Part shown: positions 1 through 64,000 of the stretch, piece by piece
Position numbering within the stretch: the stretch's first letter is position 1
Layout: every line of letters begins with the position of its first letter
NCBI RefSeq assembly: GCF_016865365.1
Contig: NZ_AP024469.1
Span: 248,001 to 312,000, forward strand
DNA length: 64,000 bases
Direction: 5' to 3'
Origin: Geobacter sp. SVR
Lineage (GTDB): Bacteria > Desulfobacterota > Desulfuromonadia > Geobacterales > Pseudopelobacteraceae
Translations under genes and position numbers: made by a program
The notes under the pieces: model-generated
What the model saw: only the letters and a program-made list of their open reading frames with translations
Told to the model about the DNA's origin: nothing
Database searches by the model: none

Positions 1-754
1 TCTCAACCTGGGCAGCAAGGGTGCCGCGCTGTTCGTAGTAAATACGTGTAGCGACAAAAGGGTTCCAGCCGTTGTAGATAATCAGCTTGGACTTGTACTC
101 ATAGTTCTGTTTGAGCGAACCATCAGGTTGACGCACCAGTTGCGGTCGCATGATATCCGGCTCAATCCGCTTGCCACCCAACATCAGCTTGGGACCATGG
201 CGGCGTGGCGTGTCACAGATGGAGCCGTGCTCCACGCAGTTGGGTGTGCCGAGGGCGAAGAAGAGCCGGTGATACTGGTCGCGGTCGGTGACGTCGCCGG
301 CGTCCATAATTATCGATTCAGCCCCGTAGTTTTTCTTGATCTTGGTCAGCTTTTCGGCGATATAGTCGGTCGCCTCTTCCCAACTTACCCGCTTGAACTT
401 TCCTTCCCCCCTGGCGCCGACCCGGATCATTGGATACTTCAGGCGATAGGGAGAATAGACCAGTTGCTGGCCTGCCGCTCCTTTGGCGCAGCAGGTTCCG
501 GCATTCATGGGCACTGCCTTGTTGCCGTAAATTTTGGCGATCTTGCCGTCCTTCACCCACATCTCCATGCCGCATTCAGCCGGGCACATGGCATCAGCGG
601 TATACTTGACGGTGTACTTTCCCATCTCAACCTGCATAGCTTCAGCTTCGGCCGGAGAGAGTTTTTTTAAGTGGAGCAGGCCGCTCTGGGTAACAGCCGT
701 TGCCCCGGCCAGCGCACCGGCATATTGTAAAAAGAGTCTTCTTGATATCTGCAT
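1..754 (-). CDS. Exported molybdopterin oxidoreductase catalytic subunit, partial
   Basis: The gene starts at 754 on the minus strand with a good ribosome site (GGAGGG) and runs off the left edge after 251 codons. The N-terminus carries a twin-arginine signal (SRRLFLQ at residues 4-10) and a hydrophobic stretch, so the folded enzyme should be exported. A [4Fe-4S]-type motif follows with C57, C61 and C88/C89, and a possible Mo-ligand cysteine in the segment GSICDTP (C180). This is the DMSO-reductase family; the linked four-cluster subunit suggests a respiratory PsrA/PhsA/ArrA-like enzyme. The usual first cysteine of the cluster motif (three residues before C57) is an Asp. The substrate cannot be decided, but the adjacent AioXSR/ArrXSR-like sensor set makes an oxyanion such as arsenate plausible. 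Confidence 0.88.
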   Translation of the reverse strand, partial: MQISRRLFLQYAGALAGATAVTQSGLLHLKKLSPAEAEAMQVEMGKYTVKYTADAMCPAECGMEMWVKDGKIAKIYGNKAVPMNAGTCCAKGAAGQQLVYSPYRLKYPMIRVGARGEGKFKRVSWEEATDYIAEKLTKIKKNYGAESIIMDAGDVTDRDQYHRLFFALGTPNCVEHGSICDTPRRHGPKLMLGGKRIEPDIMRPQLVRQPDGSLKQNYEYKSKLIIYNGWNPFVATRIYYEQRGTLAAQVE

Positions 755-765
755 GGATTCCCTCC

Positions 766-1431
766 TTATTTATTAAGATCGCCGTCGGCAAGTTTGAACA
801 GATTGGCATCGCGAAGGATATATGGACTCTTCGGCTTGGTGTCAAATTCCGGGTGCCAGAGTTCCGTCTTGTTGTCACGGACCAATTTGGCAATTTCGCT
901 GTTTGGATCGTTCAAGTCGCCGAAAATACGCGCTAAACCTGGGCAGTTCCTGACGCAGGCCGGCTCCTCGATTCCCTGGGCGAGACGATGACTACAGTAA
1001 TCGCATTTGTCCACCATCCTAAGTTCTTTGGCAGTTTTGCCGCTGACTTCCTTGACCTTTTTGGCAAAAGGTTTCGGATCGTTTTTCACCGGGAGATGCG
1101 GATGGAGATAGCGGGCACCGTAGGGACATCCATTTACGCACCGGCCGCAGCCGATGCAGAGATCCCTGTTCACCATAACAACGCCATCCTCGCGCTTGTA
1201 GGTTGCTCCTTTTACCGGGCAGGGCTCAATGCAGGGCGGTTCTGCACAGTTGTTGCATAATTTGGGGAAAAAATGACGTTTTGCATCAGGATAAGCCCCC
1301 TCTTCGGCAAAATCCACTTTCGAGCGGAATTTACCCATCGGTACGGCATTTTCCATCTTGCAACTTACCTGGCACGAGGTGCAACCGACGCACCTGCGCA
1401 GATCCACCAGTAATCCGTACTGTTTGGACAT
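766..1431 (-). CDS. Four-[4Fe-4S] ferredoxin subunit of molybdoenzyme
   Basis: A 221-residue electron-transfer subunit of the DmsB/PsrB/ArrB type. Sixteen cysteines fall in four groups: C14/C17/C20/C24, C59/C62/C67/C71, C92/C95/C98/C102 and C143/C146/C159/C163. This is the pattern for four [4Fe-4S] clusters that pass electrons between the quinone or cytochrome pool and the molybdenum subunit. It has no signal peptide, so it is probably co-exported with the Tat-targeted catalytic subunit, whose start lies 11 bases downstream. The gene order here is B before A. AGGAGG stands just before its ATG. No membrane anchor gene is visible; it may lie beyond the window. Confidence 0.93.
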   Translation of the reverse strand: MSKQYGLLVDLRRCVGCTSCQVSCKMENAVPMGKFRSKVDFAEEGAYPDAKRHFFPKLCNNCAEPPCIEPCPVKGATYKREDGVVMVNRDLCIGCGRCVNGCPYGARYLHPHLPVKNDPKPFAKKVKEVSGKTAKELRMVDKCDYCSHRLAQGIEEPACVRNCPGLARIFGDLNDPNSEIAKLVRDNKTELWHPEFDTKPKSPYILRDANLFKLADGDLNK

Positions 1432-1540
1432 GTGTACTCCTCCTTTGAAAGATTAATCTTTACTACGCCATCAAGAAACATGCCGATTTTTTTCATCATA
1501 ATAACAGATAGTTGAACGGGACACACCTATGCAGCGCCTG

Positions 1541-1556
1541 CGCAGGTGTGCAGCCA
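1541..1556 (-). promoter_or_regulatory. Candidate sigma-54 promoter of molybdoenzyme operon
   Basis: Read on the minus strand the site is TGGCTGC-ACAC-CTGCG: a -24 GG and a -12 GC ten bases apart, close to the consensus TGGCACG-N4-TTGCA but with several mismatches. It lies about 110 bases upstream of the ferredoxin-subunit ATG, and the neighbouring activator (1590-3008) carries the GAFTGA motif that contacts sigma-54. The context favours the call; the matches alone are modest. Confidence 0.45.
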
Positions 1557-1563
1557 TTGCACA
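1547..1563. promoter_or_regulatory. Dyad TGTGCA-N5-TGCACA over the putative -24 element
   Basis: A perfect 6-5-6 inverted repeat overlapping the upstream half of the proposed sigma-54 promoter, in the gap between the activator stop and the ferredoxin-subunit start. It could be an operator for the linked regulator or for an Fnr/Crp-like protein. No T-run follows it, so it is not a typical terminator. Confidence 0.4.
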
Positions 1564-1589
1564 GGCGCATGGAGAAAAAACGGAACCAG

Positions 1590-3008
1590 TTACTCAGGAA
1601 GACCTGAAGAACTTTCCAGCAGTTTTTTGCGGAGGGTATTGCGGGCAATACCGAGCAACCGGGCTGCCTGCACCTGATTCTGACCGGTCAAGGACAGCGA
1701 TTTTGTCACCATGCCGGTTTCAATCTGCTGAATAATATCCGGCAGACTACATGGCAGATTATTGGCAAACAGACGCTCGATAAAATCGTCAACCAGCCTG
1801 TTGCACGACTGGAGCGATTGAAAACAGCATGCATGACCATCTGAAACGGAAAGCAGCAGTTCCAGGGAGTTGTCGGTGGCCAGAAGCACAGCCTTCTGGA
1901 TGACGTTTTCAAGCTCGCGGACATTGCCCGGCCAGGTATGGTTCCTGAGACGCTCCAGACTTTCCGAGGCAATGCTGCGAATATTCTTGTTGAAAAGTTG
2001 ATTATACTTACGAATGAAATAGACACACAGTTCGCTGATATCCTCTTGCCGTTCCCGCAGAGGCGGCAAGGCTATGCTGATGACATTCAGCCGGTAAAAC
2101 AGGTCTTCCCTGAAACTTTTCTTTCTGACCATATCGGCAAGGTCGCAATGGGTGGCAGCGATAATACGCACATCAACCCGCAAGGTTTCAATGCCCCCAA
2201 CCCGCTGGAAACTGCCGTCTTGCAGAACCCTCAGCAGTTTGCCCTGCAAAGGTAGCGGCAGATCGCCGATTTCATCCAGAAAGATGGTGCCGCCGTGGCA
2301 TTGCTCGAATTTGCCGGGGTGCCTGACCGTAGCGCCGGTAAACGCCCCTTTTTCATGACCGAACAGCTCACTTTCCAAAAGTGTGTCGGGAATAGCGGAA
2401 CAGTTGATGGCCAGAAACGGCTTGCGGGTACGCAGGCCGTGCTTGTAAAGCGCCCGCGCCACAAGTTCCTTGCCGGTTCCCGTTTCTCCCTGGATCAGCA
2501 CGGTGGTATCGCTTGGCGCTGTCTTGCCGATCTGCTTGAACACCTCCAGCATCTTTCTGCTGGCACCGACAATCCGATCTTCAGCCCCATCGGTTTGCTC
2601 CTGACCATCAAAGACCAGATCGGCAAGCATCCGCCCCGACTGGAGCGCATCATTGATTACCTTGAGCAGATGTGCGTTATCGAACGGCTTGAGCAAGAAG
2701 TCAAAGGCTCCCTGCTTCATCGCCTCAATGGCCCGCTCGGTTGAACTAAAGGCGGTCATCAGAATAACCTGCACTGCCGGATAGCTTTCTTTGATCCTGG
2801 CCAGCGTCGCAAGCCCGTCCATACCCGGCATGGCTATATCCATGACCACAACATGTACAGGATGTTGCGATAGCATGCTCAAGGCTTTTTCACCACTGGA
2901 GGCCGTATCCACTTCAAAGCCTTCGGAAACCAGAAAGCGTTGCAAGGCATAGCAGATGGCCTGCTGGTCGTCCACAATCAGGATATGTCCGGTTTCATCA
3001 TGGTTCAT
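1590..3008 (-). CDS. Sigma-54-dependent response regulator (NtrC family)
   Basis: A 472-residue, three-domain activator. The receiver domain (about 8-125) has the acidic pair D13/D14, phospho-acceptor D57 and the conserved Lys in LLKPFD. The central AAA+ domain has Walker A GETGTGKE and the sigma-54-contacting loop GAFTGA. The C-terminus carries a Fis-type helix-turn-helix (QVQAARLLGIARNTLRKKL). It overlaps the kinase gene upstream by 11 bases, so the two are certainly partners. Its most likely target is the molybdoenzyme operon directly downstream, where a GG-N10-GC site is visible. Confidence 0.95.
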   Translation of the reverse strand: MNHDETGHILIVDDQQAICYALQRFLVSEGFEVDTASSGEKALSMLSQHPVHVVVMDIAMPGMDGLATLARIKESYPAVQVILMTAFSSTERAIEAMKQGAFDFLLKPFDNAHLLKVINDALQSGRMLADLVFDGQEQTDGAEDRIVGASRKMLEVFKQIGKTAPSDTTVLIQGETGTGKELVARALYKHGLRTRKPFLAINCSAIPDTLLESELFGHEKGAFTGATVRHPGKFEQCHGGTIFLDEIGDLPLPLQGKLLRVLQDGSFQRVGGIETLRVDVRIIAATHCDLADMVRKKSFREDLFYRLNVISIALPPLRERQEDISELCVYFIRKYNQLFNKNIRSIASESLERLRNHTWPGNVRELENVIQKAVLLATDNSLELLLSVSDGHACCFQSLQSCNRLVDDFIERLFANNLPCSLPDIIQQIETGMVTKSLSLTGQNQVQAARLLGIARNTLRKKLLESSSGLPE

Positions 3009-4422
3009 TGGCTGCTCCGGTTTTCTTGGTAGTCATATCTGATGCTACGGGAAAAGAAACAGCAAACATCGTGCCCGTAGAGTCACAGCAAAAATCGATC
3101 GTGCCGCCGAAATGCCCGACTATGTTATGAATAACCGACAACCCCAGTCCGGTGCCTTCCGGTTTTGTCGTGAAAAACGGATCGAATATTTTGTCCCTTA
3201 TCGCTTCCGGGATGCCGCCGCCACTGTCACGCACCCTGATCTCAACCCTGTTGTCCACCGTTATCCCGCCGGAGATATGTAGCTCCCCTCCTTCCGGCAT
3301 CGCTTCAACGGCATTCATGAGCAGATTGAGCAGCACCTGTTCAATCATTGCCCGATCAGCCAAGACCGGTGGCATGGCTGCAAGCTCGGTTGCAACTTCT
3401 ATTCCTTGTATCCGCATCTGATAGCGGCAAATGTACAAAACATGATGCGTCACTTCCGGCAGATCGACAGCCTGAGGCGTTGCTTCCTCAATATGGGTGA
3501 AGGCAAGAAATTGTTTGAGCAGGGTCTCCATCCGTTCGGTTTCCGACAGGACGACCTCAATGTCTTTTCGTGTGGGTGAAGAGCTTTCAAGAAAGGACTG
3601 AAAGAGTATCTTGATACTGGTCAGCGGATTGCGGATTTCATGTGCCAAACCTGCTGAAAGCTGCCCCAGCGCACTCAGCTTCTCGGTCCGCAACATCTGG
3701 CGCATCGTCTCCTGCGCCCGTTGCCGGGAGGAAGCCAACTCCTGCGACAAGGTATCAAAGGTTGCGGCAAGGGCGCCAAGTTCGCCGTGGCCGGCAAGAC
3801 CGACCCGCTTGCCGAATTCTCCGCGTATCAGCGCTTCACCATGTGCTATCAAATGATTAAGGGGTCGGGCAAGATAGCGGTTAAGAAGAAGGGAAAACAG
3901 CAGTGCCCCTAAAATGGCGATGCCGCTGCCGACAGCAATCCGGTTGCGCAACCGTTCCTGTGTAACGGTAATACGAGTTTCTTTCAGCCCCAGATGCAGC
4001 TCAGCAGGAAGGCCACTGAATACTTTCACCCCCACATCACGGATCGTCCCGACCTCCGTGGCAAGCAACTGGACTGTTTCTTCCTTGTTTCCGGTGGGGT
4101 TCCATTCCGTGAGTCCGACAGGATAGCCGGTTCCGAAGGTATGGGCGAACAGCTTGCCGTCCATCCCGATCACAAAGGCGTAGTGCAGATCACTGTCGCT
4201 CTTCAGTGAAGCGGAAATGGCCGCCTCGGTCTGGTACGGCTCATCCTGTACCACCTGATCGGCTATCCGGTCGGCAAGATTGCGGGCAATGGTCAGCCCG
4301 TACCTGCTCTGCTCCGCCCGGAGTGCGGACGTCACCTCCAGCCGCACCACCAGGAGAATCAGGACCGTCAGGAGCGACAGCAGAAGGGTGTTCAGTAGAA
4401 ATATTCTCAACCAGAATTTCAT
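2998..4422 (-). CDS. Membrane sensor histidine kinase
   Basis: A 474-residue kinase. Transmembrane helices at about 5-27 and 162-181 flank a periplasmic sensor region of roughly 130 residues. Then come a HAMP linker, a HisKA domain with phospho-acceptor H261 in LAHEIRNPL, and an ATP-binding domain with N, G1 (DSGGGIPE) and G2 (GTGLGLS) boxes. It overlaps the binding-protein gene by 4 bases and the regulator gene by 11, so all three are translated together. In AioXSR/ArrXSR/ArxXSR systems a PhnD-like lipoprotein presents the ligand to such a kinase; that role is inferred here from order and domains. Confidence 0.95.
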   Translation of the reverse strand: MKFWLRIFLLNTLLLSLLTVLILLVVRLEVTSALRAEQSRYGLTIARNLADRIADQVVQDEPYQTEAAISASLKSDSDLHYAFVIGMDGKLFAHTFGTGYPVGLTEWNPTGNKEETVQLLATEVGTIRDVGVKVFSGLPAELHLGLKETRITVTQERLRNRIAVGSGIAILGALLFSLLLNRYLARPLNHLIAHGEALIRGEFGKRVGLAGHGELGALAATFDTLSQELASSRQRAQETMRQMLRTEKLSALGQLSAGLAHEIRNPLTSIKILFQSFLESSSPTRKDIEVVLSETERMETLLKQFLAFTHIEEATPQAVDLPEVTHHVLYICRYQMRIQGIEVATELAAMPPVLADRAMIEQVLLNLLMNAVEAMPEGGELHISGGITVDNRVEIRVRDSGGGIPEAIRDKIFDPFFTTKPEGTGLGLSVIHNIVGHFGGTIDFCCDSTGTMFAVSFPVASDMTTKKTGAANEP

Positions 4423-5387
4423 GGTTTGAAGAGGTCGTACCGGCGAACCAACTGGCGAATCCGCGCCAGTGCGGATTCATTTATATCCACAAAGCCACGG
4501 GACATCTCCGTATGTTCCCAGTCAATCAGGCGAGCGGCATCCTTGCCCGCCGGATCAAAGGCAAGCAAGGCGGATTTGAGAGAAGCCAGCAGGGCAGGAT
4601 CGACCCCTTTGCCATAGCAGATCAGGCTGCTGGGAGAAGGTTCCGACACAGCTAGAATCCTAACCTTGCCCTCAGCTTCAAGCCGTCGGGCCAAGGTATC
4701 CTGAAGTCCTCCGACATCATAACGGCCGTTAATGACCAGACGTGCCGTCTCCGCATGGGAATCGGTAAAGGTGTAGTCCGCCAGATCGTGCAGGGCTATT
4801 CCGGCCTGCTCCAGCATGTTGCGCGGCAGCAGGTGCCCCTGGGTTGAGTACTTGTTGCCGAAGGCAAAGGTTTTTCCCTGCAGTTCCTGAAGGCTTTTGA
4901 TGGCGCTGCCGCGACGGGTGACGATGATGCTGCGGTACTCGGCCCGTTTTTCAGCGTTCAGCCCCATGACCAGACATCCCGCTCCATATTTTTCCCGCGC
5001 CCGAACGCAGTTAACCGGCCCCATGGCTGCGAACTGTATCTCCCGCCGTCCCAGGGCATCAACGGTTTCACCATATCCTTTGGTGAAACGGATCGCAAAC
5101 CTGTGCCCGGTTTCCTCCTCAAGGTATTTGAGAAACGGGGCATAAATCCGGACATCTTCCTTTGGTCCAAGGCGCAGGTCAAAACCGAAAACCAAGGCGG
5201 GCTGTGCTTGAGGGGCTGTCGCAGGTGGTTGATGTATGAGCGGCGCCTGTGGGGCAAGCCGTACTTTTTTTGCCTGTTCAGACTGCTCACAGCCTGATAC
5301 TGCCATGGACAGCAGCACGGAAATCATCAGCAGGGCTGCTCTGTGCACAAGGAGAATCACATAGCCTCCACGACGGCTGAAACTCAA
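4419..5387 (-). CDS. PhnD-like periplasmic binding lipoprotein (AioX/ArrX-like)
   Basis: A 322-residue protein with a lipoprotein signal peptide (lipobox AVSGC, lipidated C33) and a phosphate/phosphonate-type periplasmic binding domain. There is no ABC permease or ATPase nearby. The gene is fused in operon fashion to a histidine kinase and NtrC-type regulator, the layout of arsenite/arsenate sensing (AioX/ArrX) and of the PhnD-like domain built into TtrS. It is therefore probably a sensor rather than a transporter part. The first possible start is TTG at 5387. An alternative GTG at 5360 follows GGAGG closely, so the N-terminus is uncertain by nine residues. Confidence 0.88.
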   Translation of the reverse strand: MSFSRRGGYVILLVHRAALLMISVLLSMAVSGCEQSEQAKKVRLAPQAPLIHQPPATAPQAQPALVFGFDLRLGPKEDVRIYAPFLKYLEEETGHRFAIRFTKGYGETVDALGRREIQFAAMGPVNCVRAREKYGAGCLVMGLNAEKRAEYRSIIVTRRGSAIKSLQELQGKTFAFGNKYSTQGHLLPRNMLEQAGIALHDLADYTFTDSHAETARLVINGRYDVGGLQDTLARRLEAEGKVRILAVSEPSPSSLICYGKGVDPALLASLKSALLAFDPAGKDAARLIDWEHTEMSRGFVDINESALARIRQLVRRYDLFKP

Positions 5388-5403
5388 TTACCAATCATGA
5401 CAG

Positions 5404-5432
5404 ACTATAGAGACATACACTCGTTATGGCAA
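5404..5432 (-). promoter_or_regulatory. Sigma-70-type promoter for the sensor operon
   Basis: On the minus strand: TTGCCA, 17-base spacer, TATAGT, each box matching the consensus at five of six positions. Transcription would begin near 5397, just upstream of the binding-lipoprotein gene, and would suit low constitutive expression of a sensor operon. Confidence 0.6.
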
Positions 5433-6009
5433 GTCATGTTCCCGAAAGCAGCCGGTTTTCCGGATTTATAACCACTGCCGCCACTGACCATTAACCTGTC
5501 GCTGTGTAATGAATGTCCAAACAATCGGATGATTAAGTATCTTAACTTAAACATCGATTTGATACTCTTACCGCCTCACGGCTTTCGTACGGTAGTTGCC
5601 GGCTTATTCTTACAGAAACGGCTGGTGATATCCATTTCCAGGACGAATCGGTTTGTCGTCCATATGCGTACTCACCTGCACCGGCTCCAAGGCTATTTAC
5701 GAATTTGGAATCAGAAAGTTGTCAAATTTGCAACTTCAACCGTAAAAGCATAAAACACCTATATATCTGACTTTATTCAGTTATTTTGATATGGTACACA
5801 TAGGCTGGCAAAGAAGAAAACGACAGCCCCTATCCCCAAAAGCTTCAGAAAGTTGTCAGAATTCTTCCGACCATCCACGTCAGTAAAACATCGCATTTCC
5901 GATTCAAGTCCAAATCATCAATCTGAAACAAGAATAGCCCCAAAGTGCGTAAGAACTGTCGCCATCTGGGGCTATTTCTATAATCCAACCTATCCAAGAA
6001 GGAGGCCCT
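5433..6009. other. AT-rich intergenic region without a gene
   Basis: About 580 bases between the divergently arranged sensor operon and the 6010 gene. No convincing coding frame or RNA gene was seen. It holds a direct repeat (listed separately) and the ribosome site AGGAGG just before 6010. Confidence 0.6.
5711..5858 (+). repeat. Direct repeat TCAGAAAGTTGTCA, two copies
   Basis: Identical 14-base copies at 5711-5724 and 5845-5858, 134 bases apart in the same direction, in otherwise unassigned AT-rich DNA. They could be regulator sites or remnants of a mobile-element end. Nothing else flanking them is alike. Confidence 0.55.
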
Positions 6010-6978
6010 ATGGAATTAGTCCAATTTCTCATGGCAGTAGCGACCCGACACGAGCGAGAAAAGGATGAGTATGAGGAGGAAATAAAGGAATTAAACCTGA
6101 GGCAGAAAAAGAATCTGAGCGGTCGGACAAGTTTCACCCTGACCTATGACGATGAGTTGGCACTGCTTAAAGGAGTCATTGGTTTGGTTCGCGGAAAGCC
6201 ACCCTGCTTGAAGAGACTCACAGCGCCGGCCATTGGAGTCCTTGCCTACATCCTCATGGCAAAAGTTGAAAATGATGTCTTTATTGAAGGCCATGAAATT
6301 GTAACCAAACTGGTTTATGACCCGGAAAAAACAATCGTGTATCTGAAAGGTTTTGCTGAGCTGAAAGAAAGGGGATGGATCAGGGTGATTGACAGACCTG
6401 GCATGTCCTTCACCGATCAACCGCCTTTCAGCTGGCTACAGGCGTGGTTGGAGTTGAGCGAATCCTTTGATAAAGCAATGGGAGTTTGTCAGGATAACAG
6501 TCGAGCCTTTGCATCGAATGATGGATATTTGGATGCAGTCTACTCCTATCTCTATGCATTGATTCATGATGACATCAACCGTTACAAGGTAACCGATTCT
6601 GAAGCAGTTCTGGAAACTCTGGAACCAGAAGGTTGGTACAGAAGGGTTGCACAGAGAGTTGAAGTATCGACGTGCCCACTTCCGGCTGCAGAAGCACAGC
6701 ATAAATATTCCCTGAGTATCTTTCAACATCTGACACTGATGGGATTATTGGCTCAGCGTGATGGTGATTTGAAGTTCGATTTTAATGATCCGTCCGAAGT
6801 GACAAGCCTGTTTGCCCGTGGCCGGGTCTGCCGAAAGCGCATGAAAGACCATCTGTTCGCTGATAAAAGCCATTTGAAACGCAACAGGCTCCTGGAAGGA
6901 ACCCGTAGTGAGTTCGGAGAAACTGTTCAATTGACTCAGCTCGGCTTTTCACACCTCTTTTCAATTGTATTCCCATAA
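6010..6978 (+). CDS. Hypothetical protein, 322 residues
   Basis: The start is well supported by GAAGGAGG seven bases upstream. The protein is soluble, with a charged, probably coiled N-terminus (about 12-36) and no signal or membrane segment. The C-terminal third (about 240-320) looks like a winged helix, with basic helices and a strand-rich end (ETVQLTQLGFSHLF). I do not recognise the family. It resembles in flavour the N-terminal portion of larger AAA+ proteins, and it ends abruptly with VFP and a stop, so it may be a shortened relic. No partner gene is adjacent. It sits beside a rearranged junction (7.5 kb), which fits an acquired or eroded gene. Confidence 0.7.
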   Translation: MELVQFLMAVATRHEREKDEYEEEIKELNLRQKKNLSGRTSFTLTYDDELALLKGVIGLVRGKPPCLKRLTAPAIGVLAYILMAKVENDVFIEGHEIVTKLVYDPEKTIVYLKGFAELKERGWIRVIDRPGMSFTDQPPFSWLQAWLELSESFDKAMGVCQDNSRAFASNDGYLDAVYSYLYALIHDDINRYKVTDSEAVLETLEPEGWYRRVAQRVEVSTCPLPAAEAQHKYSLSIFQHLTLMGLLAQRDGDLKFDFNDPSEVTSLFARGRVCRKRMKDHLFADKSHLKRNRLLEGTRSEFGETVQLTQLGFSHLFSIVFP

Positions 6979-7071
6979 TCGATAGCTGAGAGTGCCTAAT
7001 TGGTGGTGTCTGCTTGTAGTTGTAAAGATTCCGCTCGTATATAAACTCTGAGTTGACTATCAAGACTATTT

Positions 7072-7533
7072 CTAAACCCCCTGCTCTTCCAGAAACTGCT
7101 TGATCTTCTCTCTGTTCTTCTTGAATGGATAGTGCCTCCCGCTCAGCCAATCTGATAGCTGTTCTGGATCTCTCCCCATTAATTCGCCAAGATGATCAAA
7201 GTTCATTCCTGAAGCTCGTTTATACCATGCAAGCCGCCCAACGGTGTCATCCGGACAGTCGAACGGAATATAACCTAGAAATTTGATAATTCTTGGATTA
7301 TATTGCAGTTCTGGTTCGGTGCCATGTTCCCAGTTCCAGATTGAGGACTCGGTGACGCCGATGATCTCGGCAACTTCTCTCTGGAGGAGGCTGAGATCCA
7401 TTCGTTTCTTACGGATGTGTTCACCGACTGTGATGGGGAATTCAGGATAACCGGGAAGCTGCTGTTTTTCGAGGGGAATTTGAATTGAGAACGAGTGCCG
7501 TTTTAAGTGGGTATAGTAGAGAAAGGTCAACAC
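7072..7533 (-). CDS. Xre-type helix-turn-helix regulator, N-terminus probably truncated
   Basis: The C-terminal 130 or so residues form a lambda-repressor-like DNA-binding protein: GEHIRKKRMDLSLLQREV, then a recognition helix (VTESSIWNWEHG) and a second helical part ending DWLSGRHYPFKKNREKIKQF. Such small proteins are widespread single-gene regulators, often found with integrated DNA. The reading frame stays open upstream into the antisense of the comM fragment, so the native start is uncertain. The first in-frame candidate at the junction is GTG at 7533 (153 residues), and an internal ATG lies at 7401. The junction with comM at about 7530 probably removed its own start. Confidence 0.65.
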   Translation of the reverse strand: MLTFLYYTHLKRHSFSIQIPLEKQQLPGYPEFPITVGEHIRKKRMDLSLLQREVAEIIGVTESSIWNWEHGTEPELQYNPRIIKFLGYIPFDCPDDTVGRLAWYKRASGMNFDHLGELMGRDPEQLSDWLSGRHYPFKKNREKIKQFLEEQGV

Positions 7534-8015
7534 ACCCCTGCCCCTGCGGCTATCTGGCTGATCCGATCCATCCCTGCAGTTGTACCCCCATCTCCATCCA
7601 TCGTTATCGGTCACGTATCTCCGGGCCTCTTCTGGACCGAATCGACATTCACATCGAGGTGCCTGCCGTGAAATACCGGGACCTCTCCGATCGGGGAGAA
7701 TCGGAAAGCTCGGCAGACATAGGACGGCGCGTGGAGCGTTCGCGGCAGATTCAGCTCGAGCGATTCTCCGGTACGAGGATCCACTGCAATGCCCAGATGA
7801 CACCACGCTTCATAAAAAAACATTGTGATCTGGATGCTGCCGGCAATCGCATGCTGGAACTGGTGACGGATCGCCTCGGTTTTTCCGCCCGCACCTACAA
7901 CCGCATTCTCAAGGTTGCCAGAACCATTGCCGATTTGGGAGAGAGCGAACATATCCGCGAAGAGCACATCGCCGAAGCAATCCAGTATCGCAGTCTGGAC
8001 CGGAAGTCGGTCTAG
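7531..8015 (+). pseudogene. comM: 3' fragment of comM (YifB family Mg-chelatase-like ATPase)
   Basis: About 160 codons matching the C-terminal third of ComM/YifB, a AAA+ helicase that helps branch migration in natural transformation. Recognisable are the cysteine segment HPCPCGY...HPCSC, the arginine-finger region YRSRISGPLLDRIDIHIEVP and the C-terminal helical domain ending in EAIQYRSLDRKSV. The family is normally about 500 residues, so the N-terminal two thirds are missing. Homology begins sharply at about 7531, next to the inverted Xre gene, which marks a deletion or insertion junction. No start codon or ribosome site of its own is convincing. Confidence 0.9.
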
Positions 8016-8340
8016 CCGCCCCGTCTCCTTGATCCTACATATACCCGAAAAGATTTTTACGGGACATGTGAATATCTTGTGGTAAAGTTATAATCTTGCG
8101 CACTAATAATATCATTGGGGTAACTGAATGAAAAAAGCATTAATTACCGGAATCACCGGTCAGGATGGATCCTATCTAGCCGAGTTGCTGCTTTCCAAAG
8201 GCTATGAGGTGCACGGCATGATCCGCCGCTCCTCATCATTCAATACCGGCCGCATCAACCATATCTATCGCGATCCCCACGAAAAGGATGTACGCCTGTT
8301 CCTGCACTACGGCGATCTGAACGATGCCAGCTCCATCAAC
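7974..8340 (+). repeat. Source copy of duplicated block (comM tail, promoter region, gmd 5' end)
   Basis: These 367 bases recur at 9509-9877 with clear but incomplete identity. The shared block covers the last codons of comM, the intergenic region with an AACATTT/GAATATC..GTGGTAAA segment and the first 71 codons of gmd. The partner copy leads into a deleted gmd pseudogene. Confidence 0.9.
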
Positions 8341-9177
8341 CTGCTTTTGCGCGACATCCGGCCCGACGAGATCTACAACCTGGGTGCCCAGAGCCATGTG
8401 CGCGTGTCGTTTGACGTGCCGGAGTATACCGGGGAAGTGGATGCCCTGGGTGCCGTACGCATTCTGGAGGGGATCCGCGAAACCGGCCTGAACACCCGCT
8501 TCTACCAAGCCTCTTCTTCCGAGCTGTATGGCAAGGTGGTCGAAACCCCACAGAAGGAGACTACCCCCTTTTATCCCCGCTCCCCCTATGCCTGTGCCAA
8601 GGCATATGCTTTTTATATCACCATGAACTACCGCGAGAGCTATGGCTTGCATGCCAGCAACGGCATCCTCTTCAACCACGAATCCCCCCGCCGGGGAGAA
8701 ACCTTCGTGACCCGCAAAATCACCCGCGCCGCGGCTCGCATCAGGCTCGACATGCAGGAATGTCTCTACCTGGGCAACCTGGATGCCAAGCGCGACTGGG
8801 GCTTTGCCGGCGATTATGTCGAGGCGATGTGGCTGATGCTGCAGCAGGAACAGCCAGATGACTATGTCATCGCCACCGGAGAGACCTGGTCGGTGCGCAG
8901 CTTTGCCGAAAAAGTCTTCGAACGTCTGGGCATGCCGCTGGAGTGGCGGGGCAATGGAGAATCTGAGACAGGGATCGACCGTGCGAGCGGTAAGGTTGTA
9001 CTACGGATCGACCCCAAATACTTCCGTCCGGCCGAGGTTGACCTGCTGTTGGGCGACCCCACCAAGGCGAAGCGTCAGTTAGGCTGGGAGCTGAAGACAA
9101 GTTTCGATCAACTGGTGGAGATGATGGTTGATGCGGATTTGAAGCTAGCTGAGCGGGAGAAGCGGGCTGACGCGTAA
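8128..9177 (+). CDS. gmd: GDP-mannose 4,6-dehydratase
   Basis: A full-length 349-residue extended short-chain dehydrogenase/reductase. It converts GDP-D-mannose to GDP-4-keto-6-deoxy-D-mannose, the precursor of GDP-L-fucose, GDP-D-rhamnose and GDP-perosamine. The nucleotide-binding motif GITGQDGSY is at residues 8-16, the catalytic YxxxK (YACAK) is near 153, and the family block [16 protein letters not shown] is intact. GGGG precedes the start at a short spacing. It is the first gene of the polysaccharide locus. No GDP-fucose synthase (fcl) or Rmd is obvious in this window, so the final product sugar is not settled. Confidence 0.97.
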
Positions 9178-9235
9178 AAAACCAAGTCTGCTATTTTTCG
9201 AAGCGATGATGTTTTTTGCCCTCATTCTCTACACG

Positions 9236-9267
9236 CCGTGAGAAGGCGATCTGTATTCATCTCACGG
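9236..9267. repeat. Inverted repeat CCGTGAGA / TCTCACGG
   Basis: Perfect 8-base arms around a 16-base loop, 59 bases after the gmd stop. No T-run follows, so it may be an mRNA-stabilising hairpin or a protein site rather than a terminator. Confidence 0.45.
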
Positions 9268-9386
9268 TGATTGGTGCTCCTGCACATCGAGCGGTAAAAT
9301 CAGGGCTATCAACGGTTCCCGATCCCGTGTCGTCAACAACCTGCTGCCCTGGACGATCCGAAGCATCGTCGTTCGTGTAAAAGAAC

Positions 9387-9430
9387 AGGCTCTAGACCAT
9401 CAGGAAACCTCTGATAGGCTAGAGCCTTTT
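9387..9430 (+). terminator. Rho-independent terminator after gmd
   Basis: The 9-base arms AGGCTCTAG and CTAGAGCCT pair perfectly, with an inner ATCAG/CTGAT extension, and are followed by TTTT. It would isolate gmd from the downstream copy. Confidence 0.75.
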
Positions 9431-9508
9431 AAAATCCCCAATTTCATCTTTCTCTTTCCAAAAACCTGCATGACCCCATGCTCCTTTCACATCTTTTCAT
9501 GAAAAGCG

Positions 9509-9549
9509 GAAGCAATCCAGTATCGCAGTCTGGATCGGAAGCCGATCTA
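9509..9549 (+). pseudogene. Second comM 3' tail (duplicate remnant)
   Basis: The last 13 codons of comM reappear here (EAIQYRSLDRKPI then stop), in the same position relative to a gmd start as at 7974-8015. This shows that the duplicated unit began inside comM. It is only a remnant with no coding role. Confidence 0.85.
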
Positions 9550-9665
9550 ACTGCACCCCACGTCTTTGATCCTGCATATAACCGAAAAGATTTTCACGAG
9601 ACATGTAAACATTTCGTGGTAAAATTCTAATATGATTTATTAATAATCATCTTCGGAGTCATTGC

Positions 9666-10129
9666 ATGGAAAAAGCATTAATAATCGGCATCACCGGCCA
9701 GGATGGATCCTCTCTGGCCGAATTGCGTTTTCCAAAGGCTATGGAGTGCATGGCATGATCCGGCGCTCCTCATCATACAGTTCCGCACGTATAAACCATA
9801 TCCATCGCGATCCCTATGAAATGGATGTACGCCTGTTCCTGCACTACGGCGATCTGAACGATGCCAGCTCTATCAACCGCTTGGGCATGCCGCTGGAGTG
9901 GCATGGAGGCGGCGAGGCGGAAACCGGTATGGACCGCACCAGCGGCAGGGCGATGATCTGGATTGCTTCCCGCTGCTTCCGTTCGGCTAAGGTGGACCTG
10001 CTGGGCGATCCATCCAAGGCCAGGCAGCAACTGGGATGGGAGCTGAAGACCGATTTCGACCAACTGGTCGAGCTGATGGTGGATGCGGATCTGAAGCCGG
10101 TTGAACGGGAGCAGCGAGCGAATGGGTAA
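9666..10129 (+). pseudogene. Decayed duplicate of gmd with frameshift and 582-base deletion
   Basis: The copy opens like gmd (residues [20 protein letters not shown]). It loses one base near codon 22, where intact gmd has GAGTTGCTGCTT and this copy GAATTGCGTTTT, and then hits a stop. The second frame continues the homology through NDASSIN and jumps directly to RLGMPLEW. This is an exact in-codon removal of the part corresponding to 8341-8922 of intact gmd (194 codons, including the catalytic Tyr-Lys). The 3' end is still recognisable to the stop. It cannot encode an active dehydratase. Divergence from the intact copy is substantial, so the duplication is not recent. Confidence 0.93.
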
Positions 10130-11078
10130 ACGGGCGCTGATCTGCGGCATCTCAGGGCAAGACGGGGCGTATCTTTCCCAGTTATTGCTTGAAAAAGATT
10201 ATGAGGTCCACGGAACGGCACGCGACGCCCAAATGGCGATCTTCGGCAACCTCGCCCGCCTCGGCATTAAACAGCGGGTGAGCTTCCATTCCATGGCGCT
10301 TAATGATTTCCGAAGCGTTTTGCAGGTTTTGGCCAAGGTCCGACCGGACGAGATCTACAACCTGGCAGGTCAAAGTTCGGTGGGGCTTTCCTTTGAACAG
10401 CCTGTTGAGACGTTGGAAAGCATCAGTGTGGGAACCCTTAACCTTTTGGAAGCCATGCGTTTTATTGACCAGCCCACAAAGCTGTACAATGCAGGCTCAA
10501 GTGAGTGTTTTGGCAACACGGGGGGACAGCCGGCAGATGAAACTACACCGTTTCGGCCCCGCAGCCCGTATGCAGTAGCAAAGGCAACTGCATTCTGGGA
10601 AGTGGCCAATTATCGGGAAGCATATCGTCTCTTTGCCTGCACCGGCATCCTTTTCAATCACGAATCTCCTCTGCGTCCCGAGCGTTTTGTAACCGGTAAG
10701 ATAGTAAAAGCAGCATGTCGAATTGCATCAGGCAGCGACGAGAAACTACATTTGGGAAACATTTCCATTGCCCGAGATTGGGGATGGGCACCGGAGTATG
10801 TTGAGGCGATGTGGCGGATGTTGCAGCACGACAGAGCTGACGATTATGTGATTGCCACAGGTGAAACCAATACGCTGGAGGATTTTATAGCCGAGGCTTT
10901 CAGGTGCGTCGGGCTCGATTGGCGCAAGTATGTCATAAGTGATTCCGCTTTATTGCGCCCCTCTGAAATTATGGTCAGCCGGGGGTATCCCCGGAAGGCG
11001 CTCACGATACTTGGCTGGAAAGCGCGGAGTTCAATGGAAGATGTGGTCAGACTGATGATGGACTCCGGTAAAAAATAG
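10122..11078 (+). CDS. GDP-mannose 4,6-dehydratase-family paralogue
   Basis: A 318-residue protein starting inside the end of the gmd pseudogene, [17 protein letters not shown] at the N-terminus. It has the Gmd-type nucleotide motif, catalytic Y150/K154 (YAVAK) and the block [16 protein letters not shown], so it belongs with Gmd rather than with the Rmd or Fcl reductases. It is clearly diverged from the 8128 gene and about 30 residues shorter. It may be a dehydratase on the same or a related GDP sugar, or a bifunctional dehydratase/reductase; sequence alone does not decide. It leads the main run of glycosylation genes. Confidence 0.88.
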
Positions 11079-11129
11079 GCAACTCCGGAACGGCTTCTCA
11101 GTATTTTACTGGAGTAACTGACAAATCGA

Positions 11130-12473
11130 ATGGATTTATTGTTATCCAAACATATTCCGGGATTTATCCGAGATCGCCTGGAGGGGCGTCATAATTTACA
11201 AAGAGTAGTAGCCAATATCAGCTGGCTTTTTGTCGATAACATAATACGCATGGGAGTCGGCATGCTGGTTGGCGTCTGGGTAGCCCGGTACCTGGGACCT
11301 GAGCAATATGGCCGAATTAATTATGCAACTGCATTTGTTTCGTTATTCTTTGCAGTGACGACACTTGGGCTTGATAGCATAGTTGTACGCGAGATTGTTA
11401 AAGATACTTCGAGCTCTGGTGAGATTCTTGGTAGTGCATTCATTCTGAAGTTATTGGGAGGAATTACTACTTTTATTTTATCGTTGGTGATTATAATTGT
11501 AAGCCGACCTAATGATACTATTACACATTGGCTTGTGGGTATAACTTCGCTTGGCACTGTTTTCCAATCCCTTGATACAATCAATTTCTGGTTTCAATCT
11601 CAAGTTAAATCTAAGTATGTGGTATACGCAAAAAGCTGTGCTTTCTTGATAATATCAATGATAAAAATCGTTTTTATTATTAGCAAAGCACCGCTTATTG
11701 CTTTTGCATGGACAGGATTTGCTGAGATAGTATTGGGCTCATGTGGCCTGGTTATCGTATATCGTCTTTATGGTCAAACTCTTAAAACGTGGTCGGCCAC
11801 AGTAAGAAGAATGCAAAATTTACTGAACGAAAGTTGGCCATTGATTTTTTCAGGTATAGCTATTTATGTGCAGGCTCGTATCGATCAGGTCATGCTGGGT
11901 GATATGTTGGGTAATGTTGAGGTTGGCCAGTTCTCAGCTGCGATGAAGCTCATAGAGGTTTTTGGATTTGTGCCTATGATAATTCAAAGCACTATAGCTC
12001 CATCAATAACTATGGCAAGAGCTGTCAGTGATAGAGCATATTATACGCGGCTTTTAAATTTATATCGCCTTATGTTTTTATTGTTTTTATCTACAGCCAT
12101 CCCTATTTTTTTGTTCGCAAAGGAATTTGTAGTGTTCTTTTACGGCAATAACTATGCGGCGGCTGGAGTACTATTGTCGTTATTTGCCATAAGACTGTTG
12201 TTTACGAATTTTGGGGTTGCAAAAGATTTATATATAACAAATGAAGGGCTGTTCAGGTATTCATTGATAACATCAGTTTTAGGATGCATTGCAAACATAG
12301 TCCTCAATTATGTATTGATTCCACGTTATGCTTCAGTAGGCGCAATCATATCAATGATTATTTCCTTTGCTATAACTATTTTTATAGTTGACTTATTCTT
12401 TGAACAACTACGAAAAAATTTAAAAGTCATGTTTTACGCAATCATAACGCCATGGAAGATTACGTTGCACTAA
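11130..12473 (+). CDS. Polysaccharide repeat-unit flippase (Wzx-like)
   Basis: A 447-residue, very hydrophobic protein of the MOP/polysaccharide-exporter superfamily with about 12-14 predicted membrane helices. The N-terminal block typical of Wzx is present (residues 29-56, WLFVDNIIRMGVGMLVGVWV, then YLGPEQYG). It should flip undecaprenyl-linked repeat units across the inner membrane. The gene is much more AT-rich than its flanks, as usual for flippases acquired with O-antigen clusters. It pairs with the polymerase-like gene at 16577 for a Wzx/Wzy-type pathway. Confidence 0.9.
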   Translation: MDLLLSKHIPGFIRDRLEGRHNLQRVVANISWLFVDNIIRMGVGMLVGVWVARYLGPEQYGRINYATAFVSLFFAVTTLGLDSIVVREIVKDTSSSGEILGSAFILKLLGGITTFILSLVIIIVSRPNDTITHWLVGITSLGTVFQSLDTINFWFQSQVKSKYVVYAKSCAFLIISMIKIVFIISKAPLIAFAWTGFAEIVLGSCGLVIVYRLYGQTLKTWSATVRRMQNLLNESWPLIFSGIAIYVQARIDQVMLGDMLGNVEVGQFSAAMKLIEVFGFVPMIIQSTIAPSITMARAVSDRAYYTRLLNLYRLMFLLFLSTAIPIFLFAKEFVVFFYGNNYAAAGVLLSLFAIRLLFTNFGVAKDLYITNEGLFRYSLITSVLGCIANIVLNYVLIPRYASVGAIISMIISFAITIFIVDLFFEQLRKNLKVMFYAIITPWKITLH

Positions 12474-12491
12474 ATACATAGTTGGAGATTT

Positions 12492-13301
12492 ATGAAGCTC
12501 CTGAGGAAGATGAATTTCCTGCTTTTTCTGGCGGGGTTGAATTTACAGGGATTGGCGTCCTTTCTTTGGCTCATGCCGAAGTACGCCAGGGATTTTCTGT
12601 ACTTCAAAAAACAATCTGACTGGAAAATAGCAGCTTACCCTTGTCTTTATGACACCAAGACGCAATCGGCGACCTTGGGTGAATATTTTTGGCAAGATAT
12701 GTATGTGGCCGGGAAAATTATAAACTCGGCGCAGGGGGGAAGACATATTGATATCGGCAGCAGGGTGGATGGTTTTATATCCATTGTAGCCTCGGTGCGG
12801 CCAATAGAGGTTTTTGATATACGTCCCCTGAAGGTGAAAATTCCAAACGTGGAGTTTCATCAGTGGGATATGACAGTTCCTTCGTGCGGACAGGTTGAGG
12901 CGGATAGTGTCAGCTGTTTGCACACTATTGAGCATGTGGGGTTGGGGCGCTACGGAGATCGCATTGATCCCGACGGGTGGAAGTGCGCCTTGATTAATGT
13001 ACTTTCTCTGCTAAAAGAGAATGGAGTTCTGTGGTTGTCAGTGCCGATCGGCATTGAAAGAGTCGAGTTCAATGCTCATCGCATATTTAATCCCCACACT
13101 ATAGATACCTTGCTCTGTGGTAGCGGAATGGAGTTACTTGAATTCTCGTACGTGGATGGCACCGGCTTGTACAAAACAGAAAATACAGTGAGTGAAATGA
13201 TGCGGTTGGCACATCTGAAATACTCTCTTGGAATATTTTGCTATCGAAAAATCGGAAAAATTTCCGATTTTGATGACGAATCCTGCATTGGTGCCTGTTA
13301 A
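12492..13301 (+). CDS. DUF268-like protein (methyltransferase-like fold)
   Basis: A 269-residue protein with an N-terminal hydrophobic stretch (about 8-27). Next comes a SAM-methyltransferase-like core: a glycine-rich HIDIGSRVDGF motif near 93-103 and the segment CLHTIEHVGLGRYGDRIDP characteristic of DUF268. Proteins of this family occur in glycan clusters, and a sugar-modifying or methylating role is only inference. The ribosome site is GGAG, and the gene follows the flippase by 18 bases. Confidence 0.78.
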   Translation: MKLLRKMNFLLFLAGLNLQGLASFLWLMPKYARDFLYFKKQSDWKIAAYPCLYDTKTQSATLGEYFWQDMYVAGKIINSAQGGRHIDIGSRVDGFISIVASVRPIEVFDIRPLKVKIPNVEFHQWDMTVPSCGQVEADSVSCLHTIEHVGLGRYGDRIDPDGWKCALINVLSLLKENGVLWLSVPIGIERVEFNAHRIFNPHTIDTLLCGSGMELLEFSYVDGTGLYKTENTVSEMMRLAHLKYSLGIFCYRKIGKISDFDDESCIGAC

Positions 13302-13385
13302 GTATGGACGTTTGATCGAGCCGAACAGTTGGCGCGCGCTCTCGGTGTTTTTTCTGAATGAAAGAGTATGGGGTAGCGATCTTCA

Positions 13386-14261
13386 ATGTTAATCGTATTC
13401 GAATGGGGGCGCCTGGGCAATCAGTTGTTTCAGTATGCAGCTATGCGCGTTGCGGATCCCCAAGGTGCAATTTGGGCTGTGGGAATGCCGGACATTCGAC
13501 AGCTTTTTCTATGTCACCGGTTTTATGAGTGGGGTGATATACGCAGCACAAAAAGATTGGTACGGTTCTGCATTAGAAGGTTAATTGAGCTGGTACGTTG
13601 TGGATTGGCTCTTTTGGCTTCCACAAGGATTATCGGATTAATTGCAGAAAATACGGGCGCCGATAATGGAGGAATAGCTGTCCGTAGGGGGTTTCTGAAA
13701 CAGGTCTATTACGTCCAGTTAGGGTTTTGGCAAAATCAGGCTGTTGTTGATATGGCATCAGATGTTATCCCGCCTATGAACCCGGAATTTGAGACAAAGG
13801 CAGCAAATATTGTCGAAGAAATTGGTGTCAGTAAGCGTGATTTGTATTTTGTGCATATAAGGCGGGGGGATTATAACGCATGGCCTTCGAAGGAGCATCC
13901 CGCCATAGTGCCGCTGCGCTGGTACGAACAGCAGATCTCCAGGATTAGGGAACTCAATCCTGATGCCTTCTTTTTGGTATTTTCCGATGACTTCTGGTAC
14001 GTTCACGATTTTTTTTCGGGCAAAGATTGGGCGAGAGTGTGTGGCGAGGGGCACTATATCGACTTTATGTTGATGGCCCAGTGCCATGGGGGTGGGGTTT
14101 TGTCCGCCAGCTCATACGCCTGGTGGGCTGCATATTATGCCAGAAGGGAAAATTCAGAGGCATATTTTGTTGCTCCTCTTTATTGGGCGGGGCATCGCTT
14201 GGGGAAATGGTATCCGGAATGTATAGAAACCGAATGGATTAATTATCAGCCGGTTTCTTGA
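13386..14261 (+). CDS. Alpha-1,2-fucosyltransferase-like glycosyltransferase (GT11)
   Basis: A 291-residue enzyme with the GT11 signatures: GRLGNQLFQYAA close to the N-terminus (residues 9-20), HIRRGDY in the middle (about 158-164, binding the GDP-sugar phosphates) and a late SASSYAWWAAYY block. Family members move L-fucose from GDP-fucose in alpha-1,2 linkage. This agrees with gmd at the start of the locus, although the fcl gene needed to finish GDP-fucose is not in view. The reading frame is complete. The ribosome site is weak. Confidence 0.9.
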   Translation: MLIVFEWGRLGNQLFQYAAMRVADPQGAIWAVGMPDIRQLFLCHRFYEWGDIRSTKRLVRFCIRRLIELVRCGLALLASTRIIGLIAENTGADNGGIAVRRGFLKQVYYVQLGFWQNQAVVDMASDVIPPMNPEFETKAANIVEEIGVSKRDLYFVHIRRGDYNAWPSKEHPAIVPLRWYEQQISRIRELNPDAFFLVFSDDFWYVHDFFSGKDWARVCGEGHYIDFMLMAQCHGGGVLSASSYAWWAAYYARRENSEAYFVAPLYWAGHRLGKWYPECIETEWINYQPVS

Positions 14262-14291
14262 TATTTTGATTTGACACGGATGGAGTAGGTC

Positions 14292-15209
14292 ATGAGCGGA
14301 TTTAAACTCAAAACACCTGTTGCCTTCTTGATCTTCAACCGCCCTGATGTGACTCAAAAAGTATTTGAAGAGATCAGGCGGGCACGCCCACCGAAACTCT
14401 TGGTTGTGGCAGATGGACCACGCGTGAACAGGCCAGGTGAAGCAGAAAAGTGTCAATCAGTACGAGCGATTATCGATACGGTGGATTGGCCGTGCGAAGT
14501 TTTGAAAAATTACTCGGATGTCAATCTTGGCTGTAAACGGCGTGTTTCGAGCGGGCTGGACTGGGTGTTCGAACAGGCCGAAGAAGCTATTATTCTCGAG
14601 GATGATTGTCTGCCTCATCCCTCATTTTTTGGATTTTGCGAGGAATTGCTTGAAAAATACAGGGATGATGAGCGGATAGGGATTATAAGTGGCGATAATT
14701 TTCTGTTTGGCAGAAGGCGAACAGATAATAGCTACTATTTCTCGCGTTATACGCATATATGGGGATGGGCTTCGTGGCGCCGGACATGGCAAACGTACGA
14801 TGTCGAAATGAAATCATGGCCACTGGTGAAAAATGGGATGTGGTTGACTGATATTCTGCATGACAAAAAACAGGTCAAATATTGGAGCGATATATTCGAA
14901 TCAGTTTTTAACGGACAGATTGATACATGGGATTATCAAATTAATTTCAATAATTTTGTACATTCAAGACTTAATATAATGCCTAATCAAAATTTAATAT
15001 CGAATATCGGATTTGGAGTTGAGGCAACCAGAACTATACAAAAGTGCAAGTGTGCTGAAATGCCTATTTTTGAAATGAAGTTTCCGTTGATACATCCACA
15101 GATGATCATACGAGATGCACAAGCAGATAGTATTACAGAAGAAGATCAATTCAGATCCCCCACCGTAGCGACTCGCATCATAAACAAGATTCGACGAATT
15201 ATTGCATGA
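14292..15209 (+). CDS. Glycosyltransferase-fold protein (HlpA-like, GT-A type)
   Basis: A 305-residue protein opening TPVAFLIFNRPDVTQKVFEEIR, with a nucleotide-sugar-binding pattern (VVADGPRVNRPGE) and the metal-binding acidic motif LEDDCLPHPSFF around 97-108. This is the family often annotated as hemolytic protein HlpA-like or sugar transferase in O-antigen clusters. Donor and acceptor are unknown. The start is well placed after GGAG. The second half is AT-rich compared with the first, as elsewhere in this locus. Confidence 0.82.
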   Translation: MSGFKLKTPVAFLIFNRPDVTQKVFEEIRRARPPKLLVVADGPRVNRPGEAEKCQSVRAIIDTVDWPCEVLKNYSDVNLGCKRRVSSGLDWVFEQAEEAIILEDDCLPHPSFFGFCEELLEKYRDDERIGIISGDNFLFGRRRTDNSYYFSRYTHIWGWASWRRTWQTYDVEMKSWPLVKNGMWLTDILHDKKQVKYWSDIFESVFNGQIDTWDYQINFNNFVHSRLNIMPNQNLISNIGFGVEATRTIQKCKCAEMPIFEMKFPLIHPQMIIRDAQADSITEEDQFRSPTVATRIINKIRRIIA

Positions 15210-15345
15210 ACTGTAGCTGTAGGATCTGCGGGTCCATCAGCAATGCCCGTATAACCAGTGCAAAGGTGCTTGAAATGGTATCACGGGAAAAATCACTTTC
15301 ACATTCAGACTACAAGCGGATCACCTGCGTGGATATCACCAGCCT

Positions 15346-16488
15346 ATGAGAGTCTGTCTCAATGCATTACATTTCGTTCCTGGCAAAATGGGGGGTGTAG
15401 AAACCTACCTCAGGGAACTGATACGTACCATGCCATTAGTCGGGGGTGCCGAAGACTCGATCGTTATATATACCAATAGTAAGTACCTTGAAGCATTTTC
15501 CACGAATACAATAATACCGATTGAGCATGCCAAGATTTATGAACGGCCAGATCCCCGTTGGTTAGTACGAGCTGTACTGCGTAAAAGCATCGGTATTGAT
15601 CTCTATGCCACTGCGTTGTCTAAGATCAAGGCGGACATACTACATTATCCATTTACGGTAATGGCCCCTTTGGTTACTAACAAACCGACAGTACTGACAT
15701 TCTGGGACATGCAGCATGAGTTTTATCCGGAATTCTTTTCCAAAAAAGAAATTGGATACAGGGCTGCAGTTTATAGAAAGTCCGTACAGAAGGCCACGCG
15801 CATTATTGTCAGCTCCGCATTCACCAAGCGCTGTCTGACGGAACGTTACGGGGTCGACGCTGCCAAGATCGATGTGGTGTACACGGGGTATGCCCCGGAT
15901 TTCCAGGTTATGGGAGATGCGGAAGATGTCATCAGGTGCCATGGAGTGGAGCGTCCCTTCATGTACTACCCCGCCGCCACATGGCCTCACAAAAACCACG
16001 CGCTATTGCTCGATGCCTTACGATTGCTCATTGACAGGTGGGGCTTCGACGGTATTCTCGTACTGTCAGGCATCAGCATGCAGCAGGACAGCGCGATACT
16101 AGAGAGAATCCGGACGCTTGCCCTGGAAAACTACGTGAAGATTCTTGGCTACCTGCCCTATTCAGAACTGCCCTATTTCTACAACGCCGCCCGCCTCATG
16201 GTTTTCCCCTCGCTCTTCGAAGGGTTTGGCATACCGCTCGTCGAGGCAATGGCATGTGGCTGTCCTGTGGTTGCCGCGGACTGCACCTCTATCCCCGAGG
16301 TAGTGGGCAGTGCCGGTAGGCTTTTCGATCCCGGCTCGGCAGAGGCACTTGCGGAAAACATCTGGAGCCTCTGGAATAATGACACTGAGTTGCAGGCCAT
16401 GAGTGAAAAAGGTTTACAGAGGGCCGCATGCTTCACGTGGCGGGAAACCGCGCTCGCGACCTTACAGGCCTATCGGAAGTTACTATAG
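15346..16488 (+). CDS. Glycosyltransferase family 4
   Basis: A 380-residue GT-B enzyme. The N-terminus has the family-4 loop (GKMGGVETYLREL, residues 11-23). The C-terminal half carries the donor-binding pattern: PSLFEGFGIPLVEAMACGCPVVAADCTSIPEVVG with the EX7E glutamates. It is probably a mannosyl- or rhamnosyltransferase acting on the lipid-linked repeat unit at the cytoplasmic face. The ribosome site before ATG 15346 is weak, and 136 untranslated bases separate it from the previous gene. Confidence 0.9.
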   Translation: MRVCLNALHFVPGKMGGVETYLRELIRTMPLVGGAEDSIVIYTNSKYLEAFSTNTIIPIEHAKIYERPDPRWLVRAVLRKSIGIDLYATALSKIKADILHYPFTVMAPLVTNKPTVLTFWDMQHEFYPEFFSKKEIGYRAAVYRKSVQKATRIIVSSAFTKRCLTERYGVDAAKIDVVYTGYAPDFQVMGDAEDVIRCHGVERPFMYYPAATWPHKNHALLLDALRLLIDRWGFDGILVLSGISMQQDSAILERIRTLALENYVKILGYLPYSELPYFYNAARLMVFPSLFEGFGIPLVEAMACGCPVVAADCTSIPEVVGSAGRLFDPGSAEALAENIWSLWNNDTELQAMSEKGLQRAACFTWRETALATLQAYRKLL

Positions 16489-16576
16489 CGAAGCGACTGG
16501 AAGCCAGCAGTCCAGGCTCCCTTGTAACTCTGCAGTAAAATTTCGAAGGTGCACGTGCACGAAAGGTGCGCAGCCG

Positions 16577-17884
16577 ATGCTGGAACATATCGCGGGATTA
16601 TCGTTCATCAGCTATCTAGCGGTTCTGATGTCGCTCATTGCGGTGCAGATGCTTGTTCTCAGGGATAAGATCTGGAACATGTTCGATCCCCTGCTGCTGA
16701 TCGTACTGAATATATCTCTCAACGCCTCCATTGTTGTTTTTCTCTATCTGAACGGCCAGGCTCAACTTTCATATGCATTATATGTCCTTGCCGGAACGAT
16801 CCTCTTCTGTCTGGGGGTGAAGACTAAAAGGCTGTCTTTGGGAAAGCGGCCGATTCATGATCCGAAGGCTTCCGGCCTGTCACGTAAGTTCACGATAATA
16901 CTGCTCTCCATCTCACTGTTCTACCTGGCAATTTCTTCACTCTATATGTTGAGCCAGATAGGGCTTGGTATCCTGACGGGGGATGCCAATCCCGATCTGG
17001 TCAAGGTAACACTCACCCAAGATGGTTTGGGCGCTTTCAAGCATATCGGCGCTGCAGGTGACTTACTGTTTTTGCCCTTGGTTGCCTATGCCTTTTTTTC
17101 TCTGAGAATACGAAGGTTTTCATTGTTCTGCCTGTTCTGCTACGCGGTTCGGATGATTCTTTTTCCCCTCAGCAAGTCGGGTCTTGTATTTGCCATCTTT
17201 GACCTGGGCATCATCATGCATTTTTATAAATACCACTTCAGCAGCACCATCATCTCCGTCAAAAAGGTGCTCCTTATCGGGCTGGCCGGAATCATCCCGG
17301 CAGCGATCGTGCTGTTTAACGTGACGTCGAAATATGAGTCTACCATCCTGTCTCTGGTGATCGAGAGACTCATAGTGACCGGCTTCGGCACCTATCAGTA
17401 TTTCATCAGCGGTGGGAAGGAATTTCTCGACAGCATGGTCTTCGGAGAAAGATTGCTGCACTATTTCGATACCCTGCTGTCCTCTCTGAGGATCAAGCCG
17501 TGGGAGGAGATGAGCCACGTTGCCAAGATGACGTATCACATTACCGGCAACTATCTGCCAGGCTTCGGGGCCAATCCGTATATCTTTATGGATGGCCATT
17601 TTCTCTTCGGCTGGGGAGGGGGGCTGTACTGTTATCTCATTGGGGTCGCCATCGCCTGGTCCCGGCGGCAGCAGACAAACTTTCTGATCTTTTACCTGGC
17701 GGTCAAGTTGAGCGCATACCTGGTGGCGGACCCCGCCATACTGCAGGCACAACTCATTGCGCTCCTACTGTATGTGCCTCCTGTATTGCTGCTCTATGCA
17801 GGGGCGAAATGTACAAACCGCAGCACCCACCTCAATCTTCGCAGGGTCCATTGTGCCCCCGGTCACGTATATGAAAAGGCTTAG
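16577..17884 (+). CDS. Putative O-antigen/repeat-unit polymerase (Wzy-like)
   Basis: A 435-residue integral membrane protein with about 10-12 hydrophobic segments, beginning LEHIAGLSFISYLAVLMSLIAV. A larger loop lies between helices in the second half (about 285-340, YQYFISGGKEFLDSMVFGER). Wzy and oligosaccharide polymerases share this topology and little sequence. The call rests on topology and on position beside a flippase and glycosyltransferases. ATG 16577 is chosen because AAAGGTG precedes it and the upstream frame overlaps the glycosyltransferase gene without hydrophobic character. Confidence 0.78.
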   Translation: MLEHIAGLSFISYLAVLMSLIAVQMLVLRDKIWNMFDPLLLIVLNISLNASIVVFLYLNGQAQLSYALYVLAGTILFCLGVKTKRLSLGKRPIHDPKASGLSRKFTIILLSISLFYLAISSLYMLSQIGLGILTGDANPDLVKVTLTQDGLGAFKHIGAAGDLLFLPLVAYAFFSLRIRRFSLFCLFCYAVRMILFPLSKSGLVFAIFDLGIIMHFYKYHFSSTIISVKKVLLIGLAGIIPAAIVLFNVTSKYESTILSLVIERLIVTGFGTYQYFISGGKEFLDSMVFGERLLHYFDTLLSSLRIKPWEEMSHVAKMTYHITGNYLPGFGANPYIFMDGHFLFGWGGGLYCYLIGVAIAWSRRQQTNFLIFYLAVKLSAYLVADPAILQAQLIALLLYVPPVLLLYAGAKCTNRSTHLNLRRVHCAPGHVYEKA

Positions 17885-17938
17885 GCTCACCTTCGCACAA
17901 TGCGACAGGACGAGTAAAACACCATGGAGTCATTTGTA

Positions 17939-19123
17939 ATGGCTCGCGTAAAGCAAAGAGCAAAGAGCCCATTATGCGGCAGGTATTTAATACACAACAT
18001 ATTTCTAATTACATTGATACGGTCTATTGACTTTGTCTTGAATATTTTTTGTTACAAAAAAAAATCATCAGACTTTAATACTCCTAAGTCTATTTTATTT
18101 TCAAACATTGCCCACATGGGCGACGTATTAATAGCAACATCTGTATTACCAGTTATAAAAAAAGCATTTCCTGATATAAAAATTGGTTTTTTGGCTGGCT
18201 CATGGTCAGCACAAATAGTTAATAAACATCCGATGGTGGATAAAGTACATATAGTGGATCATTGGAGACTCAATAGATCGAATAAAAATATTATAACCAA
18301 GCTACGTCATTATCTCAGGACACGAAGTAATGCATTAAATGAAATCAAGCAAGAGCGTTATGATATAAGCATTGATCTCTATTATTTTTTTCCAAATACC
18401 ATACTAATGTTATATCTAAGTGGTATTCCTGTGCGCATTGGATATACCAGTGCAGGATTTGGTGCACTACTCACACATGCAAACGAGTGGTATGAAAATA
18501 AGAGTCATGTCTTGGAATATCATAGAGACTTATTGAAACAGCTAAAACTTGATAATGATACTCTTATGGTTATGCAACCTTCAGTATCTCGACAACCGGA
18601 TATTCAAATACCATTCGCTGATACTTGCTTACAAAATAAAAATTATATCATCATACATATTGGTGCTGGAGCAGCATTCAAAGAGTGGCCGGATAAGTAT
18701 TGGATAACACTATTAACCTTACTTGAAAGAGACGGTGTACAGCTATGCTTTACCGGTACGGGCTTATCTGAATTCAATAAGATAGAAACAATTATTTCCG
18801 GTATCAATGGCTGCGTCAATCTCTGTGATAAGCTGAGTTGGGATGCCTTTGTAGAAGTAGTTGCCGGTGCAAAACTTCTAATTGGTGTTGATTCGTTGGC
18901 CGGGCATCTGGCAGCTGCAGTTCATGTGCCTTTTATAGTTATTAAAACCGGCATTACGAGTAATCAATGGAGACCATTTGGGGATGGGGCGGTTTTAACG
19001 TATCCCGTATCTTGTGCGCCCTGCTACCTGAAAAACGGATGTGAAAGTATGGGCTGTGTTCGTCTTGTAAAGCCCGAGGACGTCTATTCTGAAATAGAGA
19101 CTTTTTTGAATTTTAGTGGCTGA
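17939..19123 (+). CDS. Glycosyltransferase family 9 (heptosyltransferase-like)
   Basis: A GT9 enzyme of about 394 residues: N-terminal SNIAHMGDVLIATSVLPVIKKAFP, then IIIHIGAGAAFKEWPDKYW, and the late LIGVDSLAGHLAAAVHVPFIVI block that holds the ADP-heptose or related nucleotide sugar. The extreme C-terminus has four clustered cysteines (C-APC-LKNGC-ESMGC). The start at 17939 has GGAG nine bases upstream; ATG 17924 is possible. The gene is strongly AT-rich compared with its neighbours, suggesting separate acquisition. Confidence 0.87.
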   Translation: MARVKQRAKSPLCGRYLIHNIFLITLIRSIDFVLNIFCYKKKSSDFNTPKSILFSNIAHMGDVLIATSVLPVIKKAFPDIKIGFLAGSWSAQIVNKHPMVDKVHIVDHWRLNRSNKNIITKLRHYLRTRSNALNEIKQERYDISIDLYYFFPNTILMLYLSGIPVRIGYTSAGFGALLTHANEWYENKSHVLEYHRDLLKQLKLDNDTLMVMQPSVSRQPDIQIPFADTCLQNKNYIIIHIGAGAAFKEWPDKYWITLLTLLERDGVQLCFTGTGLSEFNKIETIISGINGCVNLCDKLSWDAFVEVVAGAKLLIGVDSLAGHLAAAVHVPFIVIKTGITSNQWRPFGDGAVLTYPVSCAPCYLKNGCESMGCVRLVKPEDVYSEIETFLNFSG

Positions 19124-19152
19124 ATTTTCTCTTCTGACATCTTGGTGATCAC

Positions 19153-20247
19153 ATGAGATTCGTATTCATCAACACGGGGACCAAGGAGCAGAACGCCGGC
19201 ATTATCAGGTGCATCGGTCTGGGATCACAGCTCGCACAGTTGGGTCATGATGTCATAATTCTCATCACTGACAACCCGGAAAACGTTCAGCAGTACGGCA
19301 GCCGCTGGAAAGGGATGCGTTTTCTCTACGTAAAGAGCGGACGGCTCATCGAGCAATTGCACAAGTTTCTGCGCCTTGCCTTGCTAGGGGGTGTCGATGT
19401 AGTGCACTGCATGGGGGCCGGTTCCTCCATCTTTCTCCCCGCGTTGATCAACAAAAAGCTGTTCGGGAAGAAATTCCAGCTCATTGTCGATTACGAGGAC
19501 AAGCAGTCGCTGCTGGTGTTGCCGGGCAAGAGACGCCTGCACCTGTTGTATGAGCATCTGAGCTTCCAGTGTGCCGATAAGATTGTCTGTGCCAGTAAAG
19601 AACTTACCGGGGAATACCTGGCAAAGAACAGCAACACCTACTATCTGCCGTTTGCTGTCAGTCAATGCCGACCTGTTGGCCCTCCTGAAAGTGCAGGAAA
19701 TCAGCCGAATGATCCCCTTGAAATCGGATACTTGGGAAGCCTCACCGAGGCCTACAGCGGGCAATTGGATTACCTGTTCCGACTCATGCCACGCCTCAAA
19801 AAAAGAGTTGGACCGGCCCGCCTCAATATCGCGGGCTCGGGCCCACTGCGAGAGCACTATCTCAACAAGGCCCTTGAAATGGGGTTACAGGATGATGTGA
19901 TATTCCGCGGCTTTGTACCTGATTCCCAATTGGATCAGTTTTTTGCCAGCATCGACGTAGTTGTCTGTTATTTCCCTGATCTGCCCATTAACAGGTATCG
20001 CTGTCCCAACAAGGTATTCCTCTACTGTTCTTATGGGCTTCCCATAGTCTCCAACAGGGTCGGTGAAGTGGCCAGCCTGCTCGATCACTACGCCAATGCG
20101 GTATTTTACGACGATAAGGACGAGGATTCCTGTATTGATGCCACGCGCGCAGCATTACAGCTTCCCAGGGCTGTACCGCCCGAGTTCTATCTCGCTCATG
20201 ACTGGACTGCAAGGACAGAGCGCTATCTGGAGATCGTGAAAGCATGA
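19153..20247 (+). CDS. Glycosyltransferase family 4
   Basis: A 364-residue GT-B protein with an N-terminal Rossmann-like half (GIIRCIGLGSQLAQLGHDVIIL) and a C-terminal donor half (IAGSGPLREHYLNKALEMGLQDDVIFRGFV, then RYRCPNKVFLYCSYGLPIV). The EX7E pattern is degenerate, so the donor is uncertain. It is the first of five genes joined by four-base start/stop overlaps (20244, 21314, 22552, 23517), meaning tight translational coupling through to the sugar-phosphate transferase. Confidence 0.87.
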   Translation: MRFVFINTGTKEQNAGIIRCIGLGSQLAQLGHDVIILITDNPENVQQYGSRWKGMRFLYVKSGRLIEQLHKFLRLALLGGVDVVHCMGAGSSIFLPALINKKLFGKKFQLIVDYEDKQSLLVLPGKRRLHLLYEHLSFQCADKIVCASKELTGEYLAKNSNTYYLPFAVSQCRPVGPPESAGNQPNDPLEIGYLGSLTEAYSGQLDYLFRLMPRLKKRVGPARLNIAGSGPLREHYLNKALEMGLQDDVIFRGFVPDSQLDQFFASIDVVVCYFPDLPINRYRCPNKVFLYCSYGLPIVSNRVGEVASLLDHYANAVFYDDKDEDSCIDATRAALQLPRAVPPEFYLAHDWTARTERYLEIVKA

Positions 20248-21317
20248 TAGCAATCAACGGCAAGATATTCACCCAACGTATGAGCGGCCTGGGACGATTC
20301 GCCTTCGAGGTGACCCGCCGGTTGCTGGATGCCGGCACGCACATGGTGATCTATACGCCCAACAAGCCCTTGCACGACGACTATCAGTCCCTGGCCAACT
20401 GGATACACCGGGACAGCTTCGGGATGCATCCATTTTTATGGGAACTGTTTCGCCTGCCCGTGCTCCTTGGCAAAAGCGGGTGCTCTCTGTTGTGGTCGCC
20501 GGCCAATATCGGTCCGATTTTCCCCGGGGTGCCCCATTACCTGACTCTGCACGACCTGACCTTCATTCATGACGCCACATGGATGGATAGACTTCCCAGG
20601 CTCCTGTACCGCACGTTGATTCCTCTCATCTGCAAAGGTACCGAATACCTTATAAGCCCAACAGAGGTCATTCGGCAGGAGGTTCTCGCCCATCTGCCTG
20701 AAAAGCCTGCCGGACACGTGCTTATGTGCCATCAGGGGGGCGATCACGTGCCGCTCCGTGATTCGTCGCCGCCTGAACAGCCGTTGGACAGTGAGAAATA
20801 TTTTGTCTTCCTGGGAAACATCGACAGACGAAAGAATCTTGCCCGGATTGTGGATGCTTGGGCTCTCGCCAGAAAAAAGGTCGATCAACCCCTCAAGTTG
20901 TACATCATTGGCGCGGTCAAGTTTAAAGGAAACTATAGTATTGACGTTGAAGATGCATCTATAGAGATACGCTCAAACCTCGATGATGCAGCTGTCTTTG
21001 CTCTGTTGTCCCAAGCACGGGGGCTTCTGTTTCCCTCCTTGTACGAGGGGTTCGGCTTCCCGATGCTTGAGGCCATGCGTTCCGGCTGCCCCGTGATTAC
21101 CAGCAACATCGGCGCCATGGCAGAAGTAGCCGGCAGTGCAGCCTTACTGGTTGATCCCCATTCGGCACAAGAAATTGCGACAGCGATTGTAGACCTGTGC
21201 CGTTCGGATGAACTGCACGGCAAGCTGGTCGGTATGGGATTCGAAAGACAGAAAACGTTCACGTGGGACCGCACTGCACATTATTATCTCGATCTCTTTT
21301 CGCGGGAGTGCCGATGA
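20244..21317 (+). CDS. Glycosyltransferase family 4
   Basis: A 357-residue GT-B enzyme: FTQRMSGLGRFAFEVTRRLL near the N-terminus, YFVFLGNIDRRKNLARIVDAW in the linker, and FPSLYEGFGFPMLEAMRSGCPVITSN carrying the EX7E donor motif. It resembles mannosyl/rhamnosyltransferases of O-antigen synthesis. It overlaps its neighbours by four bases at both ends. Confidence 0.92.
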   Translation: MIAINGKIFTQRMSGLGRFAFEVTRRLLDAGTHMVIYTPNKPLHDDYQSLANWIHRDSFGMHPFLWELFRLPVLLGKSGCSLLWSPANIGPIFPGVPHYLTLHDLTFIHDATWMDRLPRLLYRTLIPLICKGTEYLISPTEVIRQEVLAHLPEKPAGHVLMCHQGGDHVPLRDSSPPEQPLDSEKYFVFLGNIDRRKNLARIVDAWALARKKVDQPLKLYIIGAVKFKGNYSIDVEDASIEIRSNLDDAAVFALLSQARGLLFPSLYEGFGFPMLEAMRSGCPVITSNIGAMAEVAGSAALLVDPHSAQEIATAIVDLCRSDELHGKLVGMGFERQKTFTWDRTAHYYLDLFSRECR

Positions 21318-22555
21318 AAATTCTCTTCGTAACCCCTCGTTTTCCTTACCCACCCCACCGGGGCGACACCAGTGTCCCCTATCACCGCATGCGGCTGTTG
21401 AGTCAGCGTCACGAGATCACGCTACTGTCCTTCTATGAAAACGAAGACGAACTATCGGATATTGACGGGCTACGAAGCCTTTGCCGGAGAATCGAAACAG
21501 TCAGGCTGCCCAAATGGCGCTCCTATTCCAACATGGTGCTGATGGGGCTTCTTTCCCGAATGCCGCTGCAGGTACTCTATTATCTTTCAGGGAAGTTCAG
21601 GACGCGTCTCAACGAGTTGCTCAAGGATGAAGCTTTTGACGTGATCCATGTCTTCATGTTGCGTATCGCGCCTTATTTTTTTGATATTCCGGGTCCGAAG
21701 GTCATTGACCTGATCGACTCCATGCAGCTCAATTTCCAGCGTCGCGTTCAACTGGCGCGTTTGCCCAAACGACTGTTGCTACAGGAGGAACTGCGGCGTG
21801 TCTCCAGCTACGAACGGAATATAGGGCAACATTTTGATCAGCTCGTTGTGGTTTCCCAAAAAGATGGCGCACACATCCCGTCTGGCAGGGTCAATGTGAT
21901 CCCTTTAGGAGTGGACACCGACATTTTCTCACCTGAAAAAGACGTACCCCAGTGCCCGGTGATAATTTTTTCCGGGAACATGTTTTACTCTCCCAATATA
22001 CAGGCGGTGACGTGGTTCGTAGAGTCGTGTTTTCCCCGTATCCAGAGGGTATTGCCGACAGTATCGCTGCTCATCGTAGGCAACAAACCACCTAAGACAA
22101 TTCTCGATCTGGGGCAAAAGGCCGGCATTACGGTGACCGGCTTTGTGGCGTCCATGCCGGATGCCTTACAGAGATCAAGCGTTTCAGTTACTCCCATGAG
22201 GTCGGGTTCCGGCATGCAGTTCAAGATTCTTGAGGCCATGGCGTGTGGTTTGCCGGTGGTTACTACTACTCTTGGCCTGGGGGACATCAAAGCAAGACCC
22301 GGTGAGGAGATTTTTGTCAAGGACAGTCCGGAGGAGTTTGCCGATGCAGTCATCCTGCTTCTCAGCACTCCAGAATTGGTCCAGAAAATCGGAGAAAAGG
22401 CGCGCCGATTTGTCGTGCAAAATCATAGCTGGGAGAGTGCCGCAGCGAGTGTGGAGCGGGTTTACGAGGATGTGCTGGAAAACAAACGTGGTAGAAGTTT
22501 TGAAACGGTACCACGTGCCGCATCACCACTTTTGATCCCAAGGGTTATTAAATGA
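21314..22555 (+). CDS. Glycosyltransferase family 4 (sugar transferase, PEP-CTERM/EpsH-like type)
   Basis: A 413-residue GT-B enzyme starting MKILFVTPRFPYPPHRGDT, a beginning typical of the TIGR03087-like group. The donor domain includes IFSGNMFYSPNIQAVTWFV and PMRSGSGMQFKILEAMACGLPVV. ATG 21314 overlaps the preceding stop by four bases, which fixes the start. The acceptor is unknown. Confidence 0.9.
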   Translation: MKILFVTPRFPYPPHRGDTSVPYHRMRLLSQRHEITLLSFYENEDELSDIDGLRSLCRRIETVRLPKWRSYSNMVLMGLLSRMPLQVLYYLSGKFRTRLNELLKDEAFDVIHVFMLRIAPYFFDIPGPKVIDLIDSMQLNFQRRVQLARLPKRLLLQEELRRVSSYERNIGQHFDQLVVVSQKDGAHIPSGRVNVIPLGVDTDIFSPEKDVPQCPVIIFSGNMFYSPNIQAVTWFVESCFPRIQRVLPTVSLLIVGNKPPKTILDLGQKAGITVTGFVASMPDALQRSSVSVTPMRSGSGMQFKILEAMACGLPVVTTTLGLGDIKARPGEEIFVKDSPEEFADAVILLLSTPELVQKIGEKARRFVVQNHSWESAAASVERVYEDVLENKRGRSFETVPRAASPLLIPRVIK

Positions 22556-23520
22556 AGGTATTGGTAACCGGCGCGTCCGGTTTTGTGGGGAGGGCGCTCT
22601 GTACAAGAATAGTCCGGGAAGGCCGCACCGTACGCGGTACCGTGCTGGCCTCGGAAGCCCCAGCATCACTTGTTGCCGGGGTGGCCCCCGCTGTTGTCGA
22701 ACCGCTGGGGGCAGCCACGCCGTGGGGGCACGCTCTTGCAGATATCGATACAATTATCCATCTGGCAGCACGCGTGCACGTCATGCGTGAAAGCTCCTCA
22801 AATCCGCTTAAAGCGTTTCGGGCGGTCAACACGGAAGGTACCGAATGTCTCGCCCGCCACGCTGCTACTGCCGGCATTCGCCGTTTTGTTTTTATGAGCA
22901 CGATCGGGGTACATGGGAGTAATTCAGGAAACCTTCCCTATGCGGAAAGCGACAAGCCTTGTCCGCACAACACCTATTCGGTTTCAAAACTTGAAGCTGA
23001 GAACAAGCTTCGAGAGATAGCAGCAGAAACGGGCATGGAGGTGGTCGTCATACGCGCTCCTCTTGTGTATGGCCCGGAAAACCCCGGAAATTTTCTGAAT
23101 CTTCTCAAGGTGGTGCAGCGCTGCCTTCCGCTTCCGCTGGCTTCAATCAGTAACAAGCGCAGCCTCCTCTACGTAGAAAACCTTGTCGATGCCCTGCTCA
23201 CCTGCGCCACGCATCCCGCTGCCGCAGGCAAGACCTTCCTGGTGAGTGATGGTGAGGATATCTCCACCCCCGAACTTATCAGGAAGACCGCAGCCGCACT
23301 TGGCGTGCCGGCCCGTCTGTTTCCTTTCCCCATGCCCTTGGTGAGGGTTGTGGGCACGCTGTCCGGCAAAAGCGCTGCTGTTAATCGCCTCATTGGTTCG
23401 CTTATGGTCGATAGTTCAAAGATTCGCCAGGAACTGGGATGGACACCGCCGTTCATGATGGAAGAAGGGTTACAGGCCACGGCGGAATGGTATCTGAAGA
23501 CACAGAGGAATGCGTCATGA
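22552..23520 (+). CDS. UDP-sugar 4-reductase/epimerase (WbpV/WreQ-like SDR)
   Basis: A 322-residue extended short-chain dehydrogenase with the dinucleotide motif TGASGFVGRALC (residues 5-16), the segment DTIIHLAARVHV and catalytic YSVSK near 142. In organisms where this type lies next to a small phosphoglycosyl transferase and a WbpM homologue, it reduces UDP-4-keto-6-deoxy-GlcNAc to UDP-N-acetylquinovosamine (or the fucosamine epimer). That context is exact here (23517 and 24391), so this role is favoured over UDP-glucose 4-epimerase. It overlaps both neighbours by four bases. Confidence 0.87.
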   Translation: MKVLVTGASGFVGRALCTRIVREGRTVRGTVLASEAPASLVAGVAPAVVEPLGAATPWGHALADIDTIIHLAARVHVMRESSSNPLKAFRAVNTEGTECLARHAATAGIRRFVFMSTIGVHGSNSGNLPYAESDKPCPHNTYSVSKLEAENKLREIAAETGMEVVVIRAPLVYGPENPGNFLNLLKVVQRCLPLPLASISNKRSLLYVENLVDALLTCATHPAAAGKTFLVSDGEDISTPELIRKTAAALGVPARLFPFPMPLVRVVGTLSGKSAAVNRLIGSLMVDSSKIRQELGWTPPFMMEEGLQATAEWYLKTQRNAS

Positions 23521-24077
23521 AGCGGTTCTTCGATATTGTCACATCACTTGCCATTCTGATGCTGTGTGGCGTGCCGATGCTGTTGGTGGCCCTTCTCGTG
23601 AAGCTTACGTCCAAAGGGCCCGTGCTCTACTGGTCCGACCGGGTAGGCAGGGAGAATGCCATCTTCAGCATGCCCAAATTTCGCACCATGCGCACGAATA
23701 CCCCGGCTGTGGCTACCCATCTTCTGGATGACCCTGATCGCTGGCTGACGCCGATCGGAGAATTCCTCCGCAAGACCAGCCTGGACGAGTTGCCGCAGCT
23801 CTGGAGCATTCTGGTTGGAGACATGAGCCTTGTAGGTCCCCGGCCGGCGCTCTTCAACCAGGACGATCTGGTAGCGCTGCGGACGGAAAAGGGGGTACAC
23901 CGACTGGTCCCCGGATTGACGGGATGGGCACAGGTCAATGGCCGTGACGAGTTGCCCATTCCAGTGAAGGTTGAAATGGATGCATTTTATTTGTCTCACC
24001 GATCATGTGCCTTCGATCTGCGGATCATCCTTCTGACCTTTTCCAAGGTAGTGCGTAGTGAAGGGGTCAAACATTGA
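23517..24077 (+). CDS. Monotopic polyprenyl-phosphate sugar-1-phosphate transferase (PglC/WreU-like)
   Basis: A compact 186-residue bacterial sugar transferase. It has a re-entrant hydrophobic helix at about 8-31 after KRFFDIV, then MPKFRTMRTN, the catalytic Asp-Glu pair in TSLDELPQLW, the GDMSLVGPRPAL block and PGLTGWAQVNGRDELP. It should load the first sugar phosphate onto undecaprenyl phosphate and so begin repeat-unit synthesis. With WbpV-like and WbpM-like enzymes on either side, the sugar is probably QuiNAc or FucNAc. The start overlaps the upstream stop by four bases. A terminator follows. Confidence 0.94.
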   Translation: MKRFFDIVTSLAILMLCGVPMLLVALLVKLTSKGPVLYWSDRVGRENAIFSMPKFRTMRTNTPAVATHLLDDPDRWLTPIGEFLRKTSLDELPQLWSILVGDMSLVGPRPALFNQDDLVALRTEKGVHRLVPGLTGWAQVNGRDELPIPVKVEMDAFYLSHRSCAFDLRIILLTFSKVVRSEGVKH

Positions 24078-24110
24078 CCGCGTGTTTCAGGAACAGCACG
24101 ATGTAATGCA

Positions 24111-24139
24111 AAACCCCGCTTCTCCAGGCGGGGTTTTTT
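24111..24139 (+). terminator. Rho-independent terminator
   Basis: CCCCGC (24114-24119) pairs with GCGGGG (24128-24133), extended by AAA/TTT and followed by a six-T run. It closes the glycosyltransferase operon 34 bases after its last stop. Confidence 0.88.
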
Positions 24140-24390
24140 ATTTGAGCGAGCAGTAAAAATCAGATTTTTTTGCAGCACACACCAGCCGACACGCCGGACG
24201 CTGCCGTACAATCCGTCCGCCCTCCACCAAGTCTTATCCCGCCTTGCAGCGCCATTTGCCGGCCTTTCGAAGGCCCCTGATGAAGTGTTCACCCGGGAAG
24301 AATTTTCTTGATGGGTTGATTTGCAATTTCACATTAAGGTATTACACTTTCTCAATGGGTAGACACTTCTAATATTCGGACGCTCTTCAT
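24140..24390. promoter_or_regulatory. Spacer with possible promoter for wbpM-like gene
   Basis: About 250 bases after the terminator with no gene. A weak sigma-70-like arrangement (TTGATT near 24314, GTATTA about 17 bases on) could start transcription of the 24391 gene. The match is poor and only the need for a promoter after a terminator supports it. Confidence 0.3.
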
Positions 24391-26316
24391 ATGCTGACGC
24401 CTCGCAGGATTAAAGTGTTTCTCTGTGACCTGGTTTTGATCAGCCTTGCGCTCTGCCTCGCCTTCCTGCTCAGGTTCGATTTCAGGTTGGCGCCTGCGGA
24501 GCTGGAGTTGCTCAAAGATTGTCTGCTGGTCGTTCTGGTTGTAAAGCCACTGGTTTTCATTACAGTCGGTTTTTATCAGAGTCTGTGGCGTTATGCCTCC
24601 CTGCAGGATGGGATCGAAATATTCAAGGGGATCAGTTTTTCGACCATTCTTGCCGTTACTGCGCTGCTATTCCTGCGTCAATTCACCCCCCTGCCCCGCT
24701 CAATTTTCGTGCTCGACTGGTTTTTGCTGTTTGCACTGGTTGCCGCAAGCCGGCTTGTCTGGCGCATTTATCGTGAGAGCTGCATAACCGGCAAACCTTG
24801 CGGAGGCCAGCGTACACTGATTATCGGCGCCGGAGAGGCCGGAAGTCTGCTGCTGAAAGAGATCCGGCGCCAGCCGCATACATCGTACAATGTCATAGGT
24901 TTTGTGGATGATGATCCTGAGAAGAGAGGTATGAAATTGCATGGAGTGCCGGTATTGGGAGTGAGCAGGCAGCTCAGGGCGCTGATTATGGCACATGAGA
25001 TCGAAGAAGTGATTATCGCCATGCCCTCGGCCAACGGGAAGATTATCAAGCCGATTATCGACTCCTGCAAAAATGCCAACGTGACCTTCAAGACGCTGCC
25101 AAGCATCAACGAGTTGATCAATGGAAAGCTGACGGTGTCCCAGATCAAGAACGTGGAGATCCAGGATCTGCTGGGGCGGGCGCCGGTCGTGCTGGACCGC
25201 GAGCTTATAGGAGATTACCTGACCGGCAAGCGGGTGGTTGTCACCGGGGCAGCCGGCAGCATAGGCAGCGAAATCTGTCGTCAGGTGGCCGACTTTCAAC
25301 CGGATAAGCTGATTTTGCTGGAACAGGCGGAAACGCCGCTGTACGAAATCGAAAAAGAGTTGACGCTTCGTTTCCCGGGCCTGCGAGTAGTACCCTTGGT
25401 TGCCGACGTGCGGGACCGCGAAAAGATCTTTGAGGCTTTCGAGGAATACGCGCCCGAAGTGGTGTTCCATGCTGCCGCCTACAAGCATGTGCCCATGATG
25501 GAGTACAATCCGACCCAGGCCGTATTGAACAATGTTTTTGGCTCCCGCAACATTGCCGATGCGGCACATTATTTCAGAATCCGCAATCTCGTCATGATCT
25601 CCACGGACAAAGCGGTAAATCCCACCAACATCATGGGGGCGTCCAAGCGCGCCGCGGAGATCTATATACAGGCCTTGTCGCGCACCAGCAGCACGAAATT
25701 CACCACCGTCCGTTTCGGAAATGTGCTGGGCAGCAATGGCAGCGTGATCCCCCTGTTCAAGGAGCAGATCGCCAAGGGGGGGCCGGTTACGGTAACCGAC
25801 AGGCGCATTATCCGGTATTTCATGACCATCCCCGAGGCAACCCAGCTTGTGCTGCAGGCCGGCAGCATGGGGCGCGGCGGTGAGATCCTGGTGCTCGATA
25901 TGGGCGAACCGGTCCGTATCGTCGACTTGGCTGAAGAACTCATCAGATTGTCGGGCCTCACCCCCTATGAAGACATCGATATCGTATTTACCGGTCTGCG
26001 GCCGGGGGAGAAGCTGTTTGAGGAACTGCTGATCGATGGTGAAGGCATCCTCCCAACGACACATGGCAAGATTCGGGTGCTGACCCCGGTGCAGGTCGAA
26101 ATGGGACCGGTCAAGGCCGAACTGGAGCTGCTGTACGACGCGTCGCGTAAAAACCGTGTCCATGAACTGATGGCATCGCTGAAGCGTCTGGTCCCCGAAT
26201 TCAAGCCTGCCTACAGCTTTACCGGCGAGGCCCCGCTCATATTTCAGCGCGTGCGGCCGGATCTGTTTCCTCCCCTTTTGGCCGAAAAGGCAAAAATTCT
26301 GCCTCTCAAAAAGTGA
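24391..26316 (+). CDS. Membrane nucleotide-sugar 4,6-dehydratase (WbpM/CapD/FlaA1 family)
   Basis: A 641-residue enzyme with four N-terminal membrane helices (within 1-125). A first nucleotide-binding fold follows (IIGAGEAGSLLLKEI, about 145-159), then the catalytic SDR domain (VTGAAGSIGSEICRQ, about 285-299). The triad is Ser-Met-Lys (STDKA then NIMGASK), as in long WbpM-type dehydratases where Met replaces Tyr. It converts UDP-GlcNAc to the 4-keto-6-deoxy intermediate, feeding the WbpV-like reductase at 22552 and the transferase at 23517. It is complete and very well conserved. Confidence 0.96.
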   Translation: MLTPRRIKVFLCDLVLISLALCLAFLLRFDFRLAPAELELLKDCLLVVLVVKPLVFITVGFYQSLWRYASLQDGIEIFKGISFSTILAVTALLFLRQFTPLPRSIFVLDWFLLFALVAASRLVWRIYRESCITGKPCGGQRTLIIGAGEAGSLLLKEIRRQPHTSYNVIGFVDDDPEKRGMKLHGVPVLGVSRQLRALIMAHEIEEVIIAMPSANGKIIKPIIDSCKNANVTFKTLPSINELINGKLTVSQIKNVEIQDLLGRAPVVLDRELIGDYLTGKRVVVTGAAGSIGSEICRQVADFQPDKLILLEQAETPLYEIEKELTLRFPGLRVVPLVADVRDREKIFEAFEEYAPEVVFHAAAYKHVPMMEYNPTQAVLNNVFGSRNIADAAHYFRIRNLVMISTDKAVNPTNIMGASKRAAEIYIQALSRTSSTKFTTVRFGNVLGSNGSVIPLFKEQIAKGGPVTVTDRRIIRYFMTIPEATQLVLQAGSMGRGGEILVLDMGEPVRIVDLAEELIRLSGLTPYEDIDIVFTGLRPGEKLFEELLIDGEGILPTTHGKIRVLTPVQVEMGPVKAELELLYDASRKNRVHELMASLKRLVPEFKPAYSFTGEAPLIFQRVRPDLFPPLLAEKAKILPLKK

Positions 26317-26394
26317 TGCTCATCTTCTTGTGCAGTCATGCAATGCAACGTGCGCCGTATAATGTTCAGGTATTGCAGTTTGGAGTTGCCGGTA

Positions 26395-28014
26395 ATGAGT
26401 CATAGTCGTCCGTTGGTGTACTGCTCGCTCCTGCTCGGTCTTTTGTGCATTGTTCCGGCAGCAGCCCCCGCAGCAGTGCTCTCCTCGACCAACATCCCCC
26501 TCGACAGTCCGCTTTACAGCTTCCTCGAAAAATTGGCGGGATTCGGCTTGGTCACGAGCGATGTCAAAGGCATCAAACCCTTCAGCAGGAGTGAAGCGGC
26601 TCGTCTGCTGCTGGAAGCTGAACAGCGCATGGCAGAGCGTCCGAACGAGGTTCCTGATTTTGCGAAAGAACTCGCAAAACGGGTTCGCGAACTGATTCCG
26701 CGAGAGGCGTTTTTGAAAAATAATCCCGAGGCAAAGCCACCGCTGGCGGATTGCAATCTGATGTCAGCCGCCCGATTGCGATATGTCTACCTTGATGGTG
26801 TTCCGCGCAGTTATGAACGCCAGGTACGCGATCCCGGAAATGACGGTGTATTCGGGATAGGATCAGGTCTGCGCCCCAAGAACCCCGATTCCGCAGCGGT
26901 TACGCAGCACGGCAGCGAAGGCACGCCGTTGTCGGAGAACAATAACGGGATCGTGTATCACAATGGCAATAACGCCGAATTGCGCTGGGCCGCCGAAGGG
27001 TATATCAGCGACAAGGCTGCCGGGCTGGTAGAACCGGTGGCGGTATTTTCAGAGGGAGATAGCGTGGTCAAGCTGAACCGGGGGTATATCAAGCTCGGCG
27101 GCGGCTGGCTCGAACTGGAGGCGGGCAAGGATGAAAACTGGTTCGGACTTGGCTACCGCGGCACGGTTACCCTGACTGACAATGCCGAAAATTTTGCCCA
27201 GATCAAGGTCTCCAGTCCCGAACCATTCAGCGTAAAGTATATCGGGGCCATGAAATATGCCATGGTGTTTTCCCGCTTCGACAGGACGGTCGTCAACGGG
27301 GAGGAGCGCCAGCCCTGGTTTTATGCCCTGAAACTCTCGGTAAAACCTGTCGACAGTTTCGAAATAGGTTTCAATCTGGGCCGGCAGGTCGGCGGTCCGG
27401 GAGTCAACAACAGTATCGGGGACAGCATCCGCGGTTTGATTGGGGGGACCGGCGCCGACAATTCCAATGGCCTGGCAGGGTTCGAAGCACGCTACCGCAT
27501 GTCGTGGCTGCGCAATACGGAGCTGTATGGCGAGTTTTCGGGCGAGGACACGGCCGGTTTCTGGCCGATCGCCGAAAGCTATGTTGCAGGCTTCTATGTT
27601 CCCCGCCTGACGGATGATGGTCGTAACGACCTGCGCTTTGAGTTTTTTCAGGGCAACCGAATCTTGTACACGAATGGGACCTTTCCGGAAGGCTACATTT
27701 ACAGGAACCTGCCCATCGGGCATTCCCAGGGGGGAGCCACCCAGGATTTCTTTACCCGCTACAGCCATTGGTTCAGTACACGAAACAATCTCGCGGTGGA
27801 GTACATCTATACCAACCGCGGCATGACCGGTCGGGTTCCGGGGCAGGCAATCGAGCGCAAGCATGCGGGCCGGGTCATCTGGTCGTTGCCCGTGTATGGT
27901 GATATCGATGCCCGTTTATCATACGGTGTGGAAAGAGTCTCAAACTTCAACCTCGTTGAAGGCGTTAACCACACGAATCAGCTGGCAATGTTCGAGTTGA
28001 GATATCGTTATTAG
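26395..28014 (+). CDS. Wzi-like capsule-assembly outer-membrane barrel protein
   Basis: A 539-residue exported protein. The signal peptide is MSHSRPLVYCSLLLGLLCIV..APAA. A helical part opening with IPLDSPLYSFLEKLAGFG follows, then a long run of alternating strands ending in aromatic ELRYRY, as outer-membrane barrels do. The family (capsule assembly Wzi) fixes or exports group-1-type surface polysaccharide, in keeping with its place after wbpM. ATG 26395 is preferred because it directly begins the signal peptide and follows GGAG; a frame from 26338 is longer but lacks a signal. Confidence 0.85.
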   Translation: MSHSRPLVYCSLLLGLLCIVPAAAPAAVLSSTNIPLDSPLYSFLEKLAGFGLVTSDVKGIKPFSRSEAARLLLEAEQRMAERPNEVPDFAKELAKRVRELIPREAFLKNNPEAKPPLADCNLMSAARLRYVYLDGVPRSYERQVRDPGNDGVFGIGSGLRPKNPDSAAVTQHGSEGTPLSENNNGIVYHNGNNAELRWAAEGYISDKAAGLVEPVAVFSEGDSVVKLNRGYIKLGGGWLELEAGKDENWFGLGYRGTVTLTDNAENFAQIKVSSPEPFSVKYIGAMKYAMVFSRFDRTVVNGEERQPWFYALKLSVKPVDSFEIGFNLGRQVGGPGVNNSIGDSIRGLIGGTGADNSNGLAGFEARYRMSWLRNTELYGEFSGEDTAGFWPIAESYVAGFYVPRLTDDGRNDLRFEFFQGNRILYTNGTFPEGYIYRNLPIGHSQGGATQDFFTRYSHWFSTRNNLAVEYIYTNRGMTGRVPGQAIERKHAGRVIWSLPVYGDIDARLSYGVERVSNFNLVEGVNHTNQLAMFELRYRY

Positions 28015-28185
28015 GTTCTAACCCTATTTGCGGCATGGGGTGGTTGTTCTCGGGTGGGGTTCCCGTGGCAGAACTCGCTGGTGAGGGTGTTTTCCACTGT
28101 GAAAGCGCAGGCTTAACATTAATTTTAATCTTGGCATTTCAAATGCAAATCCTTCCTGTAACCAATTTCTTTAGGAGGTAGTACC

Positions 28186-28431
28186 ATGAAAAAAGTTCTC
28201 TCCACCCTCGTAGCCGCTCTCGTTGCCGTTTCTTTCTCCGCAGTTGTTTTCGCTGCTGACGCTGCCAAGCCGGCTGCTAAAGACGCTGCTAAGCCTGCTG
28301 AAACTGCTGCTCCTGCTGCTGAGAAGAAAGAAGAAGCCAAACCGGCTAAGAAGAAAAAAGCAAAGAAAGCAAAGAAAGCTGCTGAGCCGAAGAAAGAAGA
28401 AGCTCCTGCTGCTGCTCCTGCCGCAAAGTAA
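28186..28431 (+). CDS. Small exported Ala/Lys/Pro-rich protein
   Basis: An 81-residue protein with a perfect ribosome site (AGGAGG) and a clear signal peptide cleaved after VVFA-A (residue 23 or 24). The rest is almost entirely Ala, Lys, Pro and Glu with PAAK/KKAK repeats, so the mature part is disordered and strongly basic. Similar short proteins are common in Geobacter and are named only as hypothetical. A periplasmic nucleic-acid- or polymer-binding role would be a guess. It is monocistronic, with its own strong terminator. Confidence 0.85.
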   Translation: MKKVLSTLVAALVAVSFSAVVFAADAAKPAAKDAAKPAETAAPAAEKKEEAKPAKKKKAKKAKKAAEPKKEEAPAAAPAAK

Positions 28432-28455
28432 TTCCCCCTTGACGGAATTTGAAAG

Positions 28456-28485
28456 AAGCCGCATCGTAAGATGCGGCTTTTTTTT
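28456..28485 (+). terminator. Rho-independent terminator
   Basis: AAGCCGCATC (28456-28465) pairs with GATGCGGCTT (28470-28479) around a GTAA loop, followed by a run of eight or more T. One of the strongest terminators in the window. Confidence 0.93.
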
Positions 28486-28512
28486 ATCGTATTGAAAGCA
28501 AAAGGTACTGCC

Positions 28513-29403
28513 ATGACTGATCATATTGTACGTGCAGTAAGCACAGCCGGCGGCATTCGCGTGCTGGCCTGCACCGCAGCACAACTGGCCCGTGAAGTGT
28601 GCACCCTCCAATCTACTTCCGCCACAGTCAGTATCGCCCTGGGCAGGGGCTTGACCGGTGGTGCGCTGATGGGGGCGCTGCTTAAGCCCGGTCAGCGGGT
28701 TGCCCTCAAGTTCGAGGGCAACGGCCCCATGGGCAAGATGATAATCGAGGCGGACAGCGATGGCGCGGTGCGGGGGAGTGTCGGCAACCCGGCTGCGGAA
28801 ATGGAGCCTCTGAACGGGCGCTGGAACGTGCCCGGGATTCTGGGAAAGGCCGGCTTCCTGACCGTATCCAAAGACCTCGGATTCGGGGGTGAACCGTACC
28901 TGGGCACAGTGCAGTTGCGCACCAGTGAGATCGGTGATGACCTGGCCTATTACCTGACCGATTCGGAGCAGGTGCCTTCGGCTGTCGGGCTGGGCGCCAC
29001 ATTGGACGAAACCTGCAAGATCACCGTCTGCGGAGGATTTCTGGTACAGGCCCTCCCCCGGGCTGACAATGAGGAGATCGAACAGATCCTGGCCGGCATT
29101 AAAGGCCTGCCGCCGTTATCGTCCATTCTCCAGGAGGGGGGGGCGGAACTGCTCCTGAAGCGGATTTTCGGATCGGTGCCGTACACGCTGCTTGAGACAA
29201 GCGACATTTTTTTCCGTTGCAGATGTACCATGGATAAAGTCGAGCGGGCCCTGTTATCGCTGGGGGCGGAAGAGTTGCGCGACATGGCAGCCAAAGAAAA
29301 CGGCACCGAAGTGACCTGTGAATTCTGCCGGCAGATCTATCGCTTCGATGCACCCGCACTCGAACAGCTGGCCAGCCGTACGTCGTCTTCTTCCTCGGTA
29401 TAA
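28513..29403 (+). CDS. hslO: Redox-regulated chaperone Hsp33
   Basis: A 296-residue Hsp33. It is a holding chaperone switched on by oxidation of four zinc-bound cysteines, seen here as C236-x-C238 and C269-x2-C272 near the C-terminus. The N-terminal domain has the family blocks GRGLTGGALMGALLKPGQR and FEGNGPMGKMIIEAD. ATG 28513 is chosen over an upstream in-frame codon because AAAGGTA precedes it and the protein then starts MTDHIVRAVS as is usual. truA follows one base after its stop. Confidence 0.97.
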   Translation: MTDHIVRAVSTAGGIRVLACTAAQLAREVCTLQSTSATVSIALGRGLTGGALMGALLKPGQRVALKFEGNGPMGKMIIEADSDGAVRGSVGNPAAEMEPLNGRWNVPGILGKAGFLTVSKDLGFGGEPYLGTVQLRTSEIGDDLAYYLTDSEQVPSAVGLGATLDETCKITVCGGFLVQALPRADNEEIEQILAGIKGLPPLSSILQEGGAELLLKRIFGSVPYTLLETSDIFFRCRCTMDKVERALLSLGAEELRDMAAKENGTEVTCEFCRQIYRFDAPALEQLASRTSSSSSV

Positions 29404-29404
29404 G

Positions 29405-30151
29405 ATGCGCGCCATCAGGTTGACTATAGAATATGACGGCACCGCCTATGCAGGCTGGCAGATTCAGCCCAACGGGCTGGCCGTACAGCAGGTAATCGAG
29501 GGGGCCTTGCAGCAGCTTCTGGGGGAGGCGGTGAGCCTGCGATCCTCAGGGCGTACCGATGCCGGTGTGCATGCCGCCGGCATGGTGGCTGCGTTCGCAA
29601 CAACAAGGCAATTGCCGCTCATCGCCTTTGTTGAGGGGACCAACCGCTTCCTGCCCCCTGATATAGTCATCCTCGATGCCGCCGAAGTGGCGCCCGGATT
29701 CAGGCCGATTGCCGATGCCGTTGCCAAGCATTACCGTTACACGGTGTACAACAGCACCGTCCGCTCGCCCTTGCGACGTTTCATGTCATGGCACGTGCGC
29801 GAAAGACTCGATCTGGAGGCCATGCACGCGGCAGCCGCTCATTTTGTCGGCCGTCACGACTTTGCAGCCTTCCGGGCTTCGAACTGTGCGACGAAAACCT
29901 CGGTGCGGCGGATCGATGCCGTCGATATTGTCCGGGATGGAGAAACCATTACCATCGATGTGATCGGCGAAGGCTTTTTGAAGAATATGGTCAGGGTGAT
30001 GGCGGGGACATTGGTGGATATCGGCAAAGGGCGTTTTGCTCCGGAGCATGTGGCCTGGCTGCTTGCCAATCCGGACAGAAAAAAGGCCGGCGTTACAGCG
30101 CCGGCCTGTGGTTTGTGTCTGATCAAAGTCACCTATCGTGACGACATCTGA
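29405..30151 (+). CDS. truA: tRNA pseudouridine(38-40) synthase TruA
   Basis: A 248-residue pseudouridine synthase that isomerises U38-U40 in the anticodon arm of tRNAs. The start reads MRAIRLTIEYDGTAYAGWQ, and catalytic D52 lies in SGRTDAGVHA. The conserved RSPLRRFMSWHV and GEGFLKNMVRVMAGTL blocks are present. It begins one base after the hslO stop, so the two form an operon. Confidence 0.97.
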   Translation: MRAIRLTIEYDGTAYAGWQIQPNGLAVQQVIEGALQQLLGEAVSLRSSGRTDAGVHAAGMVAAFATTRQLPLIAFVEGTNRFLPPDIVILDAAEVAPGFRPIADAVAKHYRYTVYNSTVRSPLRRFMSWHVRERLDLEAMHAAAAHFVGRHDFAAFRASNCATKTSVRRIDAVDIVRDGETITIDVIGEGFLKNMVRVMAGTLVDIGKGRFAPEHVAWLLANPDRKKAGVTAPACGLCLIKVTYRDDI

Positions 30152-30167
30152 GCCGTTTACCGGCTTG

Positions 30168-30680
30168 TTATTCCGCCAGCAACTTCTTTATCAACTGCTC
30201 CAGCGATTTTCCGATCCCGTCGGAGAACCCCCGGTACATCTCGGCAATCCGCCCCTTTTTATCGATCACGAACATCACCGGCACCGAACGGATGCCGTAA
30301 TCGGTCTGGATCGCCTCGCTGGACATTGCCAGGGGATAGTTGACGTGATTTGCGGCGGCAAACGCCTTTACAAGCTGCTCACCATCCTCGTCGGCGCTCA
30401 GCCCCAGCACTTGAAGCCCCTGCTTTCCAAACTTGCGGTTCAACTCAACCAGGTGCGGTACCGATTCGCGACATGGAACACACCAGGTGGCGAAGAAATC
30501 GACAATCAGCACACGGTCGCGGTAGTTTTCAAGCGACACGGTCTGTCCCGACGTGGTTACCACTTTGAAGTTGGGAGCCTGCTGCCCGACCCTCGGTATT
30601 GCATGCAGGGGGGCCGGCAACAGGAATGTGCCGACGATCAGCAGCAGGAAGAGTCCGGGGAGGAAGCGGCCGCGTCGCAT
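30168..30680 (-). CDS. TlpA/ResA-like periplasmic thiol-disulfide protein
   Basis: A 170-residue thioredoxin-fold protein with a cleavable or anchoring N-terminal hydrophobic segment (about 7-27) and the active site WCVPC. The conserved cis-proline stretch SVPVMFVI and the AhpC/TSA-like front half (GQQAPNFKVVTTSGQTVSLENYR) place it with ResA/TlpA reductases, which keep haem-binding cysteines reduced during cytochrome c maturation. That fits the CcsA/HemX gene nearby. It follows trxA by four bases on the minus strand. Confidence 0.9.
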   Translation of the reverse strand: MRRGRFLPGLFLLLIVGTFLLPAPLHAIPRVGQQAPNFKVVTTSGQTVSLENYRDRVLIVDFFATWCVPCRESVPHLVELNRKFGKQGLQVLGLSADEDGEQLVKAFAAANHVNYPLAMSSEAIQTDYGIRSVPVMFVIDKKGRIAEMYRGFSDGIGKSLEQLIKKLLAE

Positions 30681-30684
30681 ATGG

Positions 30685-31014
30685 TTACAGCGCCTTCGCG
30701 ATCAGTGCTTCAAGCTGGGATTTGGGTACGGCGCCAACGATCTGATCGACAACGGCGCCCCCTTTGAACAGGATCAGGGTCGGGATGCCGCGGACACCGT
30801 ATTTCCCGGGTGTCGAAGGGTTCTCGTCCACATTGACTTTGCCTACTTTTATTTTGCCCGCATGCTCTTCCGCCACGGCATCTACCAGTGGAGCAATCGC
30901 CTTGCAGGGGGCGCACCACGTGGCCCAGAAGTCAACCAGAACAGGAAGCTCGGATTGCAGCACTTCCCGATCGAAATTGGCGTCGCTGAATGCAAGTACC
31001 TTTTCGCTGGACAT
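30685..31014 (-). CDS. trxA: Thioredoxin
   Basis: A 109-residue cytoplasmic thioredoxin with the site WCAPC (Ala in place of the common Gly), the buried Asp in LPVLVDFWA and the cis-Pro in RGIPTLILF. It is a general disulfide reductase. GGAG precedes the ATG. It is first in a two-gene operon with the TlpA-like protein. Confidence 0.95.
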
Positions 31015-31330
31015 TGAAGATCTCCTTTGTGACTAAAATTATTTGGAAATGATATACCAGGCATTGAAAAAATCAAGAGCAAACTCCGGAAAAAGAGCCC
31101 TGTCAGTTGAAAGGTGCAACAAATGGGGGTATGCTGAAGTGCATGTGTAAACAAACCCGACACAAGAGAGCGTTTCCGCATAAAACAACTCTTCCATCGG
31201 CTACAGGTTCCGGCCGCGATGCCGAAGTGGCCGGTGCGACCGGAATCGTCTGTAGATCGTATCGATAGGTAACAGGTATCAAATCACCGCTCAACGTGAA
31301 GAATTTTCAGATGCCCTCGGAGAAGAGCGC
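31015..31330. other. Divergent intergenic region, trxA / haem operon
   Basis: 316 bases holding the promoters of two divergent units. I saw no reliable -35/-10 pair, riboswitch or RNA gene. A GC-rich imperfect dyad (GGTTCCGGCC..GGCCGG..GACCGGAATC) lies around 31205-31248. Confidence 0.45.
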
Positions 31331-31927
31331 ATGTCGGGCTTGCCGCTGAACATAGATATGAAAGGGCGTCCCGTGCTGGTTGCGGGCGGCGGGAGTGTGG
31401 CATACCGCAAGGTGAAGGTGCTGCTCGAGTCGCAAGCCATGGTGCGCATAGTCGCACCGGAGATGCTTCCTGATCTGGCCGGGCTGACTGCAGCTGAAGG
31501 CGTGCCGGTTCGCCTCGGACGCTACGAAACGGGCGATCTCGAGGGGGTTTTCCTTGTCGTTGCGGCGACCGGCGATGCCGCGGTCAATGCACGGATTGCG
31601 GCCGACGCACGTGAACGGGGAATTCTGGTTGCCGTGAGTGATGCCCCCGACTTGGGGGACTGCACCTTCCCTGCTGTCGTGCGGCGCGGAGCGCTTGAGA
31701 TCGCCGTCTCCACAGGCGGTCGCTGTCCGGCACTCGCGGTAGAGGTTCGTAATGTCCTTGCCGGCGTAATCGGCGAGGAATACGGATTGGCTCTGGAGCA
31801 CCTGGCAGCGGAGCGTGAAAAGCTGTTGACGGAAGGGAAGGGCAGCACATACAATGGCGCGATCATGCGCTCCCGAGCCAGGGAGCTGGTCGCAGAGTTC
31901 ACCGAACGCAAGGAACGAGTGCCATGA
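31331..31927 (+). CDS. Precorrin-2 dehydrogenase / sirohydrochlorin ferrochelatase-like (CysG-N/Met8)
   Basis: A 198-residue bifunctional-type enzyme that makes sirohydrochlorin, and perhaps sirohaem, from precorrin-2. The NAD-binding start MKGRPVLVAGGGSVAYRKV is intact, as are the SDAPDLGDCTFPAVVRRG and IAVSTGGRCPALA blocks. It opens the tetrapyrrole operon and overlaps the following gene by four bases. It works with the CobA domain encoded at 35912, which produces precorrin-2. Confidence 0.92.
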   Translation: MSGLPLNIDMKGRPVLVAGGGSVAYRKVKVLLESQAMVRIVAPEMLPDLAGLTAAEGVPVRLGRYETGDLEGVFLVVAATGDAAVNARIAADARERGILVAVSDAPDLGDCTFPAVVRRGALEIAVSTGGRCPALAVEVRNVLAGVIGEEYGLALEHLAAEREKLLTEGKGSTYNGAIMRSRARELVAEFTERKERVP

Positions 31928-32724
31928 CGCATCTCTTTTTCTATCTGACCCTGGTCCTGTACGGGTGTGCCACGACGGCCTACCTTGCCTGCCTGTTCCG
32001 CACATCTGACTGGCTGACCAGATGGGCCAGTCGCCTGCTTGCCGCCGGATGCATCTCTCACGGCCTTTCCACGATTCACCTGGCCAGTCAGGCCGGGCAC
32101 CTGCCGCTGACAAACATGCAGGAATCCCTGTCGTTCTTCAGCCTGTTGATCGTTGCCACGTTTCTGTTGTTCGAGCGACGCTACAAGGTGACCACGCTCG
32201 GTTCCTTCGTCACGCCCGTAGCCCTGGTAATGCTGATCCTCGCCAGCGCCCTGCATGGCGAGGTGCGCCAGCTGCCGCCGATCCTGCAGAGCAACTGGTT
32301 CTGGTTCCACGCCCTGCTCGCCTTTATCAGCTACGCCGCCTTCGCCATCGCCTTCGGTGTTGCGGTGATGTACCTGATTCAGCGTCATTTCCTCAAGGCC
32401 AAGCATTTCGGCGGCCTGTTCCAGAAGCTGCCTTCGCTGGAGACCCTGGACGAGATCAGCTATCGCAGCCTGGCAGTCGGCTTTCCTCTGCTCACCTTTG
32501 CCATCATCTCCGGTGCCATCTGGTCGGAACAGGCAGTGGGAAGCTATTGGGTGTGGGATCCCAAACAGACCTGGTCTCTGATCACCTGGTTCATTTATGC
32601 GGCACTGCTGCACGGGCGCCTGACCATCGGCTGGCGCGGCAAGCGTGCCGCCATTCTTTCGATCATCGGCTTCATCGTGCTCCTGATAACCTTCCTGGGC
32701 ATGAAGCACAGCATCACCTGGTAG
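31924..32724 (+). CDS. CcsA/HemX-family cytochrome c assembly membrane protein
   Basis: A 266-residue polytopic membrane protein with about eight helices and the tryptophan-rich haem-handling motif GSYWVWDPKQTWSLITWF. The conserved His residues lie in SHGLSTIH, LHGRLTIG and MKHSITW. Its length matches HemX/CcsA-type proteins found before hemA in Geobacter and Bacillus. Either role, haem delivery in system II cytochrome c assembly or control of HemA level, remains possible. Confidence 0.88.
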   Translation: MTHLFFYLTLVLYGCATTAYLACLFRTSDWLTRWASRLLAAGCISHGLSTIHLASQAGHLPLTNMQESLSFFSLLIVATFLLFERRYKVTTLGSFVTPVALVMLILASALHGEVRQLPPILQSNWFWFHALLAFISYAAFAIAFGVAVMYLIQRHFLKAKHFGGLFQKLPSLETLDEISYRSLAVGFPLLTFAIISGAIWSEQAVGSYWVWDPKQTWSLITWFIYAALLHGRLTIGWRGKRAAILSIIGFIVLLITFLGMKHSITW

Positions 32725-32757
32725 TTCAATCCCGGCACCTCCAAGGACCGCAATCCT

Positions 32758-34059
32758 ATGAACATCATTGTCGTGGGGCTTTCACATAAGACTGCAACGG
32801 TCGAATTACGGGAAAAGGTGGCATTTTCGCCCAACCTGATCGAAAAGCCGTTGCGTGATCTGGTGGCCCTGGATGACATAGTGGAAGGGGTGATCGTCTC
32901 GACCTGCAACCGGGTAGAAATCTATGCCACTACCCGTGACATAGCAGGGGGCATCGCCCGCATAAAGCGTTTTTTGGCCGACCACCACCGCATTTCGCTG
33001 GAAACCCTTGAACCCCATCTGTACAGCCATCACTCCGAGGCCGCCATCCGGCACGTTTTCCGGGTGGCTTCAAGCCTGGATTCTATGGTGGTGGGTGAAC
33101 CGCAGATCTTGGGGCAGATCAAAACCTCGTACGGATATGCGGCCGAATACAAATCCTCCGGAATCATCCTGAACCGTTTTCTGCACAAGGCCTTTTCGGT
33201 GGCCAAACGGGTCCGCACCGAAACCAGGATTGCCTCGTCCGCCGTATCGGTGGCCTTTGCCGCCGTGGAGCTTGCCAAAAAGATCCTCGGCGATCTCTCC
33301 GACAAGACCGTCATGCTGATCGGCGCCGGAGAGATGTGCGAACTGGCCGCCAAGCACTTCCTCAACAGCGGTGCCCGTGGCGTGATGGTCACCAACCGCA
33401 CCTTTGAGCGGGCCGAACGGCTGGCCGCGGATTTCGGCGGGGAGGCGGTGCCATTCGACGAGCTCTTCCAGCACCTGCACCGGGCCGACATCGTACTCTC
33501 CTCTACCGGGGCTCCGCATTGCATCATCGGTCCCAAGGATGTCGAGGAAGTGGTCAAGCGGCGCCGATTCAAGCCGATGTTCTTTATCGACATCGCCGTA
33601 CCGCGGGATATCGACACCAAGGTCGATGATGTGGAAAACGCCTATCTTTTTACGGTGGACGACCTGCAGGAGATCGTCCAGGCCAATCTTGCCCAGCGTA
33701 ATCGCGAGGCGGAAAAGGCCGAGGAAATCATCGACCAGGAGATCGGACAGTTTTACAAGTGGCTCTCATCCCTAGAGGTGACCCCCACCATCGTGGCCCT
33801 GCGCAGCAGGTTCGACGAGATCAGGCGTGCAGAGCTCGAAAAAACGATGGCTGGATGGAAAGATCTGCCCCCCGAGGCTGAAAAACGGTTGGAAGCCCTG
33901 ACCATGGCCATCACGAACAAGCTGTTGCACGCCCCCACCGCCGCACTCAAGCGGGCCGGTCAGGGAGGGCGCATCGATCTCTATGTGGACGCCTTGCGGC
34001 AGCTGTTCGATCTGCAGACCGGCCACCAGGAAGATGACGAACTGGAGCTGGAGGAATAG
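32758..34059 (+). CDS. hemA: Glutamyl-tRNA reductase
   Basis: A 433-residue HemA. It reduces glutamyl-tRNA(Glu) to glutamate-1-semialdehyde, the committed step of C5 tetrapyrrole synthesis. The nucleophile C50 lies in [11 protein letters not shown]. The N-terminal [12 protein letters not shown], the [13 protein letters not shown] block, the NADPH site [14 protein letters not shown] and the dimerisation helices at the end are complete. It follows the CcsA/HemX gene by 33 bases. Confidence 0.98.
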
Positions 34060-34159
34060 GCCGCAACTCCACCACCCGTGGGGGCGACCAGCCGGGTTGT
34101 CCCTGCTAAGACCGGGAGGTGCCGCATTGCTCCCCGGATTCAGGAAGGATTGTAAGCAT

Positions 34160-34852
34160 TTGAAATTGCCGCCGCTGATAGCGGGAACATTGATAAAACG
34201 TTACAAACGCTTTCTTGCTGACGTGCTGCTGGAAGACGGCAGCGTCGTTACGATCCACTGTCCCAACTCAGGCAGCATGAAAGGGTGTGCTGACCCCGGC
34301 AGCCGGGTGTTCCTTTCCCGCAGCCCCAACCTGGGACGTACCTATCCCTTTACCTGGGAACTGGTCGAATCCTGCGGCTGTTGGGCCGGCATCAACACCG
34401 GCCTCCCTAACCGGCTGGCCCGTGAAGCCATCGAAGAGGGTACTCTGGCTGAACTGCAGGGGTACCCCTTGATCCGTCCCGAAGTGCGCTACGGCGAGCG
34501 CAGCCGGATCGACCTGCTGCTGGAGGGGCCGGAAGGGCGCTGCTTCGTGGAAGTCAAGAACGTCACGCTGGTGGAATCGAACCGGGCGCTGTTTCCCGAT
34601 GCGGTCACCGAGCGCGGCCAGAAGCACCTGCGTGAATTGATGCGTGTCGTCGCGGAAGGAGATCGCGGAGTGATCCTGTTCATCGTCCAGCGTGAAGATG
34701 GCCACTCCGTTTCGCCGGCCGACGGAATCGATCCCTCTTACGGGCGGCTGCTGCGGCTGGCCGTAGAACAGGGAGTGGAGGCCCTGGCCTATCGCGCCCT
34801 GGTAACGCCGGAAGAGGTCCGGCTGACGGAGCGCCTGCCGGTATTGCTTTAG
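34160..34852 (+). CDS. sfsA: SfsA family sugar-fermentation-stimulation protein
   Basis: A 230-residue SfsA with an OB-like front half (GTLIKRYKRFLADVLLEDG, PNSGSMKGCADPGS) and a nuclease-like C-terminal half (SRIDLLL..CFVEVKNVTLV). The family is named for a maltose phenotype and binds DNA; its exact function is unsettled. TTG 34160 is chosen as start: AGGAAGGA lies upstream and the protein then begins MKLPPLIAGTL as in relatives. A longer frame from 33983 overlaps hemA without homology. Confidence 0.9.
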   Translation: MKLPPLIAGTLIKRYKRFLADVLLEDGSVVTIHCPNSGSMKGCADPGSRVFLSRSPNLGRTYPFTWELVESCGCWAGINTGLPNRLAREAIEEGTLAELQGYPLIRPEVRYGERSRIDLLLEGPEGRCFVEVKNVTLVESNRALFPDAVTERGQKHLRELMRVVAEGDRGVILFIVQREDGHSVSPADGIDPSYGRLLRLAVEQGVEALAYRALVTPEEVRLTERLPVLL

Positions 34853-34887
34853 CCACAGAGGACACAGAGATTTTCACCACGGGACAG
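34853..34887. repeat. Dispersed repeat related to the 63.55-63.74 kb element
   Basis: CCACAGAGGACACAGAGA followed by TTTTCACCACGGGACAG directly after sfsA. The core ACAGAGGACAC-GAG recurs in both arms of the inverted repeat at 63555-63742. Such CACAGAGGACAC strings are frequent intergenic repeats in this bacterial group. Confidence 0.5.
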
Positions 34888-34964
34888 ATATGGGTTCATC
34901 TTTCTGAATCGATATTCTCTGCCTCTGTAACAGGAAATTCATTACACAAGAAATGGAGATCATC

Positions 34965-35915
34965 ATGCCCCCCAAACAGTTACGCATCGGCACCCGCGCT
35001 AGTCAGCTGGCGTTGTGGCAGGCCAACTGGGTCAAGTCCGAGCTGGAAAAACAGTATCCCGGCATGGAAGTTACCCTGACCAAGATCAAGACCATCGGCG
35101 ACAAGATTCTCGATGTGCCGCTGGCCCAGGTGGGGGGCAAAGGGCTGTTCGTCAAGGAGATCGAGGAGGCCATGCTGCGGGGCGAAATAGACATTGCCGT
35201 GCATAGCATGAAGGATGTACCGACCGAGTTCCCCGAAGGTCTCGGCCTGTACTGCATCACCGAACGCGAAGACCCGCGCGATGCAGTCATTTCGCGCAAT
35301 GTGAAGTTCAGTGAACTGCCCCAGGGTGCCCGCATCGGCACCAGCGCCCTGCGCCGCCAGGCCCAGTTGCTCAAGGTACGCCCCGATCTGCAGATGGTCA
35401 TCATCCGGGGCAATGTGGAAACCCGCATCCGCAAACTGGAAGACGAGAAGCTGGATGCCGTGATTCTGGCAGCCGCCGGTCTGAAGCGGCTGGGTTTCAC
35501 AGAAAAGGTCGCCGAATATCTCGATACCGATCTTTCCATCCCGGCCATCGGACAAGGAGCCCTGGGGATCGAATGCCGGCTGGCAGACCCGGTCATCACC
35601 GAGACGATTGCATTTTTCAACCATGCCGACACCTCCCATGCGGTGAGGGCCGAGCGTGCCCTGCTGAAGCGCTGCGAAGGGGGCTGCCAGGTGCCGATTG
35701 CCGCCCATGGAACGGTCAGTGGCGGTGAGCTCCGCCTGGTGGGATTCATCGCCGCGGTGGACGGAAGTCGCTCGGTGCACGGCGAGATCAGCGGACCGGT
35801 GACGGAGTGCGAACAGCTTGGCATCCGGCTGGCCGATCAACTGCTGGCAGAAGGGGGCAAGGCCATCCTGGAAGAGGTTTACCAGCGGGAGATCGCATCA
35901 CCCTCGCATCCATGA
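34965..35915 (+). CDS. hemC: Porphobilinogen deaminase (hydroxymethylbilane synthase)
   Basis: A 316-residue HemC that joins four porphobilinogens into hydroxymethylbilane. The N-terminus has RIGTRASQLALWQ, the substrate region is HSMKDVPTEFP, and the dipyrromethane cofactor is attached to C241 in CEGGCQVP. ATG 34965 is preferred because GGAG stands six bases ahead, although ATG 34953 is in frame. Its stop overlaps the cobA-hemD start. Confidence 0.98.
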   Translation: MPPKQLRIGTRASQLALWQANWVKSELEKQYPGMEVTLTKIKTIGDKILDVPLAQVGGKGLFVKEIEEAMLRGEIDIAVHSMKDVPTEFPEGLGLYCITEREDPRDAVISRNVKFSELPQGARIGTSALRRQAQLLKVRPDLQMVIIRGNVETRIRKLEDEKLDAVILAAAGLKRLGFTEKVAEYLDTDLSIPAIGQGALGIECRLADPVITETIAFFNHADTSHAVRAERALLKRCEGGCQVPIAAHGTVSGGELRLVGFIAAVDGSRSVHGEISGPVTECEQLGIRLADQLLAEGGKAILEEVYQREIASPSHP

Positions 35916-37447
35916 CCACTCACCTGCAATCGAAAGGTATGGTGTACCTGGTGGGGGCAGGGCCCGGTGATCCCGGGCTGATCACTCTGCGGGGGGTTGA
36001 ATGCCTGCGGAAGGCCGAGGTGGTGGTATACGATTACCTGGCCAACGAGCAACTGCTGGATCATGTGCCGGCTGCCGCTGAGCGGATCTATGCCGGCAAG
36101 ATCGGCGGCCGTCACAATCAGGACCAGGAAGAGATCAACACGCTGCTGGTGAAACAGGCCCAGGCCGGCAGGATCGTCGTCCGCCTGAAGGGGGGAGACC
36201 CGTTTGTTTTCGGGAGGGGGGGCGAAGAGTGCGAGGCGCTCGGCGCTGCCGGTGTGCCGTTCGAAATCGTGCCGGGCGTAACCGCGGCTGTAGGCGCCTG
36301 CGCCTATGCCGGTATTCCCCTCACTCACCGCGATTACACCGCCTCGGTTACCCTGGTCACTGGCAGGGAGGGCAAGGACAAGGACGATTCCGGCATCGAC
36401 TGGCACAGCCTTTCCCGCGGCAAAGGCACGCTCGTGTTTTACATGGGCATCACTACCCTGCGGCGGAACATGGAGCGCCTGGTCGAGCACGGGCGCAGTC
36501 CTGACACGCCGGTGGCGTTGATCCGCTGGGGGACCACACCGGACCAGCAGGTGCTGAAAGGCACCCTGGCCGATATCGCCGACCGGGCCGACCGGGCCGG
36601 CTTCAAACCGCCGGCCCTCACGATCGTGGGAGAAGTGGTGGCCCTGCGTGAGAAGCTGTCGTGGTTCGACGGGCGTCCGCTCTTCGGCCGCAAGGTCATC
36701 GTAACCCGCGCCGCCGACCAGACCGGTGAATTTGCGGCCATGCTGGCGGAGCAAGGCGCCATGGCCATCGAATGCCCCACAATCCGGCTGGTGGAGCCGG
36801 AACAGTGGGAGCCTCTTGATACGGTGCTGCGCGAGGCAGGAAGCTACGACTGGTTGGTGCTGACTTCCGGTAATGCGGTACGATCGGTGTTCCGGCGGCT
36901 GGAAGTGCTCGGCCTGGATGCCAGAGTGCTCGGCCGGTGCCGGGTCTGCGCCGTGGGTCCGAAAACGGCTGAAGCGCTGGGTGAGTTCGGCATCCGGCCC
37001 GATCTGGTGCCGTCGGATTACAAGGCCGAAGGGGTGGTGGCCGAGTTCGCCCGCATGGATCTGGCAGGCAAAAGAGTTCTCTTCCCCAGGGCTGACCGAG
37101 CGCGTGATCTGGTACCGCGCGAACTGGCACGAATGGGTGCCCGGGTGGACAGTCCGATTGCATATCGCAATATCCTGCCGGACTCGCTGCCGCACGAAGC
37201 GCTGCATGCCCTGGAACGGCGAACAGTGGATTGCATCACCTTTACCTCATCCTCAACCGTCAGGAACCTGGCCGCCATGGTGGGCGAAGACCGCATGCTC
37301 GACCTGCTCAAAGGGGTGACGGTGGCCTCCATTGGGCCGATAACCTCGCAGGCCTGCCGCAGCCTGGGACTCGAGGTCGCGATTGAACCGGCCAGTTACA
37401 CCCTGGCGGATTTGGCCGCTGCCATCGAAGCCTTCTTCTCATGTTGA
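35912..37447 (+). CDS. cobA-hemD: Fused uroporphyrinogen-III methyltransferase / uroporphyrinogen-III synthase
   Basis: A 511-residue two-domain enzyme. Residues 1 to about 255 are the SAM-dependent methyltransferase ([44 protein letters not shown]), which makes precorrin-2. Residues about 260-511 are HemD ([41 protein letters not shown]), which closes hydroxymethylbilane to uroporphyrinogen III. One chain thus makes the branch-point compound and commits part of it to sirohaem/cobalamin. This fusion is typical of Geobacter and some Firmicutes. The start overlaps hemC by four bases. Confidence 0.97.
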
Positions 37448-37481
37448 AGGCGGCGGCGCCATGACATTAGTTGTATCACCG

Positions 37482-37524
37482 ACAGGCACGTGCGACCGTA
37501 TCGCAGGTGCCTGTTTGGTTTTCA
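37482..37524 (+). terminator. Terminator of the haem operon
   Basis: ACAGGCAC (37482-37489) pairs with GTGCCTGT (37507-37514), with an inner GCGA/TCGC pair, followed by TTTGGTTTTC. The T-run is interrupted, so termination may be partial. Confidence 0.6.
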
Positions 37525-37558
37525 GGAAATCTGATCAGCAAAAAAGGAGGTTGGTGCC

Positions 37559-39004
37559 TTGAAGCAACCTGCCGATAATGAACGCTCCATCCTGGTGGTG
37601 GATGACAACCCCGATTTTCTGAACGAGGTGCGTCTGATGCTTATCTCCAATGGCATCAAGGAGGTAACGACGCTCTCTGCCAGTACCGAATTGCTGGATG
37701 CGCTGGAATGCGGCGGGGTGGCGGTGCTGTTGATGGACTGGATGATGCCGGGCCTGACCGGTGCCGACCTGTTGCCGGTGATCATCGAGCGCTTCCCGCA
37801 CATTCCGGTCATCATCATGACGGCGGTCAACGATCTGCAGACTGTGGTGGGATGCATAAAACAGGGAGCTTTTGATTACATCACCAAACCGATCGATGTT
37901 AACCGGCTTCTGTCCTGCATTGCCAAGGCTTTCCAGATCAACGAACTGGCCAGGCAGAACCGCCGCCTCAAGGAGTACCTGCTGGGGAACAACCTGCTCC
38001 AGCCCGAGATCTTCAGCGGGATCGTAACTGCCAATCCGCGCATGCAAGCCATTTTCAAGATCGTGGAGACCATGGGAGGCACACACCATCCGGTTCTGAT
38101 CAGCGGAGAAACCGGCGTCGGCAAGGAGCTGATCGCCCGCGCCATTCACCAGTCCAGCGGTCTCAGGGGTGCTTTCGTACCTCTCAACGTTGCCGGGCTG
38201 GATGACATGATGTTTGCCGATACCCTGTTCGGGCATAAAAAAGGCGCCTTTACCGGCGCCCACGAACCGCGGGAGGGACTAATTGCCAAGGCCGAGGGGG
38301 GTACCCTGTTTCTGGACGAGATCGGCGATCTGGGAAGCGACTCCCAAGTCAAGCTGTTACGTCTGCTGCAGGAACACGAATACTACCGGCTCGGGTCGGA
38401 CGCCCTGATCAAGAGCAATGCCCGTATCATCGCCGCCTCCAACCGCGATTTCGGAAGCCTGATGCAACAGGGGGTCTTTCGCCGCGACCTGTACCATCGT
38501 CTCCGCAACCACCACATACACATTCCGCCGTTGCGGGAACGGGGCGACGACATTCCGCTGCTGATCGAGCATTTCCTGCGGAAAGCCGCTACGGAGAGCG
38601 GGCGCCCCGTGCCGGCACTTACCAGGGAGGCGCGCAACGCGCTGGAGGCTTACGACTATCCCGGCAACGTGCGGGAACTGGCCAACCTGATCCAGCATGC
38701 AGTGGCCTGCGACAACAGCGGAATACTGAATCTGGCCGATTTTCCGGGCATCGACGTCTCCGATGGCTCGGGACCGAGGCAACTGCGTATCTTCCGGGAC
38801 GGCTCCTACCGTCTGCAAATGAATTTTCCGGCCTTTCCCAGCATCGGGATCATTGAGCAGATGATCATCGAAGAGGCGATCCGCATTTCGGAAGGCAACA
38901 AAAGCCATGCCGCCGATCTTTTGGGCATATCGCGTCCAACGCTCAACAGAAAACTTGCGGAAGGCAGCATCCGCAGTGCAACGGGCGTCCAGGAGAGGAT
39001 GTGA
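37559..39004 (+). CDS. Sigma-54-dependent response regulator (NtrC family)
   Basis: A 481-residue activator starting with TTG after AAAGGAGG. The receiver has D15/D16 and phospho-acceptor D60 (LLMDWMMPG). The AAA+ domain has GETGVGKE and KKGAFTGA, and a Fis-type helix-turn-helix ends the protein (SHAADLLGISRPTLNRKL). It converges on the kinase gene at 39029 with only 24 bases between, so the two are probable partners even though they are on opposite strands. Likely targets are the receptor/binding-protein operon or the peptide locus upstream. Confidence 0.93.
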   Translation: MKQPADNERSILVVDDNPDFLNEVRLMLISNGIKEVTTLSASTELLDALECGGVAVLLMDWMMPGLTGADLLPVIIERFPHIPVIIMTAVNDLQTVVGCIKQGAFDYITKPIDVNRLLSCIAKAFQINELARQNRRLKEYLLGNNLLQPEIFSGIVTANPRMQAIFKIVETMGGTHHPVLISGETGVGKELIARAIHQSSGLRGAFVPLNVAGLDDMMFADTLFGHKKGAFTGAHEPREGLIAKAEGGTLFLDEIGDLGSDSQVKLLRLLQEHEYYRLGSDALIKSNARIIAASNRDFGSLMQQGVFRRDLYHRLRNHHIHIPPLRERGDDIPLLIEHFLRKAATESGRPVPALTREARNALEAYDYPGNVRELANLIQHAVACDNSGILNLADFPGIDVSDGSGPRQLRIFRDGSYRLQMNFPAFPSIGIIEQMIIEEAIRISEGNKSHAADLLGISRPTLNRKLAEGSIRSATGVQERM

Positions 39005-39028
39005 GTTTTAGTATTCCTCCGTTGCTCC

Positions 39029-40615
39029 TTATCCCTGCAGCGCGGACCTGGCAGGAGGGAGTGAAACGGTTACGGCAGTGCCGGCTCCCGGCTGGGAGCG
39101 GAAGGTGATTCGGCCGCCATGTTCACTCACCAGGTAATTGGCCACAAAGAGACCGAGCCCGCTGCCCCCCCGGTCGAGCCGGGTCGAGAAAAAGGGCTCC
39201 AGCAGCCGCTCCATGTGCTCCGCCGGTATGCCCTCCCCTTCGTCCTGCACGGTTATGGTGGCTTCTCCGACAGTCGGGAGGTAGGCGGTGCTGACCATGA
39301 TCCGTCCCTTGCCGCCATCCAGCGATTGGAGCGCATTGAGCAGGAGGTTGACCACCACCTGTTCCAATTTGTGCGGACTGGCGTTGACCGACGGCAGCTC
39401 CGGCGCCAGGTCGGTCCAGATGCTCATGTCGCTGTGATGACCATAGGCACGAATGACCGACAGCGCATTGCTGACCACTTGGTTGAGATCGACGTCGGGA
39501 CGAAACTCATTCGGCTTTCCGAGGCTGTAGGAGCGCAGGTCGTGCACCACCGCGGCGATCAGCTTGGTGCTGCGCTCGATGGTGGCGCAGCTTTGAGCCA
39601 ATTCGTCCCTGGCCGCGCTGAACGGCAACCCACCCAGACAGAAATCCCCCTCCTCCTCGGCTGCCTGCTGCAGCAGCGGCAAGGCATCCTTCCAGGCCCG
39701 AGACAGGTACGTGCCGGCCAGATGGATGGCTGCGTTGGGATTGTTGATCTCATGGGCCATGCTTGAGGCCAGCAGTCCCAGAAAGGTCATCCGGTTGGTC
39801 TGGATCAGTTTGGCCATCAGCTGTTTCTTTTCTTCCTGCACTTCAAGGCGCATGGCATTAACCAGTTCCTCCTGCAGTCGCGCATTCTCTACCTCCCGCT
39901 GGCGCAGGGCGGCTGCCAGATGATTCACAGCCGCAGTTGCCCTGCCCGCCTCGTCATCGCGTTCTATCGGGATACTGACGGTATAATTGCCTTCCTGCAT
40001 GGTTTCCAGCCCATGGACCAACGTGTTGAAAGAACGGGTCACCTGCCGCAGGGCCAAGTAGCTCAACAGTGAAACTGTGGCCCAGAACAGGAAGGAGACG
40101 CAGCAGGCGGTGGCGATCAAACGGTGTGTGTTTTCCCTTTCTCCGCTGGTGTCCAGGTCGACCCGCACGGTGCCTATCCTGACCCCTGATGTATCGTCGC
40201 TGCCGGTGAGCGCCGATTCCGGGGACAAACCCTGCGGCATGCTGCGAACCTCGGCTGACATGCTCAGAAGATCGTTGGCGGCAGGTTTTGACGGCCGCCG
40301 CACCTCAGCCAGTACGCGTCCATCGTTGGCGGTGATGGTCACGGCATTGATGTCCGGATAGCGCGCCGTGGTGCCGGCCATTTGCAGCAGCGTCTCGCGG
40401 TCTTCGGCAAACAGCGCCAGTCGGACGCCGTCCGACAGCTGGGTTGCCAGCAGCCGGGCCCGGTCGCCGGCCCGGGATGTGCGTTCGCTTATTTCGGAGA
40501 AGATGTAGAGCGTACTGAAGAGGGAAGTGATCAGTGCGGTCAGCAGCGTGAAAATCATGAAGAGCTTGAAGCGGAAGCTGGCGCGGAAACCGGTGAGAAA
40601 TGCATACAGTCCCAT
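39029..40615 (-). CDS. Membrane sensor histidine kinase
   Basis: A 528-residue kinase. Helices at about 16-40 and 168-190 flank a small periplasmic domain, followed by HAMP, a coiled coil (about 235-275), a HisKA domain with the H-box SMAHEINNPNAAIH and an ATPase domain (DEGEGIPAE; GGSGLGLFVANYL). ATG 40615 gives an N-terminus entering the first helix; a longer frame overlaps the binding-protein gene. It follows that gene by four bases, which suggests that the binding protein passes its signal to this kinase. Confidence 0.93.
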   Translation of the reverse strand: MGLYAFLTGFRASFRFKLFMIFTLLTALITSLFSTLYIFSEISERTSRAGDRARLLATQLSDGVRLALFAEDRETLLQMAGTTARYPDINAVTITANDGRVLAEVRRPSKPAANDLLSMSAEVRSMPQGLSPESALTGSDDTSGVRIGTVRVDLDTSGERENTHRLIATACCVSFLFWATVSLLSYLALRQVTRSFNTLVHGLETMQEGNYTVSIPIERDDEAGRATAAVNHLAAALRQREVENARLQEELVNAMRLEVQEEKKQLMAKLIQTNRMTFLGLLASSMAHEINNPNAAIHLAGTYLSRAWKDALPLLQQAAEEEGDFCLGGLPFSAARDELAQSCATIERSTKLIAAVVHDLRSYSLGKPNEFRPDVDLNQVVSNALSVIRAYGHHSDMSIWTDLAPELPSVNASPHKLEQVVVNLLLNALQSLDGGKGRIMVSTAYLPTVGEATITVQDEGEGIPAEHMERLLEPFFSTRLDRGGSGLGLFVANYLVSEHGGRITFRSQPGAGTAVTVSLPPARSALQG

Positions 40616-40619
40616 TGCG

Positions 40620-41528
40620 TTACTCCCGTTCCAACTTATCGAGTATTTCCGGTGAGATGTCGAGATGCCTGAGAACGCTCCCGTTGGATTTGAGCGTGGT
40701 CCGGCGCGGCAGGCCGGGAGGAAGTTCGGCAATGTCGCTCCCCCGCAGGATCGAGAGCGCCATTTCGCCAGCCTGCCGGCCGATGTCGGTTCGGTCCAGC
40801 TCCAGTATCGCCGCAGCTCCCAGTTTCAGGTACGGTGCAGCAAAGGAAATCACCGGCACACGCTGTTCCTGGGAAAAATGAAAATAGGCCTCGACGGTTT
40901 CGCGGGTGACCGCTGAGGTATCAGGCAGCATCCACAGTGCATCTACCGCGCCTTTCAAGGTGTCCAGCTGCGTCAGTGCGGAGCGTGGAGTGGAAACCTC
41001 ACGCAGTATCAGTTCGATATCCATGCGCTGTGCAGCCTGCCGAGCCTGGCGCAGGTACCAGGCACTCTTGGCGGGATGGTACAGCAGCCCTACCCGGCGC
41101 CTCTTCATGGTTCTGAACAGTGTCAGGTAGCGTTCCGGAGAGGCAAGCATGCCGATGCCCCCCAGGTTGGGATGGGAACCATACATGCTGGGGAAGCCGA
41201 GCGCCATCAGGGCGACCACCGGCACGTGGCGGATCTTTCTGGCGGCTGCCAGGGCGCTGTCACCGACAGCCAGAACCAGCGCGGGGCGCTCTTCACGTAC
41301 AATCCGTACCACATCGGCCTCGCCATAGTCCGACAGCACGATCACCCTTTCGGAGAGACGGGCGGTACGGAAGCCAGCCAGCGCTTCATCCAGGGCCGGT
41401 TCGCGGCGGCTTTGCACCACCAGCACCTGGTAGGCCCGGGCCTGTTCGCAAAGCAGCAGCAGTACCATTGCAGCAATCAGAAAGGCCAGGCAGAAAACGC
41501 GGCGCTGATAGCTGCGCCGGCCTGTCAC
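40620..41528 (-). CDS. Periplasmic ABC-type substrate-binding protein (ABC_sub_bind family)
   Basis: A 302-residue exported protein (GTG start, basic n-region, hydrophobic 13-29, cleavage after QARA). It has the two-lobed ABC_sub_bind fold: VQSRREPALDEALAGF; ALVLAVGDSALAAARKI; VGLLYHPAKSAWYLRQ. No permease or ATPase is near, and a kinase follows by four bases, so a sensory role is probable. The IS4-family element inserted 31 bases upstream on the coding strand may have cut its transcription from the TonB receptor gene. No good ribosome site is visible before the GTG. Confidence 0.87.
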   Translation of the reverse strand: MTGRRSYQRRVFCLAFLIAAMVLLLLCEQARAYQVLVVQSRREPALDEALAGFRTARLSERVIVLSDYGEADVVRIVREERPALVLAVGDSALAAARKIRHVPVVALMALGFPSMYGSHPNLGGIGMLASPERYLTLFRTMKRRRVGLLYHPAKSAWYLRQARQAAQRMDIELILREVSTPRSALTQLDTLKGAVDALWMLPDTSAVTRETVEAYFHFSQEQRVPVISFAAPYLKLGAAAILELDRTDIGRQAGEMALSILRGSDIAELPPGLPRRTTLKSNGSVLRHLDISPEILDKLERE

Positions 41529-41550
41529 ATGGGGGGGTGCGAAACAATTG

Positions 41551-41559
41551 GGGCATGAG
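41551..41559 (+). repeat. Target-site duplication, left copy
   Basis: GGGCATGAG, identical to the nine bases at 42883-42891 just outside the right end of the insertion element. Confidence 0.95.
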
Positions 41560-42882
41560 CACTACTGTCCGGTTAATTTCGAATGTACTGGCTTAACCAC
41601 CTGATTATTAATGTTCTTTGACACGATTGTTCTTTTTTCGATTTGAATTCATCCCGGGGCTCCGGGGTGGTACCTTCCTGACAGCTCAGGAGGGTACCAA
41701 TGAACTCTGGCCATACCGTCTTTCGGCAACTGCTTCAGTATCTTCCACGACATGAGTTCAATGTCTGCGTTCACCGATATCGCGGTGAGTACTGGGCCAA
41801 GAGTTTTTCCACATTCGACCAGTTTCTTTGTCTGGCGTATGCCCAGATGACCGGGCGTGAGAGTTTGCGGGACATTGAAACCTGTCTGAACTCTCATCAG
41901 GAGAAACTCTACCACATTGGATTTCGTGGTGATGTCTCCCGCACGACGCTTGCCGATGCGAACGAGCGCAGGGATTGGCGGATCTTTCAGGATTTTGGCC
42001 AGATCCTGATCGGTCTTGCCCAAGAGCTTTACAAGGGTGATCCGCTTGCCATCGAATTGAAGCAACCACTATTTGCTTTTGACTCTACGACTATTGATCT
42101 CTGCCTGACGTTGTTTCCGTGGGCCGAATTCCGGAAAACCAAGGCAGCGGTCAAGATGCACACGCTGATTGACCTGCGTGGAATAATCCCGACATTCGTA
42201 GCAATTACCACCGGCAAAGTGAATGATGTAAAGTTGCTGGACAGAATGCCGGTTCAAGAAGATGCCATCTATACCATGGATCGCGGCTATGTTGATTATG
42301 CACGCTTGTTCGCAATTCATAAGCAGGGCGCATTCTTCGTCATAAGGGCCAAAGACAACCTGAAATTCAAGCGCCTCTACTCTGCACCAAAAGATAAGGA
42401 AACAGGTATACGGGCCGACCAGGTTATCACCTTGGTAACGATAAAATCGAAGAAGGGATATCCAGAACGGCTACGCCGGGTCAGCTATGTTGACAAAGAG
42501 CGAAACAAACGTCTGGTATTTCTAACCAACAACTTTGACATCCCGGCAAAGACAGTTGCTGACGTCTACAAGCAGAGGTGGCAGGTGGAGCTGTTCTTCA
42601 AGTGGATCAAGCAGCACCTGCGATTCAAGAAGTTTTACGGAACATCCGAAAATGCTGTTAAAAGCCAGATATGGGTCGGGCTCTGCATGTACCTGCTCGT
42701 GGCTATCGCCAAAAAACGACTCGGTATTCCGTGCTCGCTATACACTTTTCTACAGATTCTTGAGGTCAACTTATTCGAGAAAAAGCCCATTTCATCACTG
42801 GTTACAGAGGGTCTCAAGCAGAAAGCTGGCACTCTCGACTATAACCAGTTGAACTTATTCAATTATTAACCGGACAGTAGTG
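41560..42882 (+). mobile_element. Complete IS4-family insertion sequence, 1323 bp
   Basis: Perfect 18-base terminal inverted repeats (CACTACTGTCCGGTTAAT at 41560-41577 and its complement at 42865-42882) are flanked by a perfect 9-base target duplication. One intact transposase gene fills the element, and its stop codon lies within the right repeat. All features of a mobile copy are present, and the exact target duplication implies recent insertion. It sits between a TonB-receptor gene and a binding-protein gene that read the opposite way. Confidence 0.97.
41700..42869 (+). CDS. IS4-family transposase
   Basis: A 389-residue DDE transposase with an N-terminal DUF4372-like domain (FRQLLQYLPRHEFNVCV; GHTV). 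The catalytic core has aspartates in FAFDSTTIDL and TMDRGYVDY and the IS4 signature Y-x2-R-x3-E-x6-K (YKQRWQVELFFKWIK). GGAGGGTACC precedes the ATG. Full length with no disruption, so probably active. Confidence 0.96.
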   Translation: MNSGHTVFRQLLQYLPRHEFNVCVHRYRGEYWAKSFSTFDQFLCLAYAQMTGRESLRDIETCLNSHQEKLYHIGFRGDVSRTTLADANERRDWRIFQDFGQILIGLAQELYKGDPLAIELKQPLFAFDSTTIDLCLTLFPWAEFRKTKAAVKMHTLIDLRGIIPTFVAITTGKVNDVKLLDRMPVQEDAIYTMDRGYVDYARLFAIHKQGAFFVIRAKDNLKFKRLYSAPKDKETGIRADQVITLVTIKSKKGYPERLRRVSYVDKERNKRLVFLTNNFDIPAKTVADVYKQRWQVELFFKWIKQHLRFKKFYGTSENAVKSQIWVGLCMYLLVAIAKKRLGIPCSLYTFLQILEVNLFEKKPISSLVTEGLKQKAGTLDYNQLNLFNY

Positions 42883-42891
42883 GGGCATGAG
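42883..42891 (+). repeat. Target-site duplication, right copy
   Basis: GGGCATGAG, matching 41551-41559 exactly. Confidence 0.95.
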
Positions 42892-42901
42892 GGGAAAAAC
42901 A

Positions 42902-44740
42902 TCAGAAGCCTATCCTCATACCGCCCTCGAACCAGCGCCCCGGGGCAGGGTAGATATTAATCAGGTACTGGTCGTTGTTGAAGAGGTTGCGGCCGGAGAA
43001 GAACAGCTCCAGCGAGGTGTCCTCGCGTTTGAACAGCATGGCTCCCAGGTGCAGGTCCCACACCATTCCGCCGTAGCGGCCATTGTTGCTGGGATCAGCA
43101 TTCCACCAGACATGGCGGCCGGTCAGCATCGCGCGCAGGCGCTGGTCGTCATAGCGCAGGGCCAGTTGCACGGTGTGGCGCGGCACATCCTTGACCTGGG
43201 AACCATCACTGGTTCGGGTGGTATCGACAAAGGTATAGCCGGCACCCAGGGAGGTGTGCAGGACCGGTGCGGTACGCATCTCCAGCTCGGTACCCAGGGC
43301 AATGCGCCGCTCGCTGGACCATGCTCCGCTTTGGGAGTCGCTGACGGCAATATTCCAGATTTCGTTGCGGAACAAGGTCCCTTTCAGCCAGAGCAGACCG
43401 ATAGCGCTGCTCTCGATGCCGATCTGGGAGGTCCAAACCTTCTCGGACCCACGGTCCAGTTGCAGTGATCGCAGGCTATAACCGCGGGCGGTATAGCCCC
43501 GCAGCAGGGTGGTTTCCCCCAACTGCCAGGTAAACCCCAGGGAAGGGCTGAACTGGTCATCGTTACTTTGGGTACGGTCAAATCGTTCTCCGGCCGAAAG
43601 CGAGAGCGGCCCAAAACTGAGGGTATAGTTGAGATAGGTCCCCCAGCGGTTCACGGGACGATCCGGGAAATCCACCGGCAGCAGTGTCGAGTTGCAGGTG
43701 AGAGCAGCATGCTCATAATCGCCTCCAACAACCAGCAAGTTGTGTTCCGTCCGCCAGACCAGCTTGGCGCTGGCACCGGTGACGTCCTCATGGTTCTTAA
43801 CGTCCTTCACGGTGGTTGCATCGCTCAGTCGGTCTACCAAAACATTTATTTCGCGTCCGGTGTAGCGGGTATTTAGTTCCAGTTCCAGGTCTTCCGACAA
43901 CTGCCGATGATAGCCAAGAGTGGCATAGAAAAAGCGGACGCTATCGTTACCCTTCAGATTAAAAGCCGGTGAGGCGAATTCCCCGCGATTGGCCTGGATA
44001 TAGGAAAAACTGCTGGTCAGGCTGCTACGGTTTGGCAGGTCCAGGATCAGCTTGGCATAGCCATTGCTCGATGACAGGGCATTGTTGGGGAAGAGGCCAT
44101 TGGAGCCGAGGAAGCCGCCTGAGAGATAATAGCCGAGTCTGCCGGGAGTGCCGGAAAGCTCACCGCGGGTATCGGCGGTACCGTGTCCTCCGACTGAAAC
44201 CAAAGCAGTACCGCCGACGGGACGTCCTTGTTCAGGATTTTTAGTAATGACATTGATCACTCCCCCCAAGGCCTGGCCCCAGGCAGTCGAGGCCGCCCCC
44301 TTGACAACTTCGATCCGTTCGATTTGCTGGACCGGCACCAATCCTACGTCGGGGAAATTGTCGGATAGGTTGTTGAGCGGTACCCCGTCCATCAGTACCA
44401 GCACATGGTTGAACTGGGAAGCCTGGATGAAGGTATACGCTACGCTTCCCACCCCGCCCCTCAAGTCGAGCTGCAGACCCGGAATGGTGACCAACACATC
44501 GGCCAGGGTATGGGCGTTGAGCGCCTCGATATCGGCGGCGGTCACCACGGTGACATTCTCGGGGGTACGCGAGAGCGGCTTGGCGGCCCTGCCGGTTGAG
44601 ACCGACTGCCCCTGCCAGCCGTTGAACAGCTCGAGGGTTTCCTCGTCATCCCCCATAGCCCGGCCGGGGATCAAAAATGTGCTGGTTGCCAGCAGCAGCG
44701 CAGCGATATATGATCGGCACAAGAGGTTCATTGTCGGCAC
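42902..44740 (-). CDS. TonB-dependent outer-membrane receptor (BtuB-like)
   Basis: A 612-residue receptor with a signal peptide (cleaved near GRAMG, about residue 30). The plug domain (about 48-165) includes VTVVTAADIEALNAHTLADVL, VLVLMDGVPLNN and IEVVKGAASTAWGQALGGVINVITK. A 22-strand-type barrel ends in the terminal Phe of GGMRIGF. It would import a scarce large ligand such as a cobalamin, siderophore, metallophore or peptide. It is divergent from the small peptide gene at 44811 and, before the IS insertion, ran into the binding-protein/kinase genes. No cobalamin riboswitch was recognised upstream. Confidence 0.93.
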   Translation of the reverse strand: MPTMNLLCRSYIAALLLATSTFLIPGRAMGDDEETLELFNGWQGQSVSTGRAAKPLSRTPENVTVVTAADIEALNAHTLADVLVTIPGLQLDLRGGVGSVAYTFIQASQFNHVLVLMDGVPLNNLSDNFPDVGLVPVQQIERIEVVKGAASTAWGQALGGVINVITKNPEQGRPVGGTALVSVGGHGTADTRGELSGTPGRLGYYLSGGFLGSNGLFPNNALSSSNGYAKLILDLPNRSSLTSSFSYIQANRGEFASPAFNLKGNDSVRFFYATLGYHRQLSEDLELELNTRYTGREINVLVDRLSDATTVKDVKNHEDVTGASAKLVWRTEHNLLVVGGDYEHAALTCNSTLLPVDFPDRPVNRWGTYLNYTLSFGPLSLSAGERFDRTQSNDDQFSPSLGFTWQLGETTLLRGYTARGYSLRSLQLDRGSEKVWTSQIGIESSAIGLLWLKGTLFRNEIWNIAVSDSQSGAWSSERRIALGTELEMRTAPVLHTSLGAGYTFVDTTRTSDGSQVKDVPRHTVQLALRYDDQRLRAMLTGRHVWWNADPSNNGRYGGMVWDLHLGAMLFKREDTSLELFFSGRNLFNNDQYLINIYPAPGRWFEGGMRIGF

Positions 44741-44810
44741 GGTAGCAAATTAGAGCTTGGCTTGTCCAGCAACTTGCAGTAGATCTAATGAGAGAAGGGG
44801 GGTGAGGCGG
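44741..44810. promoter_or_regulatory. Short divergent control region, receptor / peptide gene
   Basis: Only 70 bases separate the receptor start from the small-peptide start, so promoters and operators of both must overlap each other or the ends of the genes. AGGGGGGTGAGG near 44796 serves as the ribosome site for the peptide. No clear -24/-12 or -35/-10 pair was found. Confidence 0.4.
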
Positions 44811-44909
44811 ATGTGTCCCATGAGTGAAGAATTGGTTATATTGGAAGAAGGTTATGAGATGAGCGCGCAGGTATCCTGTTGTATTACGAGTATGACGATC
44901 TTCATGTAG
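44811..44909 (+). CDS. Candidate geopeptide-type RiPP precursor, 32 residues
   Basis: A tiny frame reading MCPMSEELVILEEGYEMS then AQVSCCITSMTIFM, preceded by a purine-rich ribosome site (GGGGTGAGGCGG). ATG 44820 is an alternative start giving 29 residues. The first half is acidic and leader-like (EELVILEEGYE). The end is a small hydrophobic core with adjacent cysteines C23-C24 and Thr/Ser residues. It lies 58 bases before a radical SAM/SPASM maturase of the type that in Geobacter is paired with short 'geopeptide' precursors, so it is the likely substrate. The evidence is position and composition; no search was possible. Confidence 0.75.
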   Translation: MCPMSEELVILEEGYEMSAQVSCCITSMTIFM

Positions 44910-44922
44910 TCCCTGCGGGCCC

Positions 44923-44944
44923 AGGGGGAGCTGCGGCTCCCCTT
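44923..44944 (+). terminator. Hairpin between peptide gene and maturase gene (possible attenuator)
   Basis: GGGGAGC (44925-44931) pairs with GCTCCCC (44936-44942), with one more pair outside, followed by TTGAACTTATTTT. It could give partial termination or mRNA protection, so that more precursor than maturase is made, as is common in RiPP operons. Confidence 0.6.
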
Positions 44945-44967
44945 GAACTTATTTTCGAAGGACATCC

Positions 44968-46263
44968 ATGGAGCTGTCTCGCTACACGAAAACTTACCCT
45001 CATCCGGACCAGCCGGAACGGGTGCTACTGTTCTCCACCCGACGTGGGGCACTGCTGCAGGTATCGCACGCACTACTGGAACGCATCCGGTGCAACGACC
45101 TGTCGGATAAAGAACGCGATACTCTGCTGCGCCTGGGCTTTCTGGTGGCGGACTGCGAGGCCGAGCGCGAGGAGGTGTTGGCTACCTTTACGCGCGTCAA
45201 CCGTGACAGCCGACGGTTTACTGCCGTGGTCACCCTGACCCTGACATGCAACCTGGCTTGTCCGTACTGTTACGAAGACCCGTTCCGCGGTGACTTTACG
45301 ATGAGCGAGGAGACCGCCGACCTGCTGGTGCAGCGGGTGACGGAACGGATGGCGTCCGGTCTGGACATTGTCATCGATTTCTATGGCGGAGAGGCGTTAC
45401 TAGCCTTGCCGCTGCTGAAATCCATCGCTGAGCGGTTGAAATTGTTGGCCGGACAGCACGGGGTGGCTTTCGAATTCAATCTGGTGACCAACGGTACCCT
45501 GCTGAACCGCCCGACCGTGCGGGAACTGGCGGAGTTGGGGCTGAAAAAGGCCAAGTTGACCCTGGACGGTCCCCGCGAGATCCATGACCGACAGCGTCCG
45601 TTCGTCTCCGGACGGGGCAGTTTCGATGCGATCGTGGCCAATATCGCGGCTACCTGGGATCTTGTGGCGCTGCAGGTAGGAGGCAACTTCACCCGCGACA
45701 ACTATCACCGTTTTCCGGAAATGCTGGACCATCTGTCGGGTGCGGGCATTACCCCGGACATGCTGCAGATGGTGGTCTTCGCGCCGGTCACCCCCAAGTC
45801 GGACGGTAGCGGCATCGGCGATTTCAGCGCCACCTGCGCCTGCTCGTCCGAACCCTGGCTGATCGAGGCCAGCCTGTACCTGCGAGAAGAGACTCTGCGG
45901 CGCGGCTTCAACGCCCCCAAACCGGCCCCAGCCGGTTGTATGATCGAATTCGCCAACGACCTGGTGGTTGGCTACGACGGCGGTCTCTACAAATGTCCGG
46001 CCTTCATGGGACAGGAAGAGTTGCGGATTGGTTCGCTGGCTGAAGGGGTCGGCGATTACCGCACTTCCCACGGCCTGGATGCCTGGAAGTGCGATGAGTG
46101 TCTGGCCTGTCCCTACCTGCCGCTCTGTTTCGGTGGTTGCCGCTTTCTGCGTCGGCTGGCCAGTGGAGCCATCGATGGTGTCGATTGCCGCCGCGAATTT
46201 TTCGATAAAACGCTCGAAAAAATGATCCGTCAGGATCTTGAGCTACGCGCTCCCCGGAAATAA
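44968..46263 (+). CDS. Radical SAM/SPASM peptide maturase (geopeptide maturase-like)
   Basis: A 431-residue enzyme. Residues 1-85 look like a precursor-binding (PqqD/RRE-like) region. The radical SAM core carries C94-x3-C98-x2-C101 (CNLACPYC) and the SAM-binding stretch DFYGGEALL. The C-terminal SPASM domain has CMIEFAND..YKCPAF and the cluster pattern CDECLACPYLPLCFGGC, implying two auxiliary iron-sulfur clusters. Such enzymes make thioether or other carbon links in ribosomal peptides. It closely fits the maturase family known in Geobacter next to geopeptides. GAAGGA precedes the ATG. The modification type is unknown. Confidence 0.92.
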   Translation: MELSRYTKTYPHPDQPERVLLFSTRRGALLQVSHALLERIRCNDLSDKERDTLLRLGFLVADCEAEREEVLATFTRVNRDSRRFTAVVTLTLTCNLACPYCYEDPFRGDFTMSEETADLLVQRVTERMASGLDIVIDFYGGEALLALPLLKSIAERLKLLAGQHGVAFEFNLVTNGTLLNRPTVRELAELGLKKAKLTLDGPREIHDRQRPFVSGRGSFDAIVANIAATWDLVALQVGGNFTRDNYHRFPEMLDHLSGAGITPDMLQMVVFAPVTPKSDGSGIGDFSATCACSSEPWLIEASLYLREETLRRGFNAPKPAPAGCMIEFANDLVVGYDGGLYKCPAFMGQEELRIGSLAEGVGDYRTSHGLDAWKCDECLACPYLPLCFGGCRFLRRLASGAIDGVDCRREFFDKTLEKMIRQDLELRAPRK

Positions 46264-46602
46264 TCCCCTTACCTCTCTTCTTTTTCCCTGATTTTCGTCT
46301 GGTTTCAGATCGCCTATAATAAAATGTTACAGTCGGCTCAAAGCCGCTCCAGCAAAGGGCTCGGAGTGGTTTTGGTATTCAGGTGTAACAAAATGTTACA
46401 CTCGGCTGAAAGCAAGGGCCAGGGCAGATTTGCGGCATGTTTTCCAAATCGACTGTAACGAAACGTTACACTCAAGGAACCGGTCGCCCTGCTCTGTTGC
46501 TTCAGCACGCTTTTCCTCTCCTGTCCCAGCCAATTTCCACACTTCGTTTCTACTGCCTCCTGAATCATTCTCTGTTTAATAAATTATATTTTTCAGTGAG
46601 TT
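46264..46602. other. Regulatory-looking intergenic region
   Basis: About 340 bases after the maturase. There is no convincing gene; a minus-strand frame here lacks any support. It contains three operator-like sites listed next and an AT-rich stretch (46575-46600) that could hold a promoter. Confidence 0.5.
46315..46471. promoter_or_regulatory. Three evenly spaced TGTAAC-N5-GTTACA palindromes
   Basis: Site 2 (46383-46401) is a perfect 8-3-8 palindrome, GTGTAACA-AAA-TGTTACAC. Site 3 (46454-46470) is a perfect 7-3-7, TGTAACG-AAA-CGTTACA. Site 1 (46315-46331) keeps the right half TGTTACA and a degenerate left half. All share the central AAA. Centre-to-centre spacings are 69 and 70 bases. Sites 1 and 2 are each followed by a shared TCGGCT-N-AAAGC. 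They look like tandem sites for one dimeric regulator, perhaps a sigma-54 activator. Confidence 0.7.
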
Positions 46603-46761
46603 ATGTCTTTTGATCATCAGTGCCCTGTCGCATTGAACGACCTGGCCAGCGCAAAGAAAGGCATGATCTGGCAGGCCCTGCTTCAGTGCTCCTCAAAAGG
46701 AGTTGGCACTATCCATGTAATGGGTGGTAGCGGCATGACAACTATGAGGGAGAAATCATGA
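46603..46761 (+). CDS. Possible small protein, 52 residues
   Basis: A short open frame (MSFDHQCPVALNDLASAKKG at the start, then MIWQALLQCSSKGVGTIHVM and a Met-rich end). Its stop overlaps the next start by four bases, the same coupling used elsewhere in this window. The ribosome site is weak (CAGTGAG). The opening CPVALNDL and late GGSG faintly recall FeoA-like small proteins. Not certain to be translated. Confidence 0.35.
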   Translation: MSFDHQCPVALNDLASAKKGMIWQALLQCSSKGVGTIHVMGGSGMTTMREKS

Positions 46762-47063
46762 AGCAGCAGCATGACGATAGTTCGCGGGACACAGCCGGTG
46801 AAATCTCGTACGAGCATATCGAAGAGATCATCCTGGCGGCACTGCGCCTGCGCAATCTGCCGGTCGGGCAGATGGTCGATATCTCCCAGTTGCAGGAGGA
46901 TTGTTTCAGCATCGGCTATTCCCCCCGCGAGCTGAGCCAGGGGCTTGTCCGGCTGCTGAGGCGCCGGTATTTGAGTCCCTGCCCGTGCGGCGAGCTGTCC
47001 TTCATGTTGACCCAGGAAGGGCACCGAGCGGGGGAGCAGGCATTGTTTTCACGACGCGATTGA
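46758..47063 (+). CDS. Small winged-helix-like protein, unknown
   Basis: A 101-residue protein, well started (GAGGGAGAAATC before ATG). Predicted helices (YEHIEEIILAALRLRNLPV; DISQLQEDCFSIGYSPRELSQGLVRLLRRRYLSPC) and a short hairpin with CPCG suggest a winged-helix DNA-binding or adaptor fold. It stands upstream of the stressosome genes in the same direction with small gaps, so it may be part of that operon. No family recognised. Confidence 0.72.
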   Translation: MKQQHDDSSRDTAGEISYEHIEEIILAALRLRNLPVGQMVDISQLQEDCFSIGYSPRELSQGLVRLLRRRYLSPCPCGELSFMLTQEGHRAGEQALFSRRD

Positions 47064-47102
47064 ACAGGACGGAACGTTTCGAAAAACAACGAGGAGAAGG
47101 AA

Positions 47103-47360
47103 ATGCTCAGATTGGAAGATGTTCAGCGAAAACTGACGATTTTGCACAGCTACGACAAGGTGTTCAGGGGTAGCCCGGTAAGGCAGCTGTTGCCGCGATG
47201 TTGCGGCAAGCAGTTTGACATCGGCAAACTGCTGCAGATGGAGGTGAAGCAGATTACCGTGGAGGTGGAAGGGGACCAGGTGATGATGTTCGAAGTGGTA
47301 TGTCCGGTGTGCGGTCGGGTAGTGCCGCCCGAATGGGAAATAAGGAAGAACGGAATCTGA
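47103..47360 (+). CDS. Small cysteine-pair protein, unknown
   Basis: An 85-residue protein after AGGAGAAGGAA. It contains RCCGKQF (about 32-38) and CPVCGRVVP (about 68-76), a likely zinc or iron site of two cysteine pairs, around a strand-rich middle (MEVKQITVEVEGDQVMMFEVV). No family recognised. It lies 49 bases upstream of the RsbR-like gene. Confidence 0.7.
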   Translation: MLRLEDVQRKLTILHSYDKVFRGSPVRQLLPRCCGKQFDIGKLLQMEVKQITVEVEGDQVMMFEVVCPVCGRVVPPEWEIRKNGI

Positions 47361-47409
47361 TCAGCTGCCTCTGTTCAATGAATCAATGAACACGAAAGGA
47401 GTACAGACA

Positions 47410-48267
47410 ATGTCACGTAAAACTATCTGCCAGGAAATAGCCGCCATAATTGCCGACAATCAGCAGGAGATCATCTCCTCCTGGTACCAGCTGATCACCG
47501 ACAAGGGGCAAATCATAGTGGCGACCATGGGAGAAGAGGAGATGAAATGCTTCATGCGCGACGGCATTTCCGCCTTTGCCAAGGCCCTGCACGCAGGGGA
47601 GGATTTCCGGGGAGAGGCCTACCGCGATGCGCGCGAGCTGCATACCAGGCTGAGTACGATCCTGGCCGCCAAAGGCGTTTCGCCGGCGGAGGTCGCCACC
47701 CTGGTCTTTTCCAAGAAGGATCCCATCAATACGGTGCTGCAGAAAGCCTATCCCCAGAAGGATAAACTGCTGGAGGCCATCAGTCTGGTAAACCGGGTGA
47801 TCGACCAGGCCGGCCTGTATACCTTCGAGACCTTCACGGCCTCGCGGGAAGCGATCATAAAGGAACAGCAAAAAGCCCTGCTGGAGCTTTCCGCCCCGGT
47901 GGTCAAGGTATGGGAGAGGATCCTGATGATGCCGCTGATCGGCATTATGGACAGTGCACGGACCCAGCACATCATGGAGTCGCTCCTGACCGGGATCGAG
48001 GAGAACCAGGCCAAGGTGGCGATTCTCGATATCTCCGGCATTCCGGTGGTGGATTCCCTGGTCGCCAAGCATCTTTTCAGGACCGTAGCAGCAGCAAAGC
48101 TGATGGGGGCGGAGTGCATCATCACCGGCATACGCGCCAGGATCGCACAGACCATGATCCAGCTTGGAGTGGATCTGGCCTGGGTGACCACCAGGAACAC
48201 CATGGCGGAAGGTCTGCGGGTTGCCCTGGATCTGACCGGACAGAGGTTTGTCTCCAAAGAGGTATAG
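47410..48267 (+). CDS. RsbR-like stressosome scaffold protein (STAS domain)
   Basis: A 285-residue protein. The N-terminal sensor domain (about 1-155, all helical, as in RsbR co-antagonists) is followed by a STAS domain. The STAS segment DISGIPVVDSLVAKH holds Ser where Bacillus RsbR has phospho-Thr171, and ITGIRARIAQT holds the second site (Thr205 in RsbR). Such proteins assemble with RsbS into a large sensory shell that binds RsbT. ATG 47410 is chosen because GGAG lies eight bases before it. It starts the four-gene rsb module. Confidence 0.93.
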   Translation: MSRKTICQEIAAIIADNQQEIISSWYQLITDKGQIIVATMGEEEMKCFMRDGISAFAKALHAGEDFRGEAYRDARELHTRLSTILAAKGVSPAEVATLVFSKKDPINTVLQKAYPQKDKLLEAISLVNRVIDQAGLYTFETFTASREAIIKEQQKALLELSAPVVKVWERILMMPLIGIMDSARTQHIMESLLTGIEENQAKVAILDISGIPVVDSLVAKHLFRTVAAAKLMGAECIITGIRARIAQTMIQLGVDLAWVTTRNTMAEGLRVALDLTGQRFVSKEV

Positions 48268-48271
48268 GAAC

Positions 48272-48661
48272 ATGGACGAAGTCACCATCATCAAGGTCGG
48301 GGGAACCCTGGTCGTACCGATTCAGGTGGAACTGCACGACAAGGCCGCAATGAAGCTCCAGCAGAGCATCCTCAGGAAGATCGAGAAGAGCGGTGCCCAA
48401 GGGCTGCTCATAGATGTCTCGGCAGTATCGATCGTAGACAGTTTTCTCGGCCGGCTCCTGGGAGAAACCGCCAAGATGGCGCGGCTCATGGGAACCACTA
48501 CGATACTGGTCGGGATGAGGAAAGAGGTCGTGCTCACCCTGGTGCAGTTGGGCATGACCCTTAATGATCTTTGCACCTCGCTCAATGTGGAAGAGGGGCT
48601 CCGTTTTCTGGACACGCTGCTTAGTGGAACTCCCCCCGCGGACGAGGGAGGAGCGGTATGA
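48272..48661 (+). CDS. RsbS-like STAS antagonist
   Basis: A 129-residue single STAS domain. The phosphorylatable serine lies in DVSAVSIVDSFLGR, almost the same as the Ser59 region of Bacillus RsbS. It should form the stressosome core with RsbR and hold the RsbT kinase until phosphorylated. The gene lies four bases after rsbR-like, and its stop overlaps rsbT-like by four. Confidence 0.94.
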   Translation: MDEVTIIKVGGTLVVPIQVELHDKAAMKLQQSILRKIEKSGAQGLLIDVSAVSIVDSFLGRLLGETAKMARLMGTTTILVGMRKEVVLTLVQLGMTLNDLCTSLNVEEGLRFLDTLLSGTPPADEGGAV

Positions 48662-49068
48662 AAGGGAAAAGCGACGGGACAGTCGGATTTTCCATACAAA
48701 GCGATGAAGATGTGATTCTGGCCCGCCAGAAGGTGCGTTCCATGGCGCAGGAGCTGGGATTTTCCCTTCTGGATCAGACCAAGCTCGTCACGGCGGTCTC
48801 GGAATTGGCCAGGAATATCGTGGTCCACGCCGGCGAAGGAAGCATACGTGTCTTCCGGTTGGAGCAAGCGGGCAGAATCGGCCTGACTGTGCGGTGTGAG
48901 GACCATGGCCCCGGGATCCCTGATGTGGGACGCGCCATGCGTGAGGGATTCAGCACCGTCGGCTCTCTCGGGTTGGGACTGCCGGGCTCCAGGCGCCTGG
49001 TGGACGAGTTTCGCATTGACTCGGTACCCGGCAAGGGCACCATGGTCGAGGTGGTCAAATGGCTCTGA
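48658..49068 (+). CDS. RsbT-like switch-protein serine kinase
   Basis: A 136-residue GHKL ATPase domain with the N box SELARNIVVHAG, the G1 box CEDHGPGIPD and the G2 part GSLGLGLPGSRRLVDEF. In the Bacillus system RsbT phosphorylates RsbR and RsbS, leaves the stressosome, and activates a protein with an RsbU-type N-terminal domain. The protein at 50049 has such a domain. The gene overlaps both neighbours. Confidence 0.94.
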   Translation: MKGKSDGTVGFSIQSDEDVILARQKVRSMAQELGFSLLDQTKLVTAVSELARNIVVHAGEGSIRVFRLEQAGRIGLTVRCEDHGPGIPDVGRAMREGFSTVGSLGLGLPGSRRLVDEFRIDSVPGKGTMVEVVKWL

Positions 49069-50045
49069 AAGAGCAGCGTATTCTGGTGTTTGTGGACAGC
49101 GACATCCTCAAGGTCCGCCGCCTGGCCAGAGAGGCGGCCCAGGAGGCCGGCTTCGACCAGATTGCATCCGGCGAGATCGAGATAGTTGCCTCCGAGCTCG
49201 CTACCAATCTTCTCAAACATCATGCCGTGGATGGAGAGATCGTCATAACCACGCTCAACTCTACCGGCCGGCAAGGGGTTGAGCTACGTTCGCTGGACCT
49301 TGGACCGGGAATACGGGATATCAGGACCGCTGTCCACGGCGGGGTCTCCACGGCCGGCGGATTGGGGATCGGACTCTCCGGGGTCAGGAGACTGATGGAC
49401 GAGTTCTCCATCGAGTCTCAGCCTGGAGCGATGACATCGGTGGTCGCCAGAAAGTGGCTTCCTTCCAAGGATGACACACGGATGGGCTTTTCGGTCATCG
49501 CCAGACCCAAGCCGGGGGAGGATGTCTCCGGCGACGCCTATTTCATCAAACAGGGCCGCGACTATGTCTTCTTTACGGTGCTGGACGCTCTGGGGCATGG
49601 CCCGGAGGCTTTTGAAACGGGCCGGGTCTGCATGGCCGTCATCGAGGAAAATTACGACGCACCACTGCCCATGATCGCAGAGCTGTGCCACCAGGAACTG
49701 AAGGGCACCAGGGGAGCGGCCGTGGCCCTCTGCCGGATCGATTTTGCGGAATCGCGGCTGCGGCACCTGAGCATCGGCAATGTGGAGACCAGGGTCTACG
49801 GTACGAGCGTGCCGGTGCGCCCCTTCTGCTTCAACGGCACTCTGGGGATGTCCATGGAGCGCTACCAGGTCCGGGACTACCGTTGGGAGGAAGGTGCAAC
49901 CATCATGATGTATTCGGACGGGATCTCCTTTCCGTGGGATGTTCAACCCGAGATGATAGCCGCATCTCCTCAGGTGGTCGCAGAGCAGGTTTTCAAGGCC
50001 TTTGCCGGGGACAACGACGATGCCACCGTGCTGGTGGGAAGGTGA
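49059..50045 (+). CDS. Fused GHKL ATPase and SpoIIE/RsbX-type phosphatase
   Basis: A 328-residue two-domain protein. Residues about 1-135 are a second RsbT-like ATPase (ASELATNLLKHH; LDLGPGIRD; GGLGIGLSGVRRLMDEF). Residues about 145-328 are a PP2C/SpoIIE phosphatase with metal-site aspartates in EDVSGDAYF, LDALGHGPEA, YSDGIS and NDDATVL. By analogy with RsbX it should dephosphorylate the RsbR/RsbS proteins and reset the stressosome. Having kinase-like and phosphatase domains in one chain is found in stressosome loci outside Bacillus. It overlaps rsbT-like by ten bases. Confidence 0.92.
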   Translation: MALKEQRILVFVDSDILKVRRLAREAAQEAGFDQIASGEIEIVASELATNLLKHHAVDGEIVITTLNSTGRQGVELRSLDLGPGIRDIRTAVHGGVSTAGGLGIGLSGVRRLMDEFSIESQPGAMTSVVARKWLPSKDDTRMGFSVIARPKPGEDVSGDAYFIKQGRDYVFFTVLDALGHGPEAFETGRVCMAVIEENYDAPLPMIAELCHQELKGTRGAAVALCRIDFAESRLRHLSIGNVETRVYGTSVPVRPFCFNGTLGMSMERYQVRDYRWEEGATIMMYSDGISFPWDVQPEMIAASPQVVAEQVFKAFAGDNDDATVLVGR

Positions 50046-50048
50046 GCC

Positions 50049-51161
50049 ATGAACGAGAGTGAAATCCTTCGACGCTACAGCGCCCTGCTGTCGAACTTCC
50101 TCGGGCAGATGGAGGAGAAGGCTCTCTATGATGTGTCCGAGCTGGCCCGCGAACTGGTCAATGCCAAGATCGGCCCGGAGGTGCTGCTGGACATTCATTC
50201 CAAATGCCTGAGGGGCATCATCGCCGAACTCGATCCCAAGAGCGCCAGCAGAAAGGTGATGATCGCCAACGACCTGTTGCTGAACGGCATCATGACCTAC
50301 ACCCTCAGTTTCTACAGCGTCATGGAAACCCTGGGAGAGCAAAACCGGGAACTGGAACTTCGCAAGCAGGAAGCGGAAGCGGCCAGGCGGGATGCAGACG
50401 TTGCCAGCAAGGCCAAATCCGATTTCCTGGCCAACATGAGCCACGAACTGCGCACCCCCCTCAATTCGGTAATCGGTTTCTCGGAGGTTCTGCTGGATGA
50501 GCTGTTCGGCTCGCTCAACGAGAAGCAGAAAGTGTATGTGAACAACATCCTCGTGAGCGGCCGGCACTTGTTGAGCCTTATCAACGATATCCTCGACCTC
50601 TCCAAGGTGGAGGCGGGCAAGATGGAGCTGGAGCTCTCCCGCTTCCCCCTGCGGCAGTCCCTGCAGGGCGCGGTTGCCCTGCTCATGGAAAAGGCCCTCA
50701 AGCACGGCATAACCCTTTCGCTCTGGATTCCGCCGGAGGCGGACAGAGAGATCGAGGCGGACGAACGGAAACTGAAGCAGATCATGTTCAATCTTCTTTC
50801 CAATGCCGTCAAGTTCACACCGGAGGGGGGCAGCGTGCTGGTTTCGGCACACTGCGGCAATGGTGCGGACCGGGATATGCCGGATGCCGGCGGGGATTAT
50901 GTGGCAGAGACTGGATCGGCTCCTGAGTTTGTCGAGATTTCGGTCACGGATACCGGTATCGGCATCCGCCCCGAAGACCTGAAAAAGCTGTTCATCGAGT
51001 TTACCCAGTTGGAATCCCCGTACGTGAAGAATCAGGAGGGAACGGGCCTCGGGCTGGCACTCACCAAGCGGCTTGTGGAGCTTCAGGGGGGAAGCATCCG
51101 GGTGGCAAGCGAATACGGCAGGGGGTGCACGTTCGCTTTTACCGTCCCATTACAGAGATGA
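50049..51161 (+). CDS. Soluble histidine kinase with RsbU-like N-terminal domain
   Basis: A 370-residue kinase without membrane segments. Residues about 1-95 resemble the RsbT-binding N-terminal domain of RsbU (ALYDVSELARELVNAKIGPEVLLDIHSK). A coiled coil and HisKA (FLANMSHELRTPLNSVIGFSE) and an ATPase domain (NLLSNAVKFT; DTGIGIRPED; GTGLGLALTKRL) follow. The layout implies that RsbT freed from the stressosome switches on this kinase, linking partner switching to phosphorelay. It follows the phosphatase gene by three bases. Confidence 0.9.
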   Translation: MNESEILRRYSALLSNFLGQMEEKALYDVSELARELVNAKIGPEVLLDIHSKCLRGIIAELDPKSASRKVMIANDLLLNGIMTYTLSFYSVMETLGEQNRELELRKQEAEAARRDADVASKAKSDFLANMSHELRTPLNSVIGFSEVLLDELFGSLNEKQKVYVNNILVSGRHLLSLINDILDLSKVEAGKMELELSRFPLRQSLQGAVALLMEKALKHGITLSLWIPPEADREIEADERKLKQIMFNLLSNAVKFTPEGGSVLVSAHCGNGADRDMPDAGGDYVAETGSAPEFVEISVTDTGIGIRPEDLKKLFIEFTQLESPYVKNQEGTGLGLALTKRLVELQGGSIRVASEYGRGCTFAFTVPLQR

Positions 51162-51177
51162 AGAGGGAGGGGTCGTT

Positions 51178-51549
51178 GTGGGAAAAAAACTGCTTGTGGT
51201 GGACGATAACGATCTGAACCGTTACCTGCTGCGGGAGGTGCTGCACTATCACGGCTACGAGGTGATCGAGGCGGCCAACGGCGCGGAAGGGGTGGCACAG
51301 GCGCGGAACCACCATCCGGACCTGATTTTCCTGGACATCCAGATGCCGGTGATGAACGGCTTCACCGCCATAGCCACACTGCGGGGAGAGCCGGACATAG
51401 CGGGTGTCAAGATCATCGCCATTACCTCACTGGCCATGAACTGCGACCAGAGCACCATCATGGAGGCCGGGTTCGATGGCTATATCTCCAAGCCGTTCGA
51501 TATTCGCGAGCTGCCTGAATGGGTGCGCATATGGCTCGGCACGTCCTAG
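51178..51549 (+). CDS. Single-domain response regulator
   Basis: A 123-residue stand-alone receiver (VVDDNDLNR; phospho-acceptor Asp in LIFLDIQMPVMNG; Lys in YISKPFD). GTG 51178 follows GAGGGAGGGG. It is 16 bases after the kinase gene, so that kinase is its obvious donor. With no output domain it may pass phosphate on or bind a target protein. Confidence 0.93.
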   Translation: MGKKLLVVDDNDLNRYLLREVLHYHGYEVIEAANGAEGVAQARNHHPDLIFLDIQMPVMNGFTAIATLRGEPDIAGVKIIAITSLAMNCDQSTIMEAGFDGYISKPFDIRELPEWVRIWLGTS

Positions 51550-51639
51550 AGATTTATACATAATGAGGTGCCCCACTCTCAGATCCTATCTTCGAGCATC
51601 TTTTGCCGACCTCCCCAACAACACGGAATCGGAGGCTCC

Positions 51640-53163
51640 ATGAACAGCCGAATCCCCAGAATTCTCTGCGTTGACGACGAATCCCTCAACCTTGGCCTGT
51701 TGGAAGCCATACTCGTGCCGCGCGGCTACGACGTGATCTGTGTCGACAACGGTGCCGATGCCCTGGAAACGATCCGCAGGGAGCGGATCGACGTCCTGCT
51801 GCTGGATATGATGATGCCGGGTATGAACGGCTTCGAAGTCTGCAGCCGGATCAAGGCTGATGAATACCTTCGCAACATCCCGGTGGTCATGATCACGGCC
51901 TATGCCGCCAAAGAGAACCGCATCAAGGGGATCGAGGCCGGAGCCGAGGATTTCATCTCCAAACCCTTTGACACCGCCGAGGTGCTGGCGCGCATCGGCA
52001 TGCTTATCCGGGTGAAAACCCTCAACGACCGGCTCACTTCCGCCTACAACAACATCGCAAGCCTGACACGGGTGGCGGAGGAGATCATCCCCACCTTCGA
52101 TCCGTTCCACTTCAATTTCATGGACAACATTACCGGAATCATCCGGCGGGTAATCGCCAGATCACCCGACATGCCCGACAACCCGCAGATGGTGCTGCTG
52201 GGAATCAAGGGGGAGGAGGGCACCAGCCGCTGGTATCGCTACAGCTGCACCGGCGAAGATCTTTCCATTACCCTCCTGGCGGCCGACTTCGACCGTTTTC
52301 TGCAAGCACCGGGCGCGACGCCGCTGATCTGCTGCCACAACAGGTCCGATCCGCCGGGCCATGAACTGGCGGGATTTGCCGCATCCCTGGCCGATCTCTT
52401 CCTTGAGCCGGAGAATATCGTCATCTGCCGGTGCGACACCATCTCGCTCTGCGCGGTCAACTATGGCCGCGAGGTGACCATGTACGATGCCGAGGTGCTC
52501 AACAGCGTGGTCGCCCAGAGCCTCTTTCTCAAATCACTCTCCCATCAGGTCAAGGAAACCGAAGAGGCCTTCGTCTACACGGTTCACGCCCTTGCCAGGG
52601 CAGCCGAGGCCAATGATGAGGATACCGGCAACCATATCGTCCGGGTGGGGGAATACGGCGCCCTTCTTGCCCGGCAGCTGGGCATGTCCGACGACAAGGT
52701 GGAAATGATCCGTCTGCATTCGCGGATGCATGACGTGGGGAAGCTGCGCATCCCTGCGGCGCTCCTTTTGAAACCGGGCAAGTTCAGCGCTGCCGAGTAC
52801 GAGATTATGAAGCAGCATACCGTGGAAGGGGCCAGGATCCTGGGAGAACACGTAAGACTGTCGCTGGCCGCGGAGATCGCCCTGACCCACCACGAGCGCT
52901 GGGACGGCAGCGGTTATCCGCGGGGACTGAAAGGTGAGGAGATTCCCTGGGGGGGCAGGATCACAACCCTGGCCGACCAGTACGACGCATTGAGAAATGC
53001 CCGTGTCTACAAACCGGCCATCGACCATGACACCACCTGCAGGATCATTCTCGGAGGCGACGGCAGGACCCTGCCCCAGCACTTCGATCCTTCGGTACTG
53101 AATGCCTTCAGGGCTCTTGCCGGAAAGTTTGAGGAGGTCTACGAACACCTTCACACACCATGA
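51640..53163 (+). CDS. Receiver/HD-GYP protein (cyclic di-GMP phosphodiesterase-like)
   Basis: A 507-residue protein. The receiver (about 5-125; Asp in [12 protein letters not shown], Lys in FISKPFD) is followed by a middle domain of about 200 residues without a recognised fold, and a C-terminal HD-GYP domain ([32 protein letters not shown]). HD-GYP enzymes hydrolyse cyclic di-GMP. The metal-binding HD and GYP residues are intact, so activity is likely. ATG 51640 follows GGAGG. Probably one output of the upstream kinase. Confidence 0.93.
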
Positions 53164-53214
53164 GCCTTTCAGGCCGGCAGAAGCGGGAGACGTTGCGGAT
53201 TCCAGGACAGAGGT

Positions 53215-54522
53215 ATGCACATGACAGCACAGGACAGCCGAGGCAGCAGGGCGTCGACCATTTTCATCGTTGATGATGATTCCGGCACGCAGCAATTGTT
53301 GGCCGACACCCTTTCCTACAAGGGATACGCGACCCGCTGCCTGTCCAGCGGAAGACTGGCATTGACTGCAGCCGCGGAAGATCCGCCCGACCTGATTCTG
53401 CTCGACGTCATGATGCCCGACATGGATGGCTTCGAGGTTTGCCGGCTCCTCAAGATGGATCAGGCCACACGGTTCATACCGGTGGTAATGGTAACCTCTT
53501 TCAACGAAAAGGCCATGCGTCTGAAAGGAATCGCCGCTGGAGCGGATGATTTCATCAGCAAGCCGATCGATGCGACCGAAATTCTCCTGAGAACGCGCAA
53601 TCTTCTATTGGTGAAGCAGTACAACGACTTCCTCAAGGAGCACGCAGGCATTCTCGAGCAGCAGGTCAGACTGCGTACGGAAGAGCTGGAAAAGGTCATA
53701 GCCGAGCTCAGGACTACCCATCAGCAGTTGGTGCAGCAGGAAAAAATGGCCACCATCGGGCAGTTGACCGCGGGGATCGCCCACGAGATCAACAATCCGA
53801 TCGGGTTTATCGCCAGCAACGTCACTTCGCTCGGCAAGTACTGCGAGCGGTTCCTGACGTTCATCAAGGCCCAGCAGACGACGCTGGCTGCCTGCCTGCC
53901 CGATCCGGATCAGGCCGAACGTTTGCAGGCCATGGGCAATCAGCTGAAGCTGGAGCGGATCATCGACGATGTCCCGAATATCATACGTGAAACCATGGAA
54001 GGGGTGGACCGGCTGAAGAGCATCGTGATGGACCTGAAATGTTTTTCGCGGGTGAACGATGCCGAGCAGAGCATTGCGGACATCAATCAATGTCTGGAAA
54101 GTACCCTGAACATCGCCGGCAACGAACTGAAATACAAGACCATTGTCAAGCGAGAGTACGGAGAATTGCCGCCCTTCTCCTGCCACCCGCAGCAGCTCAA
54201 CCAGGTCTTCATGAACCTGCTGGTCAACGCAGCCCATGCCATCGACACCAAGGGGGAGATCACCGTACGGAGCTGGAGCAGCAACGGCTGGATCCATGTC
54301 TCCATCAGCGACACCGGCTGCGGTATTTCGGAACAGCACCTTTCAAGAATCTTCGAGCCGTTTTTCACCACCAAGGAGCCGGGACGGGGAACCGGCCTGG
54401 GACTTTCGATCAGCAACGAAATCGTCAGAAATCATGGCGGCAGGATCGAGGTCGAGAGTCTGGTCGGACAGGGCAGCACCTTTACCGTGTCGATTCCTAT
54501 GAAGAGCCAAGGCCACGGATAG
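53215..54522 (+). CDS. Receiver-histidine kinase hybrid
   Basis: A 435-residue soluble protein: receiver first ([29 protein letters not shown]), a coiled coil (about 140-175), then HisKA with [16 protein letters not shown] and an ATPase domain ([25 protein letters not shown]). A receiver at the N-terminus of a kinase means it is itself a phosphorylation target, placing it downstream in the relay. The start is either ATG 53215 or ATG 53221, both with AGG upstream. The product is cytoplasmic. Confidence 0.93.
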
Positions 54523-54533
54523 GAGGATACCGT

Positions 54534-55223
54534 ATGACACGAACGATCATGGTGACAGTGGGAGACACGCTTTCCGGGATCGCTGCCGCAAACTACGGCA
54601 GTGCGGCGTATGCTTTCAGGCTTGCCAAGTATAATGGCATGTCCGATCCGAACCTGCTGCAGGTCGGTGAAACGCTGCACATCCCGTCCCGCACCGAACT
54701 GGTTGGTCCGAAACTCCCGGTATCGTCACCGGTCGGCATCACCATTCCCAATGGTCTGGACGGGATTATCGCCACCTTCGGTGACCTCACGGCCTACATC
54801 CGTGACGACGGGTATCTCGACCCGGCCTGGGAGGCCGAGCGCATGGCCACCGCCAGGCTCCCCTTTACCATACCGTTATCCTGGGACCGCTCCAGAAAAG
54901 TACATGGCATCTATTGCCATAAATTCCTCACGCCGATCGTCTCCGAGCTCTTCGCAGCAATAGACAAGCGTGGATTCGGAAGCCAGATCAAAACGTTCGG
55001 CGGCTGCTTCAACTATCGGCCAAAGCGGCAGAGCAGCAAGCTTTCGACCCATTGCTGGGGCATTGCCATCGATCTCAATCCTGAAACCAATCGCCCGGGG
55101 ACCCCTGGAGACATGCATCCTGAACTGGTGGCCATGTTCCGAGAGTTCGGCTTCAAATGGGGTGGTGACTGGACCGGCAAAAACAGGGATCCGATGCATT
55201 TCCAGTACTGCACAGGGTATTAG
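54534..55223 (+). CDS. LysM and VanY-type (M15) peptidoglycan peptidase
   Basis: A 229-residue protein. LysM occupies residues about 5-52 (VTVGDTLSGIAAANYGS; NLLQVGETLHIP). The C-terminal half is a D-Ala-D-Ala/L-Ala-D-Glu peptidase of the M15 group, with zinc ligands in THCWGIAIDLNP and DPMHFQY. No signal peptide is seen, as in phage or prophage endolysins. AGGAGG precedes the ATG, which is 12 bases after the kinase stop. It may be a phage relic or an intracellular-release enzyme. The small gene at 55319 is its only companion. Confidence 0.88.
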   Translation: MTRTIMVTVGDTLSGIAAANYGSAAYAFRLAKYNGMSDPNLLQVGETLHIPSRTELVGPKLPVSSPVGITIPNGLDGIIATFGDLTAYIRDDGYLDPAWEAERMATARLPFTIPLSWDRSRKVHGIYCHKFLTPIVSELFAAIDKRGFGSQIKTFGGCFNYRPKRQSSKLSTHCWGIAIDLNPETNRPGTPGDMHPELVAMFREFGFKWGGDWTGKNRDPMHFQYCTGY

Positions 55224-55318
55224 ACCGCAGCGTTGCAGGCCAGCGACCGAAAAATTCCAGCACATGTTCGAATATGCCGCCGTGCAGGGCAAAGTCCCGT
55301 GATCGATGAGGGGGTGCC

Positions 55319-55633
55319 ATGGGTTTCGACTTCAGCAGTGTCATGAAAGCTATGATCTTCGCAGCCGAGGGCGCATTTGCCCAGGAATGGCCCCAGGTGA
55401 AAGATGTTGTGGGTCGGGTGTTGGCCGACCAGAAGGAGGACTTGGAACTGATCGCCAGCGCCTATGCGAATGGCTTGATCACGGCGGGGGAATTCAAGGA
55501 ACACCTGGAAGGTGAACGGGATGTTTTTGAAGCCGGAGTTTCGATGTGCAGGGCCAACAGCGAGGGCACTGTGCGGAGAGGGGCCGATGCTGCGCTGGGG
55601 GTGTTTGCGGCGGCGGTAAAGGCGGGCGTTTGA
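55319..55633 (+). CDS. Hypothetical protein, 104 residues
   Basis: A mostly helical soluble protein (AMIFAAEGAFAQEWPQVKDVVGRVLADQKEDLELIASAYANG) with no cysteine pair, signal or membrane helix. GATGAGGGGG precedes the ATG. Family not recognised; proteins of this kind sometimes follow endolysin-like genes. It may belong with the LysM/peptidase gene 96 bases upstream. Confidence 0.62.
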   Translation: MGFDFSSVMKAMIFAAEGAFAQEWPQVKDVVGRVLADQKEDLELIASAYANGLITAGEFKEHLEGERDVFEAGVSMCRANSEGTVRRGADAALGVFAAAVKAGV

Positions 55634-55660
55634 CTCGCCGTGATGCAAAATTTCAAGCTG

Positions 55661-55857
55661 GCAGGCGAGTACTGCAAACAGGCTGAAAGAATTTGAAGAA
55701 GCGAAAATCTCTTTCGCGAAGTACGAAATCAAACAGGACGGCACCGCCAAAGAGCGCTACAAGGGGCTGGAGCGGCGGTCTACCGTTGATCACCGCCACC
55801 GGCACACGATGTCCGGTTTTCTCACCACAACTGCTGAAAAACATCCCGGTCAGGATT
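55661..55857 (+). pseudogene. Decayed glutaredoxin-like gene
   Basis: Homology is spread over three frames. First comes the active-site-like stretch EYCKQAERI, then after a one-base shift EFEEAKISFAKYEIKQDG and TAKERYKGL, then, shifted again, GGLPLITATGTR, followed by MSGF and SPQLLKNIP in alternating frames. Together they recall the glutaredoxin domain that in many proteobacteria follows DUF4124. At least three frameshifts and no start make it non-functional. It marks an eroding region of about 200 bases. Confidence 0.6.
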
Positions 55858-56093
55858 AGGGCGGGCAGCCGCCTGAAAGAGCTTTCTTCATTGCTTCGCC
55901 CGGAGCACAGAGCTCCCGCATTATGCAGGATCTTTCCTCTACGTTATGCCATAGCTCCCTTCAGAAAACTCTCTCCTGAAAAGTTCAAGCTCATCCGAAT
56001 TGCTAAAAATCACACTTCCTACAAAAAAAGATTGCCCAAGCGCTATAAATGTGCAAAATGCACATCCATAGTTCATCTTAATTTGGAACGGAT
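55858..56093. other. Intergenic region before the DUF6502-like gene
   Basis: No gene supported. It becomes AT-rich near 56000-56090, where the promoter of the next pair of genes must lie; no clear boxes seen. Confidence 0.4.
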
Positions 56094-57011
56094 ATGAAAC
56101 CACCATCCACAATCCTGACTGCACAGACAGCTCTCGCTGACATCACCCGGCCGGATCAGGCTCTGGCTAGTGTGCTGAGCCGCCTGATGGCCCCTCTGGC
56201 GCGCCTTTGTCTGGCGAAGGGCGTGCCGTTCGCGGCGGTCGAAGATATTCTGAAACAGGCCTTCGTCCAAGAGGCGGCGGCACTCCAACCTGGAGCCGCC
56301 AGCCACGGCACGGTCAGCCGTATCAGCACCGCCACAGGCATCAGCCGCCGAGAAGTGACTCGTCTGACACGGTCCGACTCGCCCGTGCGGCCGACCAAGC
56401 CACCGCTGGCAACCGAGGTATTCGCCCGCTGGACCACGGACCCCGTATTCCGCGACCATGACGGCGCGCCCCGCGTGCTCAAACGGCAGGGTCCTGCGCC
56501 GAGTTTCGATTCGCTTGCCCAGTCGATCACCCGCGACCTCCACCCGCGCAGCATGCTCGACGAGCTTGTCAGGCTGGGCCTTGCGCAGCATGACGAAGAT
56601 AACGATTGTGTGGCCTTGGTACGGGATGATTTTATTCCCAAAGGGGATTCCCGGCAGATGTTCGGATTGCTGGGCGACAATGTGGGAGACCACTTGGATG
56701 CAGCGGTCGACAACGTTTTAGGTGACCGTCGGCACCTTGAGCAGGCCGTCTTTGCTGACGAACTCTCCGCCGAGTCGGTGGAAAAGTTGCGTCAGCTGGT
56801 CACAGCCCACTGGCAGGCGTTTCGCGACGCCATGGTGCCAACCATAACGGAATTAATCGAGGCGGACCACGTTGCAGGCCGCATGCAGGACCAACGTGTG
56901 CGCATCGGGCTTTACACCTTCACGGAATCCATGCCGGATAGCGATGCCCCAGCCACTGAATCATCGGCGAACCCAAGCCGGAAATCCACCTCAAAGGAAC
57001 ATACGAAATGA
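56094..57011 (+). CDS. DUF6502-like protein
   Basis: A 305-residue soluble protein. The N-terminal part (about 25-110) has a helix-turn-helix-like arrangement (LCLAKGVPFAAVEDILKQAFVQEA; GTVSRISTATGISRREVTRLT) typical of DUF6502, whose members are proposed DNA-binding proteins. The C-terminus is helical and ends in a hydrophilic tail. It overlaps the next gene by four bases, so it is co-translated with an exported beta-propeller lipoprotein. A regulatory or accessory role toward that protein is only inferred. Confidence 0.75.
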   Translation: MKPPSTILTAQTALADITRPDQALASVLSRLMAPLARLCLAKGVPFAAVEDILKQAFVQEAAALQPGAASHGTVSRISTATGISRREVTRLTRSDSPVRPTKPPLATEVFARWTTDPVFRDHDGAPRVLKRQGPAPSFDSLAQSITRDLHPRSMLDELVRLGLAQHDEDNDCVALVRDDFIPKGDSRQMFGLLGDNVGDHLDAAVDNVLGDRRHLEQAVFADELSAESVEKLRQLVTAHWQAFRDAMVPTITELIEADHVAGRMQDQRVRIGLYTFTESMPDSDAPATESSANPSRKSTSKEHTK

Positions 57012-59005
57012 ACACATCCATTACACCTTGGGATGGGGCTGTCCGGCGGGCGTTTGCCGCATTTCTCGTTGTTGCCGCTCTCATCGCGGGATGCAGTTCC
57101 TCTGGCGTCGGCACAGGGGGCACTGGAAGCTACTCGCCTAAACTGGTAAAGCCAACGAATAATGCAGACCTTGAGCGGCGCCTCAAATCGGAGCTGGTTC
57201 GCCGTTACGAGCGTCGGTCATCAGGAATCCGCTACTATGCCACGCAGGGGTTCATCAATGAGGTGATAACGACCCCCGGGATACCAATTTTGACATCGAC
57301 AGCAAGCGTCGGGACTGCGCCAGACCATTCAGAGACAAACGTCCAGGAACAGGGAGTGGATGAAGGAGACTTGGTCAAAACGGACGGTTCGTATATCTAT
57401 CTGGCAAGGGGGAGTCACTTTATCGTCCTGAGAGCCCTGCCGGCAGCGCAGGCGGCGATAGTCAGCGATATCGACATTAAAGAGAACATCAGTGAGCTAT
57501 ATCTGAATGGCAACCACGTCACTGTAATCAGCACCGCGAATAATAATCCGTCACTTGTGGTGCCTGTGGTCGGGAACATGACCCTGCCAGGAAGCCCGAT
57601 AACCCGCCTCTACCGGTATGATGTCACTGATGCCACCATGCCGACCATTACCGCCCGATACGATTTTCCCGGTGCCCTGCAAGGCAGCAGGCGAATCAAT
57701 TCCACCATCCATGTCGTCACCAATTACACAATCGACATCCTTAATCCGGTTTCTTTCACGAGCTATTTACCACAAGGCGTTTACGACCGCGACGCAGTCT
57801 ACACCGCCAGCGCCCTTGCCCAGGCCGAAAACGTGAAGCGAATCAATGCAACCCCCCTTGGCGCTCTGATCCCCTCGTATAGCCGGACTCTTTACAGTGG
57901 AGGAGTAGCTGGCTCATCTCAAAAACTGCCGGGTGTCGACTACACGAATGTTTCTATTCCGGAATCGGGCAACGGTGCCGATCTCTCCCTTGTTTTTACC
58001 ATTGACGAATCTTCTTCATCCGCGGCAGTCGAAAGTTCGGGTGTCCTCAGTTCATGGTGCACGCTGTACATGTCACCGGACAGCCTCTACCTGGCATCGG
58101 GTAATGGATGGCTCTGGATTAATCCTATCGCCTCTGCCGAACAGCCGCCGGGCAACCCGGAGCCAATGATTGCGCTCCACAAGTTCGCACTGCCCGGGAC
58201 AGCAGGAAAACCGCTCTATCGGGGAAGCGGCAGCGTCAACGGATGGCTCAACAACCAGTTCAGCATGGGGGAATACAACGGCTATCTGCGGATAGGCACC
58301 ACTCGCGGCGGCTGGGTTGGAGAGGGGATCAGCAATCAGTTGGCTATCCTGGGAGAGCGGGATGGATCGCTCGTAGAAACGGGCAGGATCAGTGGTCTCG
58401 CACCCGGAGAAAGAATCTACTCCATGCGCTTTGACCGTTCACGCGGTTATATGGTGACCTTCCGCAGAACCGACCCCCTCTTCACCCTGGATTTGAGCGA
58501 CCCCACCAAGCCGAAGGTTGCCGGAGAAATCGTAGTCAACGGCTTTGCGACGTACATCCACCCGATCGGTGCGGACAACAACCGCCTTCTCACCATCGGC
58601 CAATCTGCAGACGCTGCCGGACAGGTTACTGGCAATAAACTCCAGCTTTTTGATGTGACGGACCTGGCTACACCCACGCTCATCGGTGATTATGAATTGG
58701 GCCAGGGCTGGTCCAGTGCGGCCTATGACTACCACGCTTTTCTCTATTACAATACCTTCGGGGTTCTCGCAATCCCGTATTTCCAATCAATTCCCACCCT
58801 TACATCCGGGCTTAGGGTATTCACGGTGGACAACAGCGGCATTGCACAACGCGGCGTCATTCAGGCGAAAACGATCAACGGTTTTCCTGACACAGTAATC
58901 AGGTCGGTTATTATCGGCAACGACATCTATTCCATTGCGAACCGCTCAGTAACGGCCGCCGACGTGAATACGCTGGCAGTCGAAACGGTCGTTGACCTGC
59001 CGTAA
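57008..59005 (+). CDS. Exported beta-propeller lipoprotein
   Basis: A 665-residue protein with a lipoprotein signal (helix about 14-27, lipobox LIAGC). It then carries the beta-propeller domain family typified by VQEQGVDEGDLVKTDGSYIYLARGSHFIVL, with repeated aromatic strand motifs (YSMRFDRSRGYMVTFRRTDPLF). This family (C-terminal beta-propeller, PF09826-like) is secreted in archaea and bacteria, with unknown ligand. Start 57008 overlaps the upstream stop. It is likely anchored in the outer or inner membrane, facing the periplasm. Confidence 0.87.
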   Translation: MNTSITPWDGAVRRAFAAFLVVAALIAGCSSSGVGTGGTGSYSPKLVKPTNNADLERRLKSELVRRYERRSSGIRYYATQGFINEVITTPGIPILTSTASVGTAPDHSETNVQEQGVDEGDLVKTDGSYIYLARGSHFIVLRALPAAQAAIVSDIDIKENISELYLNGNHVTVISTANNNPSLVVPVVGNMTLPGSPITRLYRYDVTDATMPTITARYDFPGALQGSRRINSTIHVVTNYTIDILNPVSFTSYLPQGVYDRDAVYTASALAQAENVKRINATPLGALIPSYSRTLYSGGVAGSSQKLPGVDYTNVSIPESGNGADLSLVFTIDESSSSAAVESSGVLSSWCTLYMSPDSLYLASGNGWLWINPIASAEQPPGNPEPMIALHKFALPGTAGKPLYRGSGSVNGWLNNQFSMGEYNGYLRIGTTRGGWVGEGISNQLAILGERDGSLVETGRISGLAPGERIYSMRFDRSRGYMVTFRRTDPLFTLDLSDPTKPKVAGEIVVNGFATYIHPIGADNNRLLTIGQSADAAGQVTGNKLQLFDVTDLATPTLIGDYELGQGWSSAAYDYHAFLYYNTFGVLAIPYFQSIPTLTSGLRVFTVDNSGIAQRGVIQAKTINGFPDTVIRSVIIGNDIYSIANRSVTAADVNTLAVETVVDLP

Positions 59006-59129
59006 GGTTTCCGCCTCGTTGAAGGATAGCTGTTTCGCTTGACTTTGCGGCCAAAGATATTTATTTAAGATTTCCCATTATTTTGTCATAAGTGATGCAG
59101 GTATTTATATTCGTTTCAGGAGGCTTTTC

Positions 59130-60050
59130 ATGAGCAAGATCATCGGCGCGCTGCTGACAGCAAGTCTTTCATTTCTGGTTCTGCTGGCCGGCTGCGGCGG
59201 TAGTGGCGGAGAAATCACGGCATACAAAGGCATAACGACCCAGGCAACCGTGACCACCTCGAATGCCAAGGCCCTGTCAGCGGACGCCTTCAGCGGCAGT
59301 CAGATGGCTTCCGCTGCCACCGGGCTTGCCAAGGAAACCGGCGACAGCAGCGAACGGACGCTGCTGGTGCAGGAAACCGCAGTCATATTGCACAAAAGCG
59401 TGGCCGCCCTATTCGAGGCACCCAAGGCATCGGGCAAGGCCGTTGCTGCAATGGTCCAGAATACCGTCAACGGTTACTCCGGAACCTACAGCTATTCCGT
59501 CAGCGTAGAACAATCTACGGGCGCCTGCAGCGGGACGGTCAGCTACTCCCACTTCCGCGCCAACAGCAGCTCGACAACCACCCTTTCCGGCAGCATGAGC
59601 TTTATGGGCCAGTACAATCAGTCGACGGAATCATTCAGCAGCCTTACCATCAGCATGAATAACCTGAGCAGCACCGCCGGCAGCAGGTCGGCCGGCATGT
59701 CCGGCACCATGAGCTACAGTTTCAGCGGTACGACCGAGATAGTAACTGCCACGCTTGTGCTCGCCGACAACATCTCGGGACTTACCTATTGGCTCAGGGA
59801 CTTTACCCTGACCATGAACGGCGTCTCGCTTACCGTGACCGGCACCTATTATGATCCGAATTACGGCTTCGTGGTCATCAGCACCGTTACCCCCCTGCAG
59901 GCATCCGTAATCGATGCCACGCCGGCATCCGGGCAGTTGCGCTTTACCGGCAGCAACGGTACCAAGGCCCGCCTGACCTTTCTCGGCAACGGCAGCTCTT
60001 CTGTAGAGGCCGACACGACCGGCAGCGGCACCTATGTTCCGGTGCCATAA
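59130..60050 (+). CDS. Hypothetical lipoprotein, Ser/Thr-rich
   Basis: A 306-residue protein with a lipoprotein signal peptide (lipobox LLAGC, C22) and AGGAGG before the ATG. After a helical part (about 40-115) the protein is rich in Ser, Thr and Gly in alternating beta patterns (GTYSYSVSVEQSTGACSGTVSYSHF). No family recognised. It is probably a surface or periplasmic beta-rich protein. Confidence 0.75.
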   Translation: MSKIIGALLTASLSFLVLLAGCGGSGGEITAYKGITTQATVTTSNAKALSADAFSGSQMASAATGLAKETGDSSERTLLVQETAVILHKSVAALFEAPKASGKAVAAMVQNTVNGYSGTYSYSVSVEQSTGACSGTVSYSHFRANSSSTTTLSGSMSFMGQYNQSTESFSSLTISMNNLSSTAGSRSAGMSGTMSYSFSGTTEIVTATLVLADNISGLTYWLRDFTLTMNGVSLTVTGTYYDPNYGFVVISTVTPLQASVIDATPASGQLRFTGSNGTKARLTFLGNGSSSVEADTTGSGTYVPVP

Positions 60051-60351
60051 GCATCATGTGAGGGGGCGTGGTATGGCACGGCAGCAAGCCGCCCGGACTA
60101 CGCCCCCGTCCCCGATCCTTCAGCAAGCCTCCCGTTTCATCCTTTGCTTCCCTCTCCTTGGGTACTACAATTACAGAAAGAAAATCAGCTGCTTTCCACT
60201 GTGCCTGGGACACCGGAGACAACCCGCTTTTGAATGACAGGGAGCAGTGACCAAACCGACTAAAATTAATCCCGTAATATTTGTATGTAACCTTTGGCAT
60301 GGAGATGTCGTCTCCCTTGGTACGATGTTCAATAATCCAAGGAGGAACACC
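60051..60351. other. Intergenic region before the Spy-like gene
   Basis: About 300 bases without a supported gene. It contains the candidate ECF promoter below and, just before ATG 60352, the ribosome site AAGGAGGAA. Confidence 0.5.
60286..60313 (+). promoter_or_regulatory. Candidate ECF sigma promoter
   Basis: TGTAACC (60286-60292) and CGTCT (60309-60313), with 17 bases between AAC and CGTC, match the general -35 AAC / -10 CGTC pattern of ECF sigma factors. The region from -13 on also forms GGAGA-N5-TCTCC. It lies 39 bases ahead of an operon that includes an ECF sigma gene, so self-control is plausible. Confidence 0.4.
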
Positions 60352-60846
60352 ATGAGATCAGTCATCAAGAACCTGGCCGCCTGTGCCGCAATCGTCGCGG
60401 CGATCGGTCTGTCGCCGGCTCTGTCACACGCCTATATGGGCAACGACGGTCCGGTTCCCGCTCCCCACCATCTGAAAAAAATGGCCAGGGACCTGGGTCT
60501 GTCCCAACAACAGCAACAGCAGATCAAGGATATTTTCAGCAAGGAAAGACCACAGATGGGACCGCTTGCAAAACAGCTCAGGACCGAACGCGGTACCATG
60601 CGCTCGCTGATCCATGGTGAGACCTTCGATGAAGCCGCCATTCGTGCCCAGTCCGCCAAGGTCGCCGCAATTCAGGCCGATCTGGCGGTGGAACGTGCCC
60701 GCATTGCCCAGGAGATTCGCAAGGTGCTTACACCGGACCAGGTGCAGAAATTCAAGGAGCTTCAGGCCAAACAGGTTCCGAAGCATGACCGGAAACAGTG
60801 GGGTCGTGGAAATTGCGCCGATGCGCCACAAGGTCAGGGGAAATAA
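60352..60846 (+). CDS. Spy/CpxP-like periplasmic protein
   Basis: A 164-residue protein with a signal peptide cleaved after SHA (about 26) and a helical LTxxQ-type domain (LGLSQQQQQQIKDIFSKERPQM; KVLTPDQVQKFKELQAK). Spy/CpxP proteins chaperone or sense envelope stress and metals. It lies nine bases before the ECF sigma gene in the same direction. Confidence 0.87.
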   Translation: MRSVIKNLAACAAIVAAIGLSPALSHAYMGNDGPVPAPHHLKKMARDLGLSQQQQQQIKDIFSKERPQMGPLAKQLRTERGTMRSLIHGETFDEAAIRAQSAKVAAIQADLAVERARIAQEIRKVLTPDQVQKFKELQAKQVPKHDRKQWGRGNCADAPQGQGK

Positions 60847-60855
60847 CTACCGTTC

Positions 60856-61419
60856 ATGGATTCAAGCCTGCTGGAACATTCCGATGAACGCCTCATCAAA
60901 GCCGTGCTGGCCGGCGATGATGAGGCGTTCGCCCAACTCGTGACCCGGTATAAACGACGGGTGTTCGGGTTGGCAGCGCGTTTTGCCCGTGATCACGACG
61001 AACTGGAGGACATCAGCCAGGAGGTTTTCATCAAGGCCTTCGAGAACTTGGGAAAGTTCCGCCACACTGCTCCGTTCGAACACTGGCTGACACGGATTAC
61101 AGTCCGCGTCTGCTATGATGCTCTGCGCAGCCGGCGCCATGAGAAGCACCACCGTGCCCTGGACGATCTGGCCTATGAGATCAGGGACCGTGCGGCAGAG
61201 GCGCGCAGCGAGTCACGGGAGCTGCGGGAACTGCTGGCATGGGCCATGGCACGGCTCAAACCGGACGAACGCTTGGTGATTACGCTGATGGAACTTGAGG
61301 AAAAAACGGTCAGGGAAACTGCCGATCTGACCGGCTGGAGCGAGGCAAATGTCAAGGTTCGCGCCCACCGGGCGCGGCAGGCCCTGAAAAAGATACTGGA
61401 GGCAAGCGATGCGCGATAA
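60856..61419 (+). CDS. ECF-type RNA polymerase sigma factor
   Basis: A 187-residue sigma factor. Region 2 (residues about 20-90: VTRYKRRVFGLAARFARDHDELEDISQEVFIKAFENL) binds the -10 element, and region 4 (about 130-180: LKPDERLVITLMELEEKTVRETADLTGWSEANVKVRAHRARQALKK) binds the -35. No extra domains. It overlaps the next gene by 11 bases, and that gene encodes its probable inhibitor. Confidence 0.95.
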   Translation: MDSSLLEHSDERLIKAVLAGDDEAFAQLVTRYKRRVFGLAARFARDHDELEDISQEVFIKAFENLGKFRHTAPFEHWLTRITVRVCYDALRSRRHEKHHRALDDLAYEIRDRAAEARSESRELRELLAWAMARLKPDERLVITLMELEEKTVRETADLTGWSEANVKVRAHRARQALKKILEASDAR

Positions 61420-61714
61420 TGCTGATGACACACTGGATCGTCTCTTTGCTGCGGCACGCAGCGAGCGCCCCGATACGTCAGCCCGGGAGGCGCACTTCGA
61501 AACCAGACTGATGGCCCGCCTTGCCGAGCGCCGGACACAGAGGCGACCATGGCAGATGCTGGTCTGGCGGACAATGCCCGCCTTTGCGGTCACGGCCGCC
61601 ATCAGCATCGCCTGCAGCCTGGCCTTTAATCCGGTCCGTACCGAAGACCCGTTTGCAGCCATTACGGTAGCCCAGGAAGAGGGTATCTACCGGGTCGTCC
61701 TGGCGGAGGAATGA
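61409..61714 (+). CDS. Probable membrane anti-sigma factor
   Basis: A 101-residue protein: a cytoplasmic helical N-terminus (about 1-50), one membrane helix (about 57-73, AFAVTAAISIACSLAF) and a short periplasmic tail. There is no zinc-binding HxxxCxxC motif. The topology and overlap with the sigma gene match CnrY-like anti-sigma factors, although the family cannot be named from sequence alone. Confidence 0.75.
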   Translation: MRDNADDTLDRLFAAARSERPDTSAREAHFETRLMARLAERRTQRRPWQMLVWRTMPAFAVTAAISIACSLAFNPVRTEDPFAAITVAQEEGIYRVVLAEE

Positions 61715-61715
61715 C

Positions 61716-62099
61716 ATGAAAAATATTAAGGCGATACTCGGAATACTGCTGGTTTTTCTGCTCGGGGCTGCCAGCGGCTCCTTTCTGACGTATTCGGTGG
61801 AATGCGGGCGGCGCCAATCGCTCGACAGAAAGAGCCCCCAGGCCAAAGAGGACGAGATCGTGCGGCGTCTCACGAAGAAGCTCGATCTGGACAGCCAGCA
61901 GCAGGAACAGGTGCGTGCCATTGTCCATGAGGACTATGCCGCCATCAGGCAGATCCGCCGGCTGTCCCAGCCCCAGGTCCAAGCCCGGCTTGAACAGGGA
62001 CAGGGTCGCATCAACGCTATCCTGAGGCCTGACCAGCGCGAAAAATTCCAGAAAATCATCGCCGAACGAAAGGCGCAGCGCCCACCTGACGGGCCGTGA
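61716..62099 (+). CDS. CnrX/Spy-like periplasmic metal-sensor-type protein
   Basis: A 127-residue protein with an N-terminal membrane anchor (about 4-26) and a helical periplasmic domain (LTKKLDLDSQQQEQVRAIVHEDYAAIRQIRR; ILRPDQREKFQKIIAERK). Position next to sigma and anti-sigma genes parallels CnrX, which senses metal ions outside the membrane. The single clear Cys and one His give little metal-site evidence. It begins one base after the anti-sigma stop. Confidence 0.78.
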   Translation: MKNIKAILGILLVFLLGAASGSFLTYSVECGRRQSLDRKSPQAKEDEIVRRLTKKLDLDSQQQEQVRAIVHEDYAAIRQIRRLSQPQVQARLEQGQGRINAILRPDQREKFQKIIAERKAQRPPDGP

Positions 62100-62264
62100 T
62101 TTCCTCGGCGGGGATTTTCCCGTTTCGAAACATGCTATAATTCAATTTTCATGAGCGCAGCCCGAATTCCTTTTTGCGGAGGCAGGAGTGTTTCCCTATT
62201 TACACCGTAGCCATTTTTCCCCCTTCACCCGGTCACCAGCCGTAGTATGCGGGGTGGTGCCGTC

Positions 62265-63539
62265 ATGATGCCGACTGAAGAGCAGAACCCGCCCGAAAAG
62301 CAATTGCCCGCCGTTGAGCGGCGCCGCCCGAAAAAAGGTACCTGGATCGTCATCGCGGCCATCGTGGCACTCGGCATTGGCGGTTACATCTACTACAGCC
62401 GCCAGCCGGCAGCAAAGCCGGGTGCAGCCGGCAGTGCGCCGGGCGGGGCCAAAGGGGCACCGCAGATCACGCCGGTGGTGGCGGTCGCTGCCCGCACCAG
62501 TGACGTGGGAGTCTATATCAACGGTCTCGGTTCGGTCACCCCCAACAACAGCGTTACCGTCAGGACCCGTGTGGATGGACAGTTGATGGAGGTCCGCTTC
62601 CGGGAGGGGCAAAATGTCAGCAAGGGAGAGCTGCTGGCCCTGATAGATCCCCGACCTTTCCAAGTGCAGTTGACCCAGGCCGAGGGGCAGATGGCCCGCG
62701 ACCGGGAGCAATTGAACAATGCCCGTCTCGATTTGCAGCGCTACAAACTGCTCTGGCAGCAGGATTCGATACCCAAGCAGCAGTACGATACCCAGGAGGC
62801 CCTGGTGCGCCAGTTGGAAGGGGCGGTCAAGTCCGATCAGGGACTGATCGATAATGCGCGGTTGCAGCTGGTTTACAGCCGCATCACGGCGCCGGTCGGC
62901 GGACGGGTCGGCCTGCGTCTGGTGGATGCCGGCAACATCGTGCATGCTGCCGATGCCAATGGCTTGGTGGTCATCAACCAGCTCCAGCCAAGCACCGTGG
63001 TCTTTCCGATCCCCGAAGACAATCTGCCCAAAGTCCAGGCCAAGCTTAAAACCGGTACCCGCCTGGCAGTGGATGCCTACGACCGCGAGCAGAAGCAGCG
63101 GCTGGCCAGCGGGACGCTCCTGACGCTGGACAACCAGATCGATCCCACCACCGGTACGGTCAAGCTCAAGGCGCTCTTTCCCAACCTCAACAACGAACTC
63201 TTTCCCAATCAGTTCGTCAATGCGCGATTGCTGGTAGAGACCCTCAAGGATGCGATTGTGGTCCCGGCTGCCGCCATCCAGCGCGGCTCCCAAGGCACCT
63301 TCGTTTATCTGCTGAAGCCCGATCGGACCGTCACCATCCGTCCGGTCACGGTGGGGGTTGTCCATGGCGAAGATATCGTCGTTACCGGCGGCTTGCAGCC
63401 GGGAGAGCGGGTGGTGGTGGAAGGGGCCGAACGCCTGCGGGAGGGGAGCAAGGTGGAGGTTAGGGAGCCGGGCCAGCGCGGGCGGACGCAACCATCGGGG
63501 CAGAACCAGACTGACGGCCAGCACCGGCCAAAACCCTGA
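62265..63539 (+). CDS. mdtA: RND efflux periplasmic adaptor (MdtA-like)
   Basis: A 424-residue membrane-fusion protein. One N-terminal membrane helix (about 24-42) is followed by the lipoyl half-motifs (VYINGLGSVTPNNSVTVRTRVDGQL), a long coiled coil (about 120-190) and beta-barrel and membrane-proximal domains (RGSQGTFVYLLKPDRTV). It bridges the RND pump at 63790 to an outer-membrane channel. ATG 62265 is chosen because GGGGTGGTG precedes it. Low-complexity Gly/Gln residues form the C-terminus. Confidence 0.92.
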   Translation: MMPTEEQNPPEKQLPAVERRRPKKGTWIVIAAIVALGIGGYIYYSRQPAAKPGAAGSAPGGAKGAPQITPVVAVAARTSDVGVYINGLGSVTPNNSVTVRTRVDGQLMEVRFREGQNVSKGELLALIDPRPFQVQLTQAEGQMARDREQLNNARLDLQRYKLLWQQDSIPKQQYDTQEALVRQLEGAVKSDQGLIDNARLQLVYSRITAPVGGRVGLRLVDAGNIVHAADANGLVVINQLQPSTVVFPIPEDNLPKVQAKLKTGTRLAVDAYDREQKQRLASGTLLTLDNQIDPTTGTVKLKALFPNLNNELFPNQFVNARLLVETLKDAIVVPAAAIQRGSQGTFVYLLKPDRTVTIRPVTVGVVHGEDIVVTGGLQPGERVVVEGAERLREGSKVEVREPGQRGRTQPSGQNQTDGQHRPKP

Positions 63540-63554
63540 CGCCACGAGCTGTCC

Positions 63555-63742
63555 CCACGGGGGACACAGAGGACACGGAGGGAAGGCACGATCGAAAACT
63601 GAGAATGAGCTCAGACCTGAATCCGTGATGCTCTGTGCCTCCAGTGACCGGATGAATCCCCGCAGGGAGATGTAAGGCCGAAAGCTGTTCCCACTGTTTG
63701 TGCCGCTTCGCTTCTCCTCCGTGTCCTCTGTGTCCTCCGTGG
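63555..63742. repeat. 188-bp element with 27-base terminal inverted repeats
   Basis: Arms at 63555-63581 and 63716-63742 are complementary at 26 of 27 positions. They read CCACGG-GGGACACAGAGGACACGG-AGG, with a 134-base centre, and fill the gap between the adaptor and pump genes. A related half lies after sfsA (34853). Short frames in it encode only repeat-derived HGGHRGHGG peptides, which are not real proteins. Confidence 0.85.
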
Positions 63743-63789
63743 TACATACACCGTTTTCTGTATTCCGAATGTAATCTTCAGGACACTTC

Positions 63790-64000
63790 ATGAACATCTC
63801 CCGCATTTTCATCCTGCGCCCGGTGGCCACCACCCTGCTGATGATCGCCATCCTGCTGGCCGGGGCCGTGGCTTACAAGCAGCTGCCGGTGTCGGCCCTG
63901 CCCCAGGTGGACTATCCCACCATCCAGGTGCGCACCTTCTACCCCGGTGCCAGCCCGGATGTTGTGGCTACCTCGATCACTGCCCCCCTGGAGCGGCAGT
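63790..64000 (+). CDS. mdtB: RND efflux pump permease (MdtB-like), partial
   Basis: The first 70 residues of an AcrB-class RND transporter, running off the right edge. The start [25 protein letters not shown] contains the first membrane helix. [27 protein letters not shown] and SITAPLERQ are diagnostic of the MdtB/MdtC branch of multidrug pumps. It exports drugs, bile-like compounds or metals with the adaptor upstream. Confidence 0.92.

Follow-up and report, generated by a model that had tools for sequence, protein, structure and literature searches.

Precursor, hairpin and maturase

The stretch of DNA analysed here (the window, 64,000 nucleotides from Geobacter sp. SVR) carries a short precursor gene, a hairpin and a radical SAM/SPASM maturase gene in a row, together with genes for a TonB-dependent receptor, a periplasmic binding protein and a two-component system (Table 1). 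The first-pass annotation had described the peptide and its maturase as a candidate RiPP system; the receptor, binding-protein and two-component genes at 37559-44740 are an addition to that view.

Table 1. Coordinates of the features at the geopeptide locus
Feature	Position	Strand	Remarks
NtrC-type response regulator	37559-39004	+	Receiver, sigma-54 activator, Fis-type HTH
Sensor histidine kinase	39029-40732	-	HAMP domain, weak CHASE8-like sensor-domain match
Periplasmic solute-binding protein	40620-41528	-	PF04392
IS4-family element	41560-42882		18-bp inverted ends, 9-bp target duplication
TonB-dependent receptor, proposed geopeptide receptor	42902-44740	-	Divergent from precursor
Geopeptide-type precursor	44811-44909	+	32 codons plus stop; profile match, conserved place and strand
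Hairpin between precursor and maturase	44922-44945	+	Putatively attenuator-like
Radical SAM/SPASM geopeptide maturase, 431 aa	44968-46263	+	TIGR04280

The precursor frame translates as MCPMSEELVILEEGYEMSAQVSCCITSMTIFM, followed by a stop codon, and its ATG at 44811 is preceded by a purine-rich stretch resembling a ribosome site, AAGGGGGGTGAGG. The small frame, this stretch and the adjacent core cysteines C23-C24 are all present in the letters and translation as first described. A second ATG at 44820 would give 29 codons and a leader beginning MSEELV, and it is a real alternative start because leaders starting MSEELVVL occur in three relatives (L097, L114, and L165).

Curated models and relatives place the peptide differently. 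Against the NCBIfam geopeptide precursor model TIGR04229, the 32-residue form scored 15.9 bits and the 29-residue form 17.3 bits, below the cut-off of 30, and therefore the maturase, not the peptide, is filed under NCBIfam models. Only one of 10 sampled precursors passed this cut-off (the window copy was among the 10, and eight of the nine others failed). The geopeptide family is probably under-annotated because the curated precursor model recognises so few members, and the earlier expectation that annotation would miss this gene is plausible. A second profile was trained on 100 non-identical precursors that a motif had picked out upstream of TIGR04280 maturases, with the window genome left out. 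The window frame ranked first among 2021 window frames in this profile (E=2e-7; runner-up E=0.39), and no better small frame was found in the window. The proposed kinship with geopeptides is supported by the relatives' profile; by the TIGR04229 model it falls short of the cut-off. Judged by sequence, the precursor is geopeptide kin in a wider sense, conserved though below the curated model.

The precursor genes show a pN/pS of 0.25, with 0.14 for the leader and 0.29 for the core (27 close pairs of relatives, which are non-independent). A chance origin of this reading frame, as its score under the TIGR04229 cut-off might suggest, is ruled out for practical purposes by this pN/pS, by E=2e-7 in a profile built without the window genome, and by the conserved place and strand beside maturases.

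The hairpin reported between precursor and maturase (CAGGGGGAGC-TGCG-GCTCCCCTTG) is present and recurs in relatives. A GC-rich stem of at least 6 was found in 85 of the 98 precursor-maturase gaps scored, where simple base shuffling gave an expectation of 10.6; 20 of the 118 gaps were left out of the scoring, their length being outside 30-400 nt. We infer that the hairpin is attenuator-like.

The maturase passed NCBIfam model TIGR04280 (geopeptide radical SAM maturase) with 644.2 bits (cut-off 400). Both C94/C98/C101 and the full SPASM motif attributed to it were recovered, the cysteine pattern comprising CX9-15GX4C from C324, CX2CX5CX3C from C378, and C407. Ranthipeptides have a cysteine sulfur linked to a beta- or gamma-carbon. 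The closest solved maturase by sequence is 5wgg, which we take to be CteB, the thioether-forming SCIFF maturase, and by analogy with the enzyme family the product is presumably cross-linked. Unlike SCIFF and PapB enzymes, the window maturase falls under the cut-offs of the ranthipeptide models (TIGR03974, 97.3 bits against 425; PapB NF047865, 123.8 against 340), and the window system differs from ranthipeptides in its two adjacent core cysteines and TonB receptor partner. Distant maturase relatives with 26-30% identity were found in a cyanobacterium, a member of the Calditrichaeota, and a Eubacteriales MAG (L027, L028, and L029); the receptor of the geopeptide-linked family was absent from the DNA fetched for these three.

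Conservation of the precursor, receptor and sensing genes

A maturase match at E<=1e-80 was obtained in 103 of the 141 genomes of the order to which this strain belongs. Regions were taken for 124 of the 140 matches (the 16 omitted were mostly partial or low-scoring), and the 120 order regions hold 125 maturase frames, a number that counts the split gene of L106 twice and includes a partial copy in L063. A same-strand precursor was found for 118 of the 125 frames at a median of 64 nt upstream, and for none on the opposite strand. Most of these peptides (101, from 95 of the 118 precursor-bearing loci) trained the profile and the window genome's two did not, so the clean evidence is that of the window genome's two peptides and of four out of six loci read in other families. 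That geopeptide-type maturases go together with short precursors was borne out: the maturase matches TIGR04280, this type of frame is kept beside maturase homologues, and no window frame surpasses it in the profile. Of the frames for which the profile gave nothing significant, L073 and L169 have single-cysteine precursor candidates seen by eye. Two or more precursors lie near the maturase at L069, L080, L117, L121, L171, and L177, and at L117 and L121 the second is about 1.5 kb downstream of the maturase start, beyond the gene.

The dominant neighbour cluster is the TonB-dependent receptor, which is found at 114 of the 120 loci (about -5 to +6.5 kb) and within 7 kb of 119 of the 125 maturase frames. 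It is directly divergent in 93 of the 125 and elsewhere lies, for example, on the same strand upstream or convergent downstream. Four of the six receptor-less frames (L091, L115, L132, and L163) are no more than about 0.5 kb from a contig end on the upstream side; the receptor of L105 is cut by a contig end, and L179 has none. A PF04392 binding protein occurs within 7 kb of 100 of the 125 frames, the kinase cluster within 7 kb of 80, and the NtrC-type regulator cluster within 7 kb of 52; the kinase and regulator counts are rough because their clusters are broad, and at many loci neither was found within this distance. Genes were called by a simple longest-frame procedure. In the window, the listed start of the kinase gene overlaps the binding-protein gene, and the actual start is likely later.

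Eleven neighbour clusters recur in at least six loci, and one member of each was Pfam-scanned or named. No permease, no immunity or dedicated export gene, and no peptidase or further biosynthesis gene was recognised among these 11; three of them had no Pfam match, one of the three being antisense over a maturase (L157). No exporter was identified among the recurrent neighbours or by C39-peptidase match in the genome, where the sole such match lies about 44 kb from a second geopeptide locus and 1.8 Mb from the window locus.

The receptor partnership seen in the order was seen again in other families of the phylum. In a sample of 395 genomes, TIGR04280 was found in 31, of which 23 lie outside the order and carry 26 maturases. 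All 23 have the receptor (28 matches in a position search). By distances calculated by hand, 23 of the 26 maturases have it no more than 2.3 kb away on their own contig; with one or two receptors per genome and genome sizes of 2 to 9 Mb, simple arithmetic puts chance adjacency at roughly one in a thousand for each maturase. The receptor is upstream on the same strand in 20 of these 23 cases and divergent in three, a layout mostly unlike that of the order. For the three remaining maturases, the contig of one (G358:C16) runs out 0.8 kb upstream, and in G336 and G379 the receptors are on other contigs. Six of the out-of-order loci were read: five have the receptor and four also have the binding protein and kinase. 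The profile detected a precursor at four of the six, and a fifth (L206) was seen by eye. The L204 precursor has the orientation of the receptor and points away from the maturase, and L201 has neither receptor nor precursor.

Maturase and receptor tend to occur in the same genomes. Among the 141 genomes of the order, 98 have both, five the maturase only, 11 the receptor only, and 27 neither (Fisher P=2e-15, kinship ignored; thresholds E<=1e-80 for the maturase and E<=1e-90 for the receptor, overlap counted by hand). The receptor family is not exclusive to maturase loci: there are about 194 receptor matches in the order, fragments included, against 140 maturase matches. In several genomes an extra receptor lies with a binding protein and kinase where no precursor was found (L180-L183). 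The 17 receptors without a maturase require 12 changes on the receptor tree (shuffle mean 16.3, lowest 13); they are scattered and therefore look like repeated losses or independent listeners, and some are contig-end artefacts. Twenty loci were chosen for having no adjacent maturase; the orphan count on the tree is an upper bound because the maturase could be off the contig at the five of these loci that lie near a contig end (L184, L187, L190, L194, and L195). The stretch L199 has a precursor-like frame with a CIC core (12429-12542) beside a receptor and binding protein; the maturase is absent from this stretch, and its genome has two maturases elsewhere.

Co-evolution of peptide and receptor was analysed in 106 rows, leaving out receptors under 500 aa and shared receptors. 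Core similarity followed receptor similarity with the maturase allowed for (partial r 0.187; P=0.005, the lowest value that 199 permutations allow). This tracking is not ligand-specific because the leader also tracks the receptor (0.245) and the core follows the maturase more closely (0.454). Ligand coupling by co-evolution was set aside, core and leader both following the receptor.

Proposed recapture and sensing of the peptide

What was observed directly is which genes are present, how conserved they are, and that they are linked. The link with a receptor, and often with a signalling relay, suggests that the cell may release, retake, and sense its peptide. We propose, with moderate confidence, a geopeptide RiPP locus with its own recapture-and-sensing module, from which a cross-linked peptide would be secreted, recaptured by the receptor, and sensed periplasmically. 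The maturase would join one of the core cysteines to a residue close by, cleavage at or after LEEG would remove the leader, and the product would exit the cell through an exporter. The TonB receptor would return the peptide to the periplasm, the binding protein would hold it and report to the histidine kinase, and the kinase would set the NtrC-type response regulator. An autoinducer-like signal is favoured over a nutrient or metal carrier because no permease was recognised and a kinase is often present.

LuxP-LuxQ-LuxO of Vibrio combines a binding protein, a kinase with a periplasmic part, and a sigma-54-type regulator. The window genes offer the same three kinds of part, but they belong to other families, the proposed signal would be an imported peptide, and the regulator is not LuxO by the LuxO model NF041946 (260.5 bits, cut-off 800). 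A wider and more tentative possibility is that geopeptides are a Gram-negative radical SAM pheromone class in several families of the phylum, produced and exported by the cell, recaptured by a dedicated TonB receptor and read by the binding-protein/kinase/NtrC relay, with receptor-only genomes listening in on producers. In Clostridium beijerinckii, the agr quorum-sensing locus was upregulated when a ranthipeptide cluster was disrupted (passages of PMC8102284).

Predicted structures of the receptor and the binding protein do not, at the level of fold, name a ligand. The receptor model (pLDDT 79.5) is nearest to BtuB at 18% identity and then to a mix of receptors, those for siderophores and heme among them. 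For the binding-protein model (pLDDT 91.3) the nearest structures are 3lkv, Trp-bound 3lft, and CD0873 (6hni), and no metal-chelate binder is prominent among its nearest solved relatives.

Methanobactin loci use a sigma/anti-sigma pair, and the MbnB/MbnC-type enzymes belong to methanobactin. The window locus differs in its inferred two-component sensing and in the maturation of its peptide by a radical SAM/SPASM enzyme. Among the subset of window ORFs that were Pfam-scanned (6 and 4), no MbnB/MbnC-type enzyme was found. The parts themselves are alike: passages of PMC7558416 describe a ribosomal peptide, a TonB transporter, and a periplasmic binding protein, of which the binding protein MbnE is OppA/AppA-related, unlike the PF04392 type of the window. 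This likeness speaks for a metal carrier, in which the peptide would bind extracellular metal through its cysteines, the receptor would import the complex, and the relay would report metal supply. The vicinal cysteines of 116 of the 118 precursor cores (CxC in two) and the many siderophore and heme receptors among the matches of the receptor model are in keeping with it. The recurrent neighbours without a recognised permease argue the other way, as do the Trp-bound structure near the binding protein, the lack of a prominent metal-chelate binder there, and the hydrophobic, non-chelating tails of many relatives' precursors; we consider a metal carrier rather unlikely.

It is doubtful that the receptor serves another ligand, such as a cobamide, with the peptide acting as a local regulator or gate of the receptor. 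BtuB is the nearest structure to the receptor model, among NCBIfam models the window receptor matches the B12 receptor best, below its cut-off, and some genomes have the receptor family without the maturase. However, the likeness to BtuB at 18% identity says little because BtuB is a short barrel, and a precursor and radical SAM enzyme are kept beside the receptor across families.

Colicins and microcins enter cells by TonB receptors in solved complexes (as given in structure titles), and the peptide could by the same token be antagonistic and bacteriocin-like, the receptor being its entry port or a self-recapture device. Since neither an immunity gene nor a dedicated export gene was recognised among the recurrent neighbours, and since the kinase and regulator go better with sensing, this is highly improbable. 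PqqA is the precursor of PQQ, whose biology also brings together a radical SAM/SPASM enzyme that matures a short precursor and a TonB receptor, and PqqU, the PQQ receptor, is among the fold matches of the receptor model; that the peptide likewise gives rise to a small redox cofactor or shuttle, which the receptor takes back, has still less to recommend it, given a weak NCBIfam PqqU match (33.5 bits against a cut-off of 1200) and recurrent neighbours in which no peptidase or further biosynthesis gene was recognised.

Radical SAM families have reportedly been surveyed by Haft and Basu. The word "geopeptide" was absent from the open-licence literature searched, a scope outside which most subscription-journal papers fall, and the Geobacter passages of PMC4289311 deal with lasso peptides. 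The peptide-maturase pair is of a known kind, uncharacterised as far as could be searched: the maturase is well above the TIGR04280 cut-off and a precursor of the same design lies directly upstream, though below the TIGR04229 cut-off. A receptor or sensing partnership of geopeptides was not found described in the same literature, and the NCBIfam model names (names only were compared) mention no receptor, binding protein, or kinase and give no function. The recurrent receptor and putative sensing module sets the locus apart as a variant with a methanobactin-like gene set, a radical SAM-made peptide and, presumably, two-component sensing. The receptor partnership turns an orphan peptide into a testable hypothesis of import and sensing.

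Insertions, a second locus and nearby sites in this strain

Insertion sequences lie at both geopeptide loci of this genome, in each case at the binding protein. In the window, an IS4-family element of 1323 bases (six genome copies, 100% identity), with its transposase at 41700-42869 on the + strand, separates the receptor gene from the binding-protein and kinase genes; it interrupts the module and plays no part in its function. The second locus (L103) has its own maturase, receptor, and precursor, MQNDLMVLEEGHEVGVVVNCCTGGTSTASIR. Its binding-protein gene is split into two parts that flank an IS200-type gene. Because the IS4-family element separates the window genes and the binding protein of L103 is split, this strain may be impaired in sensing. 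The strong matches in this genome, two for the receptor and two for the binding protein, are all at its two geopeptide loci, and the next-best matches are far weaker (98 and 71 bits, respectively).

Sigma-54-like sites upstream of the precursor were weakly enriched (8 of 116 against 3, one shuffle each), too weakly for a sigma-54 promoter, which was set aside. Downstream of the maturase, the palindrome TGTAAC-N5-GTTACA occurs at 46384-46400 and 46454-46470, 70 bases apart, and nowhere else in the genome of 4.7 Mb. Its core GTAAC-N5-GTTAC has five matches in 2.03 Mb (the 120 order regions), two of them being the window pair. The palindrome was dropped as a part of the geopeptide locus, the loci of relatives being without it, and the pair is possibly the operators of the next unit. 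Further downstream, at 47386-50045, RsbR/STAS-like, anti-sigma-kinase-like, and phosphatase-like frames lie in a run, the first matching RsbRD_N plus STAS and the others being judged by eye from their translations.
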